Of a stretch of DNA of 64,000 nt, positions 1 to 64,000 are shown piece after piece. Made by a program: the position numbers and the translations under genes. The DNA comes from Myxococcota bacterium (lineage in GTDB: Bacteria > Myxococcota_A > UBA9042 > DTJE01), in the NCBI GenBank assembly GCA_017994695.1, contig JAGOKF010000003.1, positions 1 to 64,000 on the forward strand, written 5' to 3'. Every line of letters starts with the position of its first letter. The first letter of the stretch is position 1. The notes beneath the pieces are model-generated. The model was not told the origin of the DNA and ran no database searches. It saw only the letters and a program-made list of their open reading frames with translations.

Positions 1-2
1 TG

Positions 3-36
3 GTCTCGTGGGCTCGGGGATGTGTATAAGAGCCAG
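3..36. other. Residual Nextera sequencing adapter at contig end
   Basis: Thirty-two of 34 bases match the Illumina Nextera read-2 transposon adapter, which ends in the Tn5 mosaic end. The mismatches are at positions 18 and 33. The reverse strand reads as the familiar mosaic-end sequence. This is library DNA left by assembly, so genomic sequence starts at 37 and any reading frame entering the first 36 bases is artificial. Confidence 0.95.
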
Positions 37-3000
37 CACCGACACGGCCCCGTCCAGGCCCTCGATGCCCAGGGACGCCCCCGGGATCTCCGCATCGACC
101 CCCCGGGCCTGGACCGCCCCGGCGATGCGGAACAGCGACCAGTCCCCCGACTCGACCCGGAACGGCACCTCGACGGTTCCCCGGCCCCGGAAGGTCTCCG
201 GGGCCAGGCCGACCCGGGCGAGGTCCTGGACCAGGGTGCCTTCCAGGCTGACGGACTTGCGGCCCAGCACGACGGGGATCCGGGGGTCTTGCCCGTCCCC
301 GGCCCGGGCATCCTCGACGGCGGCCTGGACCCGCAGGCTCGTCCCCCCGGCCGGGTTGTCCAGGGAAAGGCTGTCCAGCCGCAGCACCGAGAAGGGCACC
401 AGCCGCCCCCGGGCCGACAGGGCCAGGTCCCCGAGGGGGTATCCCTGGTCGGCCTCCCGGGCCACCTCCCGGACCCGCGCCTCCAGGTCCAAGGCGACCG
501 GCGACTCGTCCGGTCCCCGGAACAGGCCCGCCCGGACCTGAAGTCCCCGGACCAGGACGCCTTCGGAGGCCGTCCTCAGGCGCCCCTCCTCGACGTCCAG
601 GTCCAGGCGGCCCCTCCAGCCGTCGGCCGCCGCCTCCAGGTGGCCGCCCACTCTGACCCCTTCCAGGGGACCGGCCACGTCCCCCCGGAGTCCCAGACCC
701 CGGATCCGGAAGTCCAGGTCCGCTTCCCCCCGGGCCCGCCGCAGGGCGTCGGGGGCGACCGCCGGGATCATCCCCCCCCGAGCCACCCGGGTGACCCCGG
801 TGAACCGGGCCTTCCAGGTCCCTTCCACTCCGAGGCGGTCCCCGTCCAGCCGTTCCCTGGCCTCCGGGGGCAGCAGGGCCAGCCACGAGGGGCTCCCTGA
901 CAGGACCGCCCGGCCTTCCAGGGCCAGCAGGCATCCGGTCGCCTCGATCCGGGTACCCCCTTCGGCCACCACGCGCCCCCCGTCCAGGGCCCGGACTTCG
1001 AGGCCGCCCCGGATGCCGCCCGGACGGCCGGCGGCCCGGACGGAGACCTCCACCGAGTCGGCCAGCAGCCTGCCCCGGACCCTCGGCGAGTCGAGCGTCA
1101 GCGTCCCGTCCACCTCCGGCGCCGACAGCCGGCCCCCGAACCTCCCCTGGAGGCCCGCCCGGTCCGCCGAGAATCCGCCGCCGGGGGCCGCGGGGCGATC
1201 CACGGACAGGGACAGCGATCCCCGGCCCGAGGGCAAGGGGGACCCCAGTTCCGACAGGTCCGCCGCGACGCGAGCCGTGACCGACATCCGGGACAGCGGA
1301 AGCCCCCGGGGCAGCCAGGGCGCGGCGAAGCGAAGGGACGGGGAGGCCATGTCCAGTCCGACCCGGGCCGATCCCCCGCCAGCGTCCGCCTCCATGCGCG
1401 CCCGGACCCAGGGGGAGTCCAGGTCCGCCCGGACCCGGCCTCCGGAGGCTGCCAGGGGTTCCGCCGGGAGGATCCCGTCGGCGTCGAACGAGAGGCGGAT
1501 CGGCCCCGGGTCCAGCACGGGGCCCTGGCGGGGTGCCCAGCCGATCCGCCGGGCCGCCACCTCCCCCTGCCCCCCAAAGGGACCTCCGGCGCTTCCCGAT
1601 CCCTTCAGGGACAAGAGGACGCCCTGTCCCTCGAGGGACCCCTCCGGCAGGTCGGCCCGCACCCCGTCGGCCCCCAGGCGCATCTCGCCGCGGGCCCCCT
1701 CGAATCCCGTCCCGCCCAGGAGGTCCTCCAGCCGTCCGGCGAGGCTCCACCCCGTGGCCTCGACCGCCGCGCCCGAGAGGCGGGTCGCCAGCCGCCGCCC
1801 CGATACCTCCAGCGACATCCCCAGCGCCCCGGGACTCCCGGGAACCCCGGCCCCGGCGAGGGCCAGCCCCTCCGCCTCCAGCGAAGGCCCCTCCCGGGGC
1901 GTCCAGGCCAACCGTCCCGCGGTCCCCCGGAGGGACAGCGTCCCCGGCATCTGCCAGGCCCCGTCCCCGGTCCTTCCGAGCCCCACGACCTCCAGCAGGA
2001 AGGTCGCATCCCGGACCTCGAGGCCCGGCACCAGCGCCCACAGCCATCCCGGAACCAGGCCCGATTCCCCGGAGGCCCGCAACTCCAGGACCTTCCAGGC
2101 CCACGACTCCCCGGCGCCCCGGTCCCGGACCTCCAGCGTCCCCTCCAGGGACAGGGCTCCCAGCACCTCGCCCCAGACCGTCACCACGGTGGTTCCGGCC
2201 TCTGGGTCCAGGTCCGCCCGGGCCGTCGCCCGGAGGATCGGTCCCTCCCGGGGAAGGCGGGGGTCCAGGTCCTGGTCCGCCAGGGCCCACTCCGCCCGGC
2301 CGATCGTCACCTGCCTCCGGCCCGCCTGCACCTCGACGGCCCCCCGCAGGGTCGCTCCCCGCCGGGTCCCGTCGGGACCGGTCCGGGACAGCCGCAGGCC
2401 GGACTCGCCGTCGGACTCGAGTCGCAGGCTGCCCCCGGGACCGCCTGCCCTCCCGTCCCAGGCCCCCTCGATCACCAGGCCCTCCAGCCGGTCGATGAAG
2501 TCCCCCTCGGGGGTCACCTGCACCCGGGCCAAAGAGACCCCGGAGATCCGCACGCCCCCGATGGCGACCCCCAGGTCCAGGGAATCCAGGGACCGGGAGA
2601 TCGTCGATCCGGAGTCGGATTCCTCCGATCCGGCGCCCCCGAAGGCATCCAGGGACCCCCGTCCCTCCGAATCCTGGACCAGGGCCAGGGCCAGGCCCTC
2701 GACCAGGACCTCCTCGATCTCCGGCACGCCGCCGGCCAGGGAGCCCATCCGGAAGCGGGCCTCCACCCGGTCGATCCGAAGCAGTTCCGGTGCATGGGCG
2801 TCCCAGGGGGCAGGATTCCGCACGGCCAGGTTCCGGGCCTCGAGGGTCCCGGAGAGACCGAAGGAAAGCCGCTCGTAGTCCACCGAGAGGCCGGTGGCCC
2901 GGGCGATCGAGGACCGGACCAGTTCCCTGCAGGGGGCCCATTCCAGGTGCCCCAGGCAGAGGACCAGCCCGGCCCCCGCCAGGACGGCCACCAGTGTCAG

Positions 3001-3063
3001 CGCCGCCAGGATCCCGCCCAGGATCCGGAGGCCCCGGCGACGGCGGGGCGAGGATGCGGTCAC
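37..3063 (-). CDS. AsmA/TamB-like inner-membrane-anchored periplasmic protein, 3' end missing
   Basis: An open frame of about 1,009 codons starts at a GTG at 3063, with GGAGG seven bases upstream, and runs without a stop to the contig end. The protein opens with an Arg-rich stretch (SPRRRRGLR) and one membrane segment at about residues 12-37. Next comes an AsmA-type opening in which residues VDYERLSFGLSG are followed by a series of beta-strand-like repeats rich in Gly, Leu, Glu and Arg. This architecture is typical of AsmA/TamB/YhdP proteins, which bridge the periplasm for phospholipid or outer-membrane protein transport. The family call rests on the N-terminal anchor, the repeat character and size, because the diagnostic C-terminal domain lies beyond the contig. 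It is divergent from the lipoprotein gene at 3172. Confidence 0.75.
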
Positions 3064-3112
3064 GGCGAACCTCCGGCGCCCATTCTATCCCACCCCGGCT
3101 CCCGGGAACCGG

Positions 3113-3142
3113 TTGCGCCGGGGCCCCGGAAACCGACACAAT
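3113..3142 (+). promoter_or_regulatory. Candidate promoter of the 3172 lipoprotein gene
   Basis: TTGCGC at 3113-3118 and CACAAT at 3137-3142 are 18 bases apart. The -10 ends 29 bases before the ATG. It is the only AT-enriched element in the gap and is a weak match. Confidence 0.35.
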
Positions 3143-3171
3143 GTCCGGGAAGGCCCGAGGGAGGGAAGGTC

Positions 3172-4608
3172 ATGCACCGGAGCACCCGCTGGTTTGCCCT
3201 GGCCCTGGGACCCCTGCTCGCCTGCCTCGATCCCGGCCTCCGGGACCCGGCCGACCCCGGCCCGCGGCCCCAGGACCCCGGTTCCCTCGGGGACGACCAC
3301 CTGGCACGGGATCCTTCGCCGGAACTCCCGGACCCAGGAAACCAGGCGCCGGACCGGGGACCGGACGGGACGGACCTGCCCCCGCCGGAGGACTGCGGGC
3401 CGCTGGTGTGCTACGACTGCTTCTGCGAAGGGGCGCCCGCCTGCGGAGGATGCTACACCTCCTGCGATCCGGTCCCCCCGGAGATCGCGGACTGCTCCTG
3501 CTGCTCCCAGGGGTCCTGCACCCCGCCGGAATTCCCCGGGGACTGCGCCGGGGTCTCCACGTTCCAGTGCGGGTTCCAGGCCGAATGCCGGGACGGCGCC
3601 ATCGAGGCCCGGTGGCACCACCACTGGTTCTGCAGAGGAGAGGAGCGGATCACCGAGTTCGCCTGCCAGTCCCCCTGCCCCCACGGCTGCACCGAGGGCC
3701 CCATCCAGGACTGGCCCCCGAACGGGACCGAACTGCTCGATCGGTTCTGCCACCAGTGCCGGGACCCCGCGGACTGCGAAGACCGGAACCATGACGCCTG
3801 CGAGGGCGGCTGGGAATGTCGGGACGGCCTCTGTTCCTGGACCTGCAATCCCCCGGGTTGCGTGCCCGAAGGGGGAAGCGTCCCGGTGGTGCCCGACGCC
3901 CCCTCCTGCTGCCCGGGTCTCGCCCTGGTTCCGTGCGACCGGCCGGACGATGCCGGGGCCTGCCAGGCCTGCGAGGGCGCCGCGATCTGCACCCGGTGTG
4001 GCGACGGGACCTGCGGCACCGGGGAGAACCGCTGCAACTGCCCGAAGGACTGCGGACTTCCATGCCTCGGCCTGGGGGAACGGTTCCTGGACTCGGAGAC
4101 CACGGACCGGTGCTGCGAGGGACTCGTGGCGGCGAACGACTGTGCCATCGCCGAGGGATCCGGCTGCTCGTGTCCCAAGTGCCCCTGCTATCTCTGCATC
4201 CCCTGCGGGGACGGGGTCTGCGGGCCATGGGAGCACTTCTGCAACTGCCCCAAGGACTGCCCCGACCCCGAGAAGTGCCTGGCGACCACCCGGAGTCCCT
4301 GCCAGGGAGACCCCTACGGAGGCCAGGACCCGGCCGGGAGGCTGGAAATCCGGGTCGAGGGGCACGACGTGACGGTCCGGCACCGGGAGGCGGTGCTGAA
4401 CTGCTGCCTGGAGGTCACCCTCTGCGTCACCCCCGAGCGGGACCGCCTGCGGTTCGTCGAGCGGTCGTCCGGCGCGCCGTGCTTCTGCCAGTGCCTCTTC
4501 GACCTGGAGGCGACCCTCCAGGGGATCCCCTCGGGCACCTACGAACTCTCCCTGTGGAACGACCAGTCCCAGGCGACCCTGTTCACCGAGACCGTCCGGG
4601 TCCCATGA
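3172..4608 (+). CDS. Cys-rich secreted lipoprotein with CGDG-C repeats
   Basis: The protein has 478 residues and starts at an ATG with GAGGGAAGG upstream. Residues 1-18 form a lipoprotein signal ending in LLAC, so Cys18 would be lipidated. A Pro/Asp spacer follows to about residue 65. The rest is a chain of closely spaced cysteines. Two copies of the motif CGDG-x-C...C-x-CPKDC (near residues 278-297 and 344-363) match the Cys-rich modules common in Myxococcota surface proteins and recur in the gene at 63243. The last 100 residues have fewer cysteines and look like a beta-sandwich. I recognise no enzyme motif. It probably folds through disulfides on the outer membrane; the ligand is unknown. 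Confidence 0.8.
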   Translation: MHRSTRWFALALGPLLACLDPGLRDPADPGPRPQDPGSLGDDHLARDPSPELPDPGNQAPDRGPDGTDLPPPEDCGPLVCYDCFCEGAPACGGCYTSCDPVPPEIADCSCCSQGSCTPPEFPGDCAGVSTFQCGFQAECRDGAIEARWHHHWFCRGEERITEFACQSPCPHGCTEGPIQDWPPNGTELLDRFCHQCRDPADCEDRNHDACEGGWECRDGLCSWTCNPPGCVPEGGSVPVVPDAPSCCPGLALVPCDRPDDAGACQACEGAAICTRCGDGTCGTGENRCNCPKDCGLPCLGLGERFLDSETTDRCCEGLVAANDCAIAEGSGCSCPKCPCYLCIPCGDGVCGPWEHFCNCPKDCPDPEKCLATTRSPCQGDPYGGQDPAGRLEIRVEGHDVTVRHREAVLNCCLEVTLCVTPERDRLRFVERSSGAPCFCQCLFDLEATLQGIPSGTYELSLWNDQSQATLFTETVRVP

Positions 4609-4674
4609 AACCCTCGGACCCCCCCGGCCGCCGTCCGTCGGATCGGTGCATTCGACGCCGGGACCGCGCCCCGG

Positions 4675-5419
<745 letters not shown>

Positions 5420-5427
<8 letters not shown>

Positions 5428-6637
5428 TGCGAATCACCTCGGCCGGGTCCAGCAGGGCGGCCCGCCGGGCCGGCGCCACCGCCGACACCAGGCCCACCAC
5501 CGTGGCCATCGTCGCCGCCACCGCGAACCGCTGCCAGGACAGGTCCACCGGGAAGGTCGGCGATCCGTCGGGATTGCGGGCCATCCCCTGGAACAGCACG
5601 CTCAGGATCACGCCAAGGACGCTGCCCAGCAGTGAACCGACCAGTCCCACCAGCCCCCCCTGGATCAGGAAGACCGCCTGGGCCTGCCCCGTGGACACCC
5701 CGATCGTCTTCAGGATGCCGATCTCCCGGGACTTCTGCACCACCGACACCACCAGCACCGACGCGATGCCCAGGGCCACCGCCAGCACGACGAAGAACTG
5801 GATCATGTAGGAAGAGGCGTTCTGGGACTTCAGGCCGATCAGCAGCTCGGCATTGATCCGAGTCCAGGGGTCCACCTGCATCCCGGTGCGGCCGGCGATG
5901 CGCCGAGCCATCGCCTCGGCCTCGAAGATCTCCCGGATCCGGACCTCCAGGCTGGTCACGTCCGCGCCCAGGTCCAGCAGGGACTGGGCCCGGCGCAGGG
6001 ACACCAGCGCCCACCGCTGGTTCACGTCCTTCGCCCCCAGGTCGAAGATCCCGGACACCGTGAAGACCTCGGTCACTCCCCGCTCGGTCGTGACCCGGAT
6101 CCGGTCTCCCACGCCCACGCCCAGGTCCTCGGCCAGTTCCACCCCGATGGCCGCCTCGTCCCCCTGGAGCCGGAATTCCCCGCCCCGGAGCCGGTTCCGG
6201 ATCCCCACGATCCGGTCGAACCGATCGGGATCGATCCCCCGCAGCGCGACGGCCTTGTTCACGTCCCCCCGGGCCGCGAAGGCCGCCCCGGCCGCCACCG
6301 GGGACACGGCCACGACGCCCTCCGTCTCCTCGAGCACCCGCACCAGGGGCTTCCACTCGGCGATGGTCTGCCGGCGGGTGGCGCTCTTCTGGACCTGGGC
6401 CGCGACGAAATCCCCCTGCTCCTCCCGCAGCCGCCGGGCCCCCTCCTTCGGGGCCTGGATCACCAGGTGGGGCTGGCTCCCGAGCGTGCGGCGGATCAGG
6501 GTCGCCTGGAGGCCCGAGATCAGGGCCGACAGGAAGATGATTACCCCGACGCCGACCGAGACCCCGGCCAGGATCAGCAGGGACTGGAACCGGCCCTCCC
6601 GGAGGAACCGGACGGCCAGCAGGAATTCCACCGGCAT
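5420..6637 (-). CDS. MacB/LolC-type ABC transporter permease
   Basis: The 405-residue protein has one N-terminal membrane helix (about residues 18-40), a long periplasmic domain and three C-terminal helices, the layout of FtsX/MacB_PCD permeases. The last part carries the family signature ending [18 protein letters not shown]. Unlike E. coli MacB the ATPase is a separate gene (4675-5427). The ATG shares its first base with the stop of the upstream adaptor gene (TGATG), indicating coupling. The likely role is mechanotransmission of an envelope substrate with the 6637-7842 adaptor. Confidence 0.88.
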
Positions 6638-7842
6638 CACGGCCCCCGTTCCCGGACCCGCACCTTCATGCCCGGGGTCCAGTCGGCCTTCGGATCCAGC
6701 AGCACCAGGTCCCCCTCCCGGAGCCCCTCGACCACCTCCGCCCGGTTCTCGCCCACGATGCCCAGCCGGACGTCCCGGGGCTGGGCGCGCCCCCCCTCCG
6801 CCACCCAGACCCGGGCCGCCTCCCCCCGGAGATCCCGGGTCGCCTCCAGCGGGATCACCGGCACCCCGGCCTTCCGGGCCACGGTCACCTCGATGGACAC
6901 CGTCAGGTCCGGGCGAAGGTATTCGGGGGGATCGGGGACCTCCAGCCGGACCTCCACGGTCCCCTTCCTCGGGTCCACCGAGGGCAGCACCTGGACCACC
7001 CGGGCCGGGAAGGTCCGGCCCGGCCAGGCGTCCGCCGAGACGATCGCCTCCTGCCCGGGCCGGATCAGCCGGAGGGTCTTCTCGTCCGGCTCCATCACCA
7101 GGTAGGGAGGGCCCTCCCAGGCGAAGGTCAACAGCGCCTGTCCCGGGCTGACGACATCCCCCGGCTCCACTCCCCGGACCAGCACGACGCCGTCCCCGGG
7201 CGCCCGGATGCGGGTCTGGTCCAGCCGGGCCTCGGCGACCTCCAGGGAGGCCCGGGCCTGTTCCAGGGCCGCCTCGGCCGCCCGGAACTCGGCCCCCTGG
7301 GTCCGGGACCCCTCGGCCTGGCTCCGGCTGGCCCGGAGCCGCGCCCGGGCCTGGTCCGCGTGGGTCCGCGCCTGGTCCAAGTCGTCCTCCGTGGCGGCCC
7401 CCGACGCCGCGAGGGCCTCGATCCTCCGGAGCCGCTGTTCGGCCAGATCCACGGCCGCCTGGGCCTGGCGCAGGTCCTCCTCGGCGATTCTCCCGGAGAC
7501 CGTCCGCAGGGCATCCCTCCGGGCCTGGGCCTGGGCCACCGCCGCCCGGGCCTGGGTCACGGCGGCCTGGGCCTCCCGGTCCTCCAGGCGGACCAGCACG
7601 TCCCCCGCGGCGACCCGATTCCCCTCCCGGAACCGGACCTCGGCGACCCGTCCCACCGTCGTGGACCCCAGCGTGGTCCGGGCCGCGGCGGCCACCCGGC
7701 CGCTGGCCACCACCGTGTGGGTCAGGTCCCCCCGGGCCACCCGGACGGCCGACACGGCCTTGCCCCGCAAGGTCGCGAACCCGACGGCCCCGATCCCCAG
7801 GAGCACCGCCACCAGCACCCCGATGCGGATCTTGCGGCTCAT
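6637..7842 (-). CDS. MacA-like periplasmic adaptor (membrane fusion protein)
   Basis: The 401-residue protein begins with a membrane anchor (about residues 7-25) followed by a first half-lipoyl motif (VASGRVAAAARTTLGS). An Ala/Gln/Arg-rich coiled-coil hairpin covers about residues 90-215. The second half-lipoyl segment (TRIRAPGDGVVLVRGVEPGD), a beta-barrel and a membrane-proximal domain complete it. The ATG at 7842 has GGGAGG upstream and overlaps the marR-like stop as ATGA. It should link the permease at 5420-6637 to an outer-membrane exit duct, although no TolC gene lies in the window. Confidence 0.9.
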   Translation of the reverse strand: MSRKIRIGVLVAVLLGIGAVGFATLRGKAVSAVRVARGDLTHTVVASGRVAAAARTTLGSTTVGRVAEVRFREGNRVAAGDVLVRLEDREAQAAVTQARAAVAQAQARRDALRTVSGRIAEEDLRQAQAAVDLAEQRLRRIEALAASGAATEDDLDQARTHADQARARLRASRSQAEGSRTQGAEFRAAEAALEQARASLEVAEARLDQTRIRAPGDGVVLVRGVEPGDVVSPGQALLTFAWEGPPYLVMEPDEKTLRLIRPGQEAIVSADAWPGRTFPARVVQVLPSVDPRKGTVEVRLEVPDPPEYLRPDLTVSIEVTVARKAGVPVIPLEATRDLRGEAARVWVAEGGRAQPRDVRLGIVGENRAEVVEGLREGDLVLLDPKADWTPGMKVRVRERGP

Positions 7843-8333
7843 GGACCGTCCCTCCCATCGCCGGCCGGGCCGCCCTCCTCGGGCACCTCCAGCGTCAGCC
7901 TCCGGGCCGCCCGTTCCATCGCCTCCAGGCCCAGGCGCACCTGGTCCAGTTCCAGGTCGTCCATCCGGGACAGCAGGCGCTCGGTCCGACGGTGGCCCGC
8001 GGACACCAGGTTGCCGGCCACCTCGGCCCCCTTGTCCGACAGGGAGACCCGCACCCGCCGCCGGTCCTTCGGGTCCACCGACCGGTTCACCCACCCGCCG
8101 GCGACCATCCGGTCCAGGGTCTCGCTGACCGTGGCCTTGGACAGCAGCAGCGCCCGGGCGATCTCCCCGACGGTCACGGGCCCCTGGGCCCGGACCAGCA
8201 GCAGGATCTTCAACTGGCCGTGGCCGAGCTCCAGTCCGTTCCAGGCGGCCTCCCCGGTCCATCCGAGCGTCCGGTGGACCGACTCCTCGATCTCCAGGAT
8301 GCGCCGGATGACCTCCTCCCTGCGGCTTGCCAT
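7839..8333 (-). CDS. MarR-family transcriptional regulator of the export operon
   Basis: The 164-residue protein has a winged helix-turn-helix: recognition helix region SKATVSETLDRMVAGGWV and wing DPKDRRRVRVSLSDKG, the MarR hallmark. I chose the ATG at 8333 (GGAGGG upstream) over one at 8387, because the latter lies inside the proposed -35 box. It is the first gene of the regulator-adaptor-permease-ATPase operon, all joined by overlapping start and stop codons. Autoregulation and ligand-induced derepression of the exporter are therefore likely, as in other MarR-led efflux operons. Confidence 0.9.
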   Translation of the reverse strand: MASRREEVIRRILEIEESVHRTLGWTGEAAWNGLELGHGQLKILLLVRAQGPVTVGEIARALLLSKATVSETLDRMVAGGWVNRSVDPKDRRRVRVSLSDKGAEVAGNLVSAGHRRTERLLSRMDDLELDQVRLGLEAMERAARRLTLEVPEEGGPAGDGRDGP

Positions 8334-8359
8334 GACATCCCTCCGCCAAGCAGAAACGT

Positions 8360-8387
8360 ATGGTAATGCCGAACGAATGGTTTGCAA
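8360..8387 (-). promoter_or_regulatory. Candidate promoter/operator of the marR-exporter operon
   Basis: On the minus strand TTGCAA (8382-8387) and TACCAT (8360-8365) are 16 bases apart in an AT-enriched patch 27 bases before the chosen ATG. A direct repeat of ACCAT falls between and within the boxes. This is the obvious place for MarR binding, but I find no clean inverted repeat. Confidence 0.45.
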
Positions 8388-8427
8388 GCCCCGATGCCCC
8401 GGTCCCGGACCACCGGATCCGGCCGCC

Positions 8428-8457
8428 TTGAGGCGAACGGGACCGGACCGCTATACT
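8428..8457 (+). promoter_or_regulatory. Candidate promoter of the 8499 lipoprotein gene
   Basis: TTGAGG at 8428-8433 and TATACT at 8452-8457 are separated by 18 bases and lie 41 bases upstream of the ATG. It is divergent from the marR promoter. Confidence 0.5.
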
Positions 8458-8498
8458 GCCGGAGCACGGCCCCGAAGAGGCCCGGAAGGGGGATTCCA

Positions 8499-10115
8499 AT
8501 GAAGACGGCAAAGGGATTCATCGCGTGCCTGCTGGCGGGAGCCGCCTGCGGAGGAACGGGAGGCAGCGGCCGGGACCCCGGGAGCGGGGCGACCGGCGAC
8601 CAGCCAGGAAACAGGGACGTCCCCGGGGAGGAGGTTCCCGGAGAGACGCCCCCCCCGGCGGAGTGCGCGGTGGACCAGGACTGCGATTTCCTGGCGCTGA
8701 TTCGCCTGGGCCACGTGGATCCGGGCACCTGCAGGTCCGACGGGGACTGCACCTCCCCCGATCGACCGTCCTGTCTGGCCGACCCGGGATGGTGCGGCTG
8801 CCGGGACGACCTCGACTGCCCGCCGCCGAAGGGGTGCCACCCGGTCACCCGCCGATGCGAGAACCCCTGCCAGTCCTCGGCGTGGTGCGGGTCCGGCCGG
8901 GAGTGCGTCCAGGGCTACTGCACGGACCGATGGGGCTGTAACTGCCAGGGGAAGTGCATCCCGGCAGCGTGCCAGGACGACGACCAGTGCCCCTCGGACC
9001 GGTACTGCGATCCCTGCACCCGGACCTGCGAACCGAAGAAGCGCCCCTGCCAGGCCTGCGACCGGGACGCCGAGTGCCGGGGCGACCAGGCCCGGTGCCT
9101 CCAGGAGTTCGAGTGGCAAGGGTCCCCGGTGGCGTTCCCGGCGAAGGTCTGCGCCCCGTGGTGCCCCCTCGCGAGCGGCATCTGCGCCGTGGAAGACGCG
9201 GCCCAGGGGGCCTTCGTCTGCGCCCGGATCCCCGGGTCCGACGCCGGGGCCTGCGTCCCATCGACGATGGACTGCACCCAGGTGACCCCCGCCTGCACCA
9301 GGGACGAGGAGTGCCCGGACCCCTCCCGCCCGAAGTGCTGGCCGGACCGGCGCGTCTGCGGGTGCCGGGACGCCTTCTCCTGCCCCTTCGGCCAGATCTG
9401 CCACCCGGTGACCCACCAGTGCACCGGCGGCTGCACCGAGGACGCCCAGTGCGGCCAGGACAAGGTCTGCTCCGCCGGACTCTGCCGGGAGGCCTGCCGT
9501 TGGACCGTGGACGATCGGCTGGTCGGCTGCGACGACCCGCCGCCGGTCGAGGGCAAGGAATGGGACTGCGACAAGAACGGCCACTGCTTCATCCCGGGCA
9601 TGTGCTTCGGGCCGAAGGACTGCCCCGAACCCGAGACGCACTGCGACGCCGGGAGCCGGGAGTGCCGGCCGGGGTGCCTGATGGACTTCGACTGCAAGGC
9701 CGGCTCGAAGATCTGCGACACCGTGACGGGCCGGTGCATCGATCGCCCCTGCACGGGCAACTTCGAGTGCTCCTGCGGCCAGGTCTGCCAGGCAGGAGCC
9801 TGCGAGGTCGCCCAGGGACGATACTGCGACCCCTGCGACCAGCAGCAGGGGGAGACCGCCTGCGGCAGCAAGGACGTCCTCTGCATCGGGCTCCAGGACG
9901 AGGAGGGCAAGGACCGGGGATCCTACTGCCTGCCTCCCTGCGGGCCCGACCCGGCCAACCCCTGCCCCAACGGGTGGACCTGCGAGGAGATCACCGACAC
10001 GGAGGGCAAGAGCCACGGCCGCAAGTGCTTCCGCTGGTGCTTCGCCCCCGTCGCCGGCGGCTGCGCCATCGGCAATCCCCCGGAACCCGACGCGGCATCC
10101 ACCGCGGACCCGTAG
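8499..10115 (+). CDS. Large Cys-rich lipoprotein of Myxococcota type
   Basis: The 538-residue protein starts at an ATG preceded by GGAAGGGGG. A signal peptide ends near Cys17 (LAGAAC), then a Gly/Asp/Pro spacer. From residue 55 onward more than 60 cysteines occur in repeating units of the form C-x(5-6)-C-x(4-8)-C, for example DDQCPSDRYCDPCTRTC and DAQCGQDKVCSAGLC. These resemble the many-disulfide EGF-like or Dickkopf-like modules abundant in myxobacterial cell-surface proteins. No catalytic motif is visible. It probably acts as a rigid adhesion or scaffold module. It may be co-expressed with the ASH-repeat lipoprotein at 10240. Confidence 0.8.
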   Translation: MKTAKGFIACLLAGAACGGTGGSGRDPGSGATGDQPGNRDVPGEEVPGETPPPAECAVDQDCDFLALIRLGHVDPGTCRSDGDCTSPDRPSCLADPGWCGCRDDLDCPPPKGCHPVTRRCENPCQSSAWCGSGRECVQGYCTDRWGCNCQGKCIPAACQDDDQCPSDRYCDPCTRTCEPKKRPCQACDRDAECRGDQARCLQEFEWQGSPVAFPAKVCAPWCPLASGICAVEDAAQGAFVCARIPGSDAGACVPSTMDCTQVTPACTRDEECPDPSRPKCWPDRRVCGCRDAFSCPFGQICHPVTHQCTGGCTEDAQCGQDKVCSAGLCREACRWTVDDRLVGCDDPPPVEGKEWDCDKNGHCFIPGMCFGPKDCPEPETHCDAGSRECRPGCLMDFDCKAGSKICDTVTGRCIDRPCTGNFECSCGQVCQAGACEVAQGRYCDPCDQQQGETACGSKDVLCIGLQDEEGKDRGSYCLPPCGPDPANPCPNGWTCEEITDTEGKSHGRKCFRWCFAPVAGGCAIGNPPEPDAASTADP

Positions 10116-10239
10116 GTCCCCCACGGCGCACGCCCGGAAAGCCCGGGGTTCCCCCCTTCGCAGCAGCAGGATTGACGCGGGCCACCCCCATCCGGGAAGA
10201 TTGTCGGGTTCTGGCCCATCAACCCTTGAGGAGGTCCGG

Positions 10240-13200
10240 ATGCTTCGAGGAAACCTGTGGACGTCGTTGTGGATGCTGTCGCTGCTGGCCGCCTGCGGAG
10301 GCGGTTCCACGACGCTGGACATGGCCCTGGAGGTGGACCCCGCCACCGTGACGCTGCCGGCCGTCGCCATCGGGGAGACCGCGGATCGGGTGATCCAGTT
10401 GCGCCACATCGGGACCGAGGGGACCATCCGCCTGGAGTCCTTCCAGTGGACCGGCGACGCCCAGGGCGAGTTCCGCCACGACCCGCCCCCGGTGATGGAA
10501 CTGGCCCCCGGCGAGAAGACCTCCTTCGCGATCCACTACACCCCCAAGGATCCGAACCCCAAGGACGTCCGCCTGACGATCATCCACAACGTCGCCCCGG
10601 ATTATCGGACCGAGGTGCTGGTCGTCGCCCTGGGCCAGTCCACGAGCCTCCGGACCGTCCCCGGCGACCTCGACTTCGGCGAGGTCCAGCGGGGCGAGCA
10701 CAAGGACCTGGCGGTGCAGATCGTCAACGACGGCAGCGCCTCCATCACGATCCGGAAGGGACCCTACCTGTCGGGCAGCGAGGACTTCACCATCCAGGGA
10801 TCCGTGGCGACGCCCGGAAACCAGGAGTTCCCCTTCGACCTGAAGCCCCGGGAATCGCTGGCGCTGACCCTGCGGTACGAGCCCACCGGCGGCGGTGCCG
10901 ACGAGGGGCTGCTGATGGTGGACACCCTGTTCCAGGGCAGTTTCGAGGTGATGCGGTTCCCGCTCCGGGGACGGGAGGTCGGCCCACGGCTGGTGCTGTT
11001 CCCCGGGGAACTGGACTTCGGCATCGTCCCCCTCGGCGAGACCCGGACCCTGCTGGTGACGGTGGACAACGACGGGGCCTCCGAGGCCCCGGCGGACTCC
11101 CTGCTGACGATCCCGGGGGGCGGGATCGCCCTCTCGGAGTCCAGCGACGCGACCCTGTCGCTGCTGGAGGAGGGAATGGGCCCCGCCCGGTCCATTCCCG
11201 CCCAGCCCTGGTCCCTGAAGGCCGAGGCCTACCCCGGATACCCGGACTACCAGGACGTCCCCGAGTCCCGGTCCTTCCGGATCCAGTGGGTCGCCGAGAA
11301 CCCCCGGGCCGATGACGGCCTCCCCATCGGCAACCTGCTGGTCACGAGCAACGACAAGGGCACCGGTCTGCTGATCCTGAACATCTACGGCCGGGTCGCG
11401 GTTCCGATGCTGGACGTCTTCCCCACTCCGATGGACTTCGGCTTCGTGGCCCAGGGCATCGAGGCCCGCCAGACCCTGACGATCCGCAACAGCGGCAACG
11501 GCCCGCTGCGGTTCACCGCCCCGATGCAGATCGTCTCGGACGCCAACGGCGAGTTCTCGATCACCCCCGATGCCTCCCTGGCGGCCACCCGGCCCGACTA
11601 CGACGCCGAGGCCGACTGCCCCGAGGGCCCCGACATGCCCCCCTCCTGCGTCATCGGCCCCGGGGAGACCCGCACCGTGCTGCTGCGCTTCAAGAACCTG
11701 GGAGGGACTCCCAACACGATGGTCCAGGCGAAACTCCAGATGGCCTCCAACGCCTACGGGAAGCCCCTGACCGAGGTGGACCTCCTGGCGACCCGGGCCA
11801 GCGCGCCCACGTGCGTGCCGCTGCTGAATCCCGGCAACCTGAACTTCGGGACCGTGATCCAGGGGGAATCGGCGACCCGGACCATCTACCTGGTCAACAA
11901 CGGCACGGGGTACTGCTCCTTCCAGAACTGCATGCTGAACGACTGCCCGACCCTCGCCTCCTTCATCAACGTCTGCCAGAAGAGCATGCAGGCCAGCCGG
12001 AACTTCCGCTTCACCTCCCCGCTGCCCCCGGCGGTGAAGGACGGCATGGGACCGGGCTTCAAGCATCCCATCCAGATCCAGTTCGACTCGCCGAAGGGGG
12101 AGTTCTGGGCCACGAATCTCTACGGGCTGCTGCGCTGCGAGGTCCATGACGGCTACCAGAGCAGGACCGTCGAGATCCCGACCAAGATGACCGGCGGTTT
12201 CGGCGACGGCTACCCGGTGAACCTGGTGGCCACCCTGGGCTACGTGAACATCATCGTGACCCCGAAGGTGGTGGACTTCGGGCTCCAGTACCTCGGGTGC
12301 GGCACGCTGCCCCGGAAGGTCCGCATCTTGAACACCGGCAACGCCCCCCTGACGCTGAAGAAGGTCTCCTTCTCGGGGTGCTCGCCCCAGATGCGTGCCG
12401 TCACCGGGCTACCGGCGGCCGACACGCTGATCAACCCCCGGATGAGCCTGGACGTCGAGTTGAACTTCGTGCCTCAGCAGGCCGGAGAGGAGACCTGCTA
12501 CCTGAAGATCGAGAGCAACGATCTGGACGAGCCGGTGGTCTACGTGAAGCTCCACGGGGAGGGGACCTCCGACCGGAACATCCGGGAGCGGTTCCGGCAG
12601 GTCAGCGGACAGGACTTCGACGTGCTGTTCGTGCAGGACGACTGCGCCTGCACGGTGATGGACTACGGCGCGAACATCCTGGAGCAGGTCCGGAACTTCA
12701 GCCAGTCCGGATCGGTCTGGAACCGGAACTTCCACGTGGGCGTCGTGATCGCGCTGATCGACGACATCAAGATGCGGGGCCGCCTCTGCGAGGGCAACCC
12801 GGCGATCCTGCCCCGGTACGTCCACCCGGGCCTCCAGAACCCCAGCGGCAAGTTCTACGACACCTATGACCAGGTGATGGAGAAGGCCTCCTCCGACACC
12901 CTGACCAAGGGCGGCCTGCTGGCGGGCTACCTGGCCGTGACCGAGCCGCTGACCACCAACACCCAGGTTCCCTGCACCACCACCGGGGACTGCCAGGGGG
13001 ACCCGAACCTCTGCCCGGACCCGGCGACCTGTGAACTGGAGTGCATCGAGGGCTTCTGCGGGGGCTACAACTGGGGCTTCTACCGGGAGGACGCCTACCT
13101 GGACATCGTCTTCATCAGCAAGGCCGACGACGGGTCCCCGGGCACCCTGAACGAGTACCGGGACTTCTACCAGACCATCAAGGGCCCCCTGAACCGGGAC

Positions 13201-13560
13201 CTGATCCACCTCCACTCGGTGACCTGGATCGACCGCTGCGAGGGCCATGCGGGACACGGCCCCGGAGACCGCTACATCGCCATGTCCAAGGAGTTCGCCG
13301 GCAAGCAGGAGATCATCTGCGACTCCTTCGCCTCGATGCTGAACCAGATCGCCTCGACCCAGGGGGCCCTGAAGAAGCAGTTCTTCCTGTCGGGCCTGCC
13401 CCGGCCCGAGACGATCCAGGTGACGGTGAACGGACAGGCCTGCCCGGCGGGGTGGACCTACGACGGCGTCGGAAACTCCATCGTCTTCGACCCCGCGGGA
13501 CCCTGCATGCCCCAGTACTCCCAGGACATCGACGTCACCTACGAGGCGTTCTGCCAGTAG
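10240..13560 (+). CDS. ASH (ASPM-SPD2-Hydin)-repeat lipoprotein with degenerate vWA-like C-terminus
   Basis: The 1,106-residue protein starts at an ATG with GAGGAGG upstream. The lipobox LAAC places Cys19 at the mature end. At least five immunoglobulin-like ASH/choice-of-anchor D repeats are marked by LDFGEVQRGE, LDFGIVPLGE, MDFGFVAQG, LNFGTVIQGE and VDFGLQYLG. A C-terminal region of about 330 residues begins FDVLFVQDDCACTVMD. It aligns by position with the strand that carries the metal-binding DxSxS of vWA domains (usually DILFVVDNSGSM), but the Ser residues are replaced and a Cys pair sits there. The protein is probably outer-membrane anchored and structural or adhesive. The vWA assignment is tentative. 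Confidence 0.8.
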   Translation: MLRGNLWTSLWMLSLLAACGGGSTTLDMALEVDPATVTLPAVAIGETADRVIQLRHIGTEGTIRLESFQWTGDAQGEFRHDPPPVMELAPGEKTSFAIHYTPKDPNPKDVRLTIIHNVAPDYRTEVLVVALGQSTSLRTVPGDLDFGEVQRGEHKDLAVQIVNDGSASITIRKGPYLSGSEDFTIQGSVATPGNQEFPFDLKPRESLALTLRYEPTGGGADEGLLMVDTLFQGSFEVMRFPLRGREVGPRLVLFPGELDFGIVPLGETRTLLVTVDNDGASEAPADSLLTIPGGGIALSESSDATLSLLEEGMGPARSIPAQPWSLKAEAYPGYPDYQDVPESRSFRIQWVAENPRADDGLPIGNLLVTSNDKGTGLLILNIYGRVAVPMLDVFPTPMDFGFVAQGIEARQTLTIRNSGNGPLRFTAPMQIVSDANGEFSITPDASLAATRPDYDAEADCPEGPDMPPSCVIGPGETRTVLLRFKNLGGTPNTMVQAKLQMASNAYGKPLTEVDLLATRASAPTCVPLLNPGNLNFGTVIQGESATRTIYLVNNGTGYCSFQNCMLNDCPTLASFINVCQKSMQASRNFRFTSPLPPAVKDGMGPGFKHPIQIQFDSPKGEFWATNLYGLLRCEVHDGYQSRTVEIPTKMTGGFGDGYPVNLVATLGYVNIIVTPKVVDFGLQYLGCGTLPRKVRILNTGNAPLTLKKVSFSGCSPQMRAVTGLPAADTLINPRMSLDVELNFVPQQAGEETCYLKIESNDLDEPVVYVKLHGEGTSDRNIRERFRQVSGQDFDVLFVQDDCACTVMDYGANILEQVRNFSQSGSVWNRNFHVGVVIALIDDIKMRGRLCEGNPAILPRYVHPGLQNPSGKFYDTYDQVMEKASSDTLTKGGLLAGYLAVTEPLTTNTQVPCTTTGDCQGDPNLCPDPATCELECIEGFCGGYNWGFYREDAYLDIVFISKADDGSPGTLNEYRDFYQTIKGPLNRDLIHLHSVTWIDRCEGHAGHGPGDRYIAMSKEFAGKQEIICDSFASMLNQIASTQGALKKQFFLSGLPRPETIQVTVNGQACPAGWTYDGVGNSIVFDPAGPCMPQYSQDIDVTYEAFCQ

Positions 13561-13650
13561 GCATTCCCGGGCATCCAGCCGTCCGAACCAGGGACACCGT
13601 CACGGTCCCCGGAAATCCTGGATGATGCGGACTCCGCGATCCCGCCGCGG

Positions 13651-13678
13651 TTGACTGGAGCGATCCAGGCGTTACATT
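13651..13678 (+). promoter_or_regulatory. Candidate promoter of the exbB-tonB operon
   Basis: TTGACT (13651-13656) and TACATT (13673-13678) are 16 bases apart. The transcript would have a leader of roughly 130 bases before the GTG at 13815, long for this genome, so post-transcriptional control is possible. I see no Fur-box-like AT-rich palindrome. Confidence 0.5.
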
Positions 13679-13814
13679 CTGGGGCGGCTTCGGACCTCGA
13701 CGTCTGGAACCAAGGGAATCCTGCCGCAGACACGGGACCCGGACGGGACTCGCCGGCGGCGAGGCCCCTTCCTGGCGGCGGGCCTCGGGGAGGCGAACCA
13801 CGGGAGGAAGGACG

Positions 13815-14424
13815 GTGAGCATCGCGGATTTCCTGCAGGAGTTCTTCATCGGGATCGGGGTGGACTGGGTGCTCCTGATCCTGCTGGGGCTCTCGGTGGC
13901 CTCCCTGGGGGTCGCCTTCGAGCGGTGGGTCTTCTACTGGCGCCGGCGGGTCTCCCCGGACCAGGTCCACGGGATCCTGAAGGGGGAGATGGGGCAGGCG
14001 GCTCCGGACAGCGTGGAGCGCCGCGTGGCGGACTACCTGGTGGCCCTGGGAAAGGAGGCCTCCAGCCGCAACGACGCCGAGGCCCTGCTGGAAACGAAGC
14101 TGCGCAAGGAGCGCCAGCGGTACGAGCGGGGCCTGACCTTCCTGGCCACCCTGGGCAACAACGCCCCCTTCATCGGGCTGCTGGGCACCGTGCTGGGGAT
14201 CATGGCCGCCTTCTACAGCCTGTCCGAGGTCGCCGACGCGGCGGAAAAGAACCAGATGTTGATGCGAAGCATCTCCGAGGCGCTGATCGCCACCGCCGTC
14301 GGGCTGCTCGTGGCGATCCCGGCCGTGCTCTTCTACAACGCCTTCCGCAAGCGGGTGAACACCTCGATGGAGCAGGCCCGGGAGGTGGGGACCCACTACA
14401 TGCGGTGTCTCTTCGGGGGGAACC

Positions 14425-14444
<20 letters not shown>
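13815..14444 (+). CDS. exbB: ExbB/TolQ-type proton channel subunit
   Basis: The 209-residue inner-membrane protein begins at a GTG behind GGAGGAAGG. It has three predicted membrane helices (about residues 13-35, 110-135, 155-180). The core LATLGNNAPFIGLLGTVLGI and SISEALIATAVGLLVAIPA are the conserved MotA/TolQ/ExbB pore segments. It forms the proton-driven motor with ExbD and TonB. Its 3' end overlaps exbD by 20 bases. The neighbouring TonB and receptor genes favour ExbB over TolQ. Confidence 0.92.
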
Positions 14445-14907
<463 letters not shown>

Positions 14908-14914
14908 GGACGGC

Positions 14915-15709
14915 ATGTACGGAAGGCGACTGGCGCTGGCCGTGATCCTGTCGCTGGGGGTCCACGCCCTGGTTCCCCTGGTGGTGCCCCGCCAGCCGCC
15001 CCGAACCTCGGCGCCGCCGACCCGCCGCGCCGCCCCGAAACCGGTGGCCGTCGCCGTGGTCCGGGAGGTCCAGCGGGCCGCCGAGGAGCCCCTTCCGGCA
15101 CCGCCTCCCCGCCCGGCGCCGCCTCCGCCCTCCCAGGCGCCGGCCCCGGAACGTCCCAGGAAACCCCCGCCCCCTCCCCGGGAGGCCCCGCCGCCACCCG
15201 CGAAGGCGGAGCCGTCCCCCGCCCCCGAGCCGAGGGCGGAGCCCCGGAAGCCCGCGCCCTTCGTGCTGTCCAACGTGGCGCTCCAGGGCACCGTGGCCGT
15301 CCAGACCGGCACCGAGAGCAACCTCTTCGGGGACCCCTCCCGGGACGCCACGGGCTTCCGGAAGGAGGTGGACCGGCCGGCCGGATCCGGCACCGCCGCT
15401 GCGGACAACGGCGCGCCCCGGGAGGCCCGGAAGCCCGTCGTGAAGCCCCCGAAGGCCCTGAACCGGGTCCAGGGGACCTACCCCGAGGCCCACCGGGACC
15501 TGGGCCGGGTGGTCCGGGTGGAGCTGCTCCTGACGGTCAGCGCCGGCGGGGAGGTGACGGAGGTCCAGGTGCGGAAGGGCGACCTCCCGGCCTTCGACGA
15601 GGAGGCCCGGCGCACGGTGATGCGCCTGCGTTTCGAACCCGCCACCCGGGACGGCACGCCGATCCCGTACCAGGTGGCCTGGACGGTGGTCTTTCTCCCG
15701 GAACCTTGA
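14915..15709 (+). CDS. tonB: TonB energy-transducing protein
   Basis: The 264-residue protein has an N-terminal membrane anchor (about residues 5-24). A Pro/Ala/Glu-rich periplasm-spanning region covers about 25-105. The C-terminal TonB domain starts near residue 185, with YPEAHRDLGRVVRVELLLTV, the characteristic G-x-V and DEEARRTVMRLRFEPA. It transmits ExbBD motor force to outer-membrane receptors, most obviously the one at 16893. A linker of about 70 residues between the Pro-rich arm and the C-terminal domain is unassigned. Confidence 0.9.
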   Translation: MYGRRLALAVILSLGVHALVPLVVPRQPPRTSAPPTRRAAPKPVAVAVVREVQRAAEEPLPAPPPRPAPPPPSQAPAPERPRKPPPPPREAPPPPAKAEPSPAPEPRAEPRKPAPFVLSNVALQGTVAVQTGTESNLFGDPSRDATGFRKEVDRPAGSGTAAADNGAPREARKPVVKPPKALNRVQGTYPEAHRDLGRVVRVELLLTVSAGGEVTEVQVRKGDLPAFDEEARRTVMRLRFEPATRDGTPIPYQVAWTVVFLPEP

Positions 15710-15717
15710 GGTGCCCG

Positions 15718-16896
15718 ATGATGCGCGGTCGTTCGTCGCTTCCCGGCCTGGCCTGGCTGATCCTTCCGTTCGCCGCCTGCACCCCGGACTTCGACCCCCA
15801 GTCCCTGGTCCTGGAACCCCGGGTGATCGGCATCCGCGCCGATCCCCCCGAGGTGGACTTCCAGCGGGAAACCCAGGGGACCGTGACCCTGACGGCGCTG
15901 CTGGCCGCACCCGACGAGCCCCCCGACGGGGCCCCGGGTCCCTGGGAGGTCCGGGAGATGCGCTGGACCGTGTGCCCCTTGAACCTGGGGGCCCAGGCGG
16001 CCTACCGCTGCGCCATCGACGAGACCCCCGTCGAGGGGGACCCGGCCACCCGCAGCGCCTTCTTCGACGGGGCCCTGCTGTGGGTGGCCCTGGACCTGAT
16101 CCGGCCCATCACGCCCGAGGTCCTGGAATTCCTGAAGCAGACGGTGGAGCAGTCGGACTTCTGCCTGCTGGACCTGCTTCGGACCTGGGACGACTGCCGA
16201 AAGGCCCGGGGCGACGAGACCCCCTGCGTGGACCCCGCCTTCGAGGGACTCCGGACCTGCCTGGTGGAGGCCGGCCAGGACGTCACCTTCCACCTCCAGG
16301 TCACCTGGCAGAACGGGCGGGACACCCGGACCCAGGACGCCTACAAGCGCGTCTTCTTCCGCCGGATCACTCCCGAGAACCCCGCCAACCGCAATCCCGC
16401 CTTCTCGCTGTGGCTCGAGCCCGAGGAGGGGTCCGATCTGGAGCGGATCACCGCCACGGGAGACCCGACCGAGGCCCGGGTGCTGGGGTGTCCCGGGCAG
16501 GATCTCCGCCTGGAGCCCCGGTTCCGGCCCGGATCCCGGGAATCGCGTCCCTCGGGAACAGGAGGCCTGGAGGACGAGTACTGGTTCTTCTCCTGGCTGA
16601 CCACCCGGGGAAAGTTCGACCGGATCAAGTCCTCGACCGCGACCGTGAGTCCCTCGGACCCGCTCCAGCTGGGCAACGTCCTGTCCCTGCCGGAAGCCGA
16701 CGAGTTCCCCGATTCCTTCCCGGTCTGGGTGGTGGCCCGGGACGATCGCCTCGGAATGGACTTCGTGACCTTCCGGGTCGAGCGGCGCCCCGGGGACCGG
16801 TGCCTGCCACCCGAGGGGGCCCCGAAGGACTGGCGCCCGCCGCCCCCGGAGGTGCGCCCGGGTGACGGCGGCCCGGAGACGGGAGGTGCGCCATGA
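15718..16896 (+). CDS. Lipoprotein encoded between tonB and the TonB-dependent receptor
   Basis: The 392-residue protein starts at an ATG with GAGG six bases upstream. The signal peptide ends at FAAC (Cys21). The mature part looks like beta-sandwich domains with scattered Cys pairs (for example VCPLNLGAQAAYRC and CLLDLLRTWDDC). I recognise no family. Its stop overlaps the receptor start as ATGA, so it is made together with the receptor. By position it could be a surface-exposed substrate-binding partner, as SusD-like or TbpB-like lipoproteins are for other receptors, but there is no sequence similarity to support that. Confidence 0.8.
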   Translation: MMRGRSSLPGLAWLILPFAACTPDFDPQSLVLEPRVIGIRADPPEVDFQRETQGTVTLTALLAAPDEPPDGAPGPWEVREMRWTVCPLNLGAQAAYRCAIDETPVEGDPATRSAFFDGALLWVALDLIRPITPEVLEFLKQTVEQSDFCLLDLLRTWDDCRKARGDETPCVDPAFEGLRTCLVEAGQDVTFHLQVTWQNGRDTRTQDAYKRVFFRRITPENPANRNPAFSLWLEPEEGSDLERITATGDPTEARVLGCPGQDLRLEPRFRPGSRESRPSGTGGLEDEYWFFSWLTTRGKFDRIKSSTATVSPSDPLQLGNVLSLPEADEFPDSFPVWVVARDDRLGMDFVTFRVERRPGDRCLPPEGAPKDWRPPPPEVRPGDGGPETGGAP

Positions 16897-19445
16897 AGGC
16901 CCGCAACCTGTGGTGGCTGATCTGGTGCGCCTCGCCGGCACTGGCCCAGGAGGCCCCCGCTCCCGAGGCCGCGGAACCGCCCCCGAAGGCCGAGGAGACG
17001 CTGGAACCGCCGGTGCTGGAGGAGTTCCGGCAGGCGGCGCTGCCCCCGGACCTGGACATCGCCCCCGGGACCTACACGGTGACCCTGACGCTGACCATCG
17101 ACGAGGCCGGGCAGGTCGGAGACGCCTCGGTGGCCCAGGCCGACGACGACCGCCTCGCCGCACCGGCCCTGGAGGCGGCCCGGAACTTCCGCTTCCAGCC
17201 GGCCCGATACGGGGGCCAGGCGGTCCCGGTCCAGGTGACCTACCGCTACACCTTCGACATCCAGCCGAAGGAACGGCAGGTGGTCTTCCGCTTCCGGCTG
17301 CTGGAGAAGGGCTACCGGGAACCCCGGCCCCTGGACGGCGTCACCGCCCTGGTGGAGGAGACCGGACGGCCCTTCACCTCCCGGGACGGGGTCCTGGAGG
17401 TCAGCGATCTCCCCCCCGGGACCTACACCCTCTACCTGCCGCCCGATCCCTTCGCCGAGATCCGGCAGGCCTTCACGGTGAAGGACGGGGAGGTCGGGGA
17501 GGAGACCCTGCGCCTGGACCGGCGGTTCGACTCGACGAACCAGACCGTGATCCGGGCCCCCCGGGAGGTCCGGTTCGTCGCCCGCCAGACCCTCCAGGCC
17601 GAGGAGCTCCGGCGACTGCCCGGGTCCGGCGGCGATCCGCTGAAGATGGTCGAGAACCTCCCCGGCATCGCCCGGTCGGCCTTCGGCACCGGCCAGCTGG
17701 TGGTCTTCGGCAGCCCCCCCTTCGACACCCAGGTCCTGATCGACGGCCTGCCCTTCGTGATGCTCTACCACTTCGGGGGGGTCTACTCGACCATCCAGCC
17801 GGAGTTCATCGAGAAGATCGACTTCGTCCCCGCGGGCTTCGACGCCTCCCAGGGCCGGGCCTCGGGGGGCATCGTGGACGTGAAGGTGAAGGAGGCCCCG
17901 GTGGACCGGCTGCGGGGATCGGTGGACATGAACCTGATCCACGCGGGCCTCTACGTCGGGCTGCCCTACAGCGAGAACGGGGACTTCCAGTTCGCGTTCC
18001 GGCGGTCCTACCTGGACGCGATCCTCTCGGCCGTCTCCTTCGGACAGGACGCGGCGCTCCAGACCGCGCCCCGGTACTACGACTACCAGGCCCGGGTCCA
18101 GCACCGGTGGGGGCGGCACCGGTTCTCCCTGTTCCTGTTCGGCACCGACGACGCCCTGGTCGTGGTGAACCGGAAGGCCAACACCCAGGAACCGGCCTTC
18201 GTGGGAACGGCGTCGCTGTCCATGGCGGGGCACAACCTCCAGGCCCGGTGGTCCTGGGAGGGGACCGGGGGGATGTCCAACGTGCTGTCGGCCCAAGTGG
18301 CCCTGAACCGGATGGACTTCAACCTCTTCAACAGCCTGGACTACCACATCTCGTCGCTGCCCATCCGCCTCCGGGAGGAGTTCACCTTGGAGCCCCATCG
18401 CCGGGTGCGCCTCCACCTGGGCCTCGACGGGTGGTACCAGCCGTCGTGGTACGAGGCCCTGACGACCGCCCCGGACCGCCAGGGGTCCGTGGGCATCCCC
18501 ATCGGCGCCCGGGAGAAGATCCGCCTGGACGGGACCCAGGAACTGGGATCGCTGGCCCCCTACCTGTCGGTCGAATGGAAGCCCTTCGACGCCTGGACGA
18601 TCGTCCCCTCCGTGCGCCTGGACGGCTATTTCGGAGACTGGAAGGCATGGTCCCTGGACCCGCGCCTGTCCACCCGGGTGGAGATCCTGAAGGACCGGCT
18701 GTTCCTCCGGGCCGCCGGGGGCCTCTACCAGCAGCCGCCGCCGGTCTTCGCCTACGTCGGGGAACTGGGGAACCCGAACCTGAAGCCCGAGGCTGCGGCC
18801 CATGCCCTGCTGGGCATCGAGTACCTCCCGACGGACCGCCTCTCGATCCAGGCCGACGGCTTCTTCAAGTGGCTCTTCCGCCGGGCCGAGGCCAGCGACG
18901 ACCGGACCGTGCGCTACACCAACGACGGGAAGGGGCGGGCCTACGGATTCGACTTCCTGGTTCGCCTGAACCCCGGGGGCCGCCTCTTCGGGTGGGTGGC
19001 CTACACCTTCGTCCGGTCCGAGATCTGGGACCCCCGGGCCCGGGCCTGGCGCCTGTCGGACTACGACCAGACCCACCTGCTGAACATCCTGGCCTCCTAC
19101 GAACTGCCCCGCCACTGGACCATCGGGGGGCGCTTCCGACTGACCTCGGGCTTCCCCTACACCCCCATCGAGGGATCCCGGTACGACTCGGACCTGGACC
19201 GGTACGTCGCGGTGCCCGCCGCCCGGATCAACAGCGCCCGCCTGCCCCTCTTCCACCAGTTGGACCTCCGGGTGGACAAGGAGTGGGTGTACGACACCTG
19301 GCGCCTGGGGCTCTACCTGGAGTTGCAGAATGCCTACAACGCGAAGAACGCCGAGGCGATTCTCTACAACTACGACTTCTCCCAGCGGGCCAACCTGAAC
19401 GGGCTGACGATCCTGCCGGTGCTGGGCCTGAAGGGGTCCTTCTGA
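16893..19445 (+). CDS. TonB-dependent outer-membrane receptor with an N-terminal TonB-like domain
   Basis: The 850-residue protein has a Sec signal (cleavage after ALA, residue 18). Residues 60-128 resemble a TonB C-terminal domain (TYTVTLTLTIDEAGQV then ALEAARNFRFQPARYGG). A carboxypeptidase-regulatory-like strand region follows to about 190. The plug domain is at about 220-335 (LPGIARSAFGTGQLVVFG, GASGG-type end) and a 22-strand barrel runs to the terminal Phe. The C-terminal residues LGLKGSF are typical of Bam-folded proteins. The substrate is not evident. Carrying a TonB-like module in the same chain is unusual. It is the last gene of the exbB operon. Confidence 0.88.
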   Translation: MKARNLWWLIWCASPALAQEAPAPEAAEPPPKAEETLEPPVLEEFRQAALPPDLDIAPGTYTVTLTLTIDEAGQVGDASVAQADDDRLAAPALEAARNFRFQPARYGGQAVPVQVTYRYTFDIQPKERQVVFRFRLLEKGYREPRPLDGVTALVEETGRPFTSRDGVLEVSDLPPGTYTLYLPPDPFAEIRQAFTVKDGEVGEETLRLDRRFDSTNQTVIRAPREVRFVARQTLQAEELRRLPGSGGDPLKMVENLPGIARSAFGTGQLVVFGSPPFDTQVLIDGLPFVMLYHFGGVYSTIQPEFIEKIDFVPAGFDASQGRASGGIVDVKVKEAPVDRLRGSVDMNLIHAGLYVGLPYSENGDFQFAFRRSYLDAILSAVSFGQDAALQTAPRYYDYQARVQHRWGRHRFSLFLFGTDDALVVVNRKANTQEPAFVGTASLSMAGHNLQARWSWEGTGGMSNVLSAQVALNRMDFNLFNSLDYHISSLPIRLREEFTLEPHRRVRLHLGLDGWYQPSWYEALTTAPDRQGSVGIPIGAREKIRLDGTQELGSLAPYLSVEWKPFDAWTIVPSVRLDGYFGDWKAWSLDPRLSTRVEILKDRLFLRAAGGLYQQPPPVFAYVGELGNPNLKPEAAAHALLGIEYLPTDRLSIQADGFFKWLFRRAEASDDRTVRYTNDGKGRAYGFDFLVRLNPGGRLFGWVAYTFVRSEIWDPRARAWRLSDYDQTHLLNILASYELPRHWTIGGRFRLTSGFPYTPIEGSRYDSDLDRYVAVPAARINSARLPLFHQLDLRVDKEWVYDTWRLGLYLELQNAYNAKNAEAILYNYDFSQRANLNGLTILPVLGLKGSF

Positions 19446-19513
19446 TCCGCCCGATCCCGGAGCCGATCTTCGGCCTTCCTCCAAGTCCCGGAGCCCCTTC
19501 CCGGCCCGATCGC

Positions 19514-19543
19514 TTGACGGCCTTCCGACCCCCGGTCGATACT
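19514..19543 (+). promoter_or_regulatory. Candidate promoter of the Rieske-cytochrome operon
   Basis: TTGACG (19514-19519) and GATACT (19538-19543) are 18 bases apart, with a leader of about 90 bases to the Rieske ATG. The rest of the 193-base gap shows no hairpin or second element that I can see. Confidence 0.55.
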
Positions 19544-19638
19544 CGGGCCGGCGGCGCACGGATGGATGGTTTCCCGGGAAACGACCGGATCGACACCCCG
19601 ACACGGGAGGATCCCGATCGCGCCGAGGAGGACTGGCC

Positions 19639-20109
19639 ATGACCGCCAAGGAGGGTTGCGTGGACGAGGGCACCACGGGGCGTCGGGGGTTCCTGGCGCT
19701 GCTGGGAGGGCTGACCGCCGCCTGGCTCGCCGCCGCGGCCTGGCCGGTCTTCCGGTACCTGAGCCCCCGGCCCCCGCCGGACCCCTTCGCGGGCGAGGGG
19801 AAGGCCCTCGTGAAGGGGGTCTCCGCCGGGGAGGTCGCCCGGCCCGGGCAGGGGGCCAACGGGTCCTACGGCGGACGGGGGGTGGTGGTGTTCCGGACCC
19901 CCGACGGGCAGTTGCGGGCCTTCGACTCCAAGTGCACCCACGCCGGGTGCAACGTCCAGTTCCAGGGGGACCGCATCTACTGCAACTGCCACGGTGGCAC
20001 CTACGACCTGGAGGGCAGGAACGTCGCGGGACCGCCGCCCCGACCCCTGACGCCGCTCCAGGTGACCGCCGAGGGCGAGTCCCTCTACGTGTCGCCCGTG
20101 TCCTCTTGA
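19639..20109 (+). CDS. Rieske iron-sulfur protein of a cytochrome bc/b6f-type complex
   Basis: The 156-residue protein has a twin-arginine-like signal anchor (TGRRGFLALLGG, then a hydrophobic run to about residue 35). The cluster motifs are CTHAGC (Cys99, His101, Cys104) and CNCHGG (Cys115, Cys117, His118), giving both Cys/His ligand pairs and the stabilising disulfide. It accepts electrons from quinol on the periplasmic side. It is first in the operon with cytochrome b (20135) and two CydA-like genes. No cytochrome c1 or f gene is present. Confidence 0.93.
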   Translation: MTAKEGCVDEGTTGRRGFLALLGGLTAAWLAAAAWPVFRYLSPRPPPDPFAGEGKALVKGVSAGEVARPGQGANGSYGGRGVVVFRTPDGQLRAFDSKCTHAGCNVQFQGDRIYCNCHGGTYDLEGRNVAGPPPRPLTPLQVTAEGESLYVSPVSS

Positions 20110-20134
20110 CCAGGAAGATCGCACCGGAGGGCCC

Positions 20135-21247
20135 ATGTCATCCGACCTTTCCCCCATCCCCCCGGAAGCGGAGACCCGTCTCCCCGCCCCGGGCTCCCGG
20201 GCCGGCCGGGCCGCCCGGTGGCTGCTGGCCCGGTACCCCGTCTGGCCCATCGTGGAACACCTGGCCGCCAAGCGCGTCCCCCGGCACCGCCACTCGGCCT
20301 GGTACGCGATGGGCGGGATCGTGCTGTTCCTCTTCGCGGTCCAGGTGATCACCGGCATCCTGCTGATGGTCTACTACGACCCCGGTCAGCCCTGGCAGTC
20401 GGTGCAGCGCATCGTGATGGAGATCCCTTACGGTGCCCTGGTTCGCAGCATCCACCACTGGGCCGCGAACCTGATGATCCTGGCGATCTTCCTGCACCTG
20501 TTCAGCACCTTCTTCCTGAAGGCCTACCGGCCTCCCCGGGAACTCACCTGGGTCACGGGACTCGTGCTGGCGGGCCTGGCGATGGCCTTCGGCTTCTCGG
20601 GCTACCTGCTGCCCTGGGACGAGTTGTCCTTCTTCGCCACCCGCGTCGGGATCTCCGAAATCGAGAAGGCGCCCCTGGTCGGGGGATTCCTGGCGGACCT
20701 GGTCCGGGGCGGACCCGACGTCACCGTGGCCACGATCAACCGGTTCTACCCGCTGCACGTCGTGGTGCTGCCGCTGTTGATCCTGGGCCTGATCGGGGCG
20801 CACCTGACCTTCGTGCAGGTCCAGGGCGTCAGCGAGCCGGACTCCTTCCGGGCGCTGCCCCCCGAACAGCGGAAATACCACAAGTTCTTCGGGGAGTTCC
20901 TGGTGGCGGAGATCCCCGTCTGGCTGGCTCTGGGGGTCCTGCTGGTGGCCCTGGCCGCCCTGGCGCCCAGGGCCCTCGATCCGGAAGCGAACCCCGCCGC
21001 CTCGGCCCCGGAAGGGATCAAGCCCGAGTGGTATTTCCTGTCCCAGTACCAGGCCCTGAAACTGTTCCCGGGGTCCCTCGAACTGCTGGGGCAGGCCCTC
21101 CTGGGACTGGTTCCCCTGGCCATGGTGGCGGTCCCCTTCTGGGACCGGAGCATCCCGGCCGACGCCCGGGGCCGCCTGGCCACGCGCCTGGGAATCGCCG
21201 GTCTCGCCGGGCTCGTGGCGATGACCCTGTGGGGCTGGCTGTCATGA
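20135..21247 (+). CDS. Cytochrome b, fused b6/subunit-IV type
   Basis: The 370-residue integral membrane protein contains both haem-b ligand pairs: His107/His121 in one helix and His208/His223 in the other. Fourteen residues separate the second pair, as in b6-type rather than mitochondrial-type cytochromes. The quinol-site motif PEWY is at residues 297-300. It carries both the b6 part and the subunit-IV part, so it is full length in one chain. With the Rieske protein upstream it forms a quinol-oxidising core that conserves energy. Confidence 0.93.
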   Translation: MSSDLSPIPPEAETRLPAPGSRAGRAARWLLARYPVWPIVEHLAAKRVPRHRHSAWYAMGGIVLFLFAVQVITGILLMVYYDPGQPWQSVQRIVMEIPYGALVRSIHHWAANLMILAIFLHLFSTFFLKAYRPPRELTWVTGLVLAGLAMAFGFSGYLLPWDELSFFATRVGISEIEKAPLVGGFLADLVRGGPDVTVATINRFYPLHVVVLPLLILGLIGAHLTFVQVQGVSEPDSFRALPPEQRKYHKFFGEFLVAEIPVWLALGVLLVALAALAPRALDPEANPAASAPEGIKPEWYFLSQYQALKLFPGSLELLGQALLGLVPLAMVAVPFWDRSIPADARGRLATRLGIAGLAGLVAMTLWGWLS

Positions 21248-21260
21248 AGCGAGGACTCCC

Positions 21261-22685
21261 ATGAACTATCCCGTCTGGGACGTTCCCGTGCTCGGCGCGG
21301 GCCTGGTGGTGGCGATCATCGCGGTCTTCCATGTGCTGGTATCCCACTTCGCCATCGGCGGAGGGGCCTTCCTCTTCGCGGCGGAGTGGTGGGCCGGTCG
21401 CCTGGTCCGGTCCGGGCGGCCGGAGGACGGGCTGCGGGTCCGCGGGTTCCTGCACCGCTACGCGACCTTCTTCCTGGTCTTCACGACGGTGTTCGGGGCG
21501 ATGACCGGGGTGGGCATCTGGTTCGCCATCGCCCTGGCCAGCCCCGAGGGCACGAGTCTCCTGATCCACCAGTTCGTCTTCGCCTGGGCCACCGAGTGGG
21601 TCGTCTTCCTGGTCGAGCTCTCCCTGCTGTACCTGTACTACTACGGATGGAAGCACAACCGCCGGGAGGACCAGGTCTTCCTGGCCGGGGCCTACTTCGT
21701 GGTGTCATGGTTCTCGCTGTTCATCATCAACGGGATCCTATCCTTCATGCTGACGCCGGGCGGGTGGACCATCGAAAACCGGGACCTGGCCGCAGCGTTC
21801 TTCAACCCGTCCTACTGGCCCTCCCTGGTGCTCCGCACGGTCACGATGGGCCTGATCGGCGGCATCGGGGGCATCCTGGTGGCCGGGCGGATGGATCCGG
21901 GGGACCCCCTGAAGGCCCGGGTGGTCCGCTTCAGCGCCGCCTTCGTGGTCCCGGCGGCCTTCCTGGTCCCCCTGCTGTTCGCCTGGTACTGGTCCACGCT
22001 GCCCGAGGGCACGGTCCAGATGGTCCAGGAGGGCGTCGCGGGACTCGGGGGCGGACGGCTGACGGCCATCACTCGCCACCTGGTCCTTGCCGGCGTGGCC
22101 GGTTCCGCCGTGATGGCCGGGGTCCTGGTCGCGGTGTTCCGGCCCCGGGTCGTCACCACCGGGGCCGCGGTGGCCCTGCTGCTGATGGTCCAGATGGGGC
22201 TGATGGGTGCCGAGTTCTTCCGGGAGATGGCCCGGAAGCCCTACGTCCTTCACGGGACCCTCTACTCGAACTCCCTGTGGCGCAGGGACGTGGACGCGGG
22301 GCCGTCGGTGCTGAAGGCCCCCTTCCTGCAGCGGGCCCGGTGGCACCCGGCGGTCGAGGAGATGAGCCCGGAGCACGGCGAGTGGGTCTTCCGGCTCCAG
22401 TGCGCCTCCTGTCACACCCGGGAAGGGTACCGGGACATCGCCTCCCGGACCGCCCCCTGGACCCCCGAGTTCGCCTTCCAGTGGTTCGAGACCATGCACG
22501 AACCGGGGGTCATGCCCCCCTTCCAGGGATCGGCCGAGGACCGGGCGGCCCTGGCCGCCTGGCTGCTGAACCTGCACGGGAGGACCCTGGACGGCAGGGA
22601 CGTCCTCCGGGCGGCCGAGAAGGCCGCCAACCCCGCGCCGCCACCCGCCGCCGATCCCCTCCTGCCACGGGAGGCCCAGCCATGA
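21261..22685 (+). CDS. CydA-like subunit with C-terminal cytochrome c domain
   Basis: The 474-residue protein has about nine membrane helices. By hand alignment with E. coli CydA, His24 corresponds to the high-spin haem ligand His19, and Glu112 and Glu119 lie in the segment holding Glu99 and Glu107. The region of the haem b558 ligand His186 has Leu/Arg instead, and no quinol-binding GRQPW loop is obvious. After the last helix a cytochrome c domain follows, with CASCH at 381-385 and a likely distal Met418 in GVMPPF. This resembles bd-superfamily members that take electrons from cytochrome c rather than directly from quinol. Electrons could come from the upstream Rieske/cytochrome b. Activity is inferred. 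Confidence 0.75.
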   Translation: MNYPVWDVPVLGAGLVVAIIAVFHVLVSHFAIGGGAFLFAAEWWAGRLVRSGRPEDGLRVRGFLHRYATFFLVFTTVFGAMTGVGIWFAIALASPEGTSLLIHQFVFAWATEWVVFLVELSLLYLYYYGWKHNRREDQVFLAGAYFVVSWFSLFIINGILSFMLTPGGWTIENRDLAAAFFNPSYWPSLVLRTVTMGLIGGIGGILVAGRMDPGDPLKARVVRFSAAFVVPAAFLVPLLFAWYWSTLPEGTVQMVQEGVAGLGGGRLTAITRHLVLAGVAGSAVMAGVLVAVFRPRVVTTGAAVALLLMVQMGLMGAEFFREMARKPYVLHGTLYSNSLWRRDVDAGPSVLKAPFLQRARWHPAVEEMSPEHGEWVFRLQCASCHTREGYRDIASRTAPWTPEFAFQWFETMHEPGVMPPFQGSAEDRAALAAWLLNLHGRTLDGRDVLRAAEKAANPAPPPAADPLLPREAQP

Positions 22686-23815
22686 ACGACGGGAACCTGC
22701 ATGCCGGCATTCCGCTGCCCCCCTTCGACCCCGTGGGCCTTCCCGCCCCTGCGGCCCTGATCCTCGGGCTGGCCTACCTGACCTTCACGCTGCACCTGGT
22801 CGCCGTGAACTTCACCCTCGGGAGCGTCCTGCTGATGGTCTGGGCCCGCCTGCGGCCCGACCCGGCCCGGGAGGACATGGCCCGGTTCCTGGGAACCGTC
22901 GCCCCTCTGGGATTCTCCTACCTGGTCACCTTCGGCATCCCGCCGCTGCTGTTCGTGCAACTGCTCTACGGCCAGTTCTTCTACTCCTCCTCGGTGCTGG
23001 TCGGCGCGTTCTGGATCTCGGTGATCCCCCTGCTGATCCTGGCCTACGGGGCCCTCTACGCCCACCGGCTGACCCGGGACGGACGACCGGGGATCCAGGG
23101 GCCGATCCTCTGGGCGGCCCTGCTGGGGATGCTGGCCATCGGGTTCCTCTACGTGAACAACCTGACCCTGGCGATGACCCCGGGGCGCTGGATCGAGATG
23201 TACGCCGCCCATCCCAGTGGCGGGACGCTGAACCTCGGGGAGCCCACGATCCTGCCCCGGCTGCTGACCTTCCTGGGACTCTCGCCCGCGATGGCCGGCG
23301 TCGTGCTCTGGGCCCGCGGGCGCCGGCTGCAAGGGGCGACGGGCCGGGAAGCGGTGGCCACCGCGACTCAGTCCGCGGGCCGCAAGGCCGTCGGGATCGG
23401 GGTCGGGGTGTGGGTCGCTGGAGTTGCCGCCTGGGTCGCGACCCTTCCCGATGGCCCCCGAACCCTGCTGCTGGGCGGCGGAACCTGGACCGTGGCGGCG
23501 GCCGCGGCGGCGGTCCTGGTCCTCGCCGCCCTGCTGCCGGCCCTGCTGGCCTCCCGGGGCCCCACGCCCGCCCCGGCGGTCCTCTCGGGAACCGCCCTGG
23601 TCCTGGGCCTGGCGTCCCTGATCCTGGTCCGGGACCGGGTTCGGATGGAGTACCTCCGGGACTTCGTCGCCCTGCCGGAAATCCCGGTCCATCCCCAGTG
23701 GGGAATGCTGGTCCTCTTCGCCGTCACGCTGGTCCTGGGAGTCGCCTTCACGGTCTTCTGGCTCGTCCGGGTGGTCCGTCGGGTCCCGGACGGAGCCGCC
23801 CCGTCCTCCCGCTGA
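22682..23815 (+). CDS. Second CydA-like (CydA'-type) membrane subunit
   Basis: The 377-residue protein with about nine membrane helices overlaps the preceding gene as ATGA. Its first helix TLHLVAVNFTLGS carries a His at the same place as His24 of the neighbour. The residues after the first three helices (LLYGQFFYSSSVLVGAFW) also resemble a CydA fold, but Glu ligands are not evident. It takes the place of CydB, as in two-CydA-like-subunit members of the bd superfamily. I cannot assign haem content. Confidence 0.65.
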   Translation: MNDGNLHAGIPLPPFDPVGLPAPAALILGLAYLTFTLHLVAVNFTLGSVLLMVWARLRPDPAREDMARFLGTVAPLGFSYLVTFGIPPLLFVQLLYGQFFYSSSVLVGAFWISVIPLLILAYGALYAHRLTRDGRPGIQGPILWAALLGMLAIGFLYVNNLTLAMTPGRWIEMYAAHPSGGTLNLGEPTILPRLLTFLGLSPAMAGVVLWARGRRLQGATGREAVATATQSAGRKAVGIGVGVWVAGVAAWVATLPDGPRTLLLGGGTWTVAAAAAAVLVLAALLPALLASRGPTPAPAVLSGTALVLGLASLILVRDRVRMEYLRDFVALPEIPVHPQWGMLVLFAVTLVLGVAFTVFWLVRVVRRVPDGAAPSSR

Positions 23816-23871
23816 CGGGCCCGTTCCGGGGAACCCGTGGTCCATCTGCCGGCCCTGCCCGGCGCCGGAAA

Positions 23872-23900
23872 TTGACCCGGTGGCCCGCCTCCCGTATCCT
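23872..23900 (+). promoter_or_regulatory. Candidate promoter of the L,D-transpeptidase gene
   Basis: TTGACC (23872-23877) and TATCCT (23895-23900) are 17 bases apart, 27 bases before the GTG start, which follows GAGGGAGGG. Confidence 0.6.
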
Positions 23901-23927
23901 CGCCCCGGGTCCCGAGGGAGGGAACCG

Positions 23928-25901
23928 GTGAGAACGATCCCCTGGGTCTTCCTGGCGACGGCCCTGGTCGCGTGCGGGTCCAAGGGCCAGGGCCCGAAGC
24001 CCGAGTACCTGGGCCGAGCCACCGGGCCGGGAATGGAGGTCCCGAAGACCGCCCCGGAGCCGCCCCAGGCCCTGCTCTCCGACGAGGCCGCGAGGTCCGA
24101 CCTCCAGACCGCAATCCGGCTGTGGCAGCGCCGTCACGAGCTGCGGCAGAGGATCCGGGAGGACCTGGCGGAACGGGCCGGGAAGGACCCGGACCTGGGC
24201 CCCCTGAATCGCCAGGCCCTGGAGGACCGGGGGTTCCAGGGAATGTTCTGGTCCGGCCAGGGACCGACCCGGCACCTCGAGGCCCTGCTGGAGGCCCTGC
24301 GGGAAGCCCCGGACCACGCCCTGCCGGACCGGCACTCCTCCGAGGCCCTCGAGTCGCTCATTCAGCAGGTCGGCCAGGCCGCCCGGCAGGCGGAACCCCT
24401 GCGGGCCGCCCTGGAGGCGACCCCGGTCTTCCAGGCCATGAAGGGGCTGATCCTCGCCGAGGCGCCGCCGACCGCCGAGGAGGTCGAGGGGCTGGACCAG
24501 GCGGGACGCCTGAAGGGACTCGGCGAGGCCCAGCGGCGGGAGGCCCTGGAAGCCCAGCAGCGGTGGATCGAGAAGGAGCAGGAACTGGGCCGGCTGGCCA
24601 ACGCCCTGGAGGTCGAGGCCCAGGGCGCCCTCTGGCGATGGGCGCTGGACATGCGCTTCCGGGTCCGCGCCTCCCCCTTCCGGGCCCACCGGAACGACCA
24701 GGAGGCCGTCCGGAAGAACGGCGAGGCCATTCGGGCCTTCTGGGAACGGTTTGCGAAGGACCCCCGGGCGGCCCTCCAGGGACTGGTGCCGGCCCACCCG
24801 GACTACCGGGCCCTCCAGGCCGGCCTGCGTCGATACCGGGAGATGGCCCGGGAAGGCCCCTTCCCGACGGTCTCCCTGCCCGCCGGCGGCAGCCTCAAGC
24901 GGGGCCACCGGGGCCCCCTGGTGGAAGCCCTCCGGGCCCGCCTGGCCCGGGAGGGGTACCTGCCCCAGGGGTCCGCCGGCGCCTCCTTCGACGCGGAAGT
25001 CGAGGAGGCCGTGAAGGCCTACCAGGCCTCCCACGGCTTCGACCCCACGGGAGTCCTGGAGGACCGCCACGCCCGATCCCTGAACGTCCCGCTGGACCAG
25101 CGGATCCGCCAGATCGAACTGGGCCTCCAGCGGTGGCGGGAAAGCGAGGTGCGCCCGGAGGAGCCCCTCTACGTCCGGGTCAACCTGCCGGAGTTCATGA
25201 TGGCGGTGTACCAGGGGGGGCGACGGGTGATGCACCACCGGATCGTCTGCGGCAACAACCACTGGGACGTGGACCCGGACAGCCGGACGGAGGGCCGGAT
25301 CAACCGGACCAAGATCTTCACCGCCGCCATCGAGCGCATCATCATCAACCCCCGGTGGTACGTCCCGGGACGCATCCGCAAACTGGAACTGGACTACGAA
25401 CTGCTCCGGGAGCCGGACTACTACCGGAGGCGGAACTTCGTCGTGAAGACGAACCCCGACGGCACCGAGGAGGTGTACCAGGACTCGGGGGACCAGAACG
25501 CCCTGGGCCGCGTGAAGTTCGTGTTTCCGAACCCCTACGGGATCTTCATGCACGACACGAACCTGAAGGCCTTCTTCCGGAAGGAGATCCGGGCCTTCAG
25601 CCACGGGTGCATCCGGCTCCAGGATCCCTTCGAGGTGATGGACCTGCTGCTCCAGGAGGGGGCGGGCATCTCCCCGGACAAGGGCCGCGCGATCCTGGCC
25701 AAGGGCGAGATGCGGGAAATCCCCCTGAAGACCCCGGTGCCGATCTTCATCGAGTACAACAGCGTGGGGGTGGACGACCGGGGGCAGGTGCAGTTCTACT
25801 CGGACATCTACGGGTACGACAAGGACTACTTCGATGGCAAGATCCCATACTCCCAGGAGGAACTCAACCTCCTCACCCGGAAGATCACCCGGTTCGACTG
25901 A
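23928..25901 (+). CDS. L,D-transpeptidase lipoprotein (YcbB/LdtD-like)
   Basis: The 657-residue protein starts at a GTG behind GAGGGAGGG. Its lipobox LVAC puts Cys16 at the mature end. A long helical Arg/Glu/Ala-rich region fills about residues 45-320. A peptidoglycan-binding-1 type domain lies at about 325-385 (LVEALRARLAREGYLP, AVKAYQASHGFDPTG). The YkuD catalytic domain follows, with His near residue 540 (HDTN) and SHGCIRLQ at 558-565, catalytic Cys561. It forms 3-3 peptide crosslinks in the periplasm or attaches proteins to the wall. A family-typical capping loop appears to lie between the His and Cys motifs. Confidence 0.9.
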   Translation: MRTIPWVFLATALVACGSKGQGPKPEYLGRATGPGMEVPKTAPEPPQALLSDEAARSDLQTAIRLWQRRHELRQRIREDLAERAGKDPDLGPLNRQALEDRGFQGMFWSGQGPTRHLEALLEALREAPDHALPDRHSSEALESLIQQVGQAARQAEPLRAALEATPVFQAMKGLILAEAPPTAEEVEGLDQAGRLKGLGEAQRREALEAQQRWIEKEQELGRLANALEVEAQGALWRWALDMRFRVRASPFRAHRNDQEAVRKNGEAIRAFWERFAKDPRAALQGLVPAHPDYRALQAGLRRYREMAREGPFPTVSLPAGGSLKRGHRGPLVEALRARLAREGYLPQGSAGASFDAEVEEAVKAYQASHGFDPTGVLEDRHARSLNVPLDQRIRQIELGLQRWRESEVRPEEPLYVRVNLPEFMMAVYQGGRRVMHHRIVCGNNHWDVDPDSRTEGRINRTKIFTAAIERIIINPRWYVPGRIRKLELDYELLREPDYYRRRNFVVKTNPDGTEEVYQDSGDQNALGRVKFVFPNPYGIFMHDTNLKAFFRKEIRAFSHGCIRLQDPFEVMDLLLQEGAGISPDKGRAILAKGEMREIPLKTPVPIFIEYNSVGVDDRGQVQFYSDIYGYDKDYFDGKIPYSQEELNLLTRKITRFD

Positions 25902-25905
25902 GGCG

Positions 25906-26088
25906 CTGCTGCCCCCCCGGGAAGTCCACCTCTTCGTGGACCCCGACGGGCAGGTGACCTTCAGCGACCTCCCCGAGGACCTGCGGGACCTGGCCCGGCA
26001 ACTGGACCCGGAGGGCTTCCCGGCGCCAGCCTGCCCGGCTTCCCGCCCCGGGCCCGTCCCGGTCCGGAAGGAGGATGGCGATGCATGA
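25906..26088 (+). CDS. Small hypothetical protein between the transpeptidase and mtnA
   Basis: About 60 codons with strongly G/C third positions read in a frame that starts just after the transpeptidase stop and ends inside the mtnA start. The segment VHLFVDPDGQVTFSDLPEDL looks like a real folded-protein sequence. No ATG lies between the genes: candidates are CTG at 25906 or 25909 and an in-frame GTG a few codons later. The frame also stays open upstream, inside the transpeptidase, to an ATG at 25834. No family is recognised. It is likely translationally coupled to both neighbours. Confidence 0.45.
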   Translation: MLPPREVHLFVDPDGQVTFSDLPEDLRDLARQLDPEGFPAPACPASRPGPVPVRKEDGDA

Positions 26089-27148
26089 ACCGGCGTTCCA
26101 GGCCGTCCGGTGGGACCCCGAGGGGTCCGTCGTGCTGCTGGACCAGCGCCTGATCCCCTTTGACCGCCGTCACGTCCACTGCCGCACCCCGGAGGAGGTC
26201 GCCGACGGGATCCGCCGGATGGTGGTCCGGGGGGCCCCGGCCATCGGGATCGCCGCGGCCTACGGAATGGCCCTGGCCCTCTTCCCGGGGACCGGTGCCG
26301 GGAGGCCCGAAGAGGCCCTCGACCGGGCCGCCCGGGTGCTGGTCGAGTCCCGCCCCACGGCGGTGAACCTGGCCTGGGCCGTCGGCAGGATGTCCCGGGT
26401 GGCCGCATCGGCCCGGGGGCAGCCCCTGGAGGTGCTGCGGGAGGTGCTGGTCCGGGAGGCCCTGGCGATCCACCAGGAGGACATCGACCGGAACCGGGCC
26501 ATCGGCCTCCACGGGGCCTCCCTGATCCCCGACGGGGCCACGGTTCTCACCCACTGCAACGCCGGGGCCCTGGCCACCGGCGGATTCGGCACCGCCCTCG
26601 GGGTGATCCGAGGGGCCCGGGAGGCCGGCAAGCGGCTCCGGGTGGTGGCCTGCGAGACCCGGCCCTACCTCCAGGGCGCCCGCCTGACGGCCTGGGAACT
26701 CCTGGAGGACGGGTTCGACGTGACGCTGATCACGGACAATGCCGCCGGGTTCCTGATGAGCCGGGGCGAGATCACCTGCGCGGTGGTCGGGGCGGACCGG
26801 ATCGCCCGGAACGGGGACACGGCGAACAAGATCGGCACCTACGTCCACGCGGTGCTGGCGGCCCGCCACGGAATCCCCTTCTACGTGGCGGCCCCGACCT
26901 CGACGCTGGACCCGTCCCTGGCCGACGGGTCCGGGATCCCCATCGAGGAGCGCGGCGCCAGCGAGGTGACCGAGGTGCTGGGAAGGCCCGTGGCCCCCGC
27001 GGGGGTCCGGGTCCGGAACCCGGCCTTCGACGTGACGCCGGGATCGCTGATCGCGGCGTTCGTCACCGAGGTCGGCGTCCACCGACCCGGCGCCCAGGGA
27101 TATGACTTGGTGGCCCTTACGGGAATCGAACCCGTCTCCCAAGATTGA
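26081..27148 (+). CDS. mtnA: S-methyl-5-thioribose-1-phosphate isomerase
   Basis: The 355-residue enzyme converts methylthioribose 1-phosphate to methylthioribulose 1-phosphate in the methionine salvage pathway. Family motifs are present in order: RGAPAIGIAAAYG, SRPTAVNLAWA, THCNAGALAT (active-site Cys), ETRPYLQGARLTAWEL, TDNAAG (catalytic Asp), VGADRIARNGDTANKIGTY and PFYVAAPTSTLD. I chose the ATG at 26081 over 26075 because the GGAAGGAGG sits directly against the latter. The last 14 codons read through the antisense tRNA-Glu gene, so the C-terminal tail VALTGIEPVSQD is tRNA-templated. No other salvage gene lies in the window. Confidence 0.93.
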   Translation: MHEPAFQAVRWDPEGSVVLLDQRLIPFDRRHVHCRTPEEVADGIRRMVVRGAPAIGIAAAYGMALALFPGTGAGRPEEALDRAARVLVESRPTAVNLAWAVGRMSRVAASARGQPLEVLREVLVREALAIHQEDIDRNRAIGLHGASLIPDGATVLTHCNAGALATGGFGTALGVIRGAREAGKRLRVVACETRPYLQGARLTAWELLEDGFDVTLITDNAAGFLMSRGEITCAVVGADRIARNGDTANKIGTYVHAVLAARHGIPFYVAAPTSTLDPSLADGSGIPIEERGASEVTEVLGRPVAPAGVRVRNPAFDVTPGSLIAAFVTEVGVHRPGAQGYDLVALTGIEPVSQD

Positions 27149-27182
27149 GAGTCTTGTGTCCTGACCGATAGACTAAAGGGCC
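27108..27182 (-). tRNA. tRNA-Glu (anticodon CTC)
   Basis: The minus strand folds as a cloverleaf: acceptor GGCCCTT/AAGGGCC, anticodon stem CAAGA/TCTTG around loop CTCTCAA (anticodon CTC) and T-arm ACGGG-TTCGATT-CCCGT. The 3' CCA is encoded. Its 3' half overlaps the end of mtnA on the other strand by 41 bases. It lies downstream of tRNA-Gln and is probably in the same transcript. Confidence 0.95.
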
Positions 27183-27253
27183 ATGGGTCCTTCCCGCCGG
27201 GATCTCATCCCCGGCGGGGGCGCGTCTGGCCGCGCCCGACCGATTTCAAACAG

Positions 27254-27324
27254 CTCGGGGACAGGGATTCGAACCCCGACAAGCAGATCCAGAGTCTGCG
27301 GTCCTACCGTTAGACGATCCCCGA
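27254..27324 (-). tRNA. tRNA-Gln (anticodon CTG)
   Basis: The minus strand has acceptor TCGGGGA/TCCCCGA, anticodon stem GCAGA/TCTGC around CTCTGGA (anticodon CTG) and T-loop TTCGAAT. The discriminator is G and CCA is not encoded, unlike the neighbouring tRNA-Glu. A consensus promoter lies 40 bases upstream. Confidence 0.95.
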
Positions 27325-27364
27325 ATCGAAAGAGCGGCGGGCCCGGTGGCCCGAAGCGGTTTGC

Positions 27365-27392
27365 ATTATAGGCGAGCGCCGATCCCTGTCAA
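27365..27392 (-). promoter_or_regulatory. Perfect-consensus promoter of the tRNA-Gln/tRNA-Glu genes
   Basis: On the minus strand TTGACA (27387-27392) and TATAAT (27365-27370) are both exact sigma-70 hexamers, 16 bases apart. The boxes sit just beyond the porin stop codon. Confidence 0.88.
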
Positions 27393-27404
27393 GATCGATG
27401 TGCG

Positions 27405-28649
27405 CTAGAAGACCAGTTGCACCTGGAACTCGACCCGCCGGCGCCAGGGGGCCGACCGGAGGTCCCCCTCCCGCCGGGCCTCGAACTCCATCTTCACGTT
27501 GGCCGAGTGCTTCCGGATCCAGAAGTTGAATCCCGGTCGCACCGCCAGCGTGTCGGTTCCCGCCTGGCGGCCCCGGACCCAGTCCAGGGCGAAGACGGGT
27601 TCCAGGAACCGCCAGCGCCAGCCCACCTCCCCGGCGACCCCCAGGCCCGAGGTGCGGGCGGGGACCGTCCGGGAGCCCCCCACGGCGTCCCAGGCCAGTT
27701 CCCGGCCGTGGTCGTAGAACGACAGCAGCAGCAGGCCCACGAACTCGTGGTCCCTGGCGGCGCCCACGGGGATGTCGGCGAAGAGGTCCGCGGCCACCGC
27801 CCAGGCGGTCCGCAGCCCCCCGGGGTCCTCCACCTGGCCGTCCGGCCCGATCACGGCCGGACGATCCATGGCCCCCCGGGGCTGGACGTCGAACCCCGCG
27901 CCCAGGCTCACGACGGGCTGGTCGGCGAAGTGCATCCCGACCGAATAGAACCCCTTCTCGACCCCCACCGGGGAGTACCGCAGGTAGCCGGCCACCCGGG
28001 GCCAGGAGGAGGGGTTCGCTACCAGCACCGGGCGCCCCTCCCGGTCCGTCACGGCCTGCCCGGCCGCGTCCTGCTGGAGCGATCGGGCGGAGGCCCCCCG
28101 GAACACGCCGACCCGGTAGCCCACCTTTCCGCCCTGGACGTCTCCCCGGACCTGGACGCCGGTGGCCCGACCGTTGTGCTGCGTTCCCGGGACCCACCGG
28201 ACCACCGGCGACTGGAAGTCCATCCCGTTCAGCCGGGAGGAACTCCCGAAATGCTGGCGCCCCGGAGGCGTCAGCATCCGCCCCGCGTCCACCTGGAACT
28301 CCTCCCGGACCCGCAGGGTCGCGAAGGCATCGCTGAGGAAGAAGGCGACATCCCACTTCCCGCCCTTGCCGAAATCCGGCTGCTCCGTGTGCACGACGAA
28401 CGAGAAATACCGGGAGAGGTCCCCGGTCAGGATCAGCCGCACCCGGCGCAGGTAGAAGTCCTTGCTGAAGGATCGGCCGTCGGGGGCCTCCCCCTCGGCG
28501 AAGCGGGCCCGGGCCTGGAGATAGGCGGTGATCCCCAGGCGGACGTCGGGCCCCAGTTCCAGGGTCCAGCCCCGGGCCCCCTCGGGCCGGCACAGGATCC
28601 CCGCCGCCACCAGGCACAGCAACCCCTTCCCGGAAAGTCCGCGGAACAC
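27405..28649 (-). CDS. Phosphate-selective porin O/P-like outer-membrane protein
   Basis: The 414-residue protein (GTG start at 28649) has a Sec signal to about residue 26, an entire run of alternating beta-strands and a C-terminal Phe (QVQLVF). The opening strands RSFSKDFYLRRVRLILTGDL and HTEQPDFGKGG match the Porin_O_P/OprP group. In the mature chain FGSSSRLNGMDFQSPVVRW is also family-like. It probably forms a passive anion channel; phosphate selectivity is not shown, because the OprP lysine ladder cannot be checked by eye. It may be read from the tRNA-Leu transcript. Confidence 0.75.
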   Translation of the reverse strand: MFRGLSGKGLLCLVAAGILCRPEGARGWTLELGPDVRLGITAYLQARARFAEGEAPDGRSFSKDFYLRRVRLILTGDLSRYFSFVVHTEQPDFGKGGKWDVAFFLSDAFATLRVREEFQVDAGRMLTPPGRQHFGSSSRLNGMDFQSPVVRWVPGTQHNGRATGVQVRGDVQGGKVGYRVGVFRGASARSLQQDAAGQAVTDREGRPVLVANPSSWPRVAGYLRYSPVGVEKGFYSVGMHFADQPVVSLGAGFDVQPRGAMDRPAVIGPDGQVEDPGGLRTAWAVAADLFADIPVGAARDHEFVGLLLLSFYDHGRELAWDAVGGSRTVPARTSGLGVAGEVGWRWRFLEPVFALDWVRGRQAGTDTLAVRPGFNFWIRKHSANVKMEFEARREGDLRSAPWRRRVEFQVQLVF

Positions 28650-28708
28650 GCCACCCGTCCCCGGCGGAAAACCGGACCGAATCCTACTGCAAATCGGGGT
28701 TCAGGTCG

Positions 28709-29086
28709 TCAGAGAAATTCCTGGAGCAGGCGCAACACCTTGGGAGGGTCGCTGAAGGTCCGGGCCAGCGTCTCGGCCTTCTCCCGGAGCGGCCGGATCT
28801 GTTCCAGGGACCGGCGCTGGAAGGCCTCCCGATCGGCCGGGGACATGCGCTGCATCACCCGGACGCCCAGGGCCTTCACCTCCAGCATCCGATCCCGGTG
28901 GTCCACCAGGTACCGATCCAGGGCCGCGACCGCTGCGTCGGTGTTCCCGGCGTTCTGCTGCAGGATCTCGATGGCCTGGCCCAGGTGGAAGATGCTCTCC
29001 CCCTGCAGTTTTTCCACTTCCGATTGGCAGCCGATCAGCAGGAGGGGAAGCAGAAGCGGTGCGAAAGGGGGGACTTGAACCCCCAC
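28709..29086 (-). CDS. Small helical lipoprotein whose frame begins inside tRNA-Leu
   Basis: The clearly coding part is about 105 residues: a lipobox LIGC directly after a hydrophobic run LLLPLLL, then a helical Gln/Leu/Arg-rich domain ending LLQEFL. No ATG, GTG or TTG lies between the tRNA-Leu 3' end (29060) and the lipobox. The possible starts are GTG at 29086, inside the T-arm (used here, 125 residues), TTG at 29128, which would add the positive residues RRK, or CTG at 29053. Further upstream the frame simply reads the tRNA. The family is unknown. Its start is the uncertain point, not its existence. Confidence 0.6.
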   Translation of the reverse strand: MGVQVPPFAPLLLPLLLIGCQSEVEKLQGESIFHLGQAIEILQQNAGNTDAAVAALDRYLVDHRDRMLEVKALGVRVMQRMSPADREAFQRRSLEQIRPLREKAETLARTFSDPPKVLRLLQEFL

Positions 29087-29143
29087 AGGCTTGCGCCTAC
29101 TAGAACCTGAATCTAGCGCGTCTGCCAATTCCGCCACTTTCGC
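29060..29143 (-). tRNA. tRNA-Leu (anticodon CAG)
   Basis: The minus strand has acceptor GCGAAAG/CTTTCGC, anticodon stem CTAGA/TCTAG around TTCAGGT (anticodon CAG), a long variable arm (AGGC-GCAA-GCCT) and a T-arm with TTCAAGT. The discriminator is A and CCA is not encoded (ACCG). The lipoprotein frame follows without a gap. Confidence 0.95.
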
Positions 29144-29160
29144 GCGCCCAAGGCATGGGG

Positions 29161-29189
29161 AGGTTACCCTCCCTCGCTTCCCGTGTCAA
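29161..29189 (-). promoter_or_regulatory. Promoter of tRNA-Leu
   Basis: TTGACA (29184-29189) and TAACCT (29161-29166) on the minus strand are 17 bases apart and end 18 bases before the tRNA. The -10 box contains the stop codon of the adenosyltransferase gene. Confidence 0.7.
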
Positions 29190-29754
29190 GCCCTCCGGCG
29201 ATTCGCCAGGGACGCTCGGGGATCCCCTCGACCGCCAGGGCGAGGCGAGCCATCACGAAGAGGAGATCCGAGACCCGGTTCAGGTACCGGATCCGCACCG
29301 GGGAGGGACCGAACCGGTCCCCGAGGCGGACCACCCGCCGTTCGGCCCGCCGAACCACCGTCCGGGCGACGTGCAGTGCGGCCTCGGTCCGGCTGGCCCC
29401 GGGCATCAGGAAGTGCCTGGCCTCGGGGATCCGGGCCGACACGCGGTCGATCACCGCCTCCAGGGCCTCCACCTGGGCATCGGACACGCCGACGGGATGG
29501 GATCCTCCCGAGGCGAGGTCCGAGCACAGGCGCATCAGCCCGTCCTGGACCAGGTCCAGGGCATGCAGCAGCAGGTCCCGGTCCTCCTCCCCGGGGTCCC
29601 CGATTCCCAGCACCGCGGCCCGGGCCACGCCGATGCAGGCGTTGGCCTCGTCCACGGTCCCGTAGGCCTCGACCCGGGGATCGTCCTTGGACACCCGCCC
29701 CCCCGCCAGCAGCGAGGTCTCGCCCCCGTCCCCGCCCCGGGTGTAGATCTTCAC
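29164..29754 (-). CDS. ATP:cob(I)alamin adenosyltransferase, PduO type
   Basis: The 196-residue cytosolic enzyme adenosylates cob(I)alamin to coenzyme B12. The ATP-binding N-terminal pattern TRGGDGGETSLLAGGRV, the helix AYGTVDEANACIG and the C-terminal RYLNRVSDLLFVMAR are the PduO/MMAB hallmarks, and the length is normal. The GTG start overlaps the topA stop by four bases, so it is the last gene of the ccm-topA operon. A B12-dependent enzyme is not encoded nearby. Confidence 0.93.
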   Translation of the reverse strand: MKIYTRGGDGGETSLLAGGRVSKDDPRVEAYGTVDEANACIGVARAAVLGIGDPGEEDRDLLLHALDLVQDGLMRLCSDLASGGSHPVGVSDAQVEALEAVIDRVSARIPEARHFLMPGASRTEAALHVARTVVRRAERRVVRLGDRFGPSPVRIRYLNRVSDLLFVMARLALAVEGIPERPWRIAGGLDTGSEGG

Positions 29755-32069
29755 CGCGCCCCCTCCGCCGCCGCGCCCTGGGACCGCTCCCTCCGGGACC
29801 AGCCGCAGTTCTCCCGCAGGCACAGCACCGTCCGCCCCCCTCGGAAGGACCGGAGGAACACCGTCGGTGCGCCGCACTGGGGACAGGCCTCCCCCTGGGG
29901 CCGGTAGGAGGTCACGAACCGGCACTCGGGATACCGGTCGCACCCGAAGAACACCTTCCCCTTGCGGCTGCGCTTCTCCACCAGGTGGCCGGAGCAGCCC
30001 GCCACGGGGCACTGCTCGGCCATCGTGTACGCCCGCTTGTAGTCGCAGTCCGGATAGCCGGTGCAGGCCACGAAGCGCCCGAACCGGCCCGACCGCACCT
30101 GGAGATCCTTCCCGCACTTGGGGCACTGGCCGGGGCTCTCGACCTCCTTCGGGGCCACCTTCCCGTTTCCGTCCCGGACGAACTCCCGGGTGTTCCGGCA
30201 GGCGGGATAGCCGCTGCATCCCAGGAAGGTCCCGTTCTTGCCGAAGCGGATCAGCATCGGCTTGCCGCACCGGTCGCAGTCGATCCCCGCGGGGACCGCC
30301 TCGGCCTTCACGCTGCGCATCTCCCGGACCGCCCGCTTCAGCAGTTCCTCGAAGTCCGCCCAGAACTCCCGGAGGAGGGCCAGGTGGTCCATCTCCCCCT
30401 CCTCGATCCGGTCCAGGGACTCCTCCATCCGCGCGGTGAACTGGTAGTCCACGACCCCCGGGAAATGCTGGACCAGCAGGTCGGTCACCACCCGTCCCAG
30501 TTCCGTGGGACGCAGGCGGCCCTCGTGCTTCACCACGTATTCCTTGCCCTGGATCGCCGATACGATGGAGGCATAGGTGGACGGGCGCCCGATGCCCCGC
30601 TCCTCCAGTTCCCGGACCAGGGCCGCCTCGCTGAACCGGGGGGGCGGCTCGGTGAACCGCTGCTCGCCCCGGAGGTCCCGGAGCAGCAGGTCCTCCCCCT
30701 CCTGCAGGTCCGGGGGCAGCATCCCGACGACCCCTTCCTCCTCCTCCGAAGGCTCTGGCTCCTCCACGGCCGGCTCGTCCCGCTCCGGCTCCTTCTCGAA
30801 CCGCCAGGCCGCCAGGTACCCCTCGAACCGCAGCACCGACCCGGCCGCCCGGAATTCCGCCGGACCCGCCTCCACGTCCACCACCGTCTGGTCGTAGATC
30901 GCCGGGGTCATCTGGCTCGCCAGGGCCCGGGCCCAGATCAGCCCGTAGAGCCGCGCCTCGTCCCGATCCAGGAACCGCCGGACCTCCGAGGGCCTGCGGG
31001 CCACCGCCGTGGGCCGGATCGCCTCGTGGGCATCCTGGGCGCTCCTGCGGTTCCGGAACAGGTTGGCCCGGGCCGGCACGAAGGCGTCCCCGAAGGCCTC
31101 CCGGATGAAGTCCCGAAGGTCCTTCAAGGCCTCCTGGGACAGGCGCACCGAGTCGGTCCGCATGTAGGTGATCAGGCCGACCCGTCCCTCCTCCCCGAGT
31201 TCGACGCCCTCGTAGAGCCTCTGGGCGACCGCCATCGTGTGGGCCGGGGAGAACCGGAGCAGCCGGGAGGCGTCCTGCTGCAGGGTGCTGGTGATGTAGG
31301 GGGGCGGGGCGGCCCGCTTCCGGTCCTTGCGCTCGATGTGGGACACGACCCAGCGGGCCTGCCGGAGCCGCCCCATCAGGTCCTCGGCGGCAGCCTGTCC
31401 CGGGACGTCCGCCTTCTTCCCGTCGATCCGCCGCAGGACCGCGGAGAATCCCTGGGACTCCCGGGGAGGCGTCCGTCCGAGGTCCGCCGTCAGCACCCAG
31501 TACTCCCGGGGCACGAAGGCCTCGATCTCCCGCTCCCGGTCCACCACCAGGCGCACGGCGACCGACTGGACCCTTCCCGCCGAGAGCCCCCCCTGGACCT
31601 TCTTCCACAGGATCGGAGAGATCTGGTACCCCACCAGCCGATCCAGAATCCGCCGGGCCAGCTGGGAGTGGACCATCCGCTGGTCCACCTCCCGGGGGGA
31701 TTCCAGGGCCTTGCGGACCGCGTCCCGGGTGATCTCGTGGAAGAGCACCCGCACGACCCGGGGCGTGACCTTCCGCACCTCCTCGGCGATGTGGGCCGCG
31801 ATGGCCTCCCCCTCTCGGTCCGGGTCGGGGGCCAGGAAGACCGCCGGGGCCTGGGAGGCCTTCTTCCGCAGGTGGTCCAGGATGCGCTTCTTCCCCTTCA
31901 TCACCACGAAGCGGGGCTCGAAGTCCTTCTGGACGTCCACGCCCAGGCTCCCCTCCGGGAGGTCCTTCACGTGGCCCGCCGAGGCCTCGACATCGTATTC
32001 CCCCTGGAGGTACTTCTGGATGGTCGCCGCCTTGGCCGGCGACTCCACGACGATCAACGGCTTGCCCAC
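29751..32069 (-). CDS. topA: DNA topoisomerase I (type IA)
   Basis: The 772-residue enzyme relaxes negative supercoils. The Toprim domain is N-terminal (LIVVESPAKAATIQKYL; acidic DPDRE at 82-86). Catalytic Tyr302 lies in TYMRTDS. Four C-terminal zinc ribbons each have paired cysteines (CDRCGKP, CPKCGKD, CPVAGCSG, CPQCGAP), as in E. coli TopA with one extra. I chose the GTG at 32069, since GGGGGA lies correctly upstream and the family begins GKPLIVVESP. An acidic insertion (about 430-450) precedes the strand-passage region. It sits 52 bases after ccmD. Confidence 0.96.
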   Translation of the reverse strand: MGKPLIVVESPAKAATIQKYLQGEYDVEASAGHVKDLPEGSLGVDVQKDFEPRFVVMKGKKRILDHLRKKASQAPAVFLAPDPDREGEAIAAHIAEEVRKVTPRVVRVLFHEITRDAVRKALESPREVDQRMVHSQLARRILDRLVGYQISPILWKKVQGGLSAGRVQSVAVRLVVDREREIEAFVPREYWVLTADLGRTPPRESQGFSAVLRRIDGKKADVPGQAAAEDLMGRLRQARWVVSHIERKDRKRAAPPPYITSTLQQDASRLLRFSPAHTMAVAQRLYEGVELGEEGRVGLITYMRTDSVRLSQEALKDLRDFIREAFGDAFVPARANLFRNRRSAQDAHEAIRPTAVARRPSEVRRFLDRDEARLYGLIWARALASQMTPAIYDQTVVDVEAGPAEFRAAGSVLRFEGYLAAWRFEKEPERDEPAVEEPEPSEEEEGVVGMLPPDLQEGEDLLLRDLRGEQRFTEPPPRFSEAALVRELEERGIGRPSTYASIVSAIQGKEYVVKHEGRLRPTELGRVVTDLLVQHFPGVVDYQFTARMEESLDRIEEGEMDHLALLREFWADFEELLKRAVREMRSVKAEAVPAGIDCDRCGKPMLIRFGKNGTFLGCSGYPACRNTREFVRDGNGKVAPKEVESPGQCPKCGKDLQVRSGRFGRFVACTGYPDCDYKRAYTMAEQCPVAGCSGHLVEKRSRKGKVFFGCDRYPECRFVTSYRPQGEACPQCGAPTVFLRSFRGGRTVLCLRENCGWSRRERSQGAAAEGAR

Positions 32070-32121
32070 GAAATCCCCCTTCTTCGCCTTGCCGGCCCGT
32101 CCTCCCGACGCCTGGAACCCC

Positions 32122-32451
32122 TCACTGCCCCGACCTCGGCCGGTCCTGGATGTGCCGCTCCAACATCTCCCGCAACTGGACCAGTTCCCGGCGGTTGGCG
32201 GCATTCAGGCCCAACAGGCGCAGCACGAACAGGAACAGGAACAGCCACAGCGCCCCGTAGGCAGCCACCACGAAGACCTCGCCCGAGAGGGTCTCCCGGG
32301 CCTGACCCGGCTCGATGCCGGCCTTCCAGTCCCCGGTCCAGGCCGCCTGGGGGGCCTGCACGGCCGGGGGATTCTCCTGGGAGGCGCCCTCCCGCGCCAG
32401 GCCCAGCACCACCACGACCAGCGCCACCCCGATCCATCCCGTCCGTCCCAT
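32122..32451 (-). CDS. ccmD: CcmD-family protein with an extended periplasmic N-terminus
   Basis: The 109-residue protein has a signal-like first helix (about residues 7-24), about 40 residues of periplasmic linker, then the CcmD-like helix EVFVVAAYGALWLFLFLFVLR (62-82) and a charged cytoplasmic tail. E. coli CcmD is only about 69 residues and has one helix, so this is a long variant. An upstream ATG at 32466 overlaps the ccmC stop, but AGGAGG spacing favours 32451. It would help release CcmE from the CcmABC complex. Confidence 0.75.
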   Translation of the reverse strand: MGRTGWIGVALVVVVLGLAREGASQENPPAVQAPQAAWTGDWKAGIEPGQARETLSGEVFVVAAYGALWLFLFLFVLRLLGLNAANRRELVQLREMLERHIQDRPRSGQ

Positions 32452-32462
32452 CCTCCCCCTCC

Positions 32463-33158
32463 TCATCCCATCCGCCGGTCCGCTTCCAGGAACAGCCGAT
32501 CCACCTCCCGGCGCTGGCGCTCCAGGACCAGCCGCAGGATCACCAGCGCCCAGGCCGTCAACCCCACGGCCAGCACGCTGACCCCGAAGGCGAGCCGCAT
32601 CTCCGGCTGCTGGAGCCCTCCCTTGTACACCACCTGGGGATGGGCACCGCCCCACCGTTCCACCGCGTAGTGGATCAGGTAGATGGCCGGGAGACCCAGG
32701 ATCGCCAGGCCCGACCCGACCGCCCGGGCGAACCGGTCCTCCCCCGCGAAGGACCGGAGGGCAAGATACGCCAGGAAGAGCAGGAAGACCATCAGCGACA
32801 GCGTCAGGCGAGGCTCCCAGGTCCACCAGGTCCCCCAGGCCTTCCGGGCCCACAGGGGCCCGGTGACCAGCACCACGGCCCCCAGCATCACCCCGACCTC
32901 GGCGGTGGCCACCCCGATGGCATCGGCCCACTCGGCGACCCGGGGAGCCCCCCCCATCGACACCAGGTAGGCCAGCCCCGCCAGCCCGCAGACTCCGAAG
33001 GTGACCATCATGTGGATCGCCGACCCGACGTGGAAGTAGAAGATCTTCTGGGAGACCCCCAGCGTCGCCTCCAGGGGCGCCACGAAGAAGACCAGGTAGA
33101 GGGCCGCCATCACGGCCCCCATCGCCAGGATGGTCATTGCGTATCCCGTCCGGTCCAT
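32463..33158 (-). CDS. ccmC: CcmC haem handling protein
   Basis: The 231-residue inner-membrane protein with six helices carries the tryptophan-rich haem-binding loop WGTWWTWEPRLT (about residues 109-120, WGxxWxWD with Asp replaced by Glu). His residues flank it in loops (FYFHVGSA, and HYAVERW). It loads haem on CcmE. The same length is usual for the family. It lies between ccmB and ccmD. Confidence 0.95.
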   Translation of the reverse strand: MDRTGYAMTILAMGAVMAALYLVFFVAPLEATLGVSQKIFYFHVGSAIHMMVTFGVCGLAGLAYLVSMGGAPRVAEWADAIGVATAEVGVMLGAVVLVTGPLWARKAWGTWWTWEPRLTLSLMVFLLFLAYLALRSFAGEDRFARAVGSGLAILGLPAIYLIHYAVERWGGAHPQVVYKGGLQQPEMRLAFGVSVLAVGLTAWALVILRLVLERQRREVDRLFLEADRRMG

Positions 33159-33177
33159 GCCTCCCCCGTCCCGGCCC

Positions 33178-33855
33178 TCAGGCCCGGATCATCCGTCCGA
33201 AAAGCAGCACCGTCACGACGCCGAAGATCATGTCGAAGCCTACCAGGAACCTCAACCACCCTCCCGGTTCCTCGGCCACGGGAGCCCCGAGGGACAGGGC
33301 CGTGACCTTGACCCCCGCGATCAGCACCGGCACCAGCAGGGGATAGGTCACCAGGGGCAGCAGGACCTCCTTCATCCGGGAGTTCATCAGCATCGCCGAG
33401 AAGAGCGTGCCCACCAGGCCCAGGGCCAGGTTCCCCAGCAGCAGCGCCCCGAAGAAGGATGCGGGGTCCACTACCCGGAGGTCGAAGAACAGCACGATCA
33501 GTCCCAGGGTCGGGACCTGCATCAGCAGCGCGAAGGCCAGCTGGGCCGTCACCTTGGCCAGGAAGAGGACCTCGGGGGAGACCGGGGACAGCAGCAGGGC
33601 CCAGAGGCAGTCGTTCTCCCGCTCCCGGTCGAACAGGCGGTTCTGGCCCACCGTGGTGGCCAGCAGCACGGTCACCCAGATGATCCCCGGCCCGTAGTCC
33701 CGGGCCCTGGCGGGGTCGGACAGGAACGCGAAGGAGAAGATGACCACCAGCATCATCGCGAAGAGGCCGGTGGTGTAGAGCACGTCCCGGGTCCGGAACT
33801 CGACCCGCAGGTCCTTGCCGACCAGGGCACGGAAACTGCGCCACGCCGATCTCAT
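33178..33855 (-). CDS. ccmB: CcmB, membrane subunit of the haem-release ABC transporter
   Basis: The 225-residue protein has six predicted helices and the N-terminal CcmB pattern KDLRVEFRTRDVL plus FDRERENDCLWALLLSPV. It partners CcmA, whose stop it overlaps by four bases, to release holo-CcmE for haem transfer. Confidence 0.94.
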   Translation of the reverse strand: MRSAWRSFRALVGKDLRVEFRTRDVLYTTGLFAMMLVVIFSFAFLSDPARARDYGPGIIWVTVLLATTVGQNRLFDRERENDCLWALLLSPVSPEVLFLAKVTAQLAFALLMQVPTLGLIVLFFDLRVVDPASFFGALLLGNLALGLVGTLFSAMLMNSRMKEVLLPLVTYPLLVPVLIAGVKVTALSLGAPVAEEPGGWLRFLVGFDMIFGVVTVLLFGRMIRA

Positions 33856-34586
33856 GCCCCGCCCCCTTCCATCCGGGCGAAGGCCCTCGCCGCCCCGTCG
33901 GCCCCGGCGGGCAGGTCCGCCACCAGGCGGCCTCCCTCCATCACCAGGACCCGCGTGGCCGCCTCCTCCACCTCCGACGGATGGTGGGTGCTGAAGATCA
34001 CCAGCCGCCCCAGGCGACCCTGCCGGGCCAGCAGCGACAGCAGCCAGCGCCGGCCCCCTTCATCGAGCCCCGTCGTCGGCTCGTCCAGCAGCCAGACCCG
34101 GGCTCCCGAGACCAGCAGCCTGCCGATGGCGGCCCGCTGCTGCATCCCCCGGCTGAAGGTCCGGACCAGTCGGTCCCCCTCTCCCTCCAGTCCGATGTCC
34201 CGCAGGACCTCGACCGCCCTCTGTTCCGGGTCGGGAACCCCGTACAGGACCGCCGTGAAGGACAGGTTCTCCCGGGCCGTCAGGTCCGGGTAGACCAGCA
34301 GGTCATGGGGCAGGAACCCCGCCAGGCGGCGGAGATCCCCGCCCCGGACCTCTGATCCGGCCATTTCCATCGACACCCGGCCCCGGTCCGGCGCCCGGCG
34401 CCCTGCCAGCATGGCCAGCAGCGTGGTCTTGCCGGCGCCGTTCCGCCCCACCAGGGCCACCACCTCGCCGCCCCGGGCCTGGAATCCCACCTCCCGCAGC
34501 ACGTGGCGCCGCCCGATCACCCGGACCAGCCCCTCGCAACGGAGTTCCACCGGAGCCTCGCCCCGGTCCTCCCCCCCGACGGCCAC
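33852..34586 (-). CDS. ccmA: CcmA, ATPase of the CcmABCD complex
   Basis: The 244-residue ATPase has Walker A GRNGAGKTT (47-55), signature FSRGMQQR (144-151), Walker B VWLLDEPTTGLD (164-175) and H-loop STHH. The GMQQR variant is typical of CcmA. Its GTG start lies one base after the stop of the 229-residue protein gene. Confidence 0.92.
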   Translation of the reverse strand: MAVGGEDRGEAPVELRCEGLVRVIGRRHVLREVGFQARGGEVVALVGRNGAGKTTLLAMLAGRRAPDRGRVSMEMAGSEVRGGDLRRLAGFLPHDLLVYPDLTARENLSFTAVLYGVPDPEQRAVEVLRDIGLEGEGDRLVRTFSRGMQQRAAIGRLLVSGARVWLLDEPTTGLDEGGRRWLLSLLARQGRLGRLVIFSTHHPSEVEEAATRVLVMEGGRLVADLPAGADGAARAFARMEGGGA

Positions 34587-34587
34587 G

Positions 34588-35277
34588 TCAGTCCCTCCGG
34601 CGCAGGCCCAGGATCAGGGCGACCAGCCCGACGGCCCCCAGCAGGCCGGCCCCGGCCGACCGGTAGGTCTGCCGGACCTCGGGAAGCCTGCCCACCGCGA
34701 TCCGCAACACCTCCCCGGCATCCAGGGGGCCCGGGATGTCCTGGTAGCGCCATGCCCCGTCGCCCTCGTCCTCCTCCCGGAACGCGTAGGCGCGAAGCGG
34801 ACGGACATGGAGCGCGTGGGGGCCTCCCTGGTGAATCACCTGGACCCGGTCCAGTGGGGCCGTCACGGTCGTCCGAAGCACCAGCCGGGAGGTCGTCACG
34901 GGAATGCGCCAGGTCGCCTCCAGGCCGAACTCCCCCGAACCGTCGGGCTGCCCGGCCAGCCACAGGGCGCCCTCCCGGAACTCTGCCCGGGCACCGCCCC
35001 GGCCTCGGACCTGGATGCCCGACGGGTCCTCGCCGGCCGCCGGCCGGAGGATCGGCATCGGCCCTTCCTCGGGCAGCAGCAGCGGGAACTCCCGGGAACC
35101 GGCCCCCGGCCCCGGGAACCAGGCCTGGGCCACCTGGAGGGATCCCTCGGCCGGGGTCACCTCCACCAGCAGCACGCCCGCGGGCCGCCCGTCCCCGCCC
35201 CCGGGGAAGGCCGATGCCGCACGGGATCCCGCCAGGATCGGCACGGCCGCCAGGGCCAACGCCAGCCACCGTTTCAT
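34588..35277 (-). CDS. Unassigned periplasmic protein inside the ccm operon
   Basis: The 229-residue protein has a Sec signal (residues 1-23, ASA end), a predicted beta-rich periplasmic domain and a C-terminal membrane anchor (about 206-226) with an RRRD tail. There is no CxxC, so it is not CcmG or CcmH. It starts overlapping the 41-residue gene (ATGA) and ends one base before ccmA. The operon position and tail-anchored layout suggest a periplasmic helper in haem transfer, perhaps filling the place of the missing CcmH/CcmI. That is inference only. Confidence 0.8.
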   Translation of the reverse strand: MKRWLALALAAVPILAGSRAASAFPGGGDGRPAGVLLVEVTPAEGSLQVAQAWFPGPGAGSREFPLLLPEEGPMPILRPAAGEDPSGIQVRGRGGARAEFREGALWLAGQPDGSGEFGLEATWRIPVTTSRLVLRTTVTAPLDRVQVIHQGGPHALHVRPLRAYAFREEDEGDGAWRYQDIPGPLDAGEVLRIAVGRLPEVRQTYRSAGAGLLGAVGLVALILGLRRRD

Positions 35278-35399
35278 GCCTGCCCCCCAGGGCCCCGTCC
35301 TCCCGGACCCAGTTCCCCCAGGCCCCGCAGGAGGTCCCGGATCGCCAGGGTCAGCACCGCGGCCATCGACAGGGCGAAGAGGACATCCATCCCGGTCAT
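35274..35399 (-). CDS. 41-residue single-helix membrane protein in the ccm operon
   Basis: A short frame begins at an ATG that overlaps the ccmF stop (ATGA) and ends overlapping the next start (ATGA). Residues 5-21 are a membrane helix (DVLFALSMAAVLTLAIR), followed by a Gly/Pro/Arg-rich tail. Perfect coupling on both sides and a plausible membrane protein make it likely real despite its size. It may assist CcmF; CcmD-like micro-proteins are a precedent. Confidence 0.65.
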   Translation of the reverse strand: MTGMDVLFALSMAAVLTLAIRDLLRGLGELGPGGRGPGGQA

Positions 35400-38023
35400 G
35401 ACGGCACCTCCTCGGCCTGGCGCACCGCGACGGGCCCGGGAACGGGAGCCGGGAGGGGCCAGGCCAGCACCGCCGTGACGACCAGGACCACCAGGGCTCC
35501 GAGCCACAGGACCGTCATCATCGGGTGATCCATCGCCGTCAGGTTCACCGATCCCACCCCCCTGGCCGGCGTCGCCGCGAGGTAGAGATCCGACCAGAAG
35601 CCCGGCTCGATGGCCACCTCGGTCGTCGGATTCTCGGACCGCAGGTAGAAGCGCACCTCCGGGGTCATCAGCCGGCCGACCCCGGGAGGAATCACGTCCA
35701 CCCGGGCCGCATCCCCCTCCACCGGGCGCACGGCCACCCAGGCCGGATCGCCGGTCCCCGACAGGCCCCCGACCAGCGCCTCGAAGACTTCCGGATCACG
35801 CACCGTCACGGTCCACACGGGGTCCCGGCGCCCGGACGACACCGAAATCGCCCCCTCCCCCAGATCCCGGCCGATGGCCTGGATGGCCTCCCCCATCCTC
35901 TGGAAGGACTCGGGAACCACCCGGAGGATCCCGGGAGTCCGGGGCGCCAGCCGCAACACGCGCCGGGCCGGGTCGCTGGCCATCAGGGACAGGGAGGGAG
36001 CCAGTTCGGCAGCGGCCCGGGCCCGGACCCACCAGGCCCGAGCCCCGGATTCGTCCGGGAAGGACACCCTCAGGAACGCCCCGTCCCCGGGTTCCAGCGA
36101 GGCCCCGGCGGGTAGCGCCGCCCGCAGTCGGTCCTGGGCCTCCGACGAGGGACGATCCCCCAGGTGCGTCACCAGAAACCGGGCCTGCAGCGCCCCGAAG
36201 TTCTCCGCCGGGTTCCAGGACTCCGCCGTGCCCAGGAACCGGATCTCCCGACCGCCCAGCGTCACGGCATCCATCCGGTCCAGCACCACGTCCTTCCGGA
36301 CGATCTTGCCCGCGGCCCCGGCGTACCCCAGGAACGTCAGCGCCACCCCCACGTGGACCAGGTGTCCGCCGAACCGCCGGGGATTGGCCCGGAAGACGAC
36401 CCCCGCGGCCCGCCGCCAGGACTCCCCGGCGGACCGGCGCCGGGCCCGGACCGTCGCGACCCAGTCCTGGGCTGCCACGGCGACGGTCATCCCCGCGAAT
36501 GCCGCCGCGGCGAGGCCATAGATGCCCGGCCAGGACAGGCCCGACAGATAGATCCACGAGGCCCGGGCCCAGGAGAGGCCCGACACGATTGCCAGGGCCC
36601 GGCCCCGGATCCCGACCAGCAGGGCCAGCAGTCCCAGGGCGACGGTCACCCCGATCAGGGCGGTCCTCCAGGCGAGCCTGCGCCCCTCGGCTCCGACGGA
36701 AGCCCGGTTCGGGAGCAGGGGGCCCACGGCGGTCAGGGCCAGCAGCGCGATCCCGAGGGGCCCGACGACCCGGTTGAACCACTCGGGGCCCACCTGGATG
36801 GCCCCGGACAGCGGGACGAACTCCCGGCCGGTGAGGGCCGCCACGGCGCCCAGCACCCGGTTCATCCCCCCCAGCACCGCCGGGGACTCGCTGAACTTCG
36901 GGAGCAGCGTTCCCCACATCACCACGAAGACCATCATCAGCAGCAGGCCGATCTGGGCCAGCACCGCCGCCTCCCGGGAGGTCCACCCGACGATGGCATC
37001 CCGCGGAGCGAAGGTTTTCCATCGGCGGGCCAGCAGCCCGCCGAAGACCGCCGCCGTGACCACCAGCGACCAGAGGAAGAACGGGGTCAGGGCCGAACCG
37101 GTGAAGGAGTGCAGCGACTGGATCAACTGGCTCCGGGTCAGGAAGGTCGCGAAGAGCGTGAGCCAGAAGGTGATGCCCGCCAGGGCCAGGTTCCACCGCC
37201 GGAGATGCCCCCCCCGATACTCCGCCGATGCGGTGTGCAGCATGGCCGTGCCCGTGAGCCAGGGCAGCAGCGCCGCGTTCTCCACCGGGTCCCAGCCCCA
37301 GTAGCCTCCCCATCCCAGTTCCAGGTAGGACCACAGTTCCCCGACCACCAGGCCTGCCGTGAGCATGCCCCAGGCGAAGAGGCTCCAGGGGCGGGCCCTC
37401 CGGGACCAGGACCCGTCGGCCCGTCCGGCGGCCAGGGCCCCGAAGGCCATCGCGAAGGGGACCGCGTAGGCGATGAAACCCAGCAACTGGGGCGGGGGGT
37501 GCACCGCCATCAGGGGGTTCTGGAGCAGGGGGTTCAGGCCGTTTCCGTCGGCAGGACCGCCGGATGCCGAAAAGGTCTCGAAGGGATGGGAGGCGAAGAC
37601 CATCAGGACCAGGAAGAAGGACGTCGTCGCCGACAGGACCCCCAGGGCCCACCCCGTCTCGGGGGACCCGTCCCCCCGCCGGGACCGGGCCCAGACGGCC
37701 GACAGGAGGGCCAGGGCGGTCACCCAGAAGGCCAGGGCCCCCTTCTCGCCACCCCAGAAGGCCGTCAGCAGGTAGAACACTGGCAGGCTGGTGTCCGTGT
37801 ACTGGGCGACGTACTGGATGCGGAAGTCATGGGTCAGGATGGCCCGGAGGAGCAGCAGGGCCGTTGCGACCGAAAGCCATCCCGCCGCCCGGGTTCCCCA
37901 CCCGGCGGCCCGGACCAGGTCCTCCCTCTTTCGGAGAGCCCCGATCACCGCCAGCACCGTCGCCAGGGACGTCACCCCCAGCAGGATCATCACCAGCAAC
38001 TGTCCCAGTGCCGCGACGCCCAT
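35396..38023 (-). CDS. ccmF: CcmF, cytochrome c haem lyase component
   Basis: The 875-residue protein has about 15 helices. It holds the WWD haem-handling loop GGYWGWDPVENAALLPWL, periplasmic His regions HDFRIQYVAQYTD and VHPPPQLLGF, and a large C-terminal periplasmic part (about residues 590-840) before the last helix. It is longer than E. coli CcmF (about 647), the extra length being that periplasmic region, which could take over CcmH/I duties. The ATG at 38023 has GGAG upstream and lies eight bases after ccmE. Confidence 0.94.
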   Translation of the reverse strand: MGVAALGQLLVMILLGVTSLATVLAVIGALRKREDLVRAAGWGTRAAGWLSVATALLLLRAILTHDFRIQYVAQYTDTSLPVFYLLTAFWGGEKGALAFWVTALALLSAVWARSRRGDGSPETGWALGVLSATTSFFLVLMVFASHPFETFSASGGPADGNGLNPLLQNPLMAVHPPPQLLGFIAYAVPFAMAFGALAAGRADGSWSRRARPWSLFAWGMLTAGLVVGELWSYLELGWGGYWGWDPVENAALLPWLTGTAMLHTASAEYRGGHLRRWNLALAGITFWLTLFATFLTRSQLIQSLHSFTGSALTPFFLWSLVVTAAVFGGLLARRWKTFAPRDAIVGWTSREAAVLAQIGLLLMMVFVVMWGTLLPKFSESPAVLGGMNRVLGAVAALTGREFVPLSGAIQVGPEWFNRVVGPLGIALLALTAVGPLLPNRASVGAEGRRLAWRTALIGVTVALGLLALLVGIRGRALAIVSGLSWARASWIYLSGLSWPGIYGLAAAAFAGMTVAVAAQDWVATVRARRRSAGESWRRAAGVVFRANPRRFGGHLVHVGVALTFLGYAGAAGKIVRKDVVLDRMDAVTLGGREIRFLGTAESWNPAENFGALQARFLVTHLGDRPSSEAQDRLRAALPAGASLEPGDGAFLRVSFPDESGARAWWVRARAAAELAPSLSLMASDPARRVLRLAPRTPGILRVVPESFQRMGEAIQAIGRDLGEGAISVSSGRRDPVWTVTVRDPEVFEALVGGLSGTGDPAWVAVRPVEGDAARVDVIPPGVGRLMTPEVRFYLRSENPTTEVAIEPGFWSDLYLAATPARGVGSVNLTAMDHPMMTVLWLGALVVLVVTAVLAWPLPAPVPGPVAVRQAEEVPS

Positions 38024-38031
38024 TCCGCTCC

Positions 38032-38487
38032 TCAGGGCTCCTTCCGGTGCCCGCCCCGGTACTTCTCCCGGTAGTACTCCTCCGCCTGCTCCTCCGAGAC
38101 CCCGGCCTCCTGGTATTTCGAGGGGCACTTGACGATCATCCGGCCCACCCGCATGGTCCCGGCGCCGTCCATCCGTCCCTGGAGGATGACCTCCCGTCCC
38201 TCGGCGAAGGGGTCCGGGAGCGCTCCCTGGTACACGCAGGACAGCGTCCGCCCCGTGCCGTCCCCGATGTCGAACCGCGTCTCGAAGGCGTTCTGTCCCT
38301 TCCGGACGCTGCCCTCCTTCACGTTCCCCGACACCTTGAACTCCCGGTCCCCGATGCGATCCGCGGCCGTCAGGGCCTCCTCGAGGGTCAGGCTGTACAC
38401 CCCCCCCGACATCGAGGACCCGACCACCACCAGGCCTCCCGCCAGCACCAGGCCGGCCACCGTCAACGGAATCCAGCGTTTCGCCAT
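38032..38487 (-). CDS. ccmE: CcmE haem chaperone, cysteine (CxxxY) type
   Basis: The 151-residue protein has a membrane anchor (residues 6-24), the CcmE OB-fold (EFKVSGNVKEGSV, ALPDPFAEGREVILQG) and a flexible tail. Where the common family has HxxxY for covalent haem attachment, this one reads CPSKY, so Cys121 replaces His and Tyr125 is kept. Cysteine-type CcmE is known from Desulfovibrio and archaea with Ccm systems lacking CcmG and CcmH. It is the first gene of the operon. Confidence 0.93.
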   Translation of the reverse strand: MAKRWIPLTVAGLVLAGGLVVVGSSMSGGVYSLTLEEALTAADRIGDREFKVSGNVKEGSVRKGQNAFETRFDIGDGTGRTLSCVYQGALPDPFAEGREVILQGRMDGAGTMRVGRMIVKCPSKYQEAGVSEEQAEEYYREKYRGGHRKEP

Positions 38488-38526
38488 CCGGTCTCCTCTC
38501 GGGCAACCCGCAGTCGCGGGGGGTTC

Positions 38527-38555
38527 ACGCTACACATCCTCGCGGCTCCTGTAAA
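38527..38555 (-). promoter_or_regulatory. Candidate ccmE operon promoter
   Basis: TTTACA (38550-38555) and TAGCGT (38527-38532) on the minus strand are 17 bases apart, 39 bases before the ccmE ATG. A GC-rich hairpin (GTTTCCCC/GGGGGAACC) lies just upstream. The -10 match is weak. Confidence 0.35.
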
Positions 38556-38622
38556 GGTTCCCCCGGGGAAACGGCGCCGGACCTTGGCCCGTGGCATCCC
38601 CGGGAACGGACGCGCGCGATGA

Positions 38623-38638
38623 TGTTGACACGTCAACA
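38623..38638. promoter_or_regulatory. 16-bp palindrome, probable operator, between the Ser-His-Gly gene and ccmE
   Basis: TGTTGAC-AC-GTCAACA has perfect seven-base arms and a two-base centre, in a position with no coding frame. Its arms contain TTGAC on both strands. On the plus strand TTGACA followed 17 bases later by GATACG could even direct antisense transcription across the repeat gene. The shape suits a TetR-, GntR- or MarR-type dimer; the regulator is unknown. Confidence 0.55.
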
Positions 38639-38691
38639 ATCAGGGGAGATACGGTCTGCTGGAACGACGACGGAAGCCCCGGGACCGGGAA

Positions 38692-39030
38692 CTACCAGGA
38701 CCCGTGGGACCCGTGAGACCCGTGGGACCCGTGGGACCCGTGAGACCCGTGGGACCCGTGAGACCCGTGGGACCCGTGGGACCCGTGGGACCCGTGAGAC
38801 CCGTGGGACCCGTGGGACCCGTGGGACCCGTGGGAGCAGTGCTGCTCGGCCGCCAGATCGGCCGCCGGGCCGCCCTCCCCGTGGGCTCCGGAAGCCAGCG
38901 CATGCCCACTGGCCCCCGCCATCAGCAGGAACGACCCCACCGCGGCCGCCTGGCCCCGGGTGATCTTTCCTTCCTCGCTGGACAAGAAATCCTGTAGACG
39001 CTTCTTGAACACCGGAAGACGGGTGGCCAT
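38692..39030 (-). CDS. Signal-bearing protein with fifteen Ser-His-Gly repeats
   Basis: The 112-residue protein starts at an ATG with GGAGGGG six bases upstream. Residues 1-25 are charged ([18 protein letters not shown]). Residues 27-46 are a hydrophobic run ending GHALA, which could be a Sec signal or a peptide leader. After HGEGG and a short Ala-rich link comes HC (64-65), then Ser-His-Gly fifteen times and a final Ser-Trp. Other frames read collagen-like or Val-Pro-Arg repeats, but all differences between repeats are silent only in this frame. A His ladder suggests metal or haem binding, or a modified-peptide precursor. No maturase is adjacent. It lies upstream of ccmE on the same strand. 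The family was not recognised. Confidence 0.8.
38701..38835 (-). repeat. Tandem 9-bp repeat, 15 units, encoding Ser-His-Gly
   Basis: The plus-strand unit is CCCGTGRGA, where R is G in eleven units and A in four (units 2, 5, 7 and 11 from the left). No other base varies. The array is exactly 135 bases and lies within the 38692-39030 gene. R is the third base of the Ser codon (TCC/TCT). Confidence 0.95.
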
Positions 39031-39058
39031 GGAACCCCTCCAGCAATCCGCAAGTGCG

Positions 39059-39099
39059 ATTATCGGGAACTTCGACAAGCGATGTCAATCTTTTTTTCT
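39059..39099 (-). promoter_or_regulatory. Strong promoter with A-tract UP-like element for the Ser-His-Gly gene
   Basis: On the minus strand an exact TTGACA (39083-39088) is followed after 18 bases by GATAAT (39059-39064), 28 bases before the ATG. Directly upstream of the -35 is a run of seven A residues, resembling an UP element. This AT-rich block is exceptional in the local sequence and predicts high expression. Confidence 0.85.
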
Positions 39100-39162
39100 G
39101 CCGGCCCCGCAGGAACTGGGGCAGCCTCCACCGCCGCCCCGGCCCTGCCCCCTTCGGGACGG

Positions 39163-39708
39163 TCAGGCCTGTTCCGGACCCTCGGGCCCAGCCCCCTCCC
39201 CGGGGGCCCCGATCGCTCCCGCGGGCGCTCCCGTCGGGCTCCCCACCTCGGCGGAGGCCCCCGCCAGCCGGGCCTGGATCACCTCCGGCGAGAACCGCAC
39301 CTCGTTCAGCCGGACGCAGGCGTGGATGTCCCGGCGGTCGAAGGACAGCAGCAGTTCGTCGATGAAGTCGTTGGCCCGGTCGTCGGGGATCCGCTCGATC
39401 TCCTCGACCTTGGGGTTGATGGTCCGGACCAGCGCCAGCATCGCCTGGTAGAGGTCCCGGTGGAACTGGTTCCAGAGCAGCACCAGCACCTCGGCGACCG
39501 TCTCGTTGTGCCGCTGGTACAGCTCGAACCGCAGGGACTCGGTGACCCGCTTCCGCCCGAGGGTCTGGGGCCGGTAGCCCTGGAAATGGCGGGCGAAGGC
39601 CATCCGGTCCAGGCGCCGGATGTGCTCGATGATCAGTCCGATGTCGAGGCCCCGGACGATCCGGTCGAAGTCCTGCTCCAGCGGCCCGAAGGCCTCCACG
39701 GCGTTCAT
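39163..39708 (-). CDS. Hypothetical helical protein downstream of the GTPase-like gene
   Basis: The 181-residue protein is soluble and helical in its first 145 residues (for example [20 protein letters not shown]), then a Gly/Ala/Pro-rich tail. No family is recognised. It begins 19 bases after the stop of the 39728-41059 gene and is probably in the same transcript. Confidence 0.75.
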
Positions 39709-39727
39709 CGATTGCTCCTCGGGCTTC

Positions 39728-41059
39728 TCACGCCCCCTGGCGGGTCTTCACGGCCTGCCGCACCCGGGCGGAAAGGTCGATCCCGGCGATCGGCTTCAGG
39801 TCGTACCGGACCCGCACCATCGGCTTGTCCACCTGGATCAGGCGCCCCAGGTCGATGGGGGTCCCGATCAGGACCAGTTCCGCATCGGTGCTTGCGATGG
39901 TCTGGGCCAGTTCGGCGATCTGGCGCTCGCCGTAGCCCATCGCCGGCAGCACCTGGCGGCAGTGGGGATACTTCTCGTAGGTGGCCCGGATGGATCCGAC
40001 GGCGTGGACCGTGGGATCCACCAGCACCGCCCCCTCCCGCCGGGCCAGCACGAAGCCCGCCCCGATGGGCATCTGGCCGTGGGTCAGGGTCGGCCCGTCC
40101 TCGACCACCAGCACCCGCTTGCCCTTCAGGTCCACGGGGCGATCGAGCCGGATCGTCGATTCGGCCTCCACCACGTCGGCCCGGGGATTCCAGCGGGCGA
40201 TGGATTCCCGCACCGTCTGGAGGGCCTCCTGGGACGCCGAATCGACCTTGTTGATCACCACCACGTCGCCCATCAGCAGGTTCGCCATGCCCGGGTAGTA
40301 GGTGGTCTCGTGACCGGGGCGCAGGGGGTCGGTCACCACGACGTGGAGGTCAGGACGATAGAAGGGGAGGTCGTTGTTCCCGCCGTCCCAGAGAATCACG
40401 TCGGCCTCGGCCTCGGCCGCCTGGAGGATCCGGTGATAGTCCACGCCGGCGAAGACCAGGCTCCCGTTCTCCAGGTGGGGCTCGTACTCCTCCCGCTCCT
40501 CGATCGTGCAGCGGTGGAGATCCAGGTCCCGGGCATCGGCGAACCGCTGCACGGCCTGGGCCTCCAGGTCCCCGTAGGGCATCGGGTGACGCACCACCGC
40601 GACCTTCCACCCCTGCTCCCGGAGCGCCGCCGAGACGTACCGGGAGGTCTGGCTCTTGCCGCACCCGGTGCGCACGGCGCAGACCGCGATGACCGGCTTC
40701 CGGGAGGGGATCATCGTGGGGCGGGACCCCGCCAGGACGTAGTTGGCCCCGGCGGCGATGGTCCGGGACCCGATCTCCATCACGTGCTGGTGGGAAACGT
40801 CGGAATAGGAGAAGACGACCTCGTCCACCTGATGCTTCCGGATCAGGTTCTCGAGTTCCGATTCCTCGACGATGGGGATGCCGTCGGGGTAGAGCCGGCC
40901 GGCCAGCGAGGCCGGGTAGGTGCGGCCCGCGATGTCGGGAATCTGGGCCGCGGTGAAGGCGACCACCCGGTAGGCCTCGTTGTCCCGATAGAGGCAGTGG
41001 AAGTTGTGGAAGTCCCTTCCTGCCGCGCCGACGATGATCACGTTCCTGGCCGAATTCAT
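39728..41059 (-). CDS. GTPase-like protein related to cyclic 2,3-diphosphoglycerate synthetase
   Basis: The 443-residue cytosolic protein has a P-loop AVRTGCGKSQTSR (128-140), preceded by a Rossmann-like N-terminal part (NVIIVGAAGRDFHNF). Further motifs are VILWDGGNNDLPFYRPD, GDVVVINKVD (NKVD guanine-like specificity motif) and VVEDGPTLTHGQMPIGAG. This order matches the cyclic 2,3-diphosphoglycerate synthetase family (COG2403), first known from thermophilic archaea but also found in many bacteria, where its product is not established. I would not assume it makes cyclic diphosphoglycerate here. Confidence 0.8.
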   Translation of the reverse strand: MNSARNVIIVGAAGRDFHNFHCLYRDNEAYRVVAFTAAQIPDIAGRTYPASLAGRLYPDGIPIVEESELENLIRKHQVDEVVFSYSDVSHQHVMEIGSRTIAAGANYVLAGSRPTMIPSRKPVIAVCAVRTGCGKSQTSRYVSAALREQGWKVAVVRHPMPYGDLEAQAVQRFADARDLDLHRCTIEEREEYEPHLENGSLVFAGVDYHRILQAAEAEADVILWDGGNNDLPFYRPDLHVVVTDPLRPGHETTYYPGMANLLMGDVVVINKVDSASQEALQTVRESIARWNPRADVVEAESTIRLDRPVDLKGKRVLVVEDGPTLTHGQMPIGAGFVLARREGAVLVDPTVHAVGSIRATYEKYPHCRQVLPAMGYGERQIAELAQTIASTDAELVLIGTPIDLGRLIQVDKPMVRVRYDLKPIAGIDLSARVRQAVKTRQGA

Positions 41060-41103
41060 CTGTGACCGCCTCCTGCAAGAACCCGCAAGTTCCGGGCGCC
41101 GCA

Positions 41104-41131
41104 ATGCTATCGACCGTCCCGGGGATGTCAA
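41104..41131 (-). promoter_or_regulatory. Candidate promoter of the 39728-41059 gene
   Basis: TTGACA (41126-41131) and TAGCAT (41104-41109) on the minus strand are 16 bases apart, 44 bases before the ATG. Confidence 0.6.
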
Positions 41132-41163
41132 GGCGCTTTGGACCCCCCCGGAAGGTCGGGGCG

Positions 41164-41847
41164 CTAGCGGGATCGTCCCACCCCGACGCGGCGGCAGCGG
41201 TCCGACAGGGGGCACCGGCTGCACCAGGGCGACTGGGGCCGGCAGACCTCCTGGCCGAAGCGGACCAGCAGGGGGTTGATCGGCCTCCAGAACGCCGGGG
41301 GAAGCACCTCGCGCAATGCCGCCTCGGTCCGGTCGGGGGAGGGGGTCCGGATCCATCCCAGGCGGTTCAAGATGCGGTGCACGTGGGTGTCCACGCAGAG
41401 CCCGGGCCCGCCGAAGCCCTCGGCCAGGACCAGGTTCGCGGTCTTGCGCCCGACCCCCTGGAAGGACAGCAGCACCTCCAGGTCCGCCGGAACCCGTCCT
41501 CCGAACTCCCGCACCAGCCGCTCGGCAAGGGCCTTCAGGCGGACGGCCTTGGTGCGGTAGAAGTTCACCGGCCGGATGGTCTCCACGAGGACCTCCAGCG
41601 GCATGGCCGTCAGGGCCTCGGGCGTCGGGGCCGCCTCGAAGAGCCGGGAGGCCGCCAGGTCCGTCACCGGGTCCCGGGTCCTCAGGCTCAGGATGGTCGC
41701 GACCAGCACCCGGAAGGGGTCCTCGGTCCCCTCGGCGATCCGGGTCACCGACGGCGGGTCCAGGTCCCCGAGCCACCGGCGCAGATCCTCCACCAGCCGG
41801 GCCCAGTCGGCCCCGGACACCGGGGCGTTCCGCTTCCCTCCCTTCAC
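41164..41847 (-). CDS. nth: Endonuclease III-type DNA glycosylase/AP lyase
   Basis: The 227-residue base-excision repair enzyme has a helix-hairpin-helix LLSFQGVGRKTANLVLAE with catalytic Lys135, catalytic Asp153 in CVDTHVHRI, and a C-terminal iron-sulfur loop C-x6-C-x2-C-x5-C (Cys202, 209, 212, 218). The LSLRTRD motif resembles the archaeal/thermophile branch more than E. coli Nth. It lies 34 bases after trxB and is probably co-transcribed with it. Confidence 0.94.
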   Translation of the reverse strand: MKGGKRNAPVSGADWARLVEDLRRWLGDLDPPSVTRIAEGTEDPFRVLVATILSLRTRDPVTDLAASRLFEAAPTPEALTAMPLEVLVETIRPVNFYRTKAVRLKALAERLVREFGGRVPADLEVLLSFQGVGRKTANLVLAEGFGGPGLCVDTHVHRILNRLGWIRTPSPDRTEAALREVLPPAFWRPINPLLVRFGQEVCRPQSPWCSRCPLSDRCRRVGVGRSR

Positions 41848-41881
41848 GGGTCCTCCCGCCGGTCGCCCTCCCGCCTGCCGG

Positions 41882-42808
41882 TCACAGCGGATGCTCCTCC
41901 AGGAACTTCTCGGCGTCCATCGCCGCCTGGCAGCCGCTCCCGGCGGCGGTGATGGCCTGGCGGTACCGGGTGTCCGCGACGTCGCCGCAGGCGAAGACGC
42001 CCGGCACGCTGGTCTCGGTGTGCCGTCTCTGCACCACGTAGCCCTTGTCGTCCAGTTCCACCTGCCCCCGGAAGACCTCGGTGTTGGGCCGGTGCCCGAT
42101 GGCCAGGAAGAGGCCCTGGACCGGCAGGATCGACTCCTCGCCGGTCCGGGTGTCCCGGAGCCTCAGGCCCGAGACCTCCTTGCCGGTCTCGGTGAGGACC
42201 TCCTCGACGACCCGGTTCCAGGCGAAGACGATCTTCGGGTTCGCGAAGGCCCGGTCCTGCATCGCCTTGGAGGCCCGCAGGCGATCCCGGCGGTGGATCA
42301 GGGTGACCTTCGTGGCGAACCGCGTCAGGAAGGTGGCCTCCTCCAGGGCGCTGTCCCCGCCGCCGACCACGGCGATCTCCTTGCCCTTGAAGAAGAACCC
42401 GTCGCAGGTCGCGCAGGCCGACACCCCGTGGCCGATCAGGGCCTGCTCGCTGGGGAGCCCCAGGTACTGGGCGCTGGCCCCCGTGGCGATGATGACCGCC
42501 GCGGCCTCCTCCCACCGTTCCCCGTCCACCTCGACCCGGTAGGGCCGACGGGCGAAGTCCACCTTCGTGGCCGTGGCGAAGGTGCACTCGGCCCCGAACC
42601 GCGTCGCCTGCTCCCGGAGGCGGTCCATCAGTTCCGGTCCCTGGATGCCCTCGGGAAAGCCCGGGAAGTTCTCCACCTCGGTGGTCTGGGTCAGCTGCCC
42701 CCCCGGCTGGACGCCCTCGAGCACCAGGGGCTTCAGGTTCGCCCGGGCGGTGTAGATCGCGGCGGTCAGCCCTGCCGGTCCGGAACCGATGATGATCACC
42801 TGCCTCAT
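41882..42808 (-). CDS. trxB: Thioredoxin reductase
   Basis: The 308-residue FAD/NADPH enzyme has the N-terminal FAD motif GSGPAG (8-13), the redox pair CATC (Cys132, Cys135), the NADPH motif [10 protein letters not shown] and the C-terminal FAD motif [10 protein letters not shown]. Length and order are standard for bacterial low-molecular-weight TrxB. It reduces thioredoxin for cytosolic thiol balance. A hairpin lies in its leader. Confidence 0.96.
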
Positions 42809-42832
42809 CTCGAACGCTCCTGTTTGAAGGGG

Positions 42833-42851
42833 GCGGGACCCCGGGTCCCGC
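42833..42851. promoter_or_regulatory. Perfect 19-base hairpin in the trxB leader
   Basis: GCGGGACCC and GGGTCCCGC are exact complements around one base. The hairpin starts 25 bases upstream of the trxB ATG. A weak trxB promoter (TTGCCA at 42888-42893, GAGTAT at 42864-42869) would place it inside the mRNA leader near the ribosome site. It might also be an operator in the divergent region. Confidence 0.5.
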
Positions 42852-42898
42852 TGCGGCTGGCCGATACTCTGGGCATCCTTTCCGGGATGGCAACCGTC

Positions 42899-42927
42899 TT
42901 GCCCGGGAAGGGCTCTGCGGTTATTCT
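42899..42927 (+). promoter_or_regulatory. Candidate promoter of the degenerate GGDEF gene
   Basis: TTGCCC (42899-42904) and TATTCT (42922-42927) are 17 bases apart, 25 bases before the ATG, divergent from trxB. Confidence 0.55.
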
Positions 42928-42952
42928 GGGCCGTCCTGGATCGGAGGCAGCC

Positions 42953-43438
42953 ATGACCCTTCACGACTCCGGATCGGTGCGGCGCGGGCTTCCCCAGGAG
43001 GCCCAGAGGGCCCGGCGCTTCGAGGCCCACCTCTCGGTGCTGCTGATCAACGTGGACGGCCTGTCCCGGATCAACGAGACCCTCGGCACCGAGGCCGGGG
43101 ACTACGTGCTGGGGGAGATCGGCACCCTGCTCCGGCGGCACACCCGGACGATCGACGTGGTGGGGCGCTGGGACCGGGACGACTTCATCATCCTGACGGT
43201 GGACCGGAACCTCGAAGGGTCCCTGGCCGTGGCCGAGAAGATGCGGACCCTGATCCGGGAGCACCCCTTCGCCTGGAAGGGCTCGCCGGTCCCGGTCACG
43301 GTCAGCATCGGGATCGCCCGGGGCGTCCCGGCCACCGAGGGGCAGATCGACGAACTCCTGGCCCGGGCCCGGCAGGCGGTCGCCCTGTGCAAGGCCGCCG
43401 GGGGAGACCGCATCGAGCGGGAAGCGGACCCCGGATAG
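42953..43438 (+). CDS. Small stand-alone degenerate GGDEF-domain protein
   Basis: The 161-residue protein starts at an ATG with GGAGG upstream. It keeps the GGDEF fold ([50 protein letters not shown]). However, the signature that should be GG(D/E)EF reads DRDDF (74-78), and the first metal-binding Asp is Asn33. It is therefore unlikely to make cyclic di-GMP. Such proteins act as GTP or cyclic-di-GMP sensors or have lost ligand binding. No sensor domain is attached. Confidence 0.8.
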
Positions 43439-43518
43439 GATCGGTCCCGGACGGCCATGGCCACGGGGTCTGCGACGAGGGAACCGGCACCGCCGGAGAG
43501 CCTCCCGGGAACCTCCCG

Positions 43519-44556
43519 TCAGTAGCCGGCGATCATCTCCACCGGACTGCCGACCGCGAACTCCCGGTTCGCGTAGGTGATGATGCCCAGGCAGCTCTCC
43601 TCCTGGGCCTCGATGACCAGGATCTCCCCGTTCAGTTCCTCGGGGAAGTCCTTCCGTTTCTTGGGCTTGGGGTTGAAGGCGTCCACCCCGTCCCCCTTCT
43701 GGCGCACCACGAACCGGTTGCCCGCCTGGACCCCGTCCCGGGTGCCCTTGTCGATGATCACGTAGTGATACTCCCCCAGCGACTCCAGCCCCTCGAAGTT
43801 GTACACCACGGTTCCCGAGAGTTCCGTGGCGTTGCTGACCGCCGGGACCACCCGCTGCATCGGCGCGAAGGGGACCACCCGGTCCCCCCGCTCGATCTCC
43901 TGGAAGGCCATCAGCACCACCGCCTTGTTCAGGGGCGTCTCGGTGGAGGTCACCTTGGTGACCCCCAGGTAGCGGACGATGTACCCGATCTTCTTGCCGC
44001 TCTTCGGGTGCTTGACCCGCTTCTCGATCCGGTACACCAGAAAGAGGTCCCCGGGCTTCACCCGTCGCTGGGTCTCGAACCGGATGTAGGCCTCGTCGGT
44101 CTCCCCGAGGTACACCCGCTCCTCCCGGCTGTTCGACAGCACTCCAGACCCCTTGAACTGGTCCTCGGACAGGAAGCCCACCCGGCGCCCCAGCACCATC
44201 TCGACCTGGGGACCGCCCGAGTAGCGGGACTCGGTGACGCGGTATCCCTGGGGCGCCTGGACCTGAGGCTGGGGCGGGACCAGGAAGACCTGGTCCCCGG
44301 GGAAGATCCAGTTGGGATTGGTGATGTGGGGGTTGAAGGACCAGAGGGTCGGCCAGTAGTCCGGGTCGTTGAAGAACCGGTCGGCGATGTCCCAGAGGGT
44401 GTCTCCCGCCTCGGCGATGTAGACGTTCACCTCGCCCGTGCTGGCCCCGCTGACCTGGACCTGCTGGGCCCGGGCCACACCCCCGGTGAACCAGAGGGCC
44501 GCGCACAGGACCCACGCCCAACGCACCGAACCGGTTCCCCGTGACCTCGTCTTCAT
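43519..44556 (-). CDS. Periplasmic LysM-domain protein
   Basis: The 345-residue protein starts at an ATG behind GGAGGAGAGG. A Sec signal ends near residue 31 (ARA). One LysM domain is at about residues 43-92 ([17 protein letters not shown], then [19 protein letters not shown] and FPGDQVFL). The last 240 residues are beta-strand-rich with GDLFLVYR and GDRVVPF motifs repeated, similar to bacterial proteins annotated only as LysM-containing. It should bind peptidoglycan. It lies 14 bases after the cpoB-like gene. Confidence 0.85.
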
Positions 44557-44570
44557 CCTCTCCTCCGGTC

Positions 44571-45512
44571 TCAGGGCAGTTCCCCGAGCAGGCGCACGGC
44601 CACCGCCGCCGCCGGACTCTCCGGGTAGGTCAGCATCACCGCGTCGTACATCCGCCGGGCCTCGTCCCAATGCTCCAGTCGCTGGTCGCAGAGCCCGACC
44701 TTCACCATCGCGTCGGGAACCTTGTTGCCGTCGGGATGCTCCGTGACGACCCTCAAGAATTCCTGGCGGGCCTGGGCCCACTCCTTCCGGTCGTAGTGGC
44801 ACTCGCCGATCCAGTACTGGGCGTTGTCAGCGTAGGGGTGCTTGGGATGGCGGCGCAGGAAGTCCCGGAACGCCGCCATCGCCTCGTCGAGCCGTCCCTG
44901 GCGATAGGCCTCGTAGGCCTCCCGGTAGGCCGTCAGGACCCGGTCCTCCCCGACCTCCGGCGCCGGGTCCGCCATCCGGGAGGTCCCGGTCCTGGATCCG
45001 CGGGAGGCGGCCGGGCGGGGCCGGCTCCCCGAGGACACGACCCGGCCGTCATCGGTGAGGGTCGCGTAGACGTCGCTCATCTCGTCGGGGCGGCCAACGG
45101 CCCCTTCCCGCCCGCTCCGGGCCCTCGGCGCCGGCGGGGCATCCCCCTCCCCCGAGTCCTCGTCGCCCTCCTCGTCGTCCTCCTCGGTCCGGGGCACCAG
45201 GCGCACGCTGGGAAGGGCCCTGGGAACCTCCAGGGAGGGTGCCGGCAACCCGGCCAGGGTCCCGGGGACTCCCGGAGGCGCCCCGGTGCTGGCCGCGGCC
45301 GCCCGCCCGGCGGCCATCTGCCGGGTCTCCACCTGGTCCTGCAGCAGCATCAGGCGGTTCTCCAGGCTCGTCACCTGCTGGCGCTGGGCCGCCGCCGACC
45401 GCTCCAGGTCCCGGACCTGGGTCTCCAGGCCCCTCAGGCGACCCTCCAGGGCGGCCTGGGACCCCGCGCACCCCGTCGAAAACACCACCGCCAGGATCGC
45501 CCAACGTCCCAT
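44571..45512 (-). CDS. CpoB/YbgF-like TPR lipoprotein
   Basis: The 313-residue protein has a lipobox STGC (Cys15), an early coiled coil ([20 protein letters not shown]), an acidic disordered middle (about 105-185) and a C-terminal TPR region ([38 protein letters not shown]). This is the CpoB architecture, coordinating Tol-Pal constriction with peptidoglycan synthesis. A second one is at 46711. Unlike E. coli CpoB, it is a lipoprotein. Confidence 0.85.
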
Positions 45513-45542
45513 GTCCTCTCCGGACCGCCGACACGCCCCTCG

Positions 45543-45572
45543 ATTCTAGGGCCGACCATGCCCTGGGGACAA
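45543..45572 (-). promoter_or_regulatory. Candidate promoter of cpoB-like/LysM genes
   Basis: On the minus strand TTGTCC (45567-45572) and TAGAAT (45543-45548) are 18 bases apart, 30 bases before the cpoB-like ATG. Confidence 0.5.
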
Positions 45573-45771
45573 GCGGACGGGAACCGAAGGCTCCCTCGGC
45601 CCCCTCCGGCGGGGCGCCGGATCCGCCCGGGACCGCACCCGGGACCGGGCCACGGCCTTCCCGGGACCGCTCCCCGGGCGATCGACCCGGTCGGGAATCC
45701 CGTTCGCGGACGCATCATCCCGACACCCCGAGGAACGGGGAGTTTGATGCGGATGCGCATCCCGGCCGGTC

Positions 45772-45800
45772 TTGACATCCCCCGGGCACCCTTCTATAAG
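45772..45800 (+). promoter_or_regulatory. Strong promoter of the OmpA/Pal-like gene
   Basis: An exact TTGACA (45772-45777) and TATAAG (45795-45800) are 17 bases apart, 58 bases before the ATG. It is one of the best promoters in the window. Confidence 0.75.
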
Positions 45801-45858
45801 AGAAGGCCTGAACCAGGGTAGCATTTCCCGGGAACGGGGAACCAACAGGGAGGGTTCG

Positions 45859-46644
45859 ATGGTGAGGAAATTCAAGGTGCTGTGGATGGCGTTCGGCGCG
45901 GTGTCCCTGCTGTCCTTCGCGGCCTGCGGCCCGAAGTACCCCAACTGCAAGGAGGACAAGCACTGCAAGGACAAGGGCGAGTTCTGCGTGGACGGTCTGT
46001 GCCGCCAGTGCGCGGTGGACGCCCACTGCACCAGCATGGGCCCCTGCGCCTACTGTGGATCGGGGTACACCTGCCAGAAGCCCGCTGGCAACCTGGGCGA
46101 CTGCTGCACCTCGGACCTGAACTGCAACGGCGGCAAGTGCAACAAGGCCCCGGGCATGGACCGTGGCACCTGCGTGAAATGCCTGTCCGACGCCGACTGC
46201 GGTCCGGGACAGGCCTGCTCGAACAACACCTGCATCGCGAAGGCGGAGTGCGATGCGAACAACCCGTGCCCCGCCGGCAAGCGCTGCGACTACGGCCGGT
46301 GCGTCGAGGACACCTGCCAGATGAGCCCGGTCCTCTTCGACTTCGACCAGGCCGAGATCCGGGTGGACCAGCGGCCGGTCGTGACCTCGAACTACGACTG
46401 CATCAAGAAGCGCGGCGTCGCCCGGGTGAAGCTGGAGGGGAACGCCGACGAGCGGGGCGGCGACCAGTACAACATGCAGCTCGGTTCCCGGCGGGCCAAT
46501 GCCGCCAAGGCGTACCTGGTCCGGCTGGGCATGAAGGGCAAGGACATCCAGACCGTGTCCTACGGCGAGGCCAATCCCGTCTGCTCGAGCCAGACCGAGG
46601 ACTGCTGGCAGCGGAACCGCCGGGTGGACTTCGTCGCCCAGTAG
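45859..46644 (+). CDS. Pal/OmpA-like lipoprotein with a Cys-rich N-terminal module
   Basis: The 261-residue protein starts at an ATG with GGGAGGG upstream. The lipobox FAAC gives Cys23. Residues 28-150 contain about 25 Cys in short loops (CKEDKHCKDKGEFC, CLSDADCGPGQAC). Residues 155-261 form an OmpA domain: LFDFDQAEIR, then NADERGGDQYNMQLGSRRAN, with the peptidoglycan-binding Asp and Arg of the Pal family. It would tether the outer membrane to the wall. The inserted Cys module replaces the short linker of E. coli Pal and resembles the lipoprotein modules at 3172 and 8499. Confidence 0.88.
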   Translation: MVRKFKVLWMAFGAVSLLSFAACGPKYPNCKEDKHCKDKGEFCVDGLCRQCAVDAHCTSMGPCAYCGSGYTCQKPAGNLGDCCTSDLNCNGGKCNKAPGMDRGTCVKCLSDADCGPGQACSNNTCIAKAECDANNPCPAGKRCDYGRCVEDTCQMSPVLFDFDQAEIRVDQRPVVTSNYDCIKKRGVARVKLEGNADERGGDQYNMQLGSRRANAAKAYLVRLGMKGKDIQTVSYGEANPVCSSQTEDCWQRNRRVDFVAQ

Positions 46645-46710
46645 GGGCGCGGTCCCGGGCTTCCGGACGTTCCCGAGCATTCCCCCCGCCGATCCTTCGA
46701 GGAATCCGCC

Positions 46711-47499
46711 ATGCGAAGACTTTGGCCCTGCCTGCTGCTGCTCGTTCAGCCGGGATGTGTGACCCTGTGGAACTTCAACCAGACGGTCGATGACCTCCGG
46801 GGCCGGCTCCGGGCCCTGGAGGAGAAGCAGGCCGCCCTGGAGGCCGCCCAGGCCGAGTCCCAGCAGCAGATGGGCCAGGTGCGGGAGGAGATGGTCGAGG
46901 CCACCGAGGCCCTGCGGGCGGGAGGCGCGAACCTCGGGGCCGACGTGGACGCCCTGAAGACCGAGGTGGCCCGGCTGAAGGGGTCCCAGGAGGAGGTCGC
47001 CTGGGCGATCTCCCGCCAGCAGGAGGACCTCCAGGAGGTCCGGAAGTCCCTGGACGCCCTGGGGGTCCCCGTGGTGCGGCTGCCCGAGGGGGTCACCGAG
47101 GACCGGGACAGCCTGTTCCGGGCGGGCCAGGAGGCCCTGCAGAAGAAGGACGGGCCCCTGGCCCGGGGCCTGCTGCGACGGTTCCTGGAGAACTTCCCCG
47201 ACGAGCCCAGGGCCCCGGAGGCCCAGTTCCTGCTGGGGGAGACGTTCTTCCAGGAGGGCAAGTGGGGACAGGCCGTGAAGGAGTACCAGCGGGTCCACGA
47301 CCGCTACAAGGACGCCCGGGGTGCCCCGGTGGCCCGGGCCCTGGAGCGCATCGCCGAGTGTCTGCTGAAGCAGGGGGATTGCACGAAGGCGATCGGGGTG
47401 TACCAGTACCTGGCGGAATTCGCGAAGAAGGGCCCCGAGGCCGATCGGGCCCGGTCCCAGATCCAGCGCCTGAGGCGGACCTGCAAGGGAGCCCGCTGA
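46711..47499 (+). CDS. Second CpoB/YbgF-like TPR lipoprotein
   Basis: The 262-residue protein has a lipoprotein-like signal (QPGC, Cys16) and a long coiled coil (about 25-105, Glu/Gln/Ala-rich). A TPR region from about 135 follows (LFRAGQEALQKKDGPLARGL, FLLGETFFQEGKWGQAVKEY, RIAECLLKQGDCTKAIGVY). Gene order OmpA/Pal then CpoB matches the end of tol-pal clusters, but tolA, tolB, tolQ and tolR are absent. It follows the OmpA gene by 66 bases. Confidence 0.85.
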   Translation: MRRLWPCLLLLVQPGCVTLWNFNQTVDDLRGRLRALEEKQAALEAAQAESQQQMGQVREEMVEATEALRAGGANLGADVDALKTEVARLKGSQEEVAWAISRQQEDLQEVRKSLDALGVPVVRLPEGVTEDRDSLFRAGQEALQKKDGPLARGLLRRFLENFPDEPRAPEAQFLLGETFFQEGKWGQAVKEYQRVHDRYKDARGAPVARALERIAECLLKQGDCTKAIGVYQYLAEFAKKGPEADRARSQIQRLRRTCKGAR

Positions 47500-47520
47500 A
47501 GGCCCTCCGGTGCGCGGCGC

Positions 47521-49848
47521 CTACCGCCGGCCGATGACGAAGGCCGGCCGGATCACGTGGATCAGCGCCGGGAGCAGCACCAGTCCCCCGAGCATCGAGA
47601 TGGCCAGCCAGAAGACCAGCAGCACCCCCATGTCGGCCTGGAACCGCAGGAACGAGAAGCCCCAGAAGGCCGTGCTGACGGTCATCGTCGCGGCGGTGAA
47701 GAAGACCGCCTTTCCCGAGGTGGCGATGGCCCGCAGGATCGCCGATCGCAGGTCGCCCAGCACCTGGAACTCCTCCTGGATCCGGCTCACGACGTAGAGG
47801 CCGTAGTCCACCCCGAGGCCCACCCCCAGGGAGATCACGGGCAGCACGTTCACGTCCAGCCCGATCCGCCGGATTCCCATCAGGGACAGGGTCAGGTAGT
47901 TCGAAAGGACCAGGGGCACCAGGAACAGCACCCCCGCCAGCAGCGACCGGTAGGCCAGCCAGCAGAACAGGAAGACCGTGCCGAAGGCCAGGAGCGTCAC
48001 CAGCCCCTCGGTCCGGACGATCACGTCGTTCACCGCGGCCAGCAGGCCCCCGAAGCCCCCGGCCAGCCGGAACCGGGCATGGTCCATCGGGTTCTGGTCC
48101 ACGAAGGTCCGGAGGCGGTCCTCGACGGCCCGGAGCGTTTCCCCCCGGTGGTCCTTCAGGTAGATGGCGATGTTGGCGTGGCGGCTGTCGGGGGTGATGA
48201 ACCGCTGGAGGTCCCCGGGCTCGCTGGCGCCGTAGATCATCTCCAGGAAGAAGCCGCTCTCCCGGCCGTCGGTCGGGATCAGTTCCCACCGGGGATCGCC
48301 GCCGTGCATGGCCCGGATCAGCGGCGGCACCAGGTCGGCGATCGACGAGGTGCCCCCCACCTCCGGCATCGAGGCCATCTCCCGCTGCAGCATCGCCATC
48401 TTCGTCAGCACGTCCGGGGACTTGATGGCGTTCCAGGCGTCCCCCTCCACGATCACGCTGAGGACCTCGGTGTTCTGGAACTTCGCTCCGATGGCCTCGT
48501 TGTCCAGGTTGTAGGAGGAGTCGGGCCACAGCATCGGCGTTCCGGGATGGACGTCGCCGATCACCAGTCTGCTGGCCCCCGCCACGCCCACCACCAGCAG
48601 CAGCGCCGTCACGCCGATCACCCTCCAGGGGCGGTCCAGGCAGGCCGTGCCGACCCGCACCAGGCCCCGGGACAGCCACCCCTCCTCCCGGACCGTGCGC
48701 TTCCGGGGAGGCGGAAGCCACGACAGCAGGACGGGGTTCAGCAGCACGTCGGTGACGATCAGGCTCATCACCCAGAAGGACCCCATCACCGCCATCTTCT
48801 GCATCAGCGGGATGGGGGTGAGCCAGACGGCCCCGACTCCCAGCGCGTCGGTGACGATCGAGATCACCCCCGGTTCCATCAGCGCGGAGCAGGTCCGGGC
48901 CGCGGCCTCCCTCCGGTCCCCGTCCCGGCCGTACTCCTCCAGGAACCGCTCGATCAACTGCACGGAGTGGGACAGGGCCCGGGCGCTGATCACGAAGGGG
49001 ATCACCAGGATCAGCGGGTCGAAGTTGTGCCCCAGCAGGCCCAGCAGGCCCAGTCCCCAGATCGCCGACAGGACCGCGGTGGCGAAGGGGATCCACACGC
49101 CCCGGAAGTCCCGGAAATACAGCGCCAGCAGCAGGACCATCGAGAAGAGCGTCAGTCCCAGCCACCAGGCCAGGGTGGGGTAGTGCTGCAGGATGTGGCC
49201 CAGCAGCACCGGGCGCCCGATCATCCGGACGCGGGTGTGGTCGTCCTCCAGGGACCGGGCGAGTTCCTGGAGTTTCCGGTAGGTCTTCAGCGGATCGAAC
49301 TGCCCCTCGAAGAAGCCCGCCACCACCAGCGCGGCGGTCTCGTCCCGGGAGACCAGGACCCCGTGGAGCCGGGGGATCCTCCGCACGAGGTTCCGGAGCG
49401 CCTCGATTTCCTCGGGGGTCTTCGGGACCTCGGGCCACATCACCGGCACCGCCTGGAAGCCGGCCACCGGGTCCACGGTGATGTCCTTGACCTTCCGCTG
49501 GGCCAGGGACAGGACCTGGTAGTTGTTGATCCCGTCGAAGACCTCCAGTTCCTTGGTCAGCCGTCGGACCTTCTCGAGGGTCTCGACGGTGTAGATGTCC
49601 CCCTCCGTGACCTCCACCGAGAGGACCACGACGTTGGCGCCGCCGAAGACGTCCTGGAACTCCTTGTAGGTCTCCACGAACTCGTGGGTCTCGGGGAAGA
49701 GGTCGATCAGGCGGCTCTCGACGGTGACCTTCGGCACCTGCAGCGCGAAGAAGACCGTGACCAGCCCGATGGCCAGCGAGAAGGGCCCCCGGTGCCGCAG
49801 CACGAAGCGGGCGATGCGAACGCGGACGTCGGTCCCGGGGGCCTTCAT
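47521..49848 (-). CDS. RND/MMPL-superfamily membrane exporter
   Basis: The 775-residue protein has about 12 membrane helices in two equivalent halves. Each half has one helix, a large periplasmic loop and five helices. The conserved membrane segments ISARALSHSVQLIERFLEEY and LGVGLGVDYGLYVVSRIQEE (Asp in the GxxxDY helix) are typical of RND sterol-sensing-type proteins such as HpnN and MMPL transporters. It is the last gene of the DUF1302/DUF1329 operon and starts overlapping the Ycf48-like stop. The substrate is probably hydrophobic. Confidence 0.88.
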   Translation of the reverse strand: MKAPGTDVRVRIARFVLRHRGPFSLAIGLVTVFFALQVPKVTVESRLIDLFPETHEFVETYKEFQDVFGGANVVVLSVEVTEGDIYTVETLEKVRRLTKELEVFDGINNYQVLSLAQRKVKDITVDPVAGFQAVPVMWPEVPKTPEEIEALRNLVRRIPRLHGVLVSRDETAALVVAGFFEGQFDPLKTYRKLQELARSLEDDHTRVRMIGRPVLLGHILQHYPTLAWWLGLTLFSMVLLLALYFRDFRGVWIPFATAVLSAIWGLGLLGLLGHNFDPLILVIPFVISARALSHSVQLIERFLEEYGRDGDRREAAARTCSALMEPGVISIVTDALGVGAVWLTPIPLMQKMAVMGSFWVMSLIVTDVLLNPVLLSWLPPPRKRTVREEGWLSRGLVRVGTACLDRPWRVIGVTALLLVVGVAGASRLVIGDVHPGTPMLWPDSSYNLDNEAIGAKFQNTEVLSVIVEGDAWNAIKSPDVLTKMAMLQREMASMPEVGGTSSIADLVPPLIRAMHGGDPRWELIPTDGRESGFFLEMIYGASEPGDLQRFITPDSRHANIAIYLKDHRGETLRAVEDRLRTFVDQNPMDHARFRLAGGFGGLLAAVNDVIVRTEGLVTLLAFGTVFLFCWLAYRSLLAGVLFLVPLVLSNYLTLSLMGIRRIGLDVNVLPVISLGVGLGVDYGLYVVSRIQEEFQVLGDLRSAILRAIATSGKAVFFTAATMTVSTAFWGFSFLRFQADMGVLLVFWLAISMLGGLVLLPALIHVIRPAFVIGRR

Positions 49849-50783
49849 CGGTCACCCCCTTCCCGGACCCAGGTGCGTCCGAAGTCCTCCGTCCGGAGCA
49901 GAGCCCCCTCGGCGCCCACCGCCAGGCCGGCTCCGGACGGGGACAGGGCCGCCCCCGCCAGCCAGCCGAAGACCGGCACCGGAACCCGCTCCCAGGGACC
50001 GCGGGGATCGTCCGCCCGGATCACCGTGCCGCCCAGCCCCACCGCGACGACCTTCGAACCGGCCGCGGCCACCCGGACCAGGTGCTCCCGGGTCGGCACT
50101 TCCACCACCCGGAAGTCCCGGCCTCCGGGCCCGAAGACCACCGTGCCGTCCTGGCCCACGGCCACGATGCCGCCGCCGGCCGCCGCGACCCCGAACAGCG
50201 ACACCTCGACTCCCGCCGAGTCCTGGCGGCCGAACGTCCTGCCTCCGTCCTCGGATCGGGCGATCCAGCCGAACTCCCCCACGACCACCACCGTCTCCCG
50301 GTCCAGGAAGGCTACCCCGTTCCAGGTGGGGTCCTCGCCCTCGGGGGCGATCCGGACCGGTTCCCAGGAGTCCCCTCCGTCGTCGGTGCGGATCGCCGTG
50401 GCGAAGTTGCCTACGGCCATGCCCCGGCGGAGGTCCGCGAAGTCCAGGGCCAGCAGGTGCTCCCGGGTGCCCGTGGCCAGGGCGACCCATCCGCCGGTCC
50501 CGTCGGGCCTCAGCACGCGGCCGTCCCGCCCGCAGGCCGTCAGCCGCCCCTGGACCAGGTCCGCCGCCAGCAGCCCGAAGGGGCCCCCCGGGCCCACCGA
50601 CCGGAAGGTTCGTCCCGAGTCGTCGCTGTCCCAGATCAGCCCCGGAAAGCCGACGATCACCGCCCGTTCCCCTTCGATCACCGCGTCGAACAACGGGTCC
50701 CGCCCCCCAGGTCCCGCCGCCGTCCGGGCCAGCGCCGGCAGCGCCAGCAGGACCCCGAGCCAAGCCATCGCACCGCGTCTCAT
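49845..50783 (-). CDS. Ycf48-like beta-propeller periplasmic protein
   Basis: The 312-residue protein has a signal peptide (about residues 1-22) and six or seven repeats of a BNR/Ycf48 type marked by Ser/Asp-box pieces such as DSGRTF, DGGDSWEPV, DGGRTFGRQ and DFGRTWVRE. A propeller of this kind commonly accompanies DUF1302, DUF1329 and RND genes. Its cellular role here is not established. Confidence 0.85.
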   Translation of the reverse strand: MRRGAMAWLGVLLALPALARTAAGPGGRDPLFDAVIEGERAVIVGFPGLIWDSDDSGRTFRSVGPGGPFGLLAADLVQGRLTACGRDGRVLRPDGTGGWVALATGTREHLLALDFADLRRGMAVGNFATAIRTDDGGDSWEPVRIAPEGEDPTWNGVAFLDRETVVVVGEFGWIARSEDGGRTFGRQDSAGVEVSLFGVAAAGGGIVAVGQDGTVVFGPGGRDFRVVEVPTREHLVRVAAAGSKVVAVGLGGTVIRADDPRGPWERVPVPVFGWLAGAALSPSGAGLAVGAEGALLRTEDFGRTWVREGGDR

Positions 50784-50822
50784 GGCCCCTCCCCGTTCCC
50801 GCCCCGGGCGGAGATCCCCGGA

Positions 50823-52103
50823 CTACTTGCCCATCTTCTGGAGGTTCGACAGCGTGAACTGCGACGGGTCCAGCCCCTTGTTGGCGAACGAGTTGTAGGA
50901 GGGGAAGGCGGTGGCATGCTCGGCCTGGAGGTCGATCACCAGCGAGGTGCCGATGTCCGGGGGATACCGGTCCATGTCCGGGCTGTCGTTGTAGGCGTTG
51001 ATCAGCACCTTCCATAGGCGGCCCTTCTTGTCGTAGGCCTCCTTGAAGGGGATGTAGAAGGTCTCGGCGTCGAAGTAGAACACCATCCGGCTGTAGGGGT
51101 AGTCCTTGAACTTCGGGGTCGCCTCGACCACGTAGACCGGGCGCGGCTCCCACTTGCCCCGGAAGTTCCAGTAGGGGGGGGTCTTGAAGTCGAAGGTCTG
51201 GTCGCGATGCTCCTTCCCGGCCCGGATCCCCGCGTGCATCGGCGCCAGGATCGTGGTCCTGCGGACCAGCCGCCAGTGCATCCACTCGGGGTAGCCCATG
51301 AAGCCCCGGACGTCCTCGTAGAGCATGTCCGTGTTGTTCCAGGCGTCGCCCCGGGTCCCGAAGGAGGCCTTCATGGTCCGGCGCATCGTCGGGATGTACA
51401 CCCAGCCTTCCTGGTCCTTCGGGTCGGTGTAGCGGCTGTAGAGAGCGCCGAACCCCGCCTTGTCGTAGGGCTCGATGGCCCAGGTCATGGAGGTGTACTG
51501 GACTCCCCGCTGGGCCATTTCGGGGATGTGGGGCTTGGGAGGCACGTCGGTGCGGAACATGGCCCGGATGATGTAGAGCCAGCGCCACTCCTCGCTCCGC
51601 TCGACCCCCTTCTTGCCGTTGATCCAGTACACCCCGTAGTGGAACCCCCCGTCGTCGCCGTTGTAGGAATACTGGTAGTTCCAGGCCACCTGTAGGCCGT
51701 CCTGGGGGTTCGGGAAGGGCAGCCCGGCGGTGTAGTTCTCGATGCCCTTCTTCCGGGGGTTGTCCCCGGTATCCAGCAGCCGCGCCTGGCCGGCGTACTG
51801 GTTCGTCGCCTCGATGTATCCCTTGGACGGGTGGATCGGCTTGTAGGGGATCGTCCAGGCCTTCAGCCCGTAGCGCTCGAACAGCAGCCCCAGGGCCTCG
51901 GGGATGAACGAGGCGTGGGATTTCCAGTTGGACGCGTCCAGCACGACGCCGGGCTTGAAACCCGTCGTGTCGGGCCGGAACCCCACCATCGATCCCCAGT
52001 TGTCCGCCGTCAGCGTCACCCCGGGCTTCCACTGGCCCGAGGCCGCCAGTGGGACCAGCACCAGCATCGCGCCGATTCCCGGCAGAAGCGTCCTTCCTCG
52101 CAT
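50823..52103 (-). CDS. DUF1329 outer-membrane-associated protein
   Basis: The 426-residue protein starts at an ATG with GGGGGAGGGG upstream. A Sec signal ends around residue 23. The mature chain opens with GVTLTADNWGSMVGF and continues with aromatic-rich strands (YRYTDPKDQEGWVYIP-like, YIPFKEAYDKKGRLW). This is the DUF1329 family, predicted to be a LolA/LolB-like lipid-binding fold. Together with DUF1302 and the RND exporter it could pass lipids or hydrophobic molecules across the periplasm. Confidence 0.85.
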   Translation of the reverse strand: MRGRTLLPGIGAMLVLVPLAASGQWKPGVTLTADNWGSMVGFRPDTTGFKPGVVLDASNWKSHASFIPEALGLLFERYGLKAWTIPYKPIHPSKGYIEATNQYAGQARLLDTGDNPRKKGIENYTAGLPFPNPQDGLQVAWNYQYSYNGDDGGFHYGVYWINGKKGVERSEEWRWLYIIRAMFRTDVPPKPHIPEMAQRGVQYTSMTWAIEPYDKAGFGALYSRYTDPKDQEGWVYIPTMRRTMKASFGTRGDAWNNTDMLYEDVRGFMGYPEWMHWRLVRRTTILAPMHAGIRAGKEHRDQTFDFKTPPYWNFRGKWEPRPVYVVEATPKFKDYPYSRMVFYFDAETFYIPFKEAYDKKGRLWKVLINAYNDSPDMDRYPPDIGTSLVIDLQAEHATAFPSYNSFANKGLDPSQFTLSNLQKMGK

Positions 52104-52141
52104 GTTCCCCTCCCCCGCCTTCCCCGGCGGCATTCTCCTGT

Positions 52142-53956
52142 TCAGAACTGGTACCGCACCCGGACGTTCACCTCGTCCCGGTCCCGGAACAGCCCGATCC
52201 CCTTGTAGGGGTCGTCCCCGAAGAACTGGTTCACCGCGGCCAGGATCCGCCAGTGGTTGCCCAGCGCCACGTCCATCTGCACGCTGAGGAACCCGCCGTT
52301 GTTCGGCAGCCAGGCCCCGACGATCCGGGGCGTCAGCATCCCGTTCAGGTAGGACGTGAAGACGGCCCCCACCAGCCGGAAGGAGTGCTCCTCGGCCAGC
52401 GTCGAGTCGTATCCCGGGACCTCCAGGATGTAGTCCCCCTGGTCCACGACCAGCCCGTCGGCGTCGCGTTTCAGGGGCTTGAAGTCGGTGATCCAGGTGT
52501 GCATGAACTGCAGCACGAACATCGTGGACTGCTGGGGGTTGAGCCAGCGGATGGTCGAGGGCCTCTGGAGGGTCAGGGCCCAGGAGAAGACCTTCTTCTT
52601 CGGGTTGTCGAAGTAGTAGCCCACCGCCCGGTCCCCGCCGATCTCGGCGGCGGTGGCCGGGTCCATCCGGATCCGCTTCTTCAGCGAGTGCACCGGGTAG
52701 GTCCGGTCGGGCTCGAAGGCCGCCTCCAGTTTGATGTTCAGGGCCACGGGATGGGGCACCGCCACCTCCATCGAGGCCCCGACGACGTGCTGCCTGGGGA
52801 ACCCCAGGTACACGTCGTAGCCGCTGGCCCCGGAGGTGAAGGGGGCGACGAAGTAGAGGGGGATCGGGGGGCTCTGGACGTGGGTCCAGAAGTAGGCCAG
52901 CGTGTAGGTCACCGGGCCCGCCTCACCCCGCCACCGGGCGCCGGCCCGGCTGTTCCGGACGTCCCGCTGGGGCCACAGGAACACCTTCGAGTGGATCGAG
53001 TTCGGGTGCAGGGAGGCGTCGCCCTGCTTCGGGGGCGGCGGCAGGCCCCAGGCGCCCACGAAGGTCAGCGGCACCGTGACCATGTCCTCGGGGCGGTCCA
53101 GGGCCGGGACCCAGACGCTCTCCAGCCAGCCCCGCAGCGGGGGGATCTCCAACTGGGCCTTCAGCATCCAGTTGGGAATCCGCTGGTCCTCGAAGGACTC
53201 CAGGGGGCCGAAGTGCCAGGTGGAATCGGTGGGATTGATCACGTCCAGCAGCCGGTACTGCCCGGTCTCTCCCCAGGACACCTGCTGGCGTCCCACCCGG
53301 AAGTTCAGCAGGGGATGGGCCTCGATGTCCACGTAGAGTTCCCGGACGTCCAGTTCGTTGTAGTAGCGGTCGAGCACCCACTGCCGGCGCTTCTCGGCCT
53401 GCCCGACGTAGCCCGCATCGGGGACCTGGGCGTCCCGGTCCGACGGCAGCTTGCTGGACAGCACGCCCCGGAGGATCGCGTGGAGGGAGATCGCCCGGGT
53501 GGGCTGCCAGTCCGCCTCGATCTGCAGCGTGTTGCGGAACATCGACAACTCGCCCAGTTTCCCGCCGTGGTCGGTGGGATAGACCTTGTTCGCCTTCACG
53601 TCCTCCTCGTACCGGTCCTTCTCCCAGCCGAAGAAGACGCCGAACTGGGTCTGCAGGTAGCCGTTGACCTGGAACCGGCCCGTCTGCTCCCCGAAGGGGT
53701 CCCCGGGAGCCCGGGACCCGTAGAGATCCTCCTGGGCCTCGACCCCAGGCGCCTCCTCGCCGGGGAACGGTTCGCTGTAGGCCGGGAATTCCCCCTCCGG
53801 GGCCCCCGGGGCCGCACCGGTCCCATCGACCACGACTCCCGGCGGCGCCTCTTCCTCCCCCGGTGCCGGCCGGGCGGTCCCTGGCAGGCCCAGCAGGCAC
53901 GCGATGCCGAGGACTCCCGTCCAGAAGGTCCGGCTCGTCCCGCGAGAGAGATTCAT
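52142..53956 (-). CDS. DUF1302 outer-membrane beta-barrel protein
   Basis: The 604-residue protein starts at an ATG behind AGGAGG. It has a signal peptide (to about 30), an acidic Pro/Gly-rich region (35-85), then a barrel with many aromatic strand ends. Hallmarks are FQVNGYLQTQFGVFF, NFRVGRQQVSWGETG, DVINPTDSTWHFG and a C-terminal Phe (RVRYQF). In the family this barrel partners DUF1329. Confidence 0.85.
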   Translation of the reverse strand: MNLSRGTSRTFWTGVLGIACLLGLPGTARPAPGEEEAPPGVVVDGTGAAPGAPEGEFPAYSEPFPGEEAPGVEAQEDLYGSRAPGDPFGEQTGRFQVNGYLQTQFGVFFGWEKDRYEEDVKANKVYPTDHGGKLGELSMFRNTLQIEADWQPTRAISLHAILRGVLSSKLPSDRDAQVPDAGYVGQAEKRRQWVLDRYYNELDVRELYVDIEAHPLLNFRVGRQQVSWGETGQYRLLDVINPTDSTWHFGPLESFEDQRIPNWMLKAQLEIPPLRGWLESVWVPALDRPEDMVTVPLTFVGAWGLPPPPKQGDASLHPNSIHSKVFLWPQRDVRNSRAGARWRGEAGPVTYTLAYFWTHVQSPPIPLYFVAPFTSGASGYDVYLGFPRQHVVGASMEVAVPHPVALNIKLEAAFEPDRTYPVHSLKKRIRMDPATAAEIGGDRAVGYYFDNPKKKVFSWALTLQRPSTIRWLNPQQSTMFVLQFMHTWITDFKPLKRDADGLVVDQGDYILEVPGYDSTLAEEHSFRLVGAVFTSYLNGMLTPRIVGAWLPNNGGFLSVQMDVALGNHWRILAAVNQFFGDDPYKGIGLFRDRDEVNVRVRYQF

Positions 53957-53996
53957 CGGGTCCTCCTGTGGTTCGGTCCCGGGTCAGGCCGCCGGA

Positions 53997-54863
53997 TCAC
54001 CGGGTGCAGTCCCCGGGAGTCGGATTGGCCGGCGTGTCCGCGTAGATGTTGCTGATGCAGATGCTGTCCGGCTGGACGAAGATGTCCACCGTGCCAACGA
54101 CCGTGGTTCCGACCTTCGCGGTGACCGTCACCTTGCCGCTCTGGTCGATGGCCACGTTGCCCGCCAGGAAGTAGGACAGGTTCTTGCTGGTGGTGGGGGC
54201 CGCCTCCAGGGAGGCCGGCAGGCCGGTGGTCGGGTTGAAGTAGCGGTACTCGCCGGCGGGGGTCGTTTCGATGGTGCCGCAGCCGACCTTCTCCTCCTCG
54301 CCCTCGTCGATCCGGCCATCCTGGTTCTTGTCGTTGAAGAAGTAGAGGCCACCGGCCACGATGCCCTTCGTCGGGTCCACGGTCAGGCCCGCCAGGGCCG
54401 GCGCGACGTTGTAGGTCAGTTCGCTGACCAGCCAGAGCGTCTCGTCCTGGGCCTCGGAGTCGATGTTGAACTGGTAGGTCGGCTTGGCGTCGGCCCCCGA
54501 TGCCAGGAACCCGACCCGGATCCCCTTCGGGAGTTGCAGTTCCACCAGGCCGTTGGCCTTCGACCGGACCTCCTGGCCCGTCGGAAGGCCCGTGGCATTG
54601 TCCAGCACCTTCACCAGGGCCCCCTCCACCGGGTCCTTCGACTGGAAGTCGATCAGGGTGGCCTTGAACGTCCCCATCACCGGCGGCGTATCGGGCGTGC
54701 CCAGGTCCGTCGCCGGCAAGTCCGTCGCCGGGAGGTCCTGGCCGCCGCCCGTGTCCGCCGCCACGTCCGGTCCCGTCGAGGTGTCCTTCCCGGAATCGCC
54801 CGATTCGCAGGCCCAGGTCCAGGAAACGATCGCCGCCAGCACCAGTGCATGCACCCGGCTCAT
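53997..54863 (-). CDS. Lipoprotein leading the DUF1302-RND operon
   Basis: The 288-residue protein starts at an ATG behind GGAGGAGGG. The lipobox TWAC puts Cys19 at the mature end, followed by Asp/Thr/Gly/Pro spacer repeats (ATDLPATDLGTPDT). A beta-sandwich-like part holds one EF-hand-like calcium loop (DKNQDGRIDEGE). Transthyretin-like SKDPVEGALVKVLDN suggests a carboxypeptidase-regulatory fold. Its exact family is unknown. Confidence 0.75.
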   Translation of the reverse strand: MSRVHALVLAAIVSWTWACESGDSGKDTSTGPDVAADTGGGQDLPATDLPATDLGTPDTPPVMGTFKATLIDFQSKDPVEGALVKVLDNATGLPTGQEVRSKANGLVELQLPKGIRVGFLASGADAKPTYQFNIDSEAQDETLWLVSELTYNVAPALAGLTVDPTKGIVAGGLYFFNDKNQDGRIDEGEEEKVGCGTIETTPAGEYRYFNPTTGLPASLEAAPTTSKNLSYFLAGNVAIDQSGKVTVTAKVGTTVVGTVDIFVQPDSICISNIYADTPANPTPGDCTR

Positions 54864-55028
54864 CCTGCCCTCCTCCGTTATCGGAAAGCACCGTTGTCCC
54901 TACGGAACCCCTTCATTCCAACAGAACCTTGTCAAATGCCAATATTCCATTTCTTTATCCCCTTGACACACTGCGTCCATGGACTGCGAGAGAGCGAGGA
55001 TTGGCGATGATTCGGCTCCGGGAACGCG
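54864..55028. promoter_or_regulatory. AT-enriched intergenic region with inverted TTGACA boxes
   Basis: The 165-base gap between hgdC and the lipoprotein gene contains TGTCAA on the plus strand at about 54927-54935 and TTGACA at about 54962. These form an inverted pair some 27 bases apart around an A+T-rich centre. The first gives a -35 for the lipoprotein operon, but I find no good -10, so activator control is possible. Confidence 0.4.
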
Positions 55029-55790
55029 TCATCCCCCGGACCGGCGGGAGCAGATCAGGGCCGCCCCGAAGGCGGTGACGCCCTGGGGATCGGGCAGCAG
55101 CGGGACGACCTCCATCCCCAGGGCCTCCGAGAGGGCGCGGATCACCGCCAGGGATCGGGCCGGGCCCCCGGTCGCCACGACGGGAGCCGCGACCCCCACC
55201 TGCCTGCCCAGGGCGGCGACCCGGCTGCAGACGGCCGCCAGGACACCCTTCAGGATGCGGTCCGGGGGTTCCCTCCGGGAGAGGCGCCCCACCACCTCCG
55301 ACTCGGCGAAGACCGTGCAGGTGCTGCTGATGGGCAGGGGTTCCACATCGGCACGGGAGACCTCGTCGAAGCGATCCTGGGGGATGCCCAGCACCCGGCT
55401 CATCACCTCCAGGAAACGCCCCGTCCCGGCGGCGCAGCGGTCGTTCATCGCGAAGTCCAGCACCTTCCCGTCCTGGACCCGGACCACCTTGCTGTCCTGG
55501 CCCCCGATGTCCACCACGGTGGCCGCCTCGGGCCGCAGCGCCCCGACCCCGGCCGCCAGGGCCGTGATCTCGCTCACCTGGGCCAGGCGGGGATCGTGGA
55601 GGGCCCGTCCGTAGCCCGTGGTGACCACCGGGAGGCCCTCGGCCCCGGCCTGCCGCAGGGCCTCCCGGGCCGCCTCGACCATGTCCGGCATCGAGGGGAC
55701 GATCACGGACCGCACCAGACGGCCGTCCTCCACCACCGCGCACTTGGTCGCCGTGGACCCGATGTCGAGACCGGCGCTGGCCCGGCTCAT
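55029..55790 (-). CDS. 2-hydroxyacyl-CoA dehydratase activator (HgdC/BadF-type ATPase)
   Basis: The 253-residue ATPase begins GLDIGSTATKCAVV, the phosphate loop of the ASKHA fold, and has VDIGGQDSKV. The cysteines that hold the dimer-bridging [4Fe-4S] cluster are Cys119 in NDRCAAGTG and Cys158 in SSTCTVF. It hydrolyses ATP to inject one low-potential electron into the dehydratase encoded just upstream. It overlaps that gene as ATGA. Length and Cys spacing are as in Acidaminococcus HgdC. It is oxygen sensitive. Confidence 0.92.
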   Translation of the reverse strand: MSRASAGLDIGSTATKCAVVEDGRLVRSVIVPSMPDMVEAAREALRQAGAEGLPVVTTGYGRALHDPRLAQVSEITALAAGVGALRPEAATVVDIGGQDSKVVRVQDGKVLDFAMNDRCAAGTGRFLEVMSRVLGIPQDRFDEVSRADVEPLPISSTCTVFAESEVVGRLSRREPPDRILKGVLAAVCSRVAALGRQVGVAAPVVATGGPARSLAVIRALSEALGMEVVPLLPDPQGVTAFGAALICSRRSGG

Positions 55791-56986
55791 GTCCCGGCTC
55801 CGAGGCTCTCGAAGAAGGGGACCAAGCGCTGCTCCAGATGCTCCATCGAGACGGCCCGGGGGTCGGCCATGTCGGCCTCGATCACCACCCCCGGGACGCC
55901 GGTGCGGCCGGTGACGACCTGCCGAACGCCGTACTGGCCCAGGGAATAGCGCTTGCAGGACCGGTTCGAGTGCAGCACGAACCCCTGGGCCCCGAAGCGC
56001 CGGATCATGCGGGTCAGGACCTCGACCCGGTGGGCGACGCCATGGTTCAGCAGGATGTCCGTGTAGGCCTTCGCCAGGCCCGTGAAGGGGTCCTTCGGGT
56101 CCAGGTGCTCGACGGTCCAGGCGCTGGTGTAGGTGTCCGCCACCAGGGCGACCCGGTGCCGCTCGAAGAGCTTCTTCAGGGGCTTGTGGGCCGGCCAGAT
56201 GGCGATGTTGTCCCAGATCACCCGGGCCCGCTCGTCGGGAATCGCCGAATCCCCTCGAGCGGACCGCTGGCGCAGTTCCTGGAGGAGTCCCCGGTAGTAG
56301 GCCACGCACCGCCGGGTTCCCCGCATCGAGACGATCGGGGCCATGTGGACGAAGGCGTCGAAGGAGGTGAAGGGGGCCGGGCGCCCGGAGGCGGTCTCGA
56401 GGACCTGGGCCCAGAGTTCCAGGGCCTCCCGGGACCGTTCCGTGACCCTGCGCAGGCGGTCCTCGGTGATCCGCCGCCAGCCGACCCGGGAGATCTCCGG
56501 GGCCATCGCCACCAGTTGTTCCCGGACGTAGGCCACGTCCCCCTCGGTGGGGGGACCGTCGTGGAACGGGGTGTCCAGGAAGAACATCGGGACCCGGAAG
56601 TGCTCGGCGGTCAGCCGGAACCAGTTCTGGACGGTGCCGCAGATGTTGTTGCTGACCAGCACCAGGTCCGGGGGCACCAGCCGCCCCAGGGGGGTCCTGC
56701 CGGTCCACTGGGACCCGAGGTCCACCCGGGCGTAGGAGCAGAGGTCGCGGGAGTAGCCGCGCCCTTCGGCGTGCTCGGCGAGGCCCTGGGACATCTCCCG
56801 GGCGGCGCAGATGGCGGCGTGGTTCTCGGGGTAGAACGGGATGAATCCCGCGGCCAGCACCAGTTCCACCGGCGATCCCGAGGTGACCCAGGCGACCGGA
56901 AGACCCAGCCGGGAGCCCATGCGGGTCCAGAGGACCTGGTTGCGGATCGTCCGGGCCAGCACGGCGTTGTGTTGCAGTCTTCTCAT
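55787..56986 (-). CDS. 2-hydroxyacyl-CoA dehydratase/benzoyl-CoA reductase-type subunit
   Basis: The 399-residue protein is of the HgdB/BcrBC family. Its cluster-binding cysteines appear in SRDLCSYARVDLGS, NNICGTVQNW and NRSCKRYSLGQYG. Residues WVTSGSPVELVLAAGFIPFY are the conserved N-terminal segment. It forms the catalytic component with the 56983-58071 subunit. The substrate is not evident: amino-acid-derived 2-hydroxyacyl-CoA and aromatic acyl-CoA both belong to this family. No CoA transferase or CoA ligase gene lies in the window. Confidence 0.85.
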   Translation of the reverse strand: MRRLQHNAVLARTIRNQVLWTRMGSRLGLPVAWVTSGSPVELVLAAGFIPFYPENHAAICAAREMSQGLAEHAEGRGYSRDLCSYARVDLGSQWTGRTPLGRLVPPDLVLVSNNICGTVQNWFRLTAEHFRVPMFFLDTPFHDGPPTEGDVAYVREQLVAMAPEISRVGWRRITEDRLRRVTERSREALELWAQVLETASGRPAPFTSFDAFVHMAPIVSMRGTRRCVAYYRGLLQELRQRSARGDSAIPDERARVIWDNIAIWPAHKPLKKLFERHRVALVADTYTSAWTVEHLDPKDPFTGLAKAYTDILLNHGVAHRVEVLTRMIRRFGAQGFVLHSNRSCKRYSLGQYGVRQVVTGRTGVPGVVIEADMADPRAVSMEHLEQRLVPFFESLGAGT

Positions 56987-58071
56987 GGCAGAGACTCCAC
57001 CAGGGTCTGGACCCGGGTCCGCTGGCCTCCGGTGAGGCGCTTCTGGCGGTCCAGTTCCAGGACCAGCGACGGGATGCCCGCCTCCCGAAGGGCGCTTGCG
57101 AGCCCCGGTGCCTCGAAGGCGCAGGGGTCGCAGAACTTCTGGTGCAGCAGGATCGCGGCCCGGGCCCCGGCGTCCCGGGCCCGGGTCGCGACGGCGGTCG
57201 GGCGATCGGGCACCAGCCGCTCGGGACTGTGCCAGGGTCGATCCACCAGGCTCGAGGCGATGGACTGCACCAGGTCCTGGGCCTCCAGGGCCACCCTCCG
57301 GCTCGCCTCCCGGGTCGCCGTGTTCGTGTCGTCGGCCACCACCCGCAACCCGAGGGATTCGAGGTCCTCGATCACCTCCAGGGAGGGCACGGACTCCCCC
57401 GAGAGGATCACCGGCACGCCACCGGCCTCGGGCAGGATCGGTTCCGCCGGAAAGGCCGCGAGCCACTCGGCCGGGTCCATCGCCTGGGCCGCCAGGGCCG
57501 CTCCGTAGGCCGGCACGGCCGAGAAGGACCCCGCGGCGAGCCCCTCGAAACAGGCCAGGATCCGCTTCCGGACCTCCTGCCGATCCCGGGCCGACCGGTC
57601 CAGCCGGGTGAGGTCCAGCGGCACTCCAAGGCGCTCCCGGATCTCCTCGCAGAAGGCCACCAGGGCCCGGCCCGCCTGGGTCCGGGCCGCCGCCCCGTCC
57701 ACCCGGATCGGCAGGCGCAGGTGCGCCGTCGCCAGGTCGGGCCGGGCCACCGACAGCATGCCCGGCACCGCGGTGATCCCGTCGCAGCCGCTGGCCGTGG
57801 CCACCAGTCCCGCCGGCAGGTCCCCGGACAGCAGCGCCTCCAGGGCCGACCGGACAAAGGAACAGGCGTAGGCCTGCATCACGCCATCCGCCCGGGGGAA
57901 ATCCTCGGCGACCGGCCCCCACCGGACCGCGCACAGCCCGAAGGCATCCAGGATCTCCATCGGGACGTAGGACGAGAGGGCGACGGCCAGCGGACGCCCC
58001 TCCCGATCCATCCGGGCCCTCGCCTCCGCGACCGGGTCCCTGGCCACCTCCAGCAGGCGTTCCCATCCCAT
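56983..58071 (-). CDS. Second 2-hydroxyacyl-CoA dehydratase-type subunit
   Basis: The 362-residue partner starts at an ATG with GGGAGG upstream. It opens with the family pattern LSSYVPMEILDAFGLCAVRW, and further cysteines are in AYACSFVRS, ASGCDGIT and KFCDPCAFEA. It is somewhat more divergent than its partner but keeps three cluster-ligand positions. All three genes of the operon are joined by ATGA overlaps. Confidence 0.85.
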   Translation of the reverse strand: MGWERLLEVARDPVAEARARMDREGRPLAVALSSYVPMEILDAFGLCAVRWGPVAEDFPRADGVMQAYACSFVRSALEALLSGDLPAGLVATASGCDGITAVPGMLSVARPDLATAHLRLPIRVDGAAARTQAGRALVAFCEEIRERLGVPLDLTRLDRSARDRQEVRKRILACFEGLAAGSFSAVPAYGAALAAQAMDPAEWLAAFPAEPILPEAGGVPVILSGESVPSLEVIEDLESLGLRVVADDTNTATREASRRVALEAQDLVQSIASSLVDRPWHSPERLVPDRPTAVATRARDAGARAAILLHQKFCDPCAFEAPGLASALREAGIPSLVLELDRQKRLTGGQRTRVQTLVESLP

Positions 58072-58268
58072 CGTGGCACCTCCCGCGCCAGAGTATCCCA
58101 CAGGCCTTCCGGAATCCCTACCATCGTAAAAGGCGGCCCCTGGCCGGCCGGGCAGGTCCGCCCATTCGGCACCGGCCGAGGCTTCCGGGGTCGAGAGAGC
58201 AGCCCCCCGGCGCGGCATGTCCCCCGACCACCAGCAACTCCCTGTCTCGCCTTCCGCAGGGCGGCCAC

Positions 58269-58297
58269 TTGACGGGACGGCGGGCTGCCGCTAGACT
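58269..58297 (+). promoter_or_regulatory. Promoter of tRNA-Ala
   Basis: TTGACG (58269-58274) and TAGACT (58292-58297) are 17 bases apart, 39 bases upstream of the tRNA. Apart from this, the 265-base gap from 58072 holds only the leader of the dehydratase operon. Confidence 0.75.
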
Positions 58298-58336
58298 TCG
58301 ACCGCTTTGGACGGCGGTATCGCCACCGCGAGCCTC

Positions 58337-58409
58337 GGGGCTGTAGCTCAGTTGGGAGAGCGCACGGTTCGCATCCGTGAGGTCGGGGGTTCGAATCCCC
58401 CTAGCTCCA
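58337..58409 (+). tRNA. tRNA-Ala (anticodon CGC)
   Basis: Acceptor GGGGCTG pairs with TAGCTCC (two G-U pairs). The anticodon stem CACGG/CCGTG encloses TTCGCAT (anticodon CGC). The T-loop is TTCGAAT and the discriminator A. CCA is not encoded (ACCG follows). Confidence 0.95.
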
Positions 58410-58423
58410 CCGCCCCGCCTTCA

Positions 58424-59878
58424 TCACTCCGTGACGCTCAGGAACTCGATCTCCTCGCCGTACTCGGCACCGGCCTCGGCGGTCAGCCAGGCGTCGGATC
58501 CGGGGCTGTTGCGCAGGATGCGGTTGAGGATCCCGATCGAGTACTGGCGGATCGCCCGGTGGGCCTCCCGCCAGTCCCAGTTCATCTCCCCGCAGCCGTC
58601 GGTCAGGGCGTTCTTGGCGTCGTCGTATCCCAGTTCCTCGGCCACCTGGAGCAGGTTCAGCCGGCAGAGGTCCGAGAAGGTGAAATGCCCTCCCCGCTTG
58701 AGGTCCAGGAACCACTTGGGCGCCCCCAGGGTGTCCCAGGGGTCCTTGAAGGCCTGGTGAAATTCCAGGGTCCGGTCCATCTCCCCGCCCTGGATCATCG
58801 TGGGCAGATGCCAATCGGGGCCGTAGATGCCCAGGGCCCCCAGCAGGTAGCCCGCCGGCGCCTGGGGCACGATGACCTTCACCCGGGGGTCCATTTCCGC
58901 CCAGCCGTTCTCGTCGGAGGGATAGGCGGCGGCGAAGCAGGTGTAGCCCCCGAAGGAGTGCCCAGTGATCCCGACGTTGTCGGTCTGGATGGTCTTGTAG
59001 AAGTCGCTGGCGGGATCGGCGTCCCAGCGCTCCATCTGGCCCATCAGGAACTGGAGATCCTTCGGCCGGGCCATCGCCGAGTCGGCCAGGTGGGTCCCCG
59101 AGTACCCGGAGGCCAGCAGGTCGTAGAGGGTGTTCTTTTCGTGGTCCGGCGCGACCACGATGTAGCCGTGGGAGGCCAGGGGCACGGTGTAGAAGATGCT
59201 CTGGTACCGGATGCCGAAGGCCCCGTGGGAGAAGAGCACCAGGGGGAAGCGCCCGTCGCCGTGGCGCACGGGGGCGTCCAGCACCGCGTCCACCGGGAAC
59301 GTCCCGATGTCCACGTCGATCTCGTCCAGCAGGTGGGCGAACTCGGGCAGTTTTCGGATGTCCTCCCGGATGTCGTAGGCGAACTTCGGGTGGGAGTCGT
59401 AGTACTCCCGGGTGGTCGGATACCAGATCTCGGTGACGAGGGTCCTGGGGGTGCCGTCGTAGTTCACCTGGGAAGGGTCCGTGAAAACGACCCGCCGCAG
59501 GCCCACCGGGAACGGGCCGGGCACCCGGGGGTCCGGCGCGTGGTCCGGCCCCGCGGCGCAGAAGCCGTCCACGCACCCGGGCGTGGGACTCGGATCCCAC
59601 TCGAATCCCACGTCCGCAACGGCATCGGCCCCGCCGTCGGAAAGGTCCCCGGGCCCCGGGTCCCCCTCGTCCGGGATGCCCGGATCGACCGGTCCAACGG
59701 CCTCCTCGTCCACGACCCCGGGGTCCCCCGGGACCTCCGCCGCATCCGGCAGGTCGGCGACGACATCGGGTCCGCCTCCCGGGAGGTCCGATCCCGGGTC
59801 GTTGCCCGGGTCCGACCCCGAGGCACCGGATCCGCAGGCCAGCAGGACCCCCATCAATCCCCAGGCAAGCCGCTTCAT
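58424..59878 (-). CDS. Lipoprotein alpha/beta hydrolase, PAF-acetylhydrolase-like
   Basis: The 484-residue protein starts at an ATG with GGAGGAGG upstream. The lipobox LLAC gives Cys15. An 80-residue Asp/Pro/Gly spacer precedes the hydrolase. The nucleophile elbow GHSFGG centres on Ser308. Asp368 in GGEMDRT and His398 in GGHFT complete a likely triad. VLFSHGAFGIRYQS supplies an oxyanion loop. The arrangement resembles plasma PAF acetylhydrolase and related esterases acting on phospholipids or oxidised esters. It lies convergent to tRNA-Ala and next to a FadL channel. Lipid ester hydrolysis is a fair guess. Confidence 0.82.
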   Translation of the reverse strand: MKRLAWGLMGVLLACGSGASGSDPGNDPGSDLPGGGPDVVADLPDAAEVPGDPGVVDEEAVGPVDPGIPDEGDPGPGDLSDGGADAVADVGFEWDPSPTPGCVDGFCAAGPDHAPDPRVPGPFPVGLRRVVFTDPSQVNYDGTPRTLVTEIWYPTTREYYDSHPKFAYDIREDIRKLPEFAHLLDEIDVDIGTFPVDAVLDAPVRHGDGRFPLVLFSHGAFGIRYQSIFYTVPLASHGYIVVAPDHEKNTLYDLLASGYSGTHLADSAMARPKDLQFLMGQMERWDADPASDFYKTIQTDNVGITGHSFGGYTCFAAAYPSDENGWAEMDPRVKVIVPQAPAGYLLGALGIYGPDWHLPTMIQGGEMDRTLEFHQAFKDPWDTLGAPKWFLDLKRGGHFTFSDLCRLNLLQVAEELGYDDAKNALTDGCGEMNWDWREAHRAIRQYSIGILNRILRNSPGSDAWLTAEAGAEYGEEIEFLSVTE

Positions 59879-59989
59879 GGGACCTCCTCCTCGAACCGCC
59901 TGGGGGATTGTAAAGCCTTCCGCCGATGCCGTCCGCGTCAAATGCCTCCTTGGACCTCTGGCGGGAATGCCCGGCCCCGGAACGCCTGG

Positions 59990-61267
59990 TCAGTTCGCCC
60001 GGGGCTTGGGGTCCCAGTGGTAGCCCACGGTGAAGATGATGTCGTTGGTGAGGTTCCGGAACGTGCCTCCCATCGGGGCTCCGTCGCTGGTCCTCGCCTT
60101 CCGCGGGAGGTTGAAGACGGGCATGTAGGCGAGGTCCAGGTACACCCCGGACCACTGGGTGCCCAGGCTGATGCAGGGCATCAGGCGATGGTTGTCCGGC
60201 AGGGACGGGTCCACCGTGCTGTCGGGAACCGGGTTCTGGTCCCACAGGAACCCGGCCCGGACGGCCAGGTGGTCGTTCAGGCCGACCCACTCCATGCCCA
60301 GGCGCAACTGCACCGTGTCCTTCCACTTCTTCTCCGTGGACAGGGACATCTGCCTCTGTCCCGGCCCTACGATGATCCCCTCGGAGAGCCGGAATTCCAG
60401 CCGGTCGTAGGAGGACCACTGGACCCACTGGGCGTCCAGTTCCAGGGACAGGTCCTTCCGGGGCCAGAAGCGCACGCCCCCCATCACGATGTTCGGAAGG
60501 TCCAGCTTCCCCCGGAAATGCTGGTCCGGGAACTGCCCCTGGAAGGCCTTGCCGACATCGAAGTCCACCGTCCCGTTGGAGGCCGAGATCCGGATGCCCG
60601 ACCGCCAGGCCAGGCCCAGCCGGACCCAGGGGGCGGGCTGGTAGGAGACCCCCAGGTTCACCCCGTACCCCCAGGCGGACCCCCGGAGGTCCACGGTGTT
60701 GGCCGCCGTGTCCCCCGGGGCCGGCTGGCCCAGGTTCAGTCCCTGGAGCACCCGGAAGGACCCGTGCACCGCGTTGAACCCCACCGCGATGGCGAACCCG
60801 TGGATGGGCCCGAAGGACAGGTTCGGGTTGATGTTGAAGGTCTGGAGCCCCGACTCGATGGCGACCGTCCGCCCTTCCCAGTCCGAGGGCCAGACGCTCT
60901 TCAGGCCGAAGGCGGTGAACTCCCCCACCCCCACGGCCAGCCAGTCGTTCACCTTGTAGGAGGCGAAGAAGTACGGCACGAAGATGGGCGGGGTGGCGTT
61001 CGTGGTCTTCTGCCCCTGGGGGTTCTCGTAGGACCCGTGGATGAAGTAGGTGGTCCCGGTGAACTCCAGTTGCAGCCCCCGGGAGAACGACAGGTTGGCG
61101 GCGTTCTGGAACTGGGTCGAGGGACGTCCCCCGGCGGCGACCAGCGCCCCGGCCTGGCCCGTCCCGGCCGCGGACATCTCCTGGATGTAGAACCCGTTGG
61201 CCCCGGCCAGGGAGGGCGCCAGCACCAGCAGGAATCCGGCCAGTCTTGCCACATGTCGGGTCTTCAT
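59990..61267 (-). CDS. OmpP1/FadL/TodX-family outer-membrane channel
   Basis: The 425-residue protein has a Sec signal (ends near residue 23). The mature N-terminus NGFYIQEMSAAGTGQAGA forms the FadL hatch pattern, then 14 strands (AVGVGEFTAFGLKS, DLSLELDAQWVQWSS, LRLGMEWVGLNDHLAVRAG). It imports long-chain fatty acids or aromatic hydrocarbons. The ATG overlaps the stop of the 61264-62997 lipoprotein gene. Confidence 0.88.
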   Translation of the reverse strand: MKTRHVARLAGFLLVLAPSLAGANGFYIQEMSAAGTGQAGALVAAGGRPSTQFQNAANLSFSRGLQLEFTGTTYFIHGSYENPQGQKTTNATPPIFVPYFFASYKVNDWLAVGVGEFTAFGLKSVWPSDWEGRTVAIESGLQTFNINPNLSFGPIHGFAIAVGFNAVHGSFRVLQGLNLGQPAPGDTAANTVDLRGSAWGYGVNLGVSYQPAPWVRLGLAWRSGIRISASNGTVDFDVGKAFQGQFPDQHFRGKLDLPNIVMGGVRFWPRKDLSLELDAQWVQWSSYDRLEFRLSEGIIVGPGQRQMSLSTEKKWKDTVQLRLGMEWVGLNDHLAVRAGFLWDQNPVPDSTVDPSLPDNHRLMPCISLGTQWSGVYLDLAYMPVFNLPRKARTSDGAPMGGTFRNLTNDIIFTVGYHWDPKPRAN

Positions 61268-62997
61268 CGGCCACCTCCCTGCCCGCAGGTCCCGGTGGTG
61301 AAGGTCCATGCCAGCACCACGTCCTCCCGCTCGGCGACCCGGTGATCGACGCCGGGCTCTCCCGGACGACCGGGAAGCCCGTCGTCCCCGAGCACCAGCC
61401 AGTCCAGGTGGGGCTTCAGGTTCCGCCGCAACCCCTCCAGGTAGGCCAGGATCTTCAAGAGCGTCTCTTCGGCGGCGGCCAGCCCCTCCGGGGTGACCGG
61501 GTCCACCGCCCCGTTCAGGATCAGGGTGTCCAGGCGGCTGTCCAGGTAGGGCGAATTCCAGGCGACTGGGGCGCCGTCCGATCCGAAGGTGACCAGGGGG
61601 GTGTCCAGGAAGGTCGCGCGGCCCCCGCCGGCGGGGACGTCCAGCCAGCCGGCCCGGACCGCCCCGAAATAGGACTGGTCCACGGCCGAACGGGTCCCGG
61701 CGGCGTTCCGCAACGCCGAGGTCACCACGGCCAGGTACAGGGTGGAGGGTTTCAGGGCCTCCTTGGGGGTGCCGCGGACCAGGGGAGCCTGTTCCCCCGT
61801 CACGGCGACCTCCAGGGGCACCTCCCGGTAGCGGTTCCCGGAGACCTCGAAGAGCAGCACCGCCTGCCTTGCCGACTCGGGCTGGATCGGCCGGTCCACC
61901 TGGAACTCCAGCACGTCCTGGCAGGAGGCCGCCGCGGGCGACATGGTGCCGGTGGCGGGGTCCAGGGAGTCCGCCGGGGTGGGCAGGATCGCCTGGGCCC
62001 CCAGGAAGGCCATGATCGGGTCGAAGAACAGGGCGACGGGATTCGTGGCGATGGTGAAGGAGAAGGCGGCGACCACGTGGGAGCGGTCCCAGTGCCCGGC
62101 CACGCCGGGAAGGGACTCCCACACCTGGAGCCCCCGGTCCGTGACCTGCCGGGCCACCTCCAGGGACTGGGCCGCCGCCAGGTCCGTCACCAGGCCGCTC
62201 CGCACGCCGCCGTCGGGACCGATGTAGGTGGTCCCGGTGTCCGGGAACAGGGTCGGGGCGGACATCAGCAGGAAGGGGGCGTCGGCGACCACCGGCAGGC
62301 CCTTCGTGGCCGGCGCCTCGGGGACGCCCCGGATTCCCCCGTCGGTCCAGCCGGTGGCGACCACCAGGTAGGTATGCCCGGGGGCGAAGTCCGCCGGGGG
62401 CTGCAGAGGCCCCGGAGAGGGCAGCCGGAGGTTCAGCACGTAGGGCATTCGGGGACTACCGGCCCAGTCGAACACCCGGAGGTACTCGTCGGGCTTCAGC
62501 ACGACCGGCTGCTCGCCGGTGACGTCCAGGAACCAGAAGTTCGCCGTGGCGCCGTTGGTGCCGTCGTAGGGCACGAGGCTCCCGGGGTCCAGGGGACGGC
62601 TGAAGGGAATGGCCGGGGTGAAGGAGGGCAGGAAGCCGTCCAGGCGGTTCTGTCCCTTCACCAGGGCCTTGGTCAGCGGCGAGTCCTCCTGGACCGGATA
62701 GCCCAGGGCCTGGGCCCGGGCGGCCGCCGGGGCATCCCGGATCGGCAGCGCCATGCCGACGGGCGGCACCTCGGGCACGGGCAGCCCGGGGAAGGGATGC
62801 ACCACCGACGCCTGGCGCACCGGGTTCAGCAGGTCGTTGGGAAGGGGAAGGACGCCCCAGTCCGGGTTCACGATCAGCACCGGATGGGGCTGGGCGTCAT
62901 ACCCGTACTGGACGGGCGGGTCGAGGGTCGCCTCGGAACAGGCCAGGCACAGGATGCAGCAAACCAGTGATCCGGACGCGGATCGCCATGGGCCCAT
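61264..62997 (-). CDS. Lipoprotein resembling the bacterial lipase N-terminal domain (VolA-like, no catalytic Ser seen)
   Basis: The 577-residue protein has a lipobox CLAC (Cys20). Residues after NPDWGVLPLPNDLL and RLDGFLPSFTPAIPFSRPLD match the Lipase_bact_N pattern of Vibrio VolA, a surface lysophospholipase whose gene is beside fadL. I find no GxSxG in this protein, so it is not itself a normal lipase. Its gene overlaps fadL as ATGA. It may bind lipids for the channel while the enzyme at 58424 acts as hydrolase. Confidence 0.7.
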   Translation of the reverse strand: MGPWRSASGSLVCCILCLACSEATLDPPVQYGYDAQPHPVLIVNPDWGVLPLPNDLLNPVRQASVVHPFPGLPVPEVPPVGMALPIRDAPAAARAQALGYPVQEDSPLTKALVKGQNRLDGFLPSFTPAIPFSRPLDPGSLVPYDGTNGATANFWFLDVTGEQPVVLKPDEYLRVFDWAGSPRMPYVLNLRLPSPGPLQPPADFAPGHTYLVVATGWTDGGIRGVPEAPATKGLPVVADAPFLLMSAPTLFPDTGTTYIGPDGGVRSGLVTDLAAAQSLEVARQVTDRGLQVWESLPGVAGHWDRSHVVAAFSFTIATNPVALFFDPIMAFLGAQAILPTPADSLDPATGTMSPAAASCQDVLEFQVDRPIQPESARQAVLLFEVSGNRYREVPLEVAVTGEQAPLVRGTPKEALKPSTLYLAVVTSALRNAAGTRSAVDQSYFGAVRAGWLDVPAGGGRATFLDTPLVTFGSDGAPVAWNSPYLDSRLDTLILNGAVDPVTPEGLAAAEETLLKILAYLEGLRRNLKPHLDWLVLGDDGLPGRPGEPGVDHRVAEREDVVLAWTFTTGTCGQGGGR

Positions 62998-63024
62998 GTC
63001 CCCTCCCTCCTGGATGGTCCCTTC

Positions 63025-63053
63025 CCTATACTCCGCAAGCCCCCGGGCGTCAA
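63025..63053 (-). promoter_or_regulatory. Promoter of the lipoprotein-fadL operon
   Basis: On the minus strand TTGACG (63048-63053) and TATAGG (63025-63030) are 17 bases apart, 27 bases before the ATG. The remaining 189 bases to 63242 show no other clear signal. Confidence 0.7.
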
Positions 63054-63242
63054 CGAGATCCCCGCCCCCGGGGCCGACCCGGCGCGGCTCCCGACGGCCG
63101 GATCCTCCCGGGACATCCGGAGGTCCGGCAGCCGGAAGACCTGGTTCGGAAGCCGCCGGCGGCCCGCCCGGCAGCGGATCGCCTTCCCGACCGGGGCCGG
63201 TTGTGGCAGCATTGCCCCCGCGCCGCGCCTCCCGGAGGACTC

Positions 63243-64000
63243 ATGCGACGGTTCCGTTCCGTTCTGTGGCCGATCCTGGCGGGCCTCGTCACCGCATGTT
63301 CGGGCAGTTCCGACCCGGGGCAGGACCTCCCGGTCGACTCGTCCGGGGACCTCCTCGAGACCGGCGATTCCGCCCCGGAAACGGACGTCCCCGCGGCCTG
63401 CGGAAACGGGGCCTGCGAGGCGACCGAGTCCTGCCGATCCTGCCCCGGCGACTGTCCCTGCCGCTGCGGCGACGGGCTGTGCACGTTCGGGGAGTTCCCG
63501 GCCCGGTGCCCGGAGGACTGCCCCGAGGATCCCCTGGCGGCGACGCCGCCCATGGGCTGGAACTCCTGGAACCGCTTCGCCTGCGACATCGACGAGGACC
63601 TGGTCCTCCAGACCGCCGAGGCGATGGCCCGAAGCGGCCTCCGGGATGCGGGGTATCGCTACCTGAACCTCGACGACTGCTGGCAGGCGGGCCGGCTCCC
63701 CGACGGCACGATCCTGGAGGACCCCCGGTTTCCCTCGGGCATGGAGGCCCTGGCCCGGCAGGTCCATGACGCCGGACTGCTCTTCGGCGTGTACACCTGC
63801 GCCGGGACGATGACCTGCCAGCAGAGGCCGGGGTCCTACGGCTTCGAGGCCAAAGACATCGCGACCTACGCCTCCTGGGGCGTGGACTACGTGAAGGTGG
63901 ACTGGTGCTTCACCGACGGCCTCTCGGCCCGGGACCGCTACCCGGTCTTCCAGCGGGCCATCGACGACCTGGCTCCCCGGCGGCCCATCGTGCTGTCGAT
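63243..64000 (+). CDS. GH27 alpha-galactosidase-like lipoprotein, 3' part beyond the window
   Basis: A frame of 252 codons starts at an ATG behind CGGAGG. The lipobox VTAC gives Cys19. Two copies of the Cys module (CGNG-x-C...CPGDC and CGDG-x-C...CPEDC) follow. The GH27 domain starts around residue 99 with PPMGWNSWNRFACDI, then YLNLDDCWQAGR and YVKVDWCF. By alignment with human alpha-galactosidase A the Asp in KVDWC is the nucleophile. It would cleave terminal alpha-galactosides, or alpha-N-acetylgalactosaminides, at the cell surface. The acid/base residue lies beyond the window. Confidence 0.9.
   Translation, partial: MRRFRSVLWPILAGLVTACSGSSDPGQDLPVDSSGDLLETGDSAPETDVPAACGNGACEATESCRSCPGDCPCRCGDGLCTFGEFPARCPEDCPEDPLAATPPMGWNSWNRFACDIDEDLVLQTAEAMARSGLRDAGYRYLNLDDCWQAGRLPDGTILEDPRFPSGMEALARQVHDAGLLFGVYTCAGTMTCQQRPGSYGFEAKDIATYASWGVDYVKVDWCFTDGLSARDRYPVFQRAIDDLAPRRPIVLS

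Follow-up and report, generated by a model that had tools for sequence, protein, structure and literature searches.

A fifteen-fold Ser-His-Gly repeat protein encoded beside ccmE in a Myxococcota genome is a probable precursor of an unlinked His-Xaa-Ser radical-SAM system

The window (the whole stretch of 64,000 nucleotides that was analysed, taken from a 3.96-Mb assembly of 158 contigs) contains a minus-strand open reading frame, 39030..38692, which encodes 112 amino acids: a leader of 63 residues, a His-Cys pair, (Ser-His-Gly)15 and a final Ser-Trp. From upstream to downstream, the locus is made up of the following features.

39163..39708, minus strand: upstream neighbour gene, with no Pfam or NCBIfam match
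39083..39088, minus strand: -35 hexamer TTGACA, kept in same-family relatives, with an A-tract just upstream (39091-39097)
39059..39064, minus strand: -10 hexamer GATAAT, from the promoter scan and the same-family comparison
39035..39041, minus strand: ribosome-binding site GGAGGGG, by direct reading; a similar GGAGG is found in relatives
38692..39030, minus strand: coding sequence of hxsA4 (112 aa, starting at the ATG at 39030), matching NF038313; present in all same-family genomes searched
38842..39030, minus strand: leader, residues 1-63, ending in ...EQ, conserved in alignments A1 and A2
38836..38841, minus strand: His-Cys pair at the opening of the core, found before the array in nearly all homologues
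38701..38835, minus strand: 15 Ser-His-Gly units, probable modification sites, with Ser and His near-invariant in relatives
38692..38700, minus strand: terminal Ser-Trp and stop; SW or QW ends 47 of 47 full arrays
38032..38487, minus strand: ccmE, downstream neighbour (Pfam CcmE, 79.6 bits), probably not part of the system

The array consists of 15 perfect 9-bp units, 11 of them TCCCACGGG and 4 TCTCACGGG, and the sole variable site is the third base of the serine codon; Tandem Repeats Finder placed the array at 38698-38835. It is present exactly as the preliminary description had it, with fifteen 9-bp Ser-His-Gly units between His-Cys and Ser-Trp. The strong promoter named in the same description was confirmed as well: the near-consensus TTGACA-N18-GATAAT at 39088-39059 is the sole promoter-like match in 2 kb, where 0.1 would be expected, and TTGAC-N17/18-NANAAT stands directly upstream of hxsA4 in 13 of 13 same-family sequences, usually with an A-tract. 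Copies of hxsA4 that are carried in an operon, in family f9, have no such promoter at the corresponding place. The gene starts at the ATG at 39030, behind GGAGGGG, and not at the TTG at 39078, a codon situated between the two promoter hexamers.

Judged by its sequence, the gene is hxsA4, an ordinary member of a family that is named but chemically uncharacterised. The protein scored 93.1 bits against the NCBIfam model NF038313 (HxsA4; cut-off 55) and 91.2 bits in the genome search, so that the earlier impression of a repeat without a named family has to be given up. With other members of NF038313 it has in common the leader, the HC pair, the (SHG)n core and the presence of HxsB in the same genome; it differs from them in being unlinked from hxsDBC, in having its own promoter, in its position beside ccmE, and in a hydrophobic segment of the leader that is missing from some members. 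With a mean Kyte-Doolittle value of 1.5 across 15 residues, this segment is only modestly hydrophobic, and the property is weaker or absent in more distant HxsA4 leaders; a secreted-looking leader, as first described, is possible for the window protein but is not a feature of the family. Leader residues 6-40 also match the NCBIfam model NF038309 (HxsA3) at 44.3 bits, short of the cut-off of 65 and with the core unmatched. Profile searches of the window's genome for HxsA, HxsA3 and HxsA4 genes found none besides this one. Matches of the leader to ClpP were weak throughout (E 0.065 and above) and were taken as chance.

A first question regards whether the repeat is maintained as a peptide. The preliminary description had concluded so from the silent variation between units, and selection is indeed what the relatives point to; the argument from the single array of the window is nonetheless weak, because one duplicated transition would give the same pattern and a third of the possible transitions of the 9-bp unit (3 of 9) are silent. 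Compared with a same-genus relative, the leader shows 15 nucleotide differences, of which 15 are silent, without a single amino-acid change. Among 47 distinct arrays in relatives, with 748 triplets in total, Ser is kept in 748, His in 746 and Gly in 728 (0, 2 and 20 replacements, respectively). A switch between AGY and TCN serine codons takes two base changes, and both codon types are mixed within 25 of the 47 arrays. As to the frame breaks and the loss of leader or repeat that had been named as signs against the first reading, frame and ends are kept in the 47 arrays and the leader is conserved. Given the silent leader differences and the conservation of the arrays, these comparisons show strong purifying selection on HxsA4 and a real gene that is selected as a protein.

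The same data weigh on the reading of the locus as a 9-bp DNA satellite that is open in this frame by chance. Such a satellite would fit the occurrence of only two unit types in the window array, and the array does expand and contract, with 15 triplets in the window and 6 in the same-genus relative. However, the leader differences are all silent, frame and ends survive in 47 arrays (25 of which mix AGY and TCN codons), and the promoter is conserved in same-family relatives, which leaves this reading practically no chance. Exactly 15 triplets are found in 24 of the 47 arrays, across families with differing codon make-up, and this recurrent length hints at a constraint on the length of the array, a parameter that may be affected by short-read assembly.

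A structural fibre protein of the collagen-like Gly-X-Y type is a further alternative that the triplet counts address. The protein scores 33.4 against Pfam Collagen (PF01391; cut-off 27.2), and collagen chains match it by composition in a PDB search, but this fit is to any sequence with glycine at every third position, the array contains no proline, and glycine is the least conserved residue of the triplet (20 of 748 replaced; Ser 0, His 2), the opposite of collagen. We regard a collagen-like fibre as extremely improbable. The PDB matches to collagen and to a 'spindle/axial fibril' were dismissed as low-complexity, and a search with the core only gave no well-aligned domain.

The enzymes that would act on HxsA4 are encoded elsewhere in the same genome. 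HxsD, HxsB and an HxsC-like radical-SAM protein lie together on contig 3, which is not the contig of hxsA4, and this hxsD-hxsB-hxsC cassette was found to contain no gene for a His-Xaa-Ser repeat. HxsB, a radical-SAM/SPASM maturase, scored 546 bits against a curated cut-off of 370, and HxsD, encoded directly upstream of hxsB, 57.6 bits against 50; the radical-SAM protein encoded directly after hxsB fell below the cut-offs of both HxsC (75 vs 268) and HxsC4 (85 vs 500). On the opposite strand of contig 3, the gene L008:11842-14136 (minus strand) ends just past the HxsC-like gene; its product of 764 aa contains a TSP3 repeat and matches Big_1 weakly, and a homologue is found near the cassette in 9 of 10 same-family genomes examined.

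The radical-SAM cysteines of HxsB (105, 109 and 112) are invariant in alignment A4, and several auxiliary cysteines are conserved too. Its predicted model (mean pLDDT 86) combines an N-terminal beta-beta-beta-alpha-alpha domain with a radical-SAM core, and its best solved match is the thioether-forming sactipeptide maturase CteB (5WGG); further solved matches are an anaerobic sulfatase maturase, TigE (8VPO), which acts on TIGR04114-type repeats, and ChlB (9GM3). The predicted overall fold is like those of CteB, TigE and ChlB at about 16-20% identity, whereas these three act on other peptides than the proposed substrate of HxsB. Based on the secondary structure and the 5WGG match, we infer that the N-terminal domain of the HxsB model is RRE-like, a domain type that serves in leader recognition. 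In the HxsD model, about 95 residues form a confident core, for which the fold search returned no significant solved relative; an RRE-type fold for HxsD is unsupported on that count, and a leader-binding role for it would be a guess because no solved relative is confident. Beyond the stretch matched by TIGR03976, HxsD (L008:8512-9141; alignment A3) carries a conserved C-terminal extension, LDFLDDPLGIAVPWEEK.

Although precursor and cassette are physically separated in this genome, their families occur together. The search for homologues with Ser-His-Gly repeats, one of the checks proposed at the outset, was productive: among 138 relatives, HxsA4 scored above its cut-off in 58 and HxsB in 63, with both in 56 genomes, HxsA4 only in 2, HxsB only in 7 and neither in 73 (Fisher p = 4e-28, kinship ignored). 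The two genomes with HxsA4 only are both 68% complete or less. In family f9 the genes are contiguous in the order hxsD-hxsB-hxsA4-hxsC, and hxsA4 adjoins hxsB in several other, more distant families. In 10 same-family genomes and in the window's own, the hxsD-hxsB-hxsC cassette lacks the repeat gene and hxsA4 lies elsewhere. Since detached hxsA4 genes are also found in f2, f3 and f6, at different sites, the detachment may have occurred more than once, or earlier. A homologue of the upstream gene at 39163-39708 precedes hxsA4 in every same-family genome read; outside the family (same order and class), it is found in 10 of 10 HxsA4 genomes searched, away from hxsA4.

The position beside ccmE was seen only in the window's family. 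Of the two kinds of neighbour that the preliminary description had in mind, a radical-SAM maturase gene (hxsB) is found next to hxsA4 in several other families, while ccmE is found there in this family only. On one contig, ccmE follows hxsA4 in 9 of 12 same-family relatives; a tenth, G006, has a contig break within the array, and another contig carries a matching repeat stretch beside ccmE, which suggests that the order is likewise hxsA4-ccmE. CcmE was not detectable in genomes G003 and G009 (loci L041 and L047; genus g3 of the same family; G003 is 97% complete), in which hxsA4 still follows the usual upstream gene and is itself followed by a gene that we take, from its sequence, to be topoisomerase-like. 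From these gene contents, ccmE appears to have been lost from genus g3, with hxsA4 retained. Outside the family, a search with the window CcmE as query (E 0.001) detected no CcmE in 6 of 10 HxsA4 genomes (f2, f3, f9, f10); the f4 and f6 genomes have ccmE and hxsA4 on different contigs. Because g3 keeps hxsA4 without ccmE, and because the outside genomes either have no detectable CcmE or have it unlinked, the adjacency looks like a landing site and not like a pathway. Between hxsA4 and ccmE, at 38619-38650, lies a near-palindrome, TGATGTTGACACGTCAACAATCA, which is possibly a candidate operator for the ccm genes.

The presence of hxsA4 does not track the ccm genes, inside or outside the family, and a component of cytochrome c maturation was therefore rejected as an identity for HxsA4. 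A related scenario is that, in most of the family, the Hxs product was recruited to cytochrome c maturation or to some other role in haem or redox chemistry, the precursor having moved to the ccm locus, gained a strong promoter and stayed there as its product works with the pathway; we consider this very improbable.

Storage of metal or haem, which the preliminary description had derived from the ccm neighbours, does not stand on that ground, as the ccmE adjacency is confined to one family, g3 does without ccmE, and the family searches matched the window protein to no metal- or haem-binding family. In its general form this reading holds that the protein is an unmodified His-rich one that stores or buffers Ni, Cu, Zn or haem, for example in the service of the neighbouring ccm genes. 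A histidine at every third residue, the His-Cys pair and the ccmE neighbour in most genomes of the family would be in line with it. Nonetheless, serine is as invariant as histidine (748 and 746 of 748) and simple metal ligation needs no serine; HxsA4 presence follows HxsB, not ccm; and the reading gives the maturase cassette nothing to act on. Storage by an unmodified protein is therefore very improbable.

In our opinion, HxsA4 is very probably the precursor protein of a His-Xaa-Ser radical-SAM system, RiPP-like, which is modified in trans by HxsB and HxsC, with HxsD. The HxsA4 match, together with HxsB, HxsD and the HxsC-like protein in the same genome, lends good support to the early suggestion that the repeat forms the core of a modified peptide. 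One paper (PMC9062424) credits Haft and Basu with the His-Xaa-Ser motif and mentions HxsB and HxsC as its putative maturation enzymes. With the classical HxsABCD system the present one shares two radical-SAM proteins, HxsD and a His-Xaa-Ser repeat target; unlike in that system, the HxsA model TIGR03979 matches nothing in the window's genome and the HxsC-like protein is divergent. We infer modification by HxsB and HxsC from the families and their co-occurrence, since the open literature searched yielded no product of HxsABCD or of any Hxs system. Counting against this reading are the HxsC-like protein, which is below cut-off, and the lack of linkage between precursor and maturases in this genome.

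How the system may work can be outlined as follows. The conserved leader would be bound by the maturases, probably via the RRE-like N-terminal domain of HxsB and assisted by HxsD. In each triplet, the His and/or the Ser would then be altered by HxsB and the HxsC-like enzyme through 5'-deoxyadenosyl-radical chemistry; indeed, the fixed positions of the triplet are Ser and His, not Gly, which supports modification there. The outcome would be a protein whose repeat is decorated at regular intervals. Given its own strong promoter, the detached gene could allow this many-site substrate to be made in excess of its catalysts. Possible roles of the finished product include cell-surface material, metal or redox handling, and signalling.

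What is new here is modest, namely an unlinked precursor with its own conserved promoter. Genome mining that relies on gene neighbourhood would miss the detached hxsA4. Hxs families have been named, yet the literature searched shows no product for them; with a single precursor, a single maturase cassette and a substrate of extreme regularity, this bacterial family would offer a clean test case.
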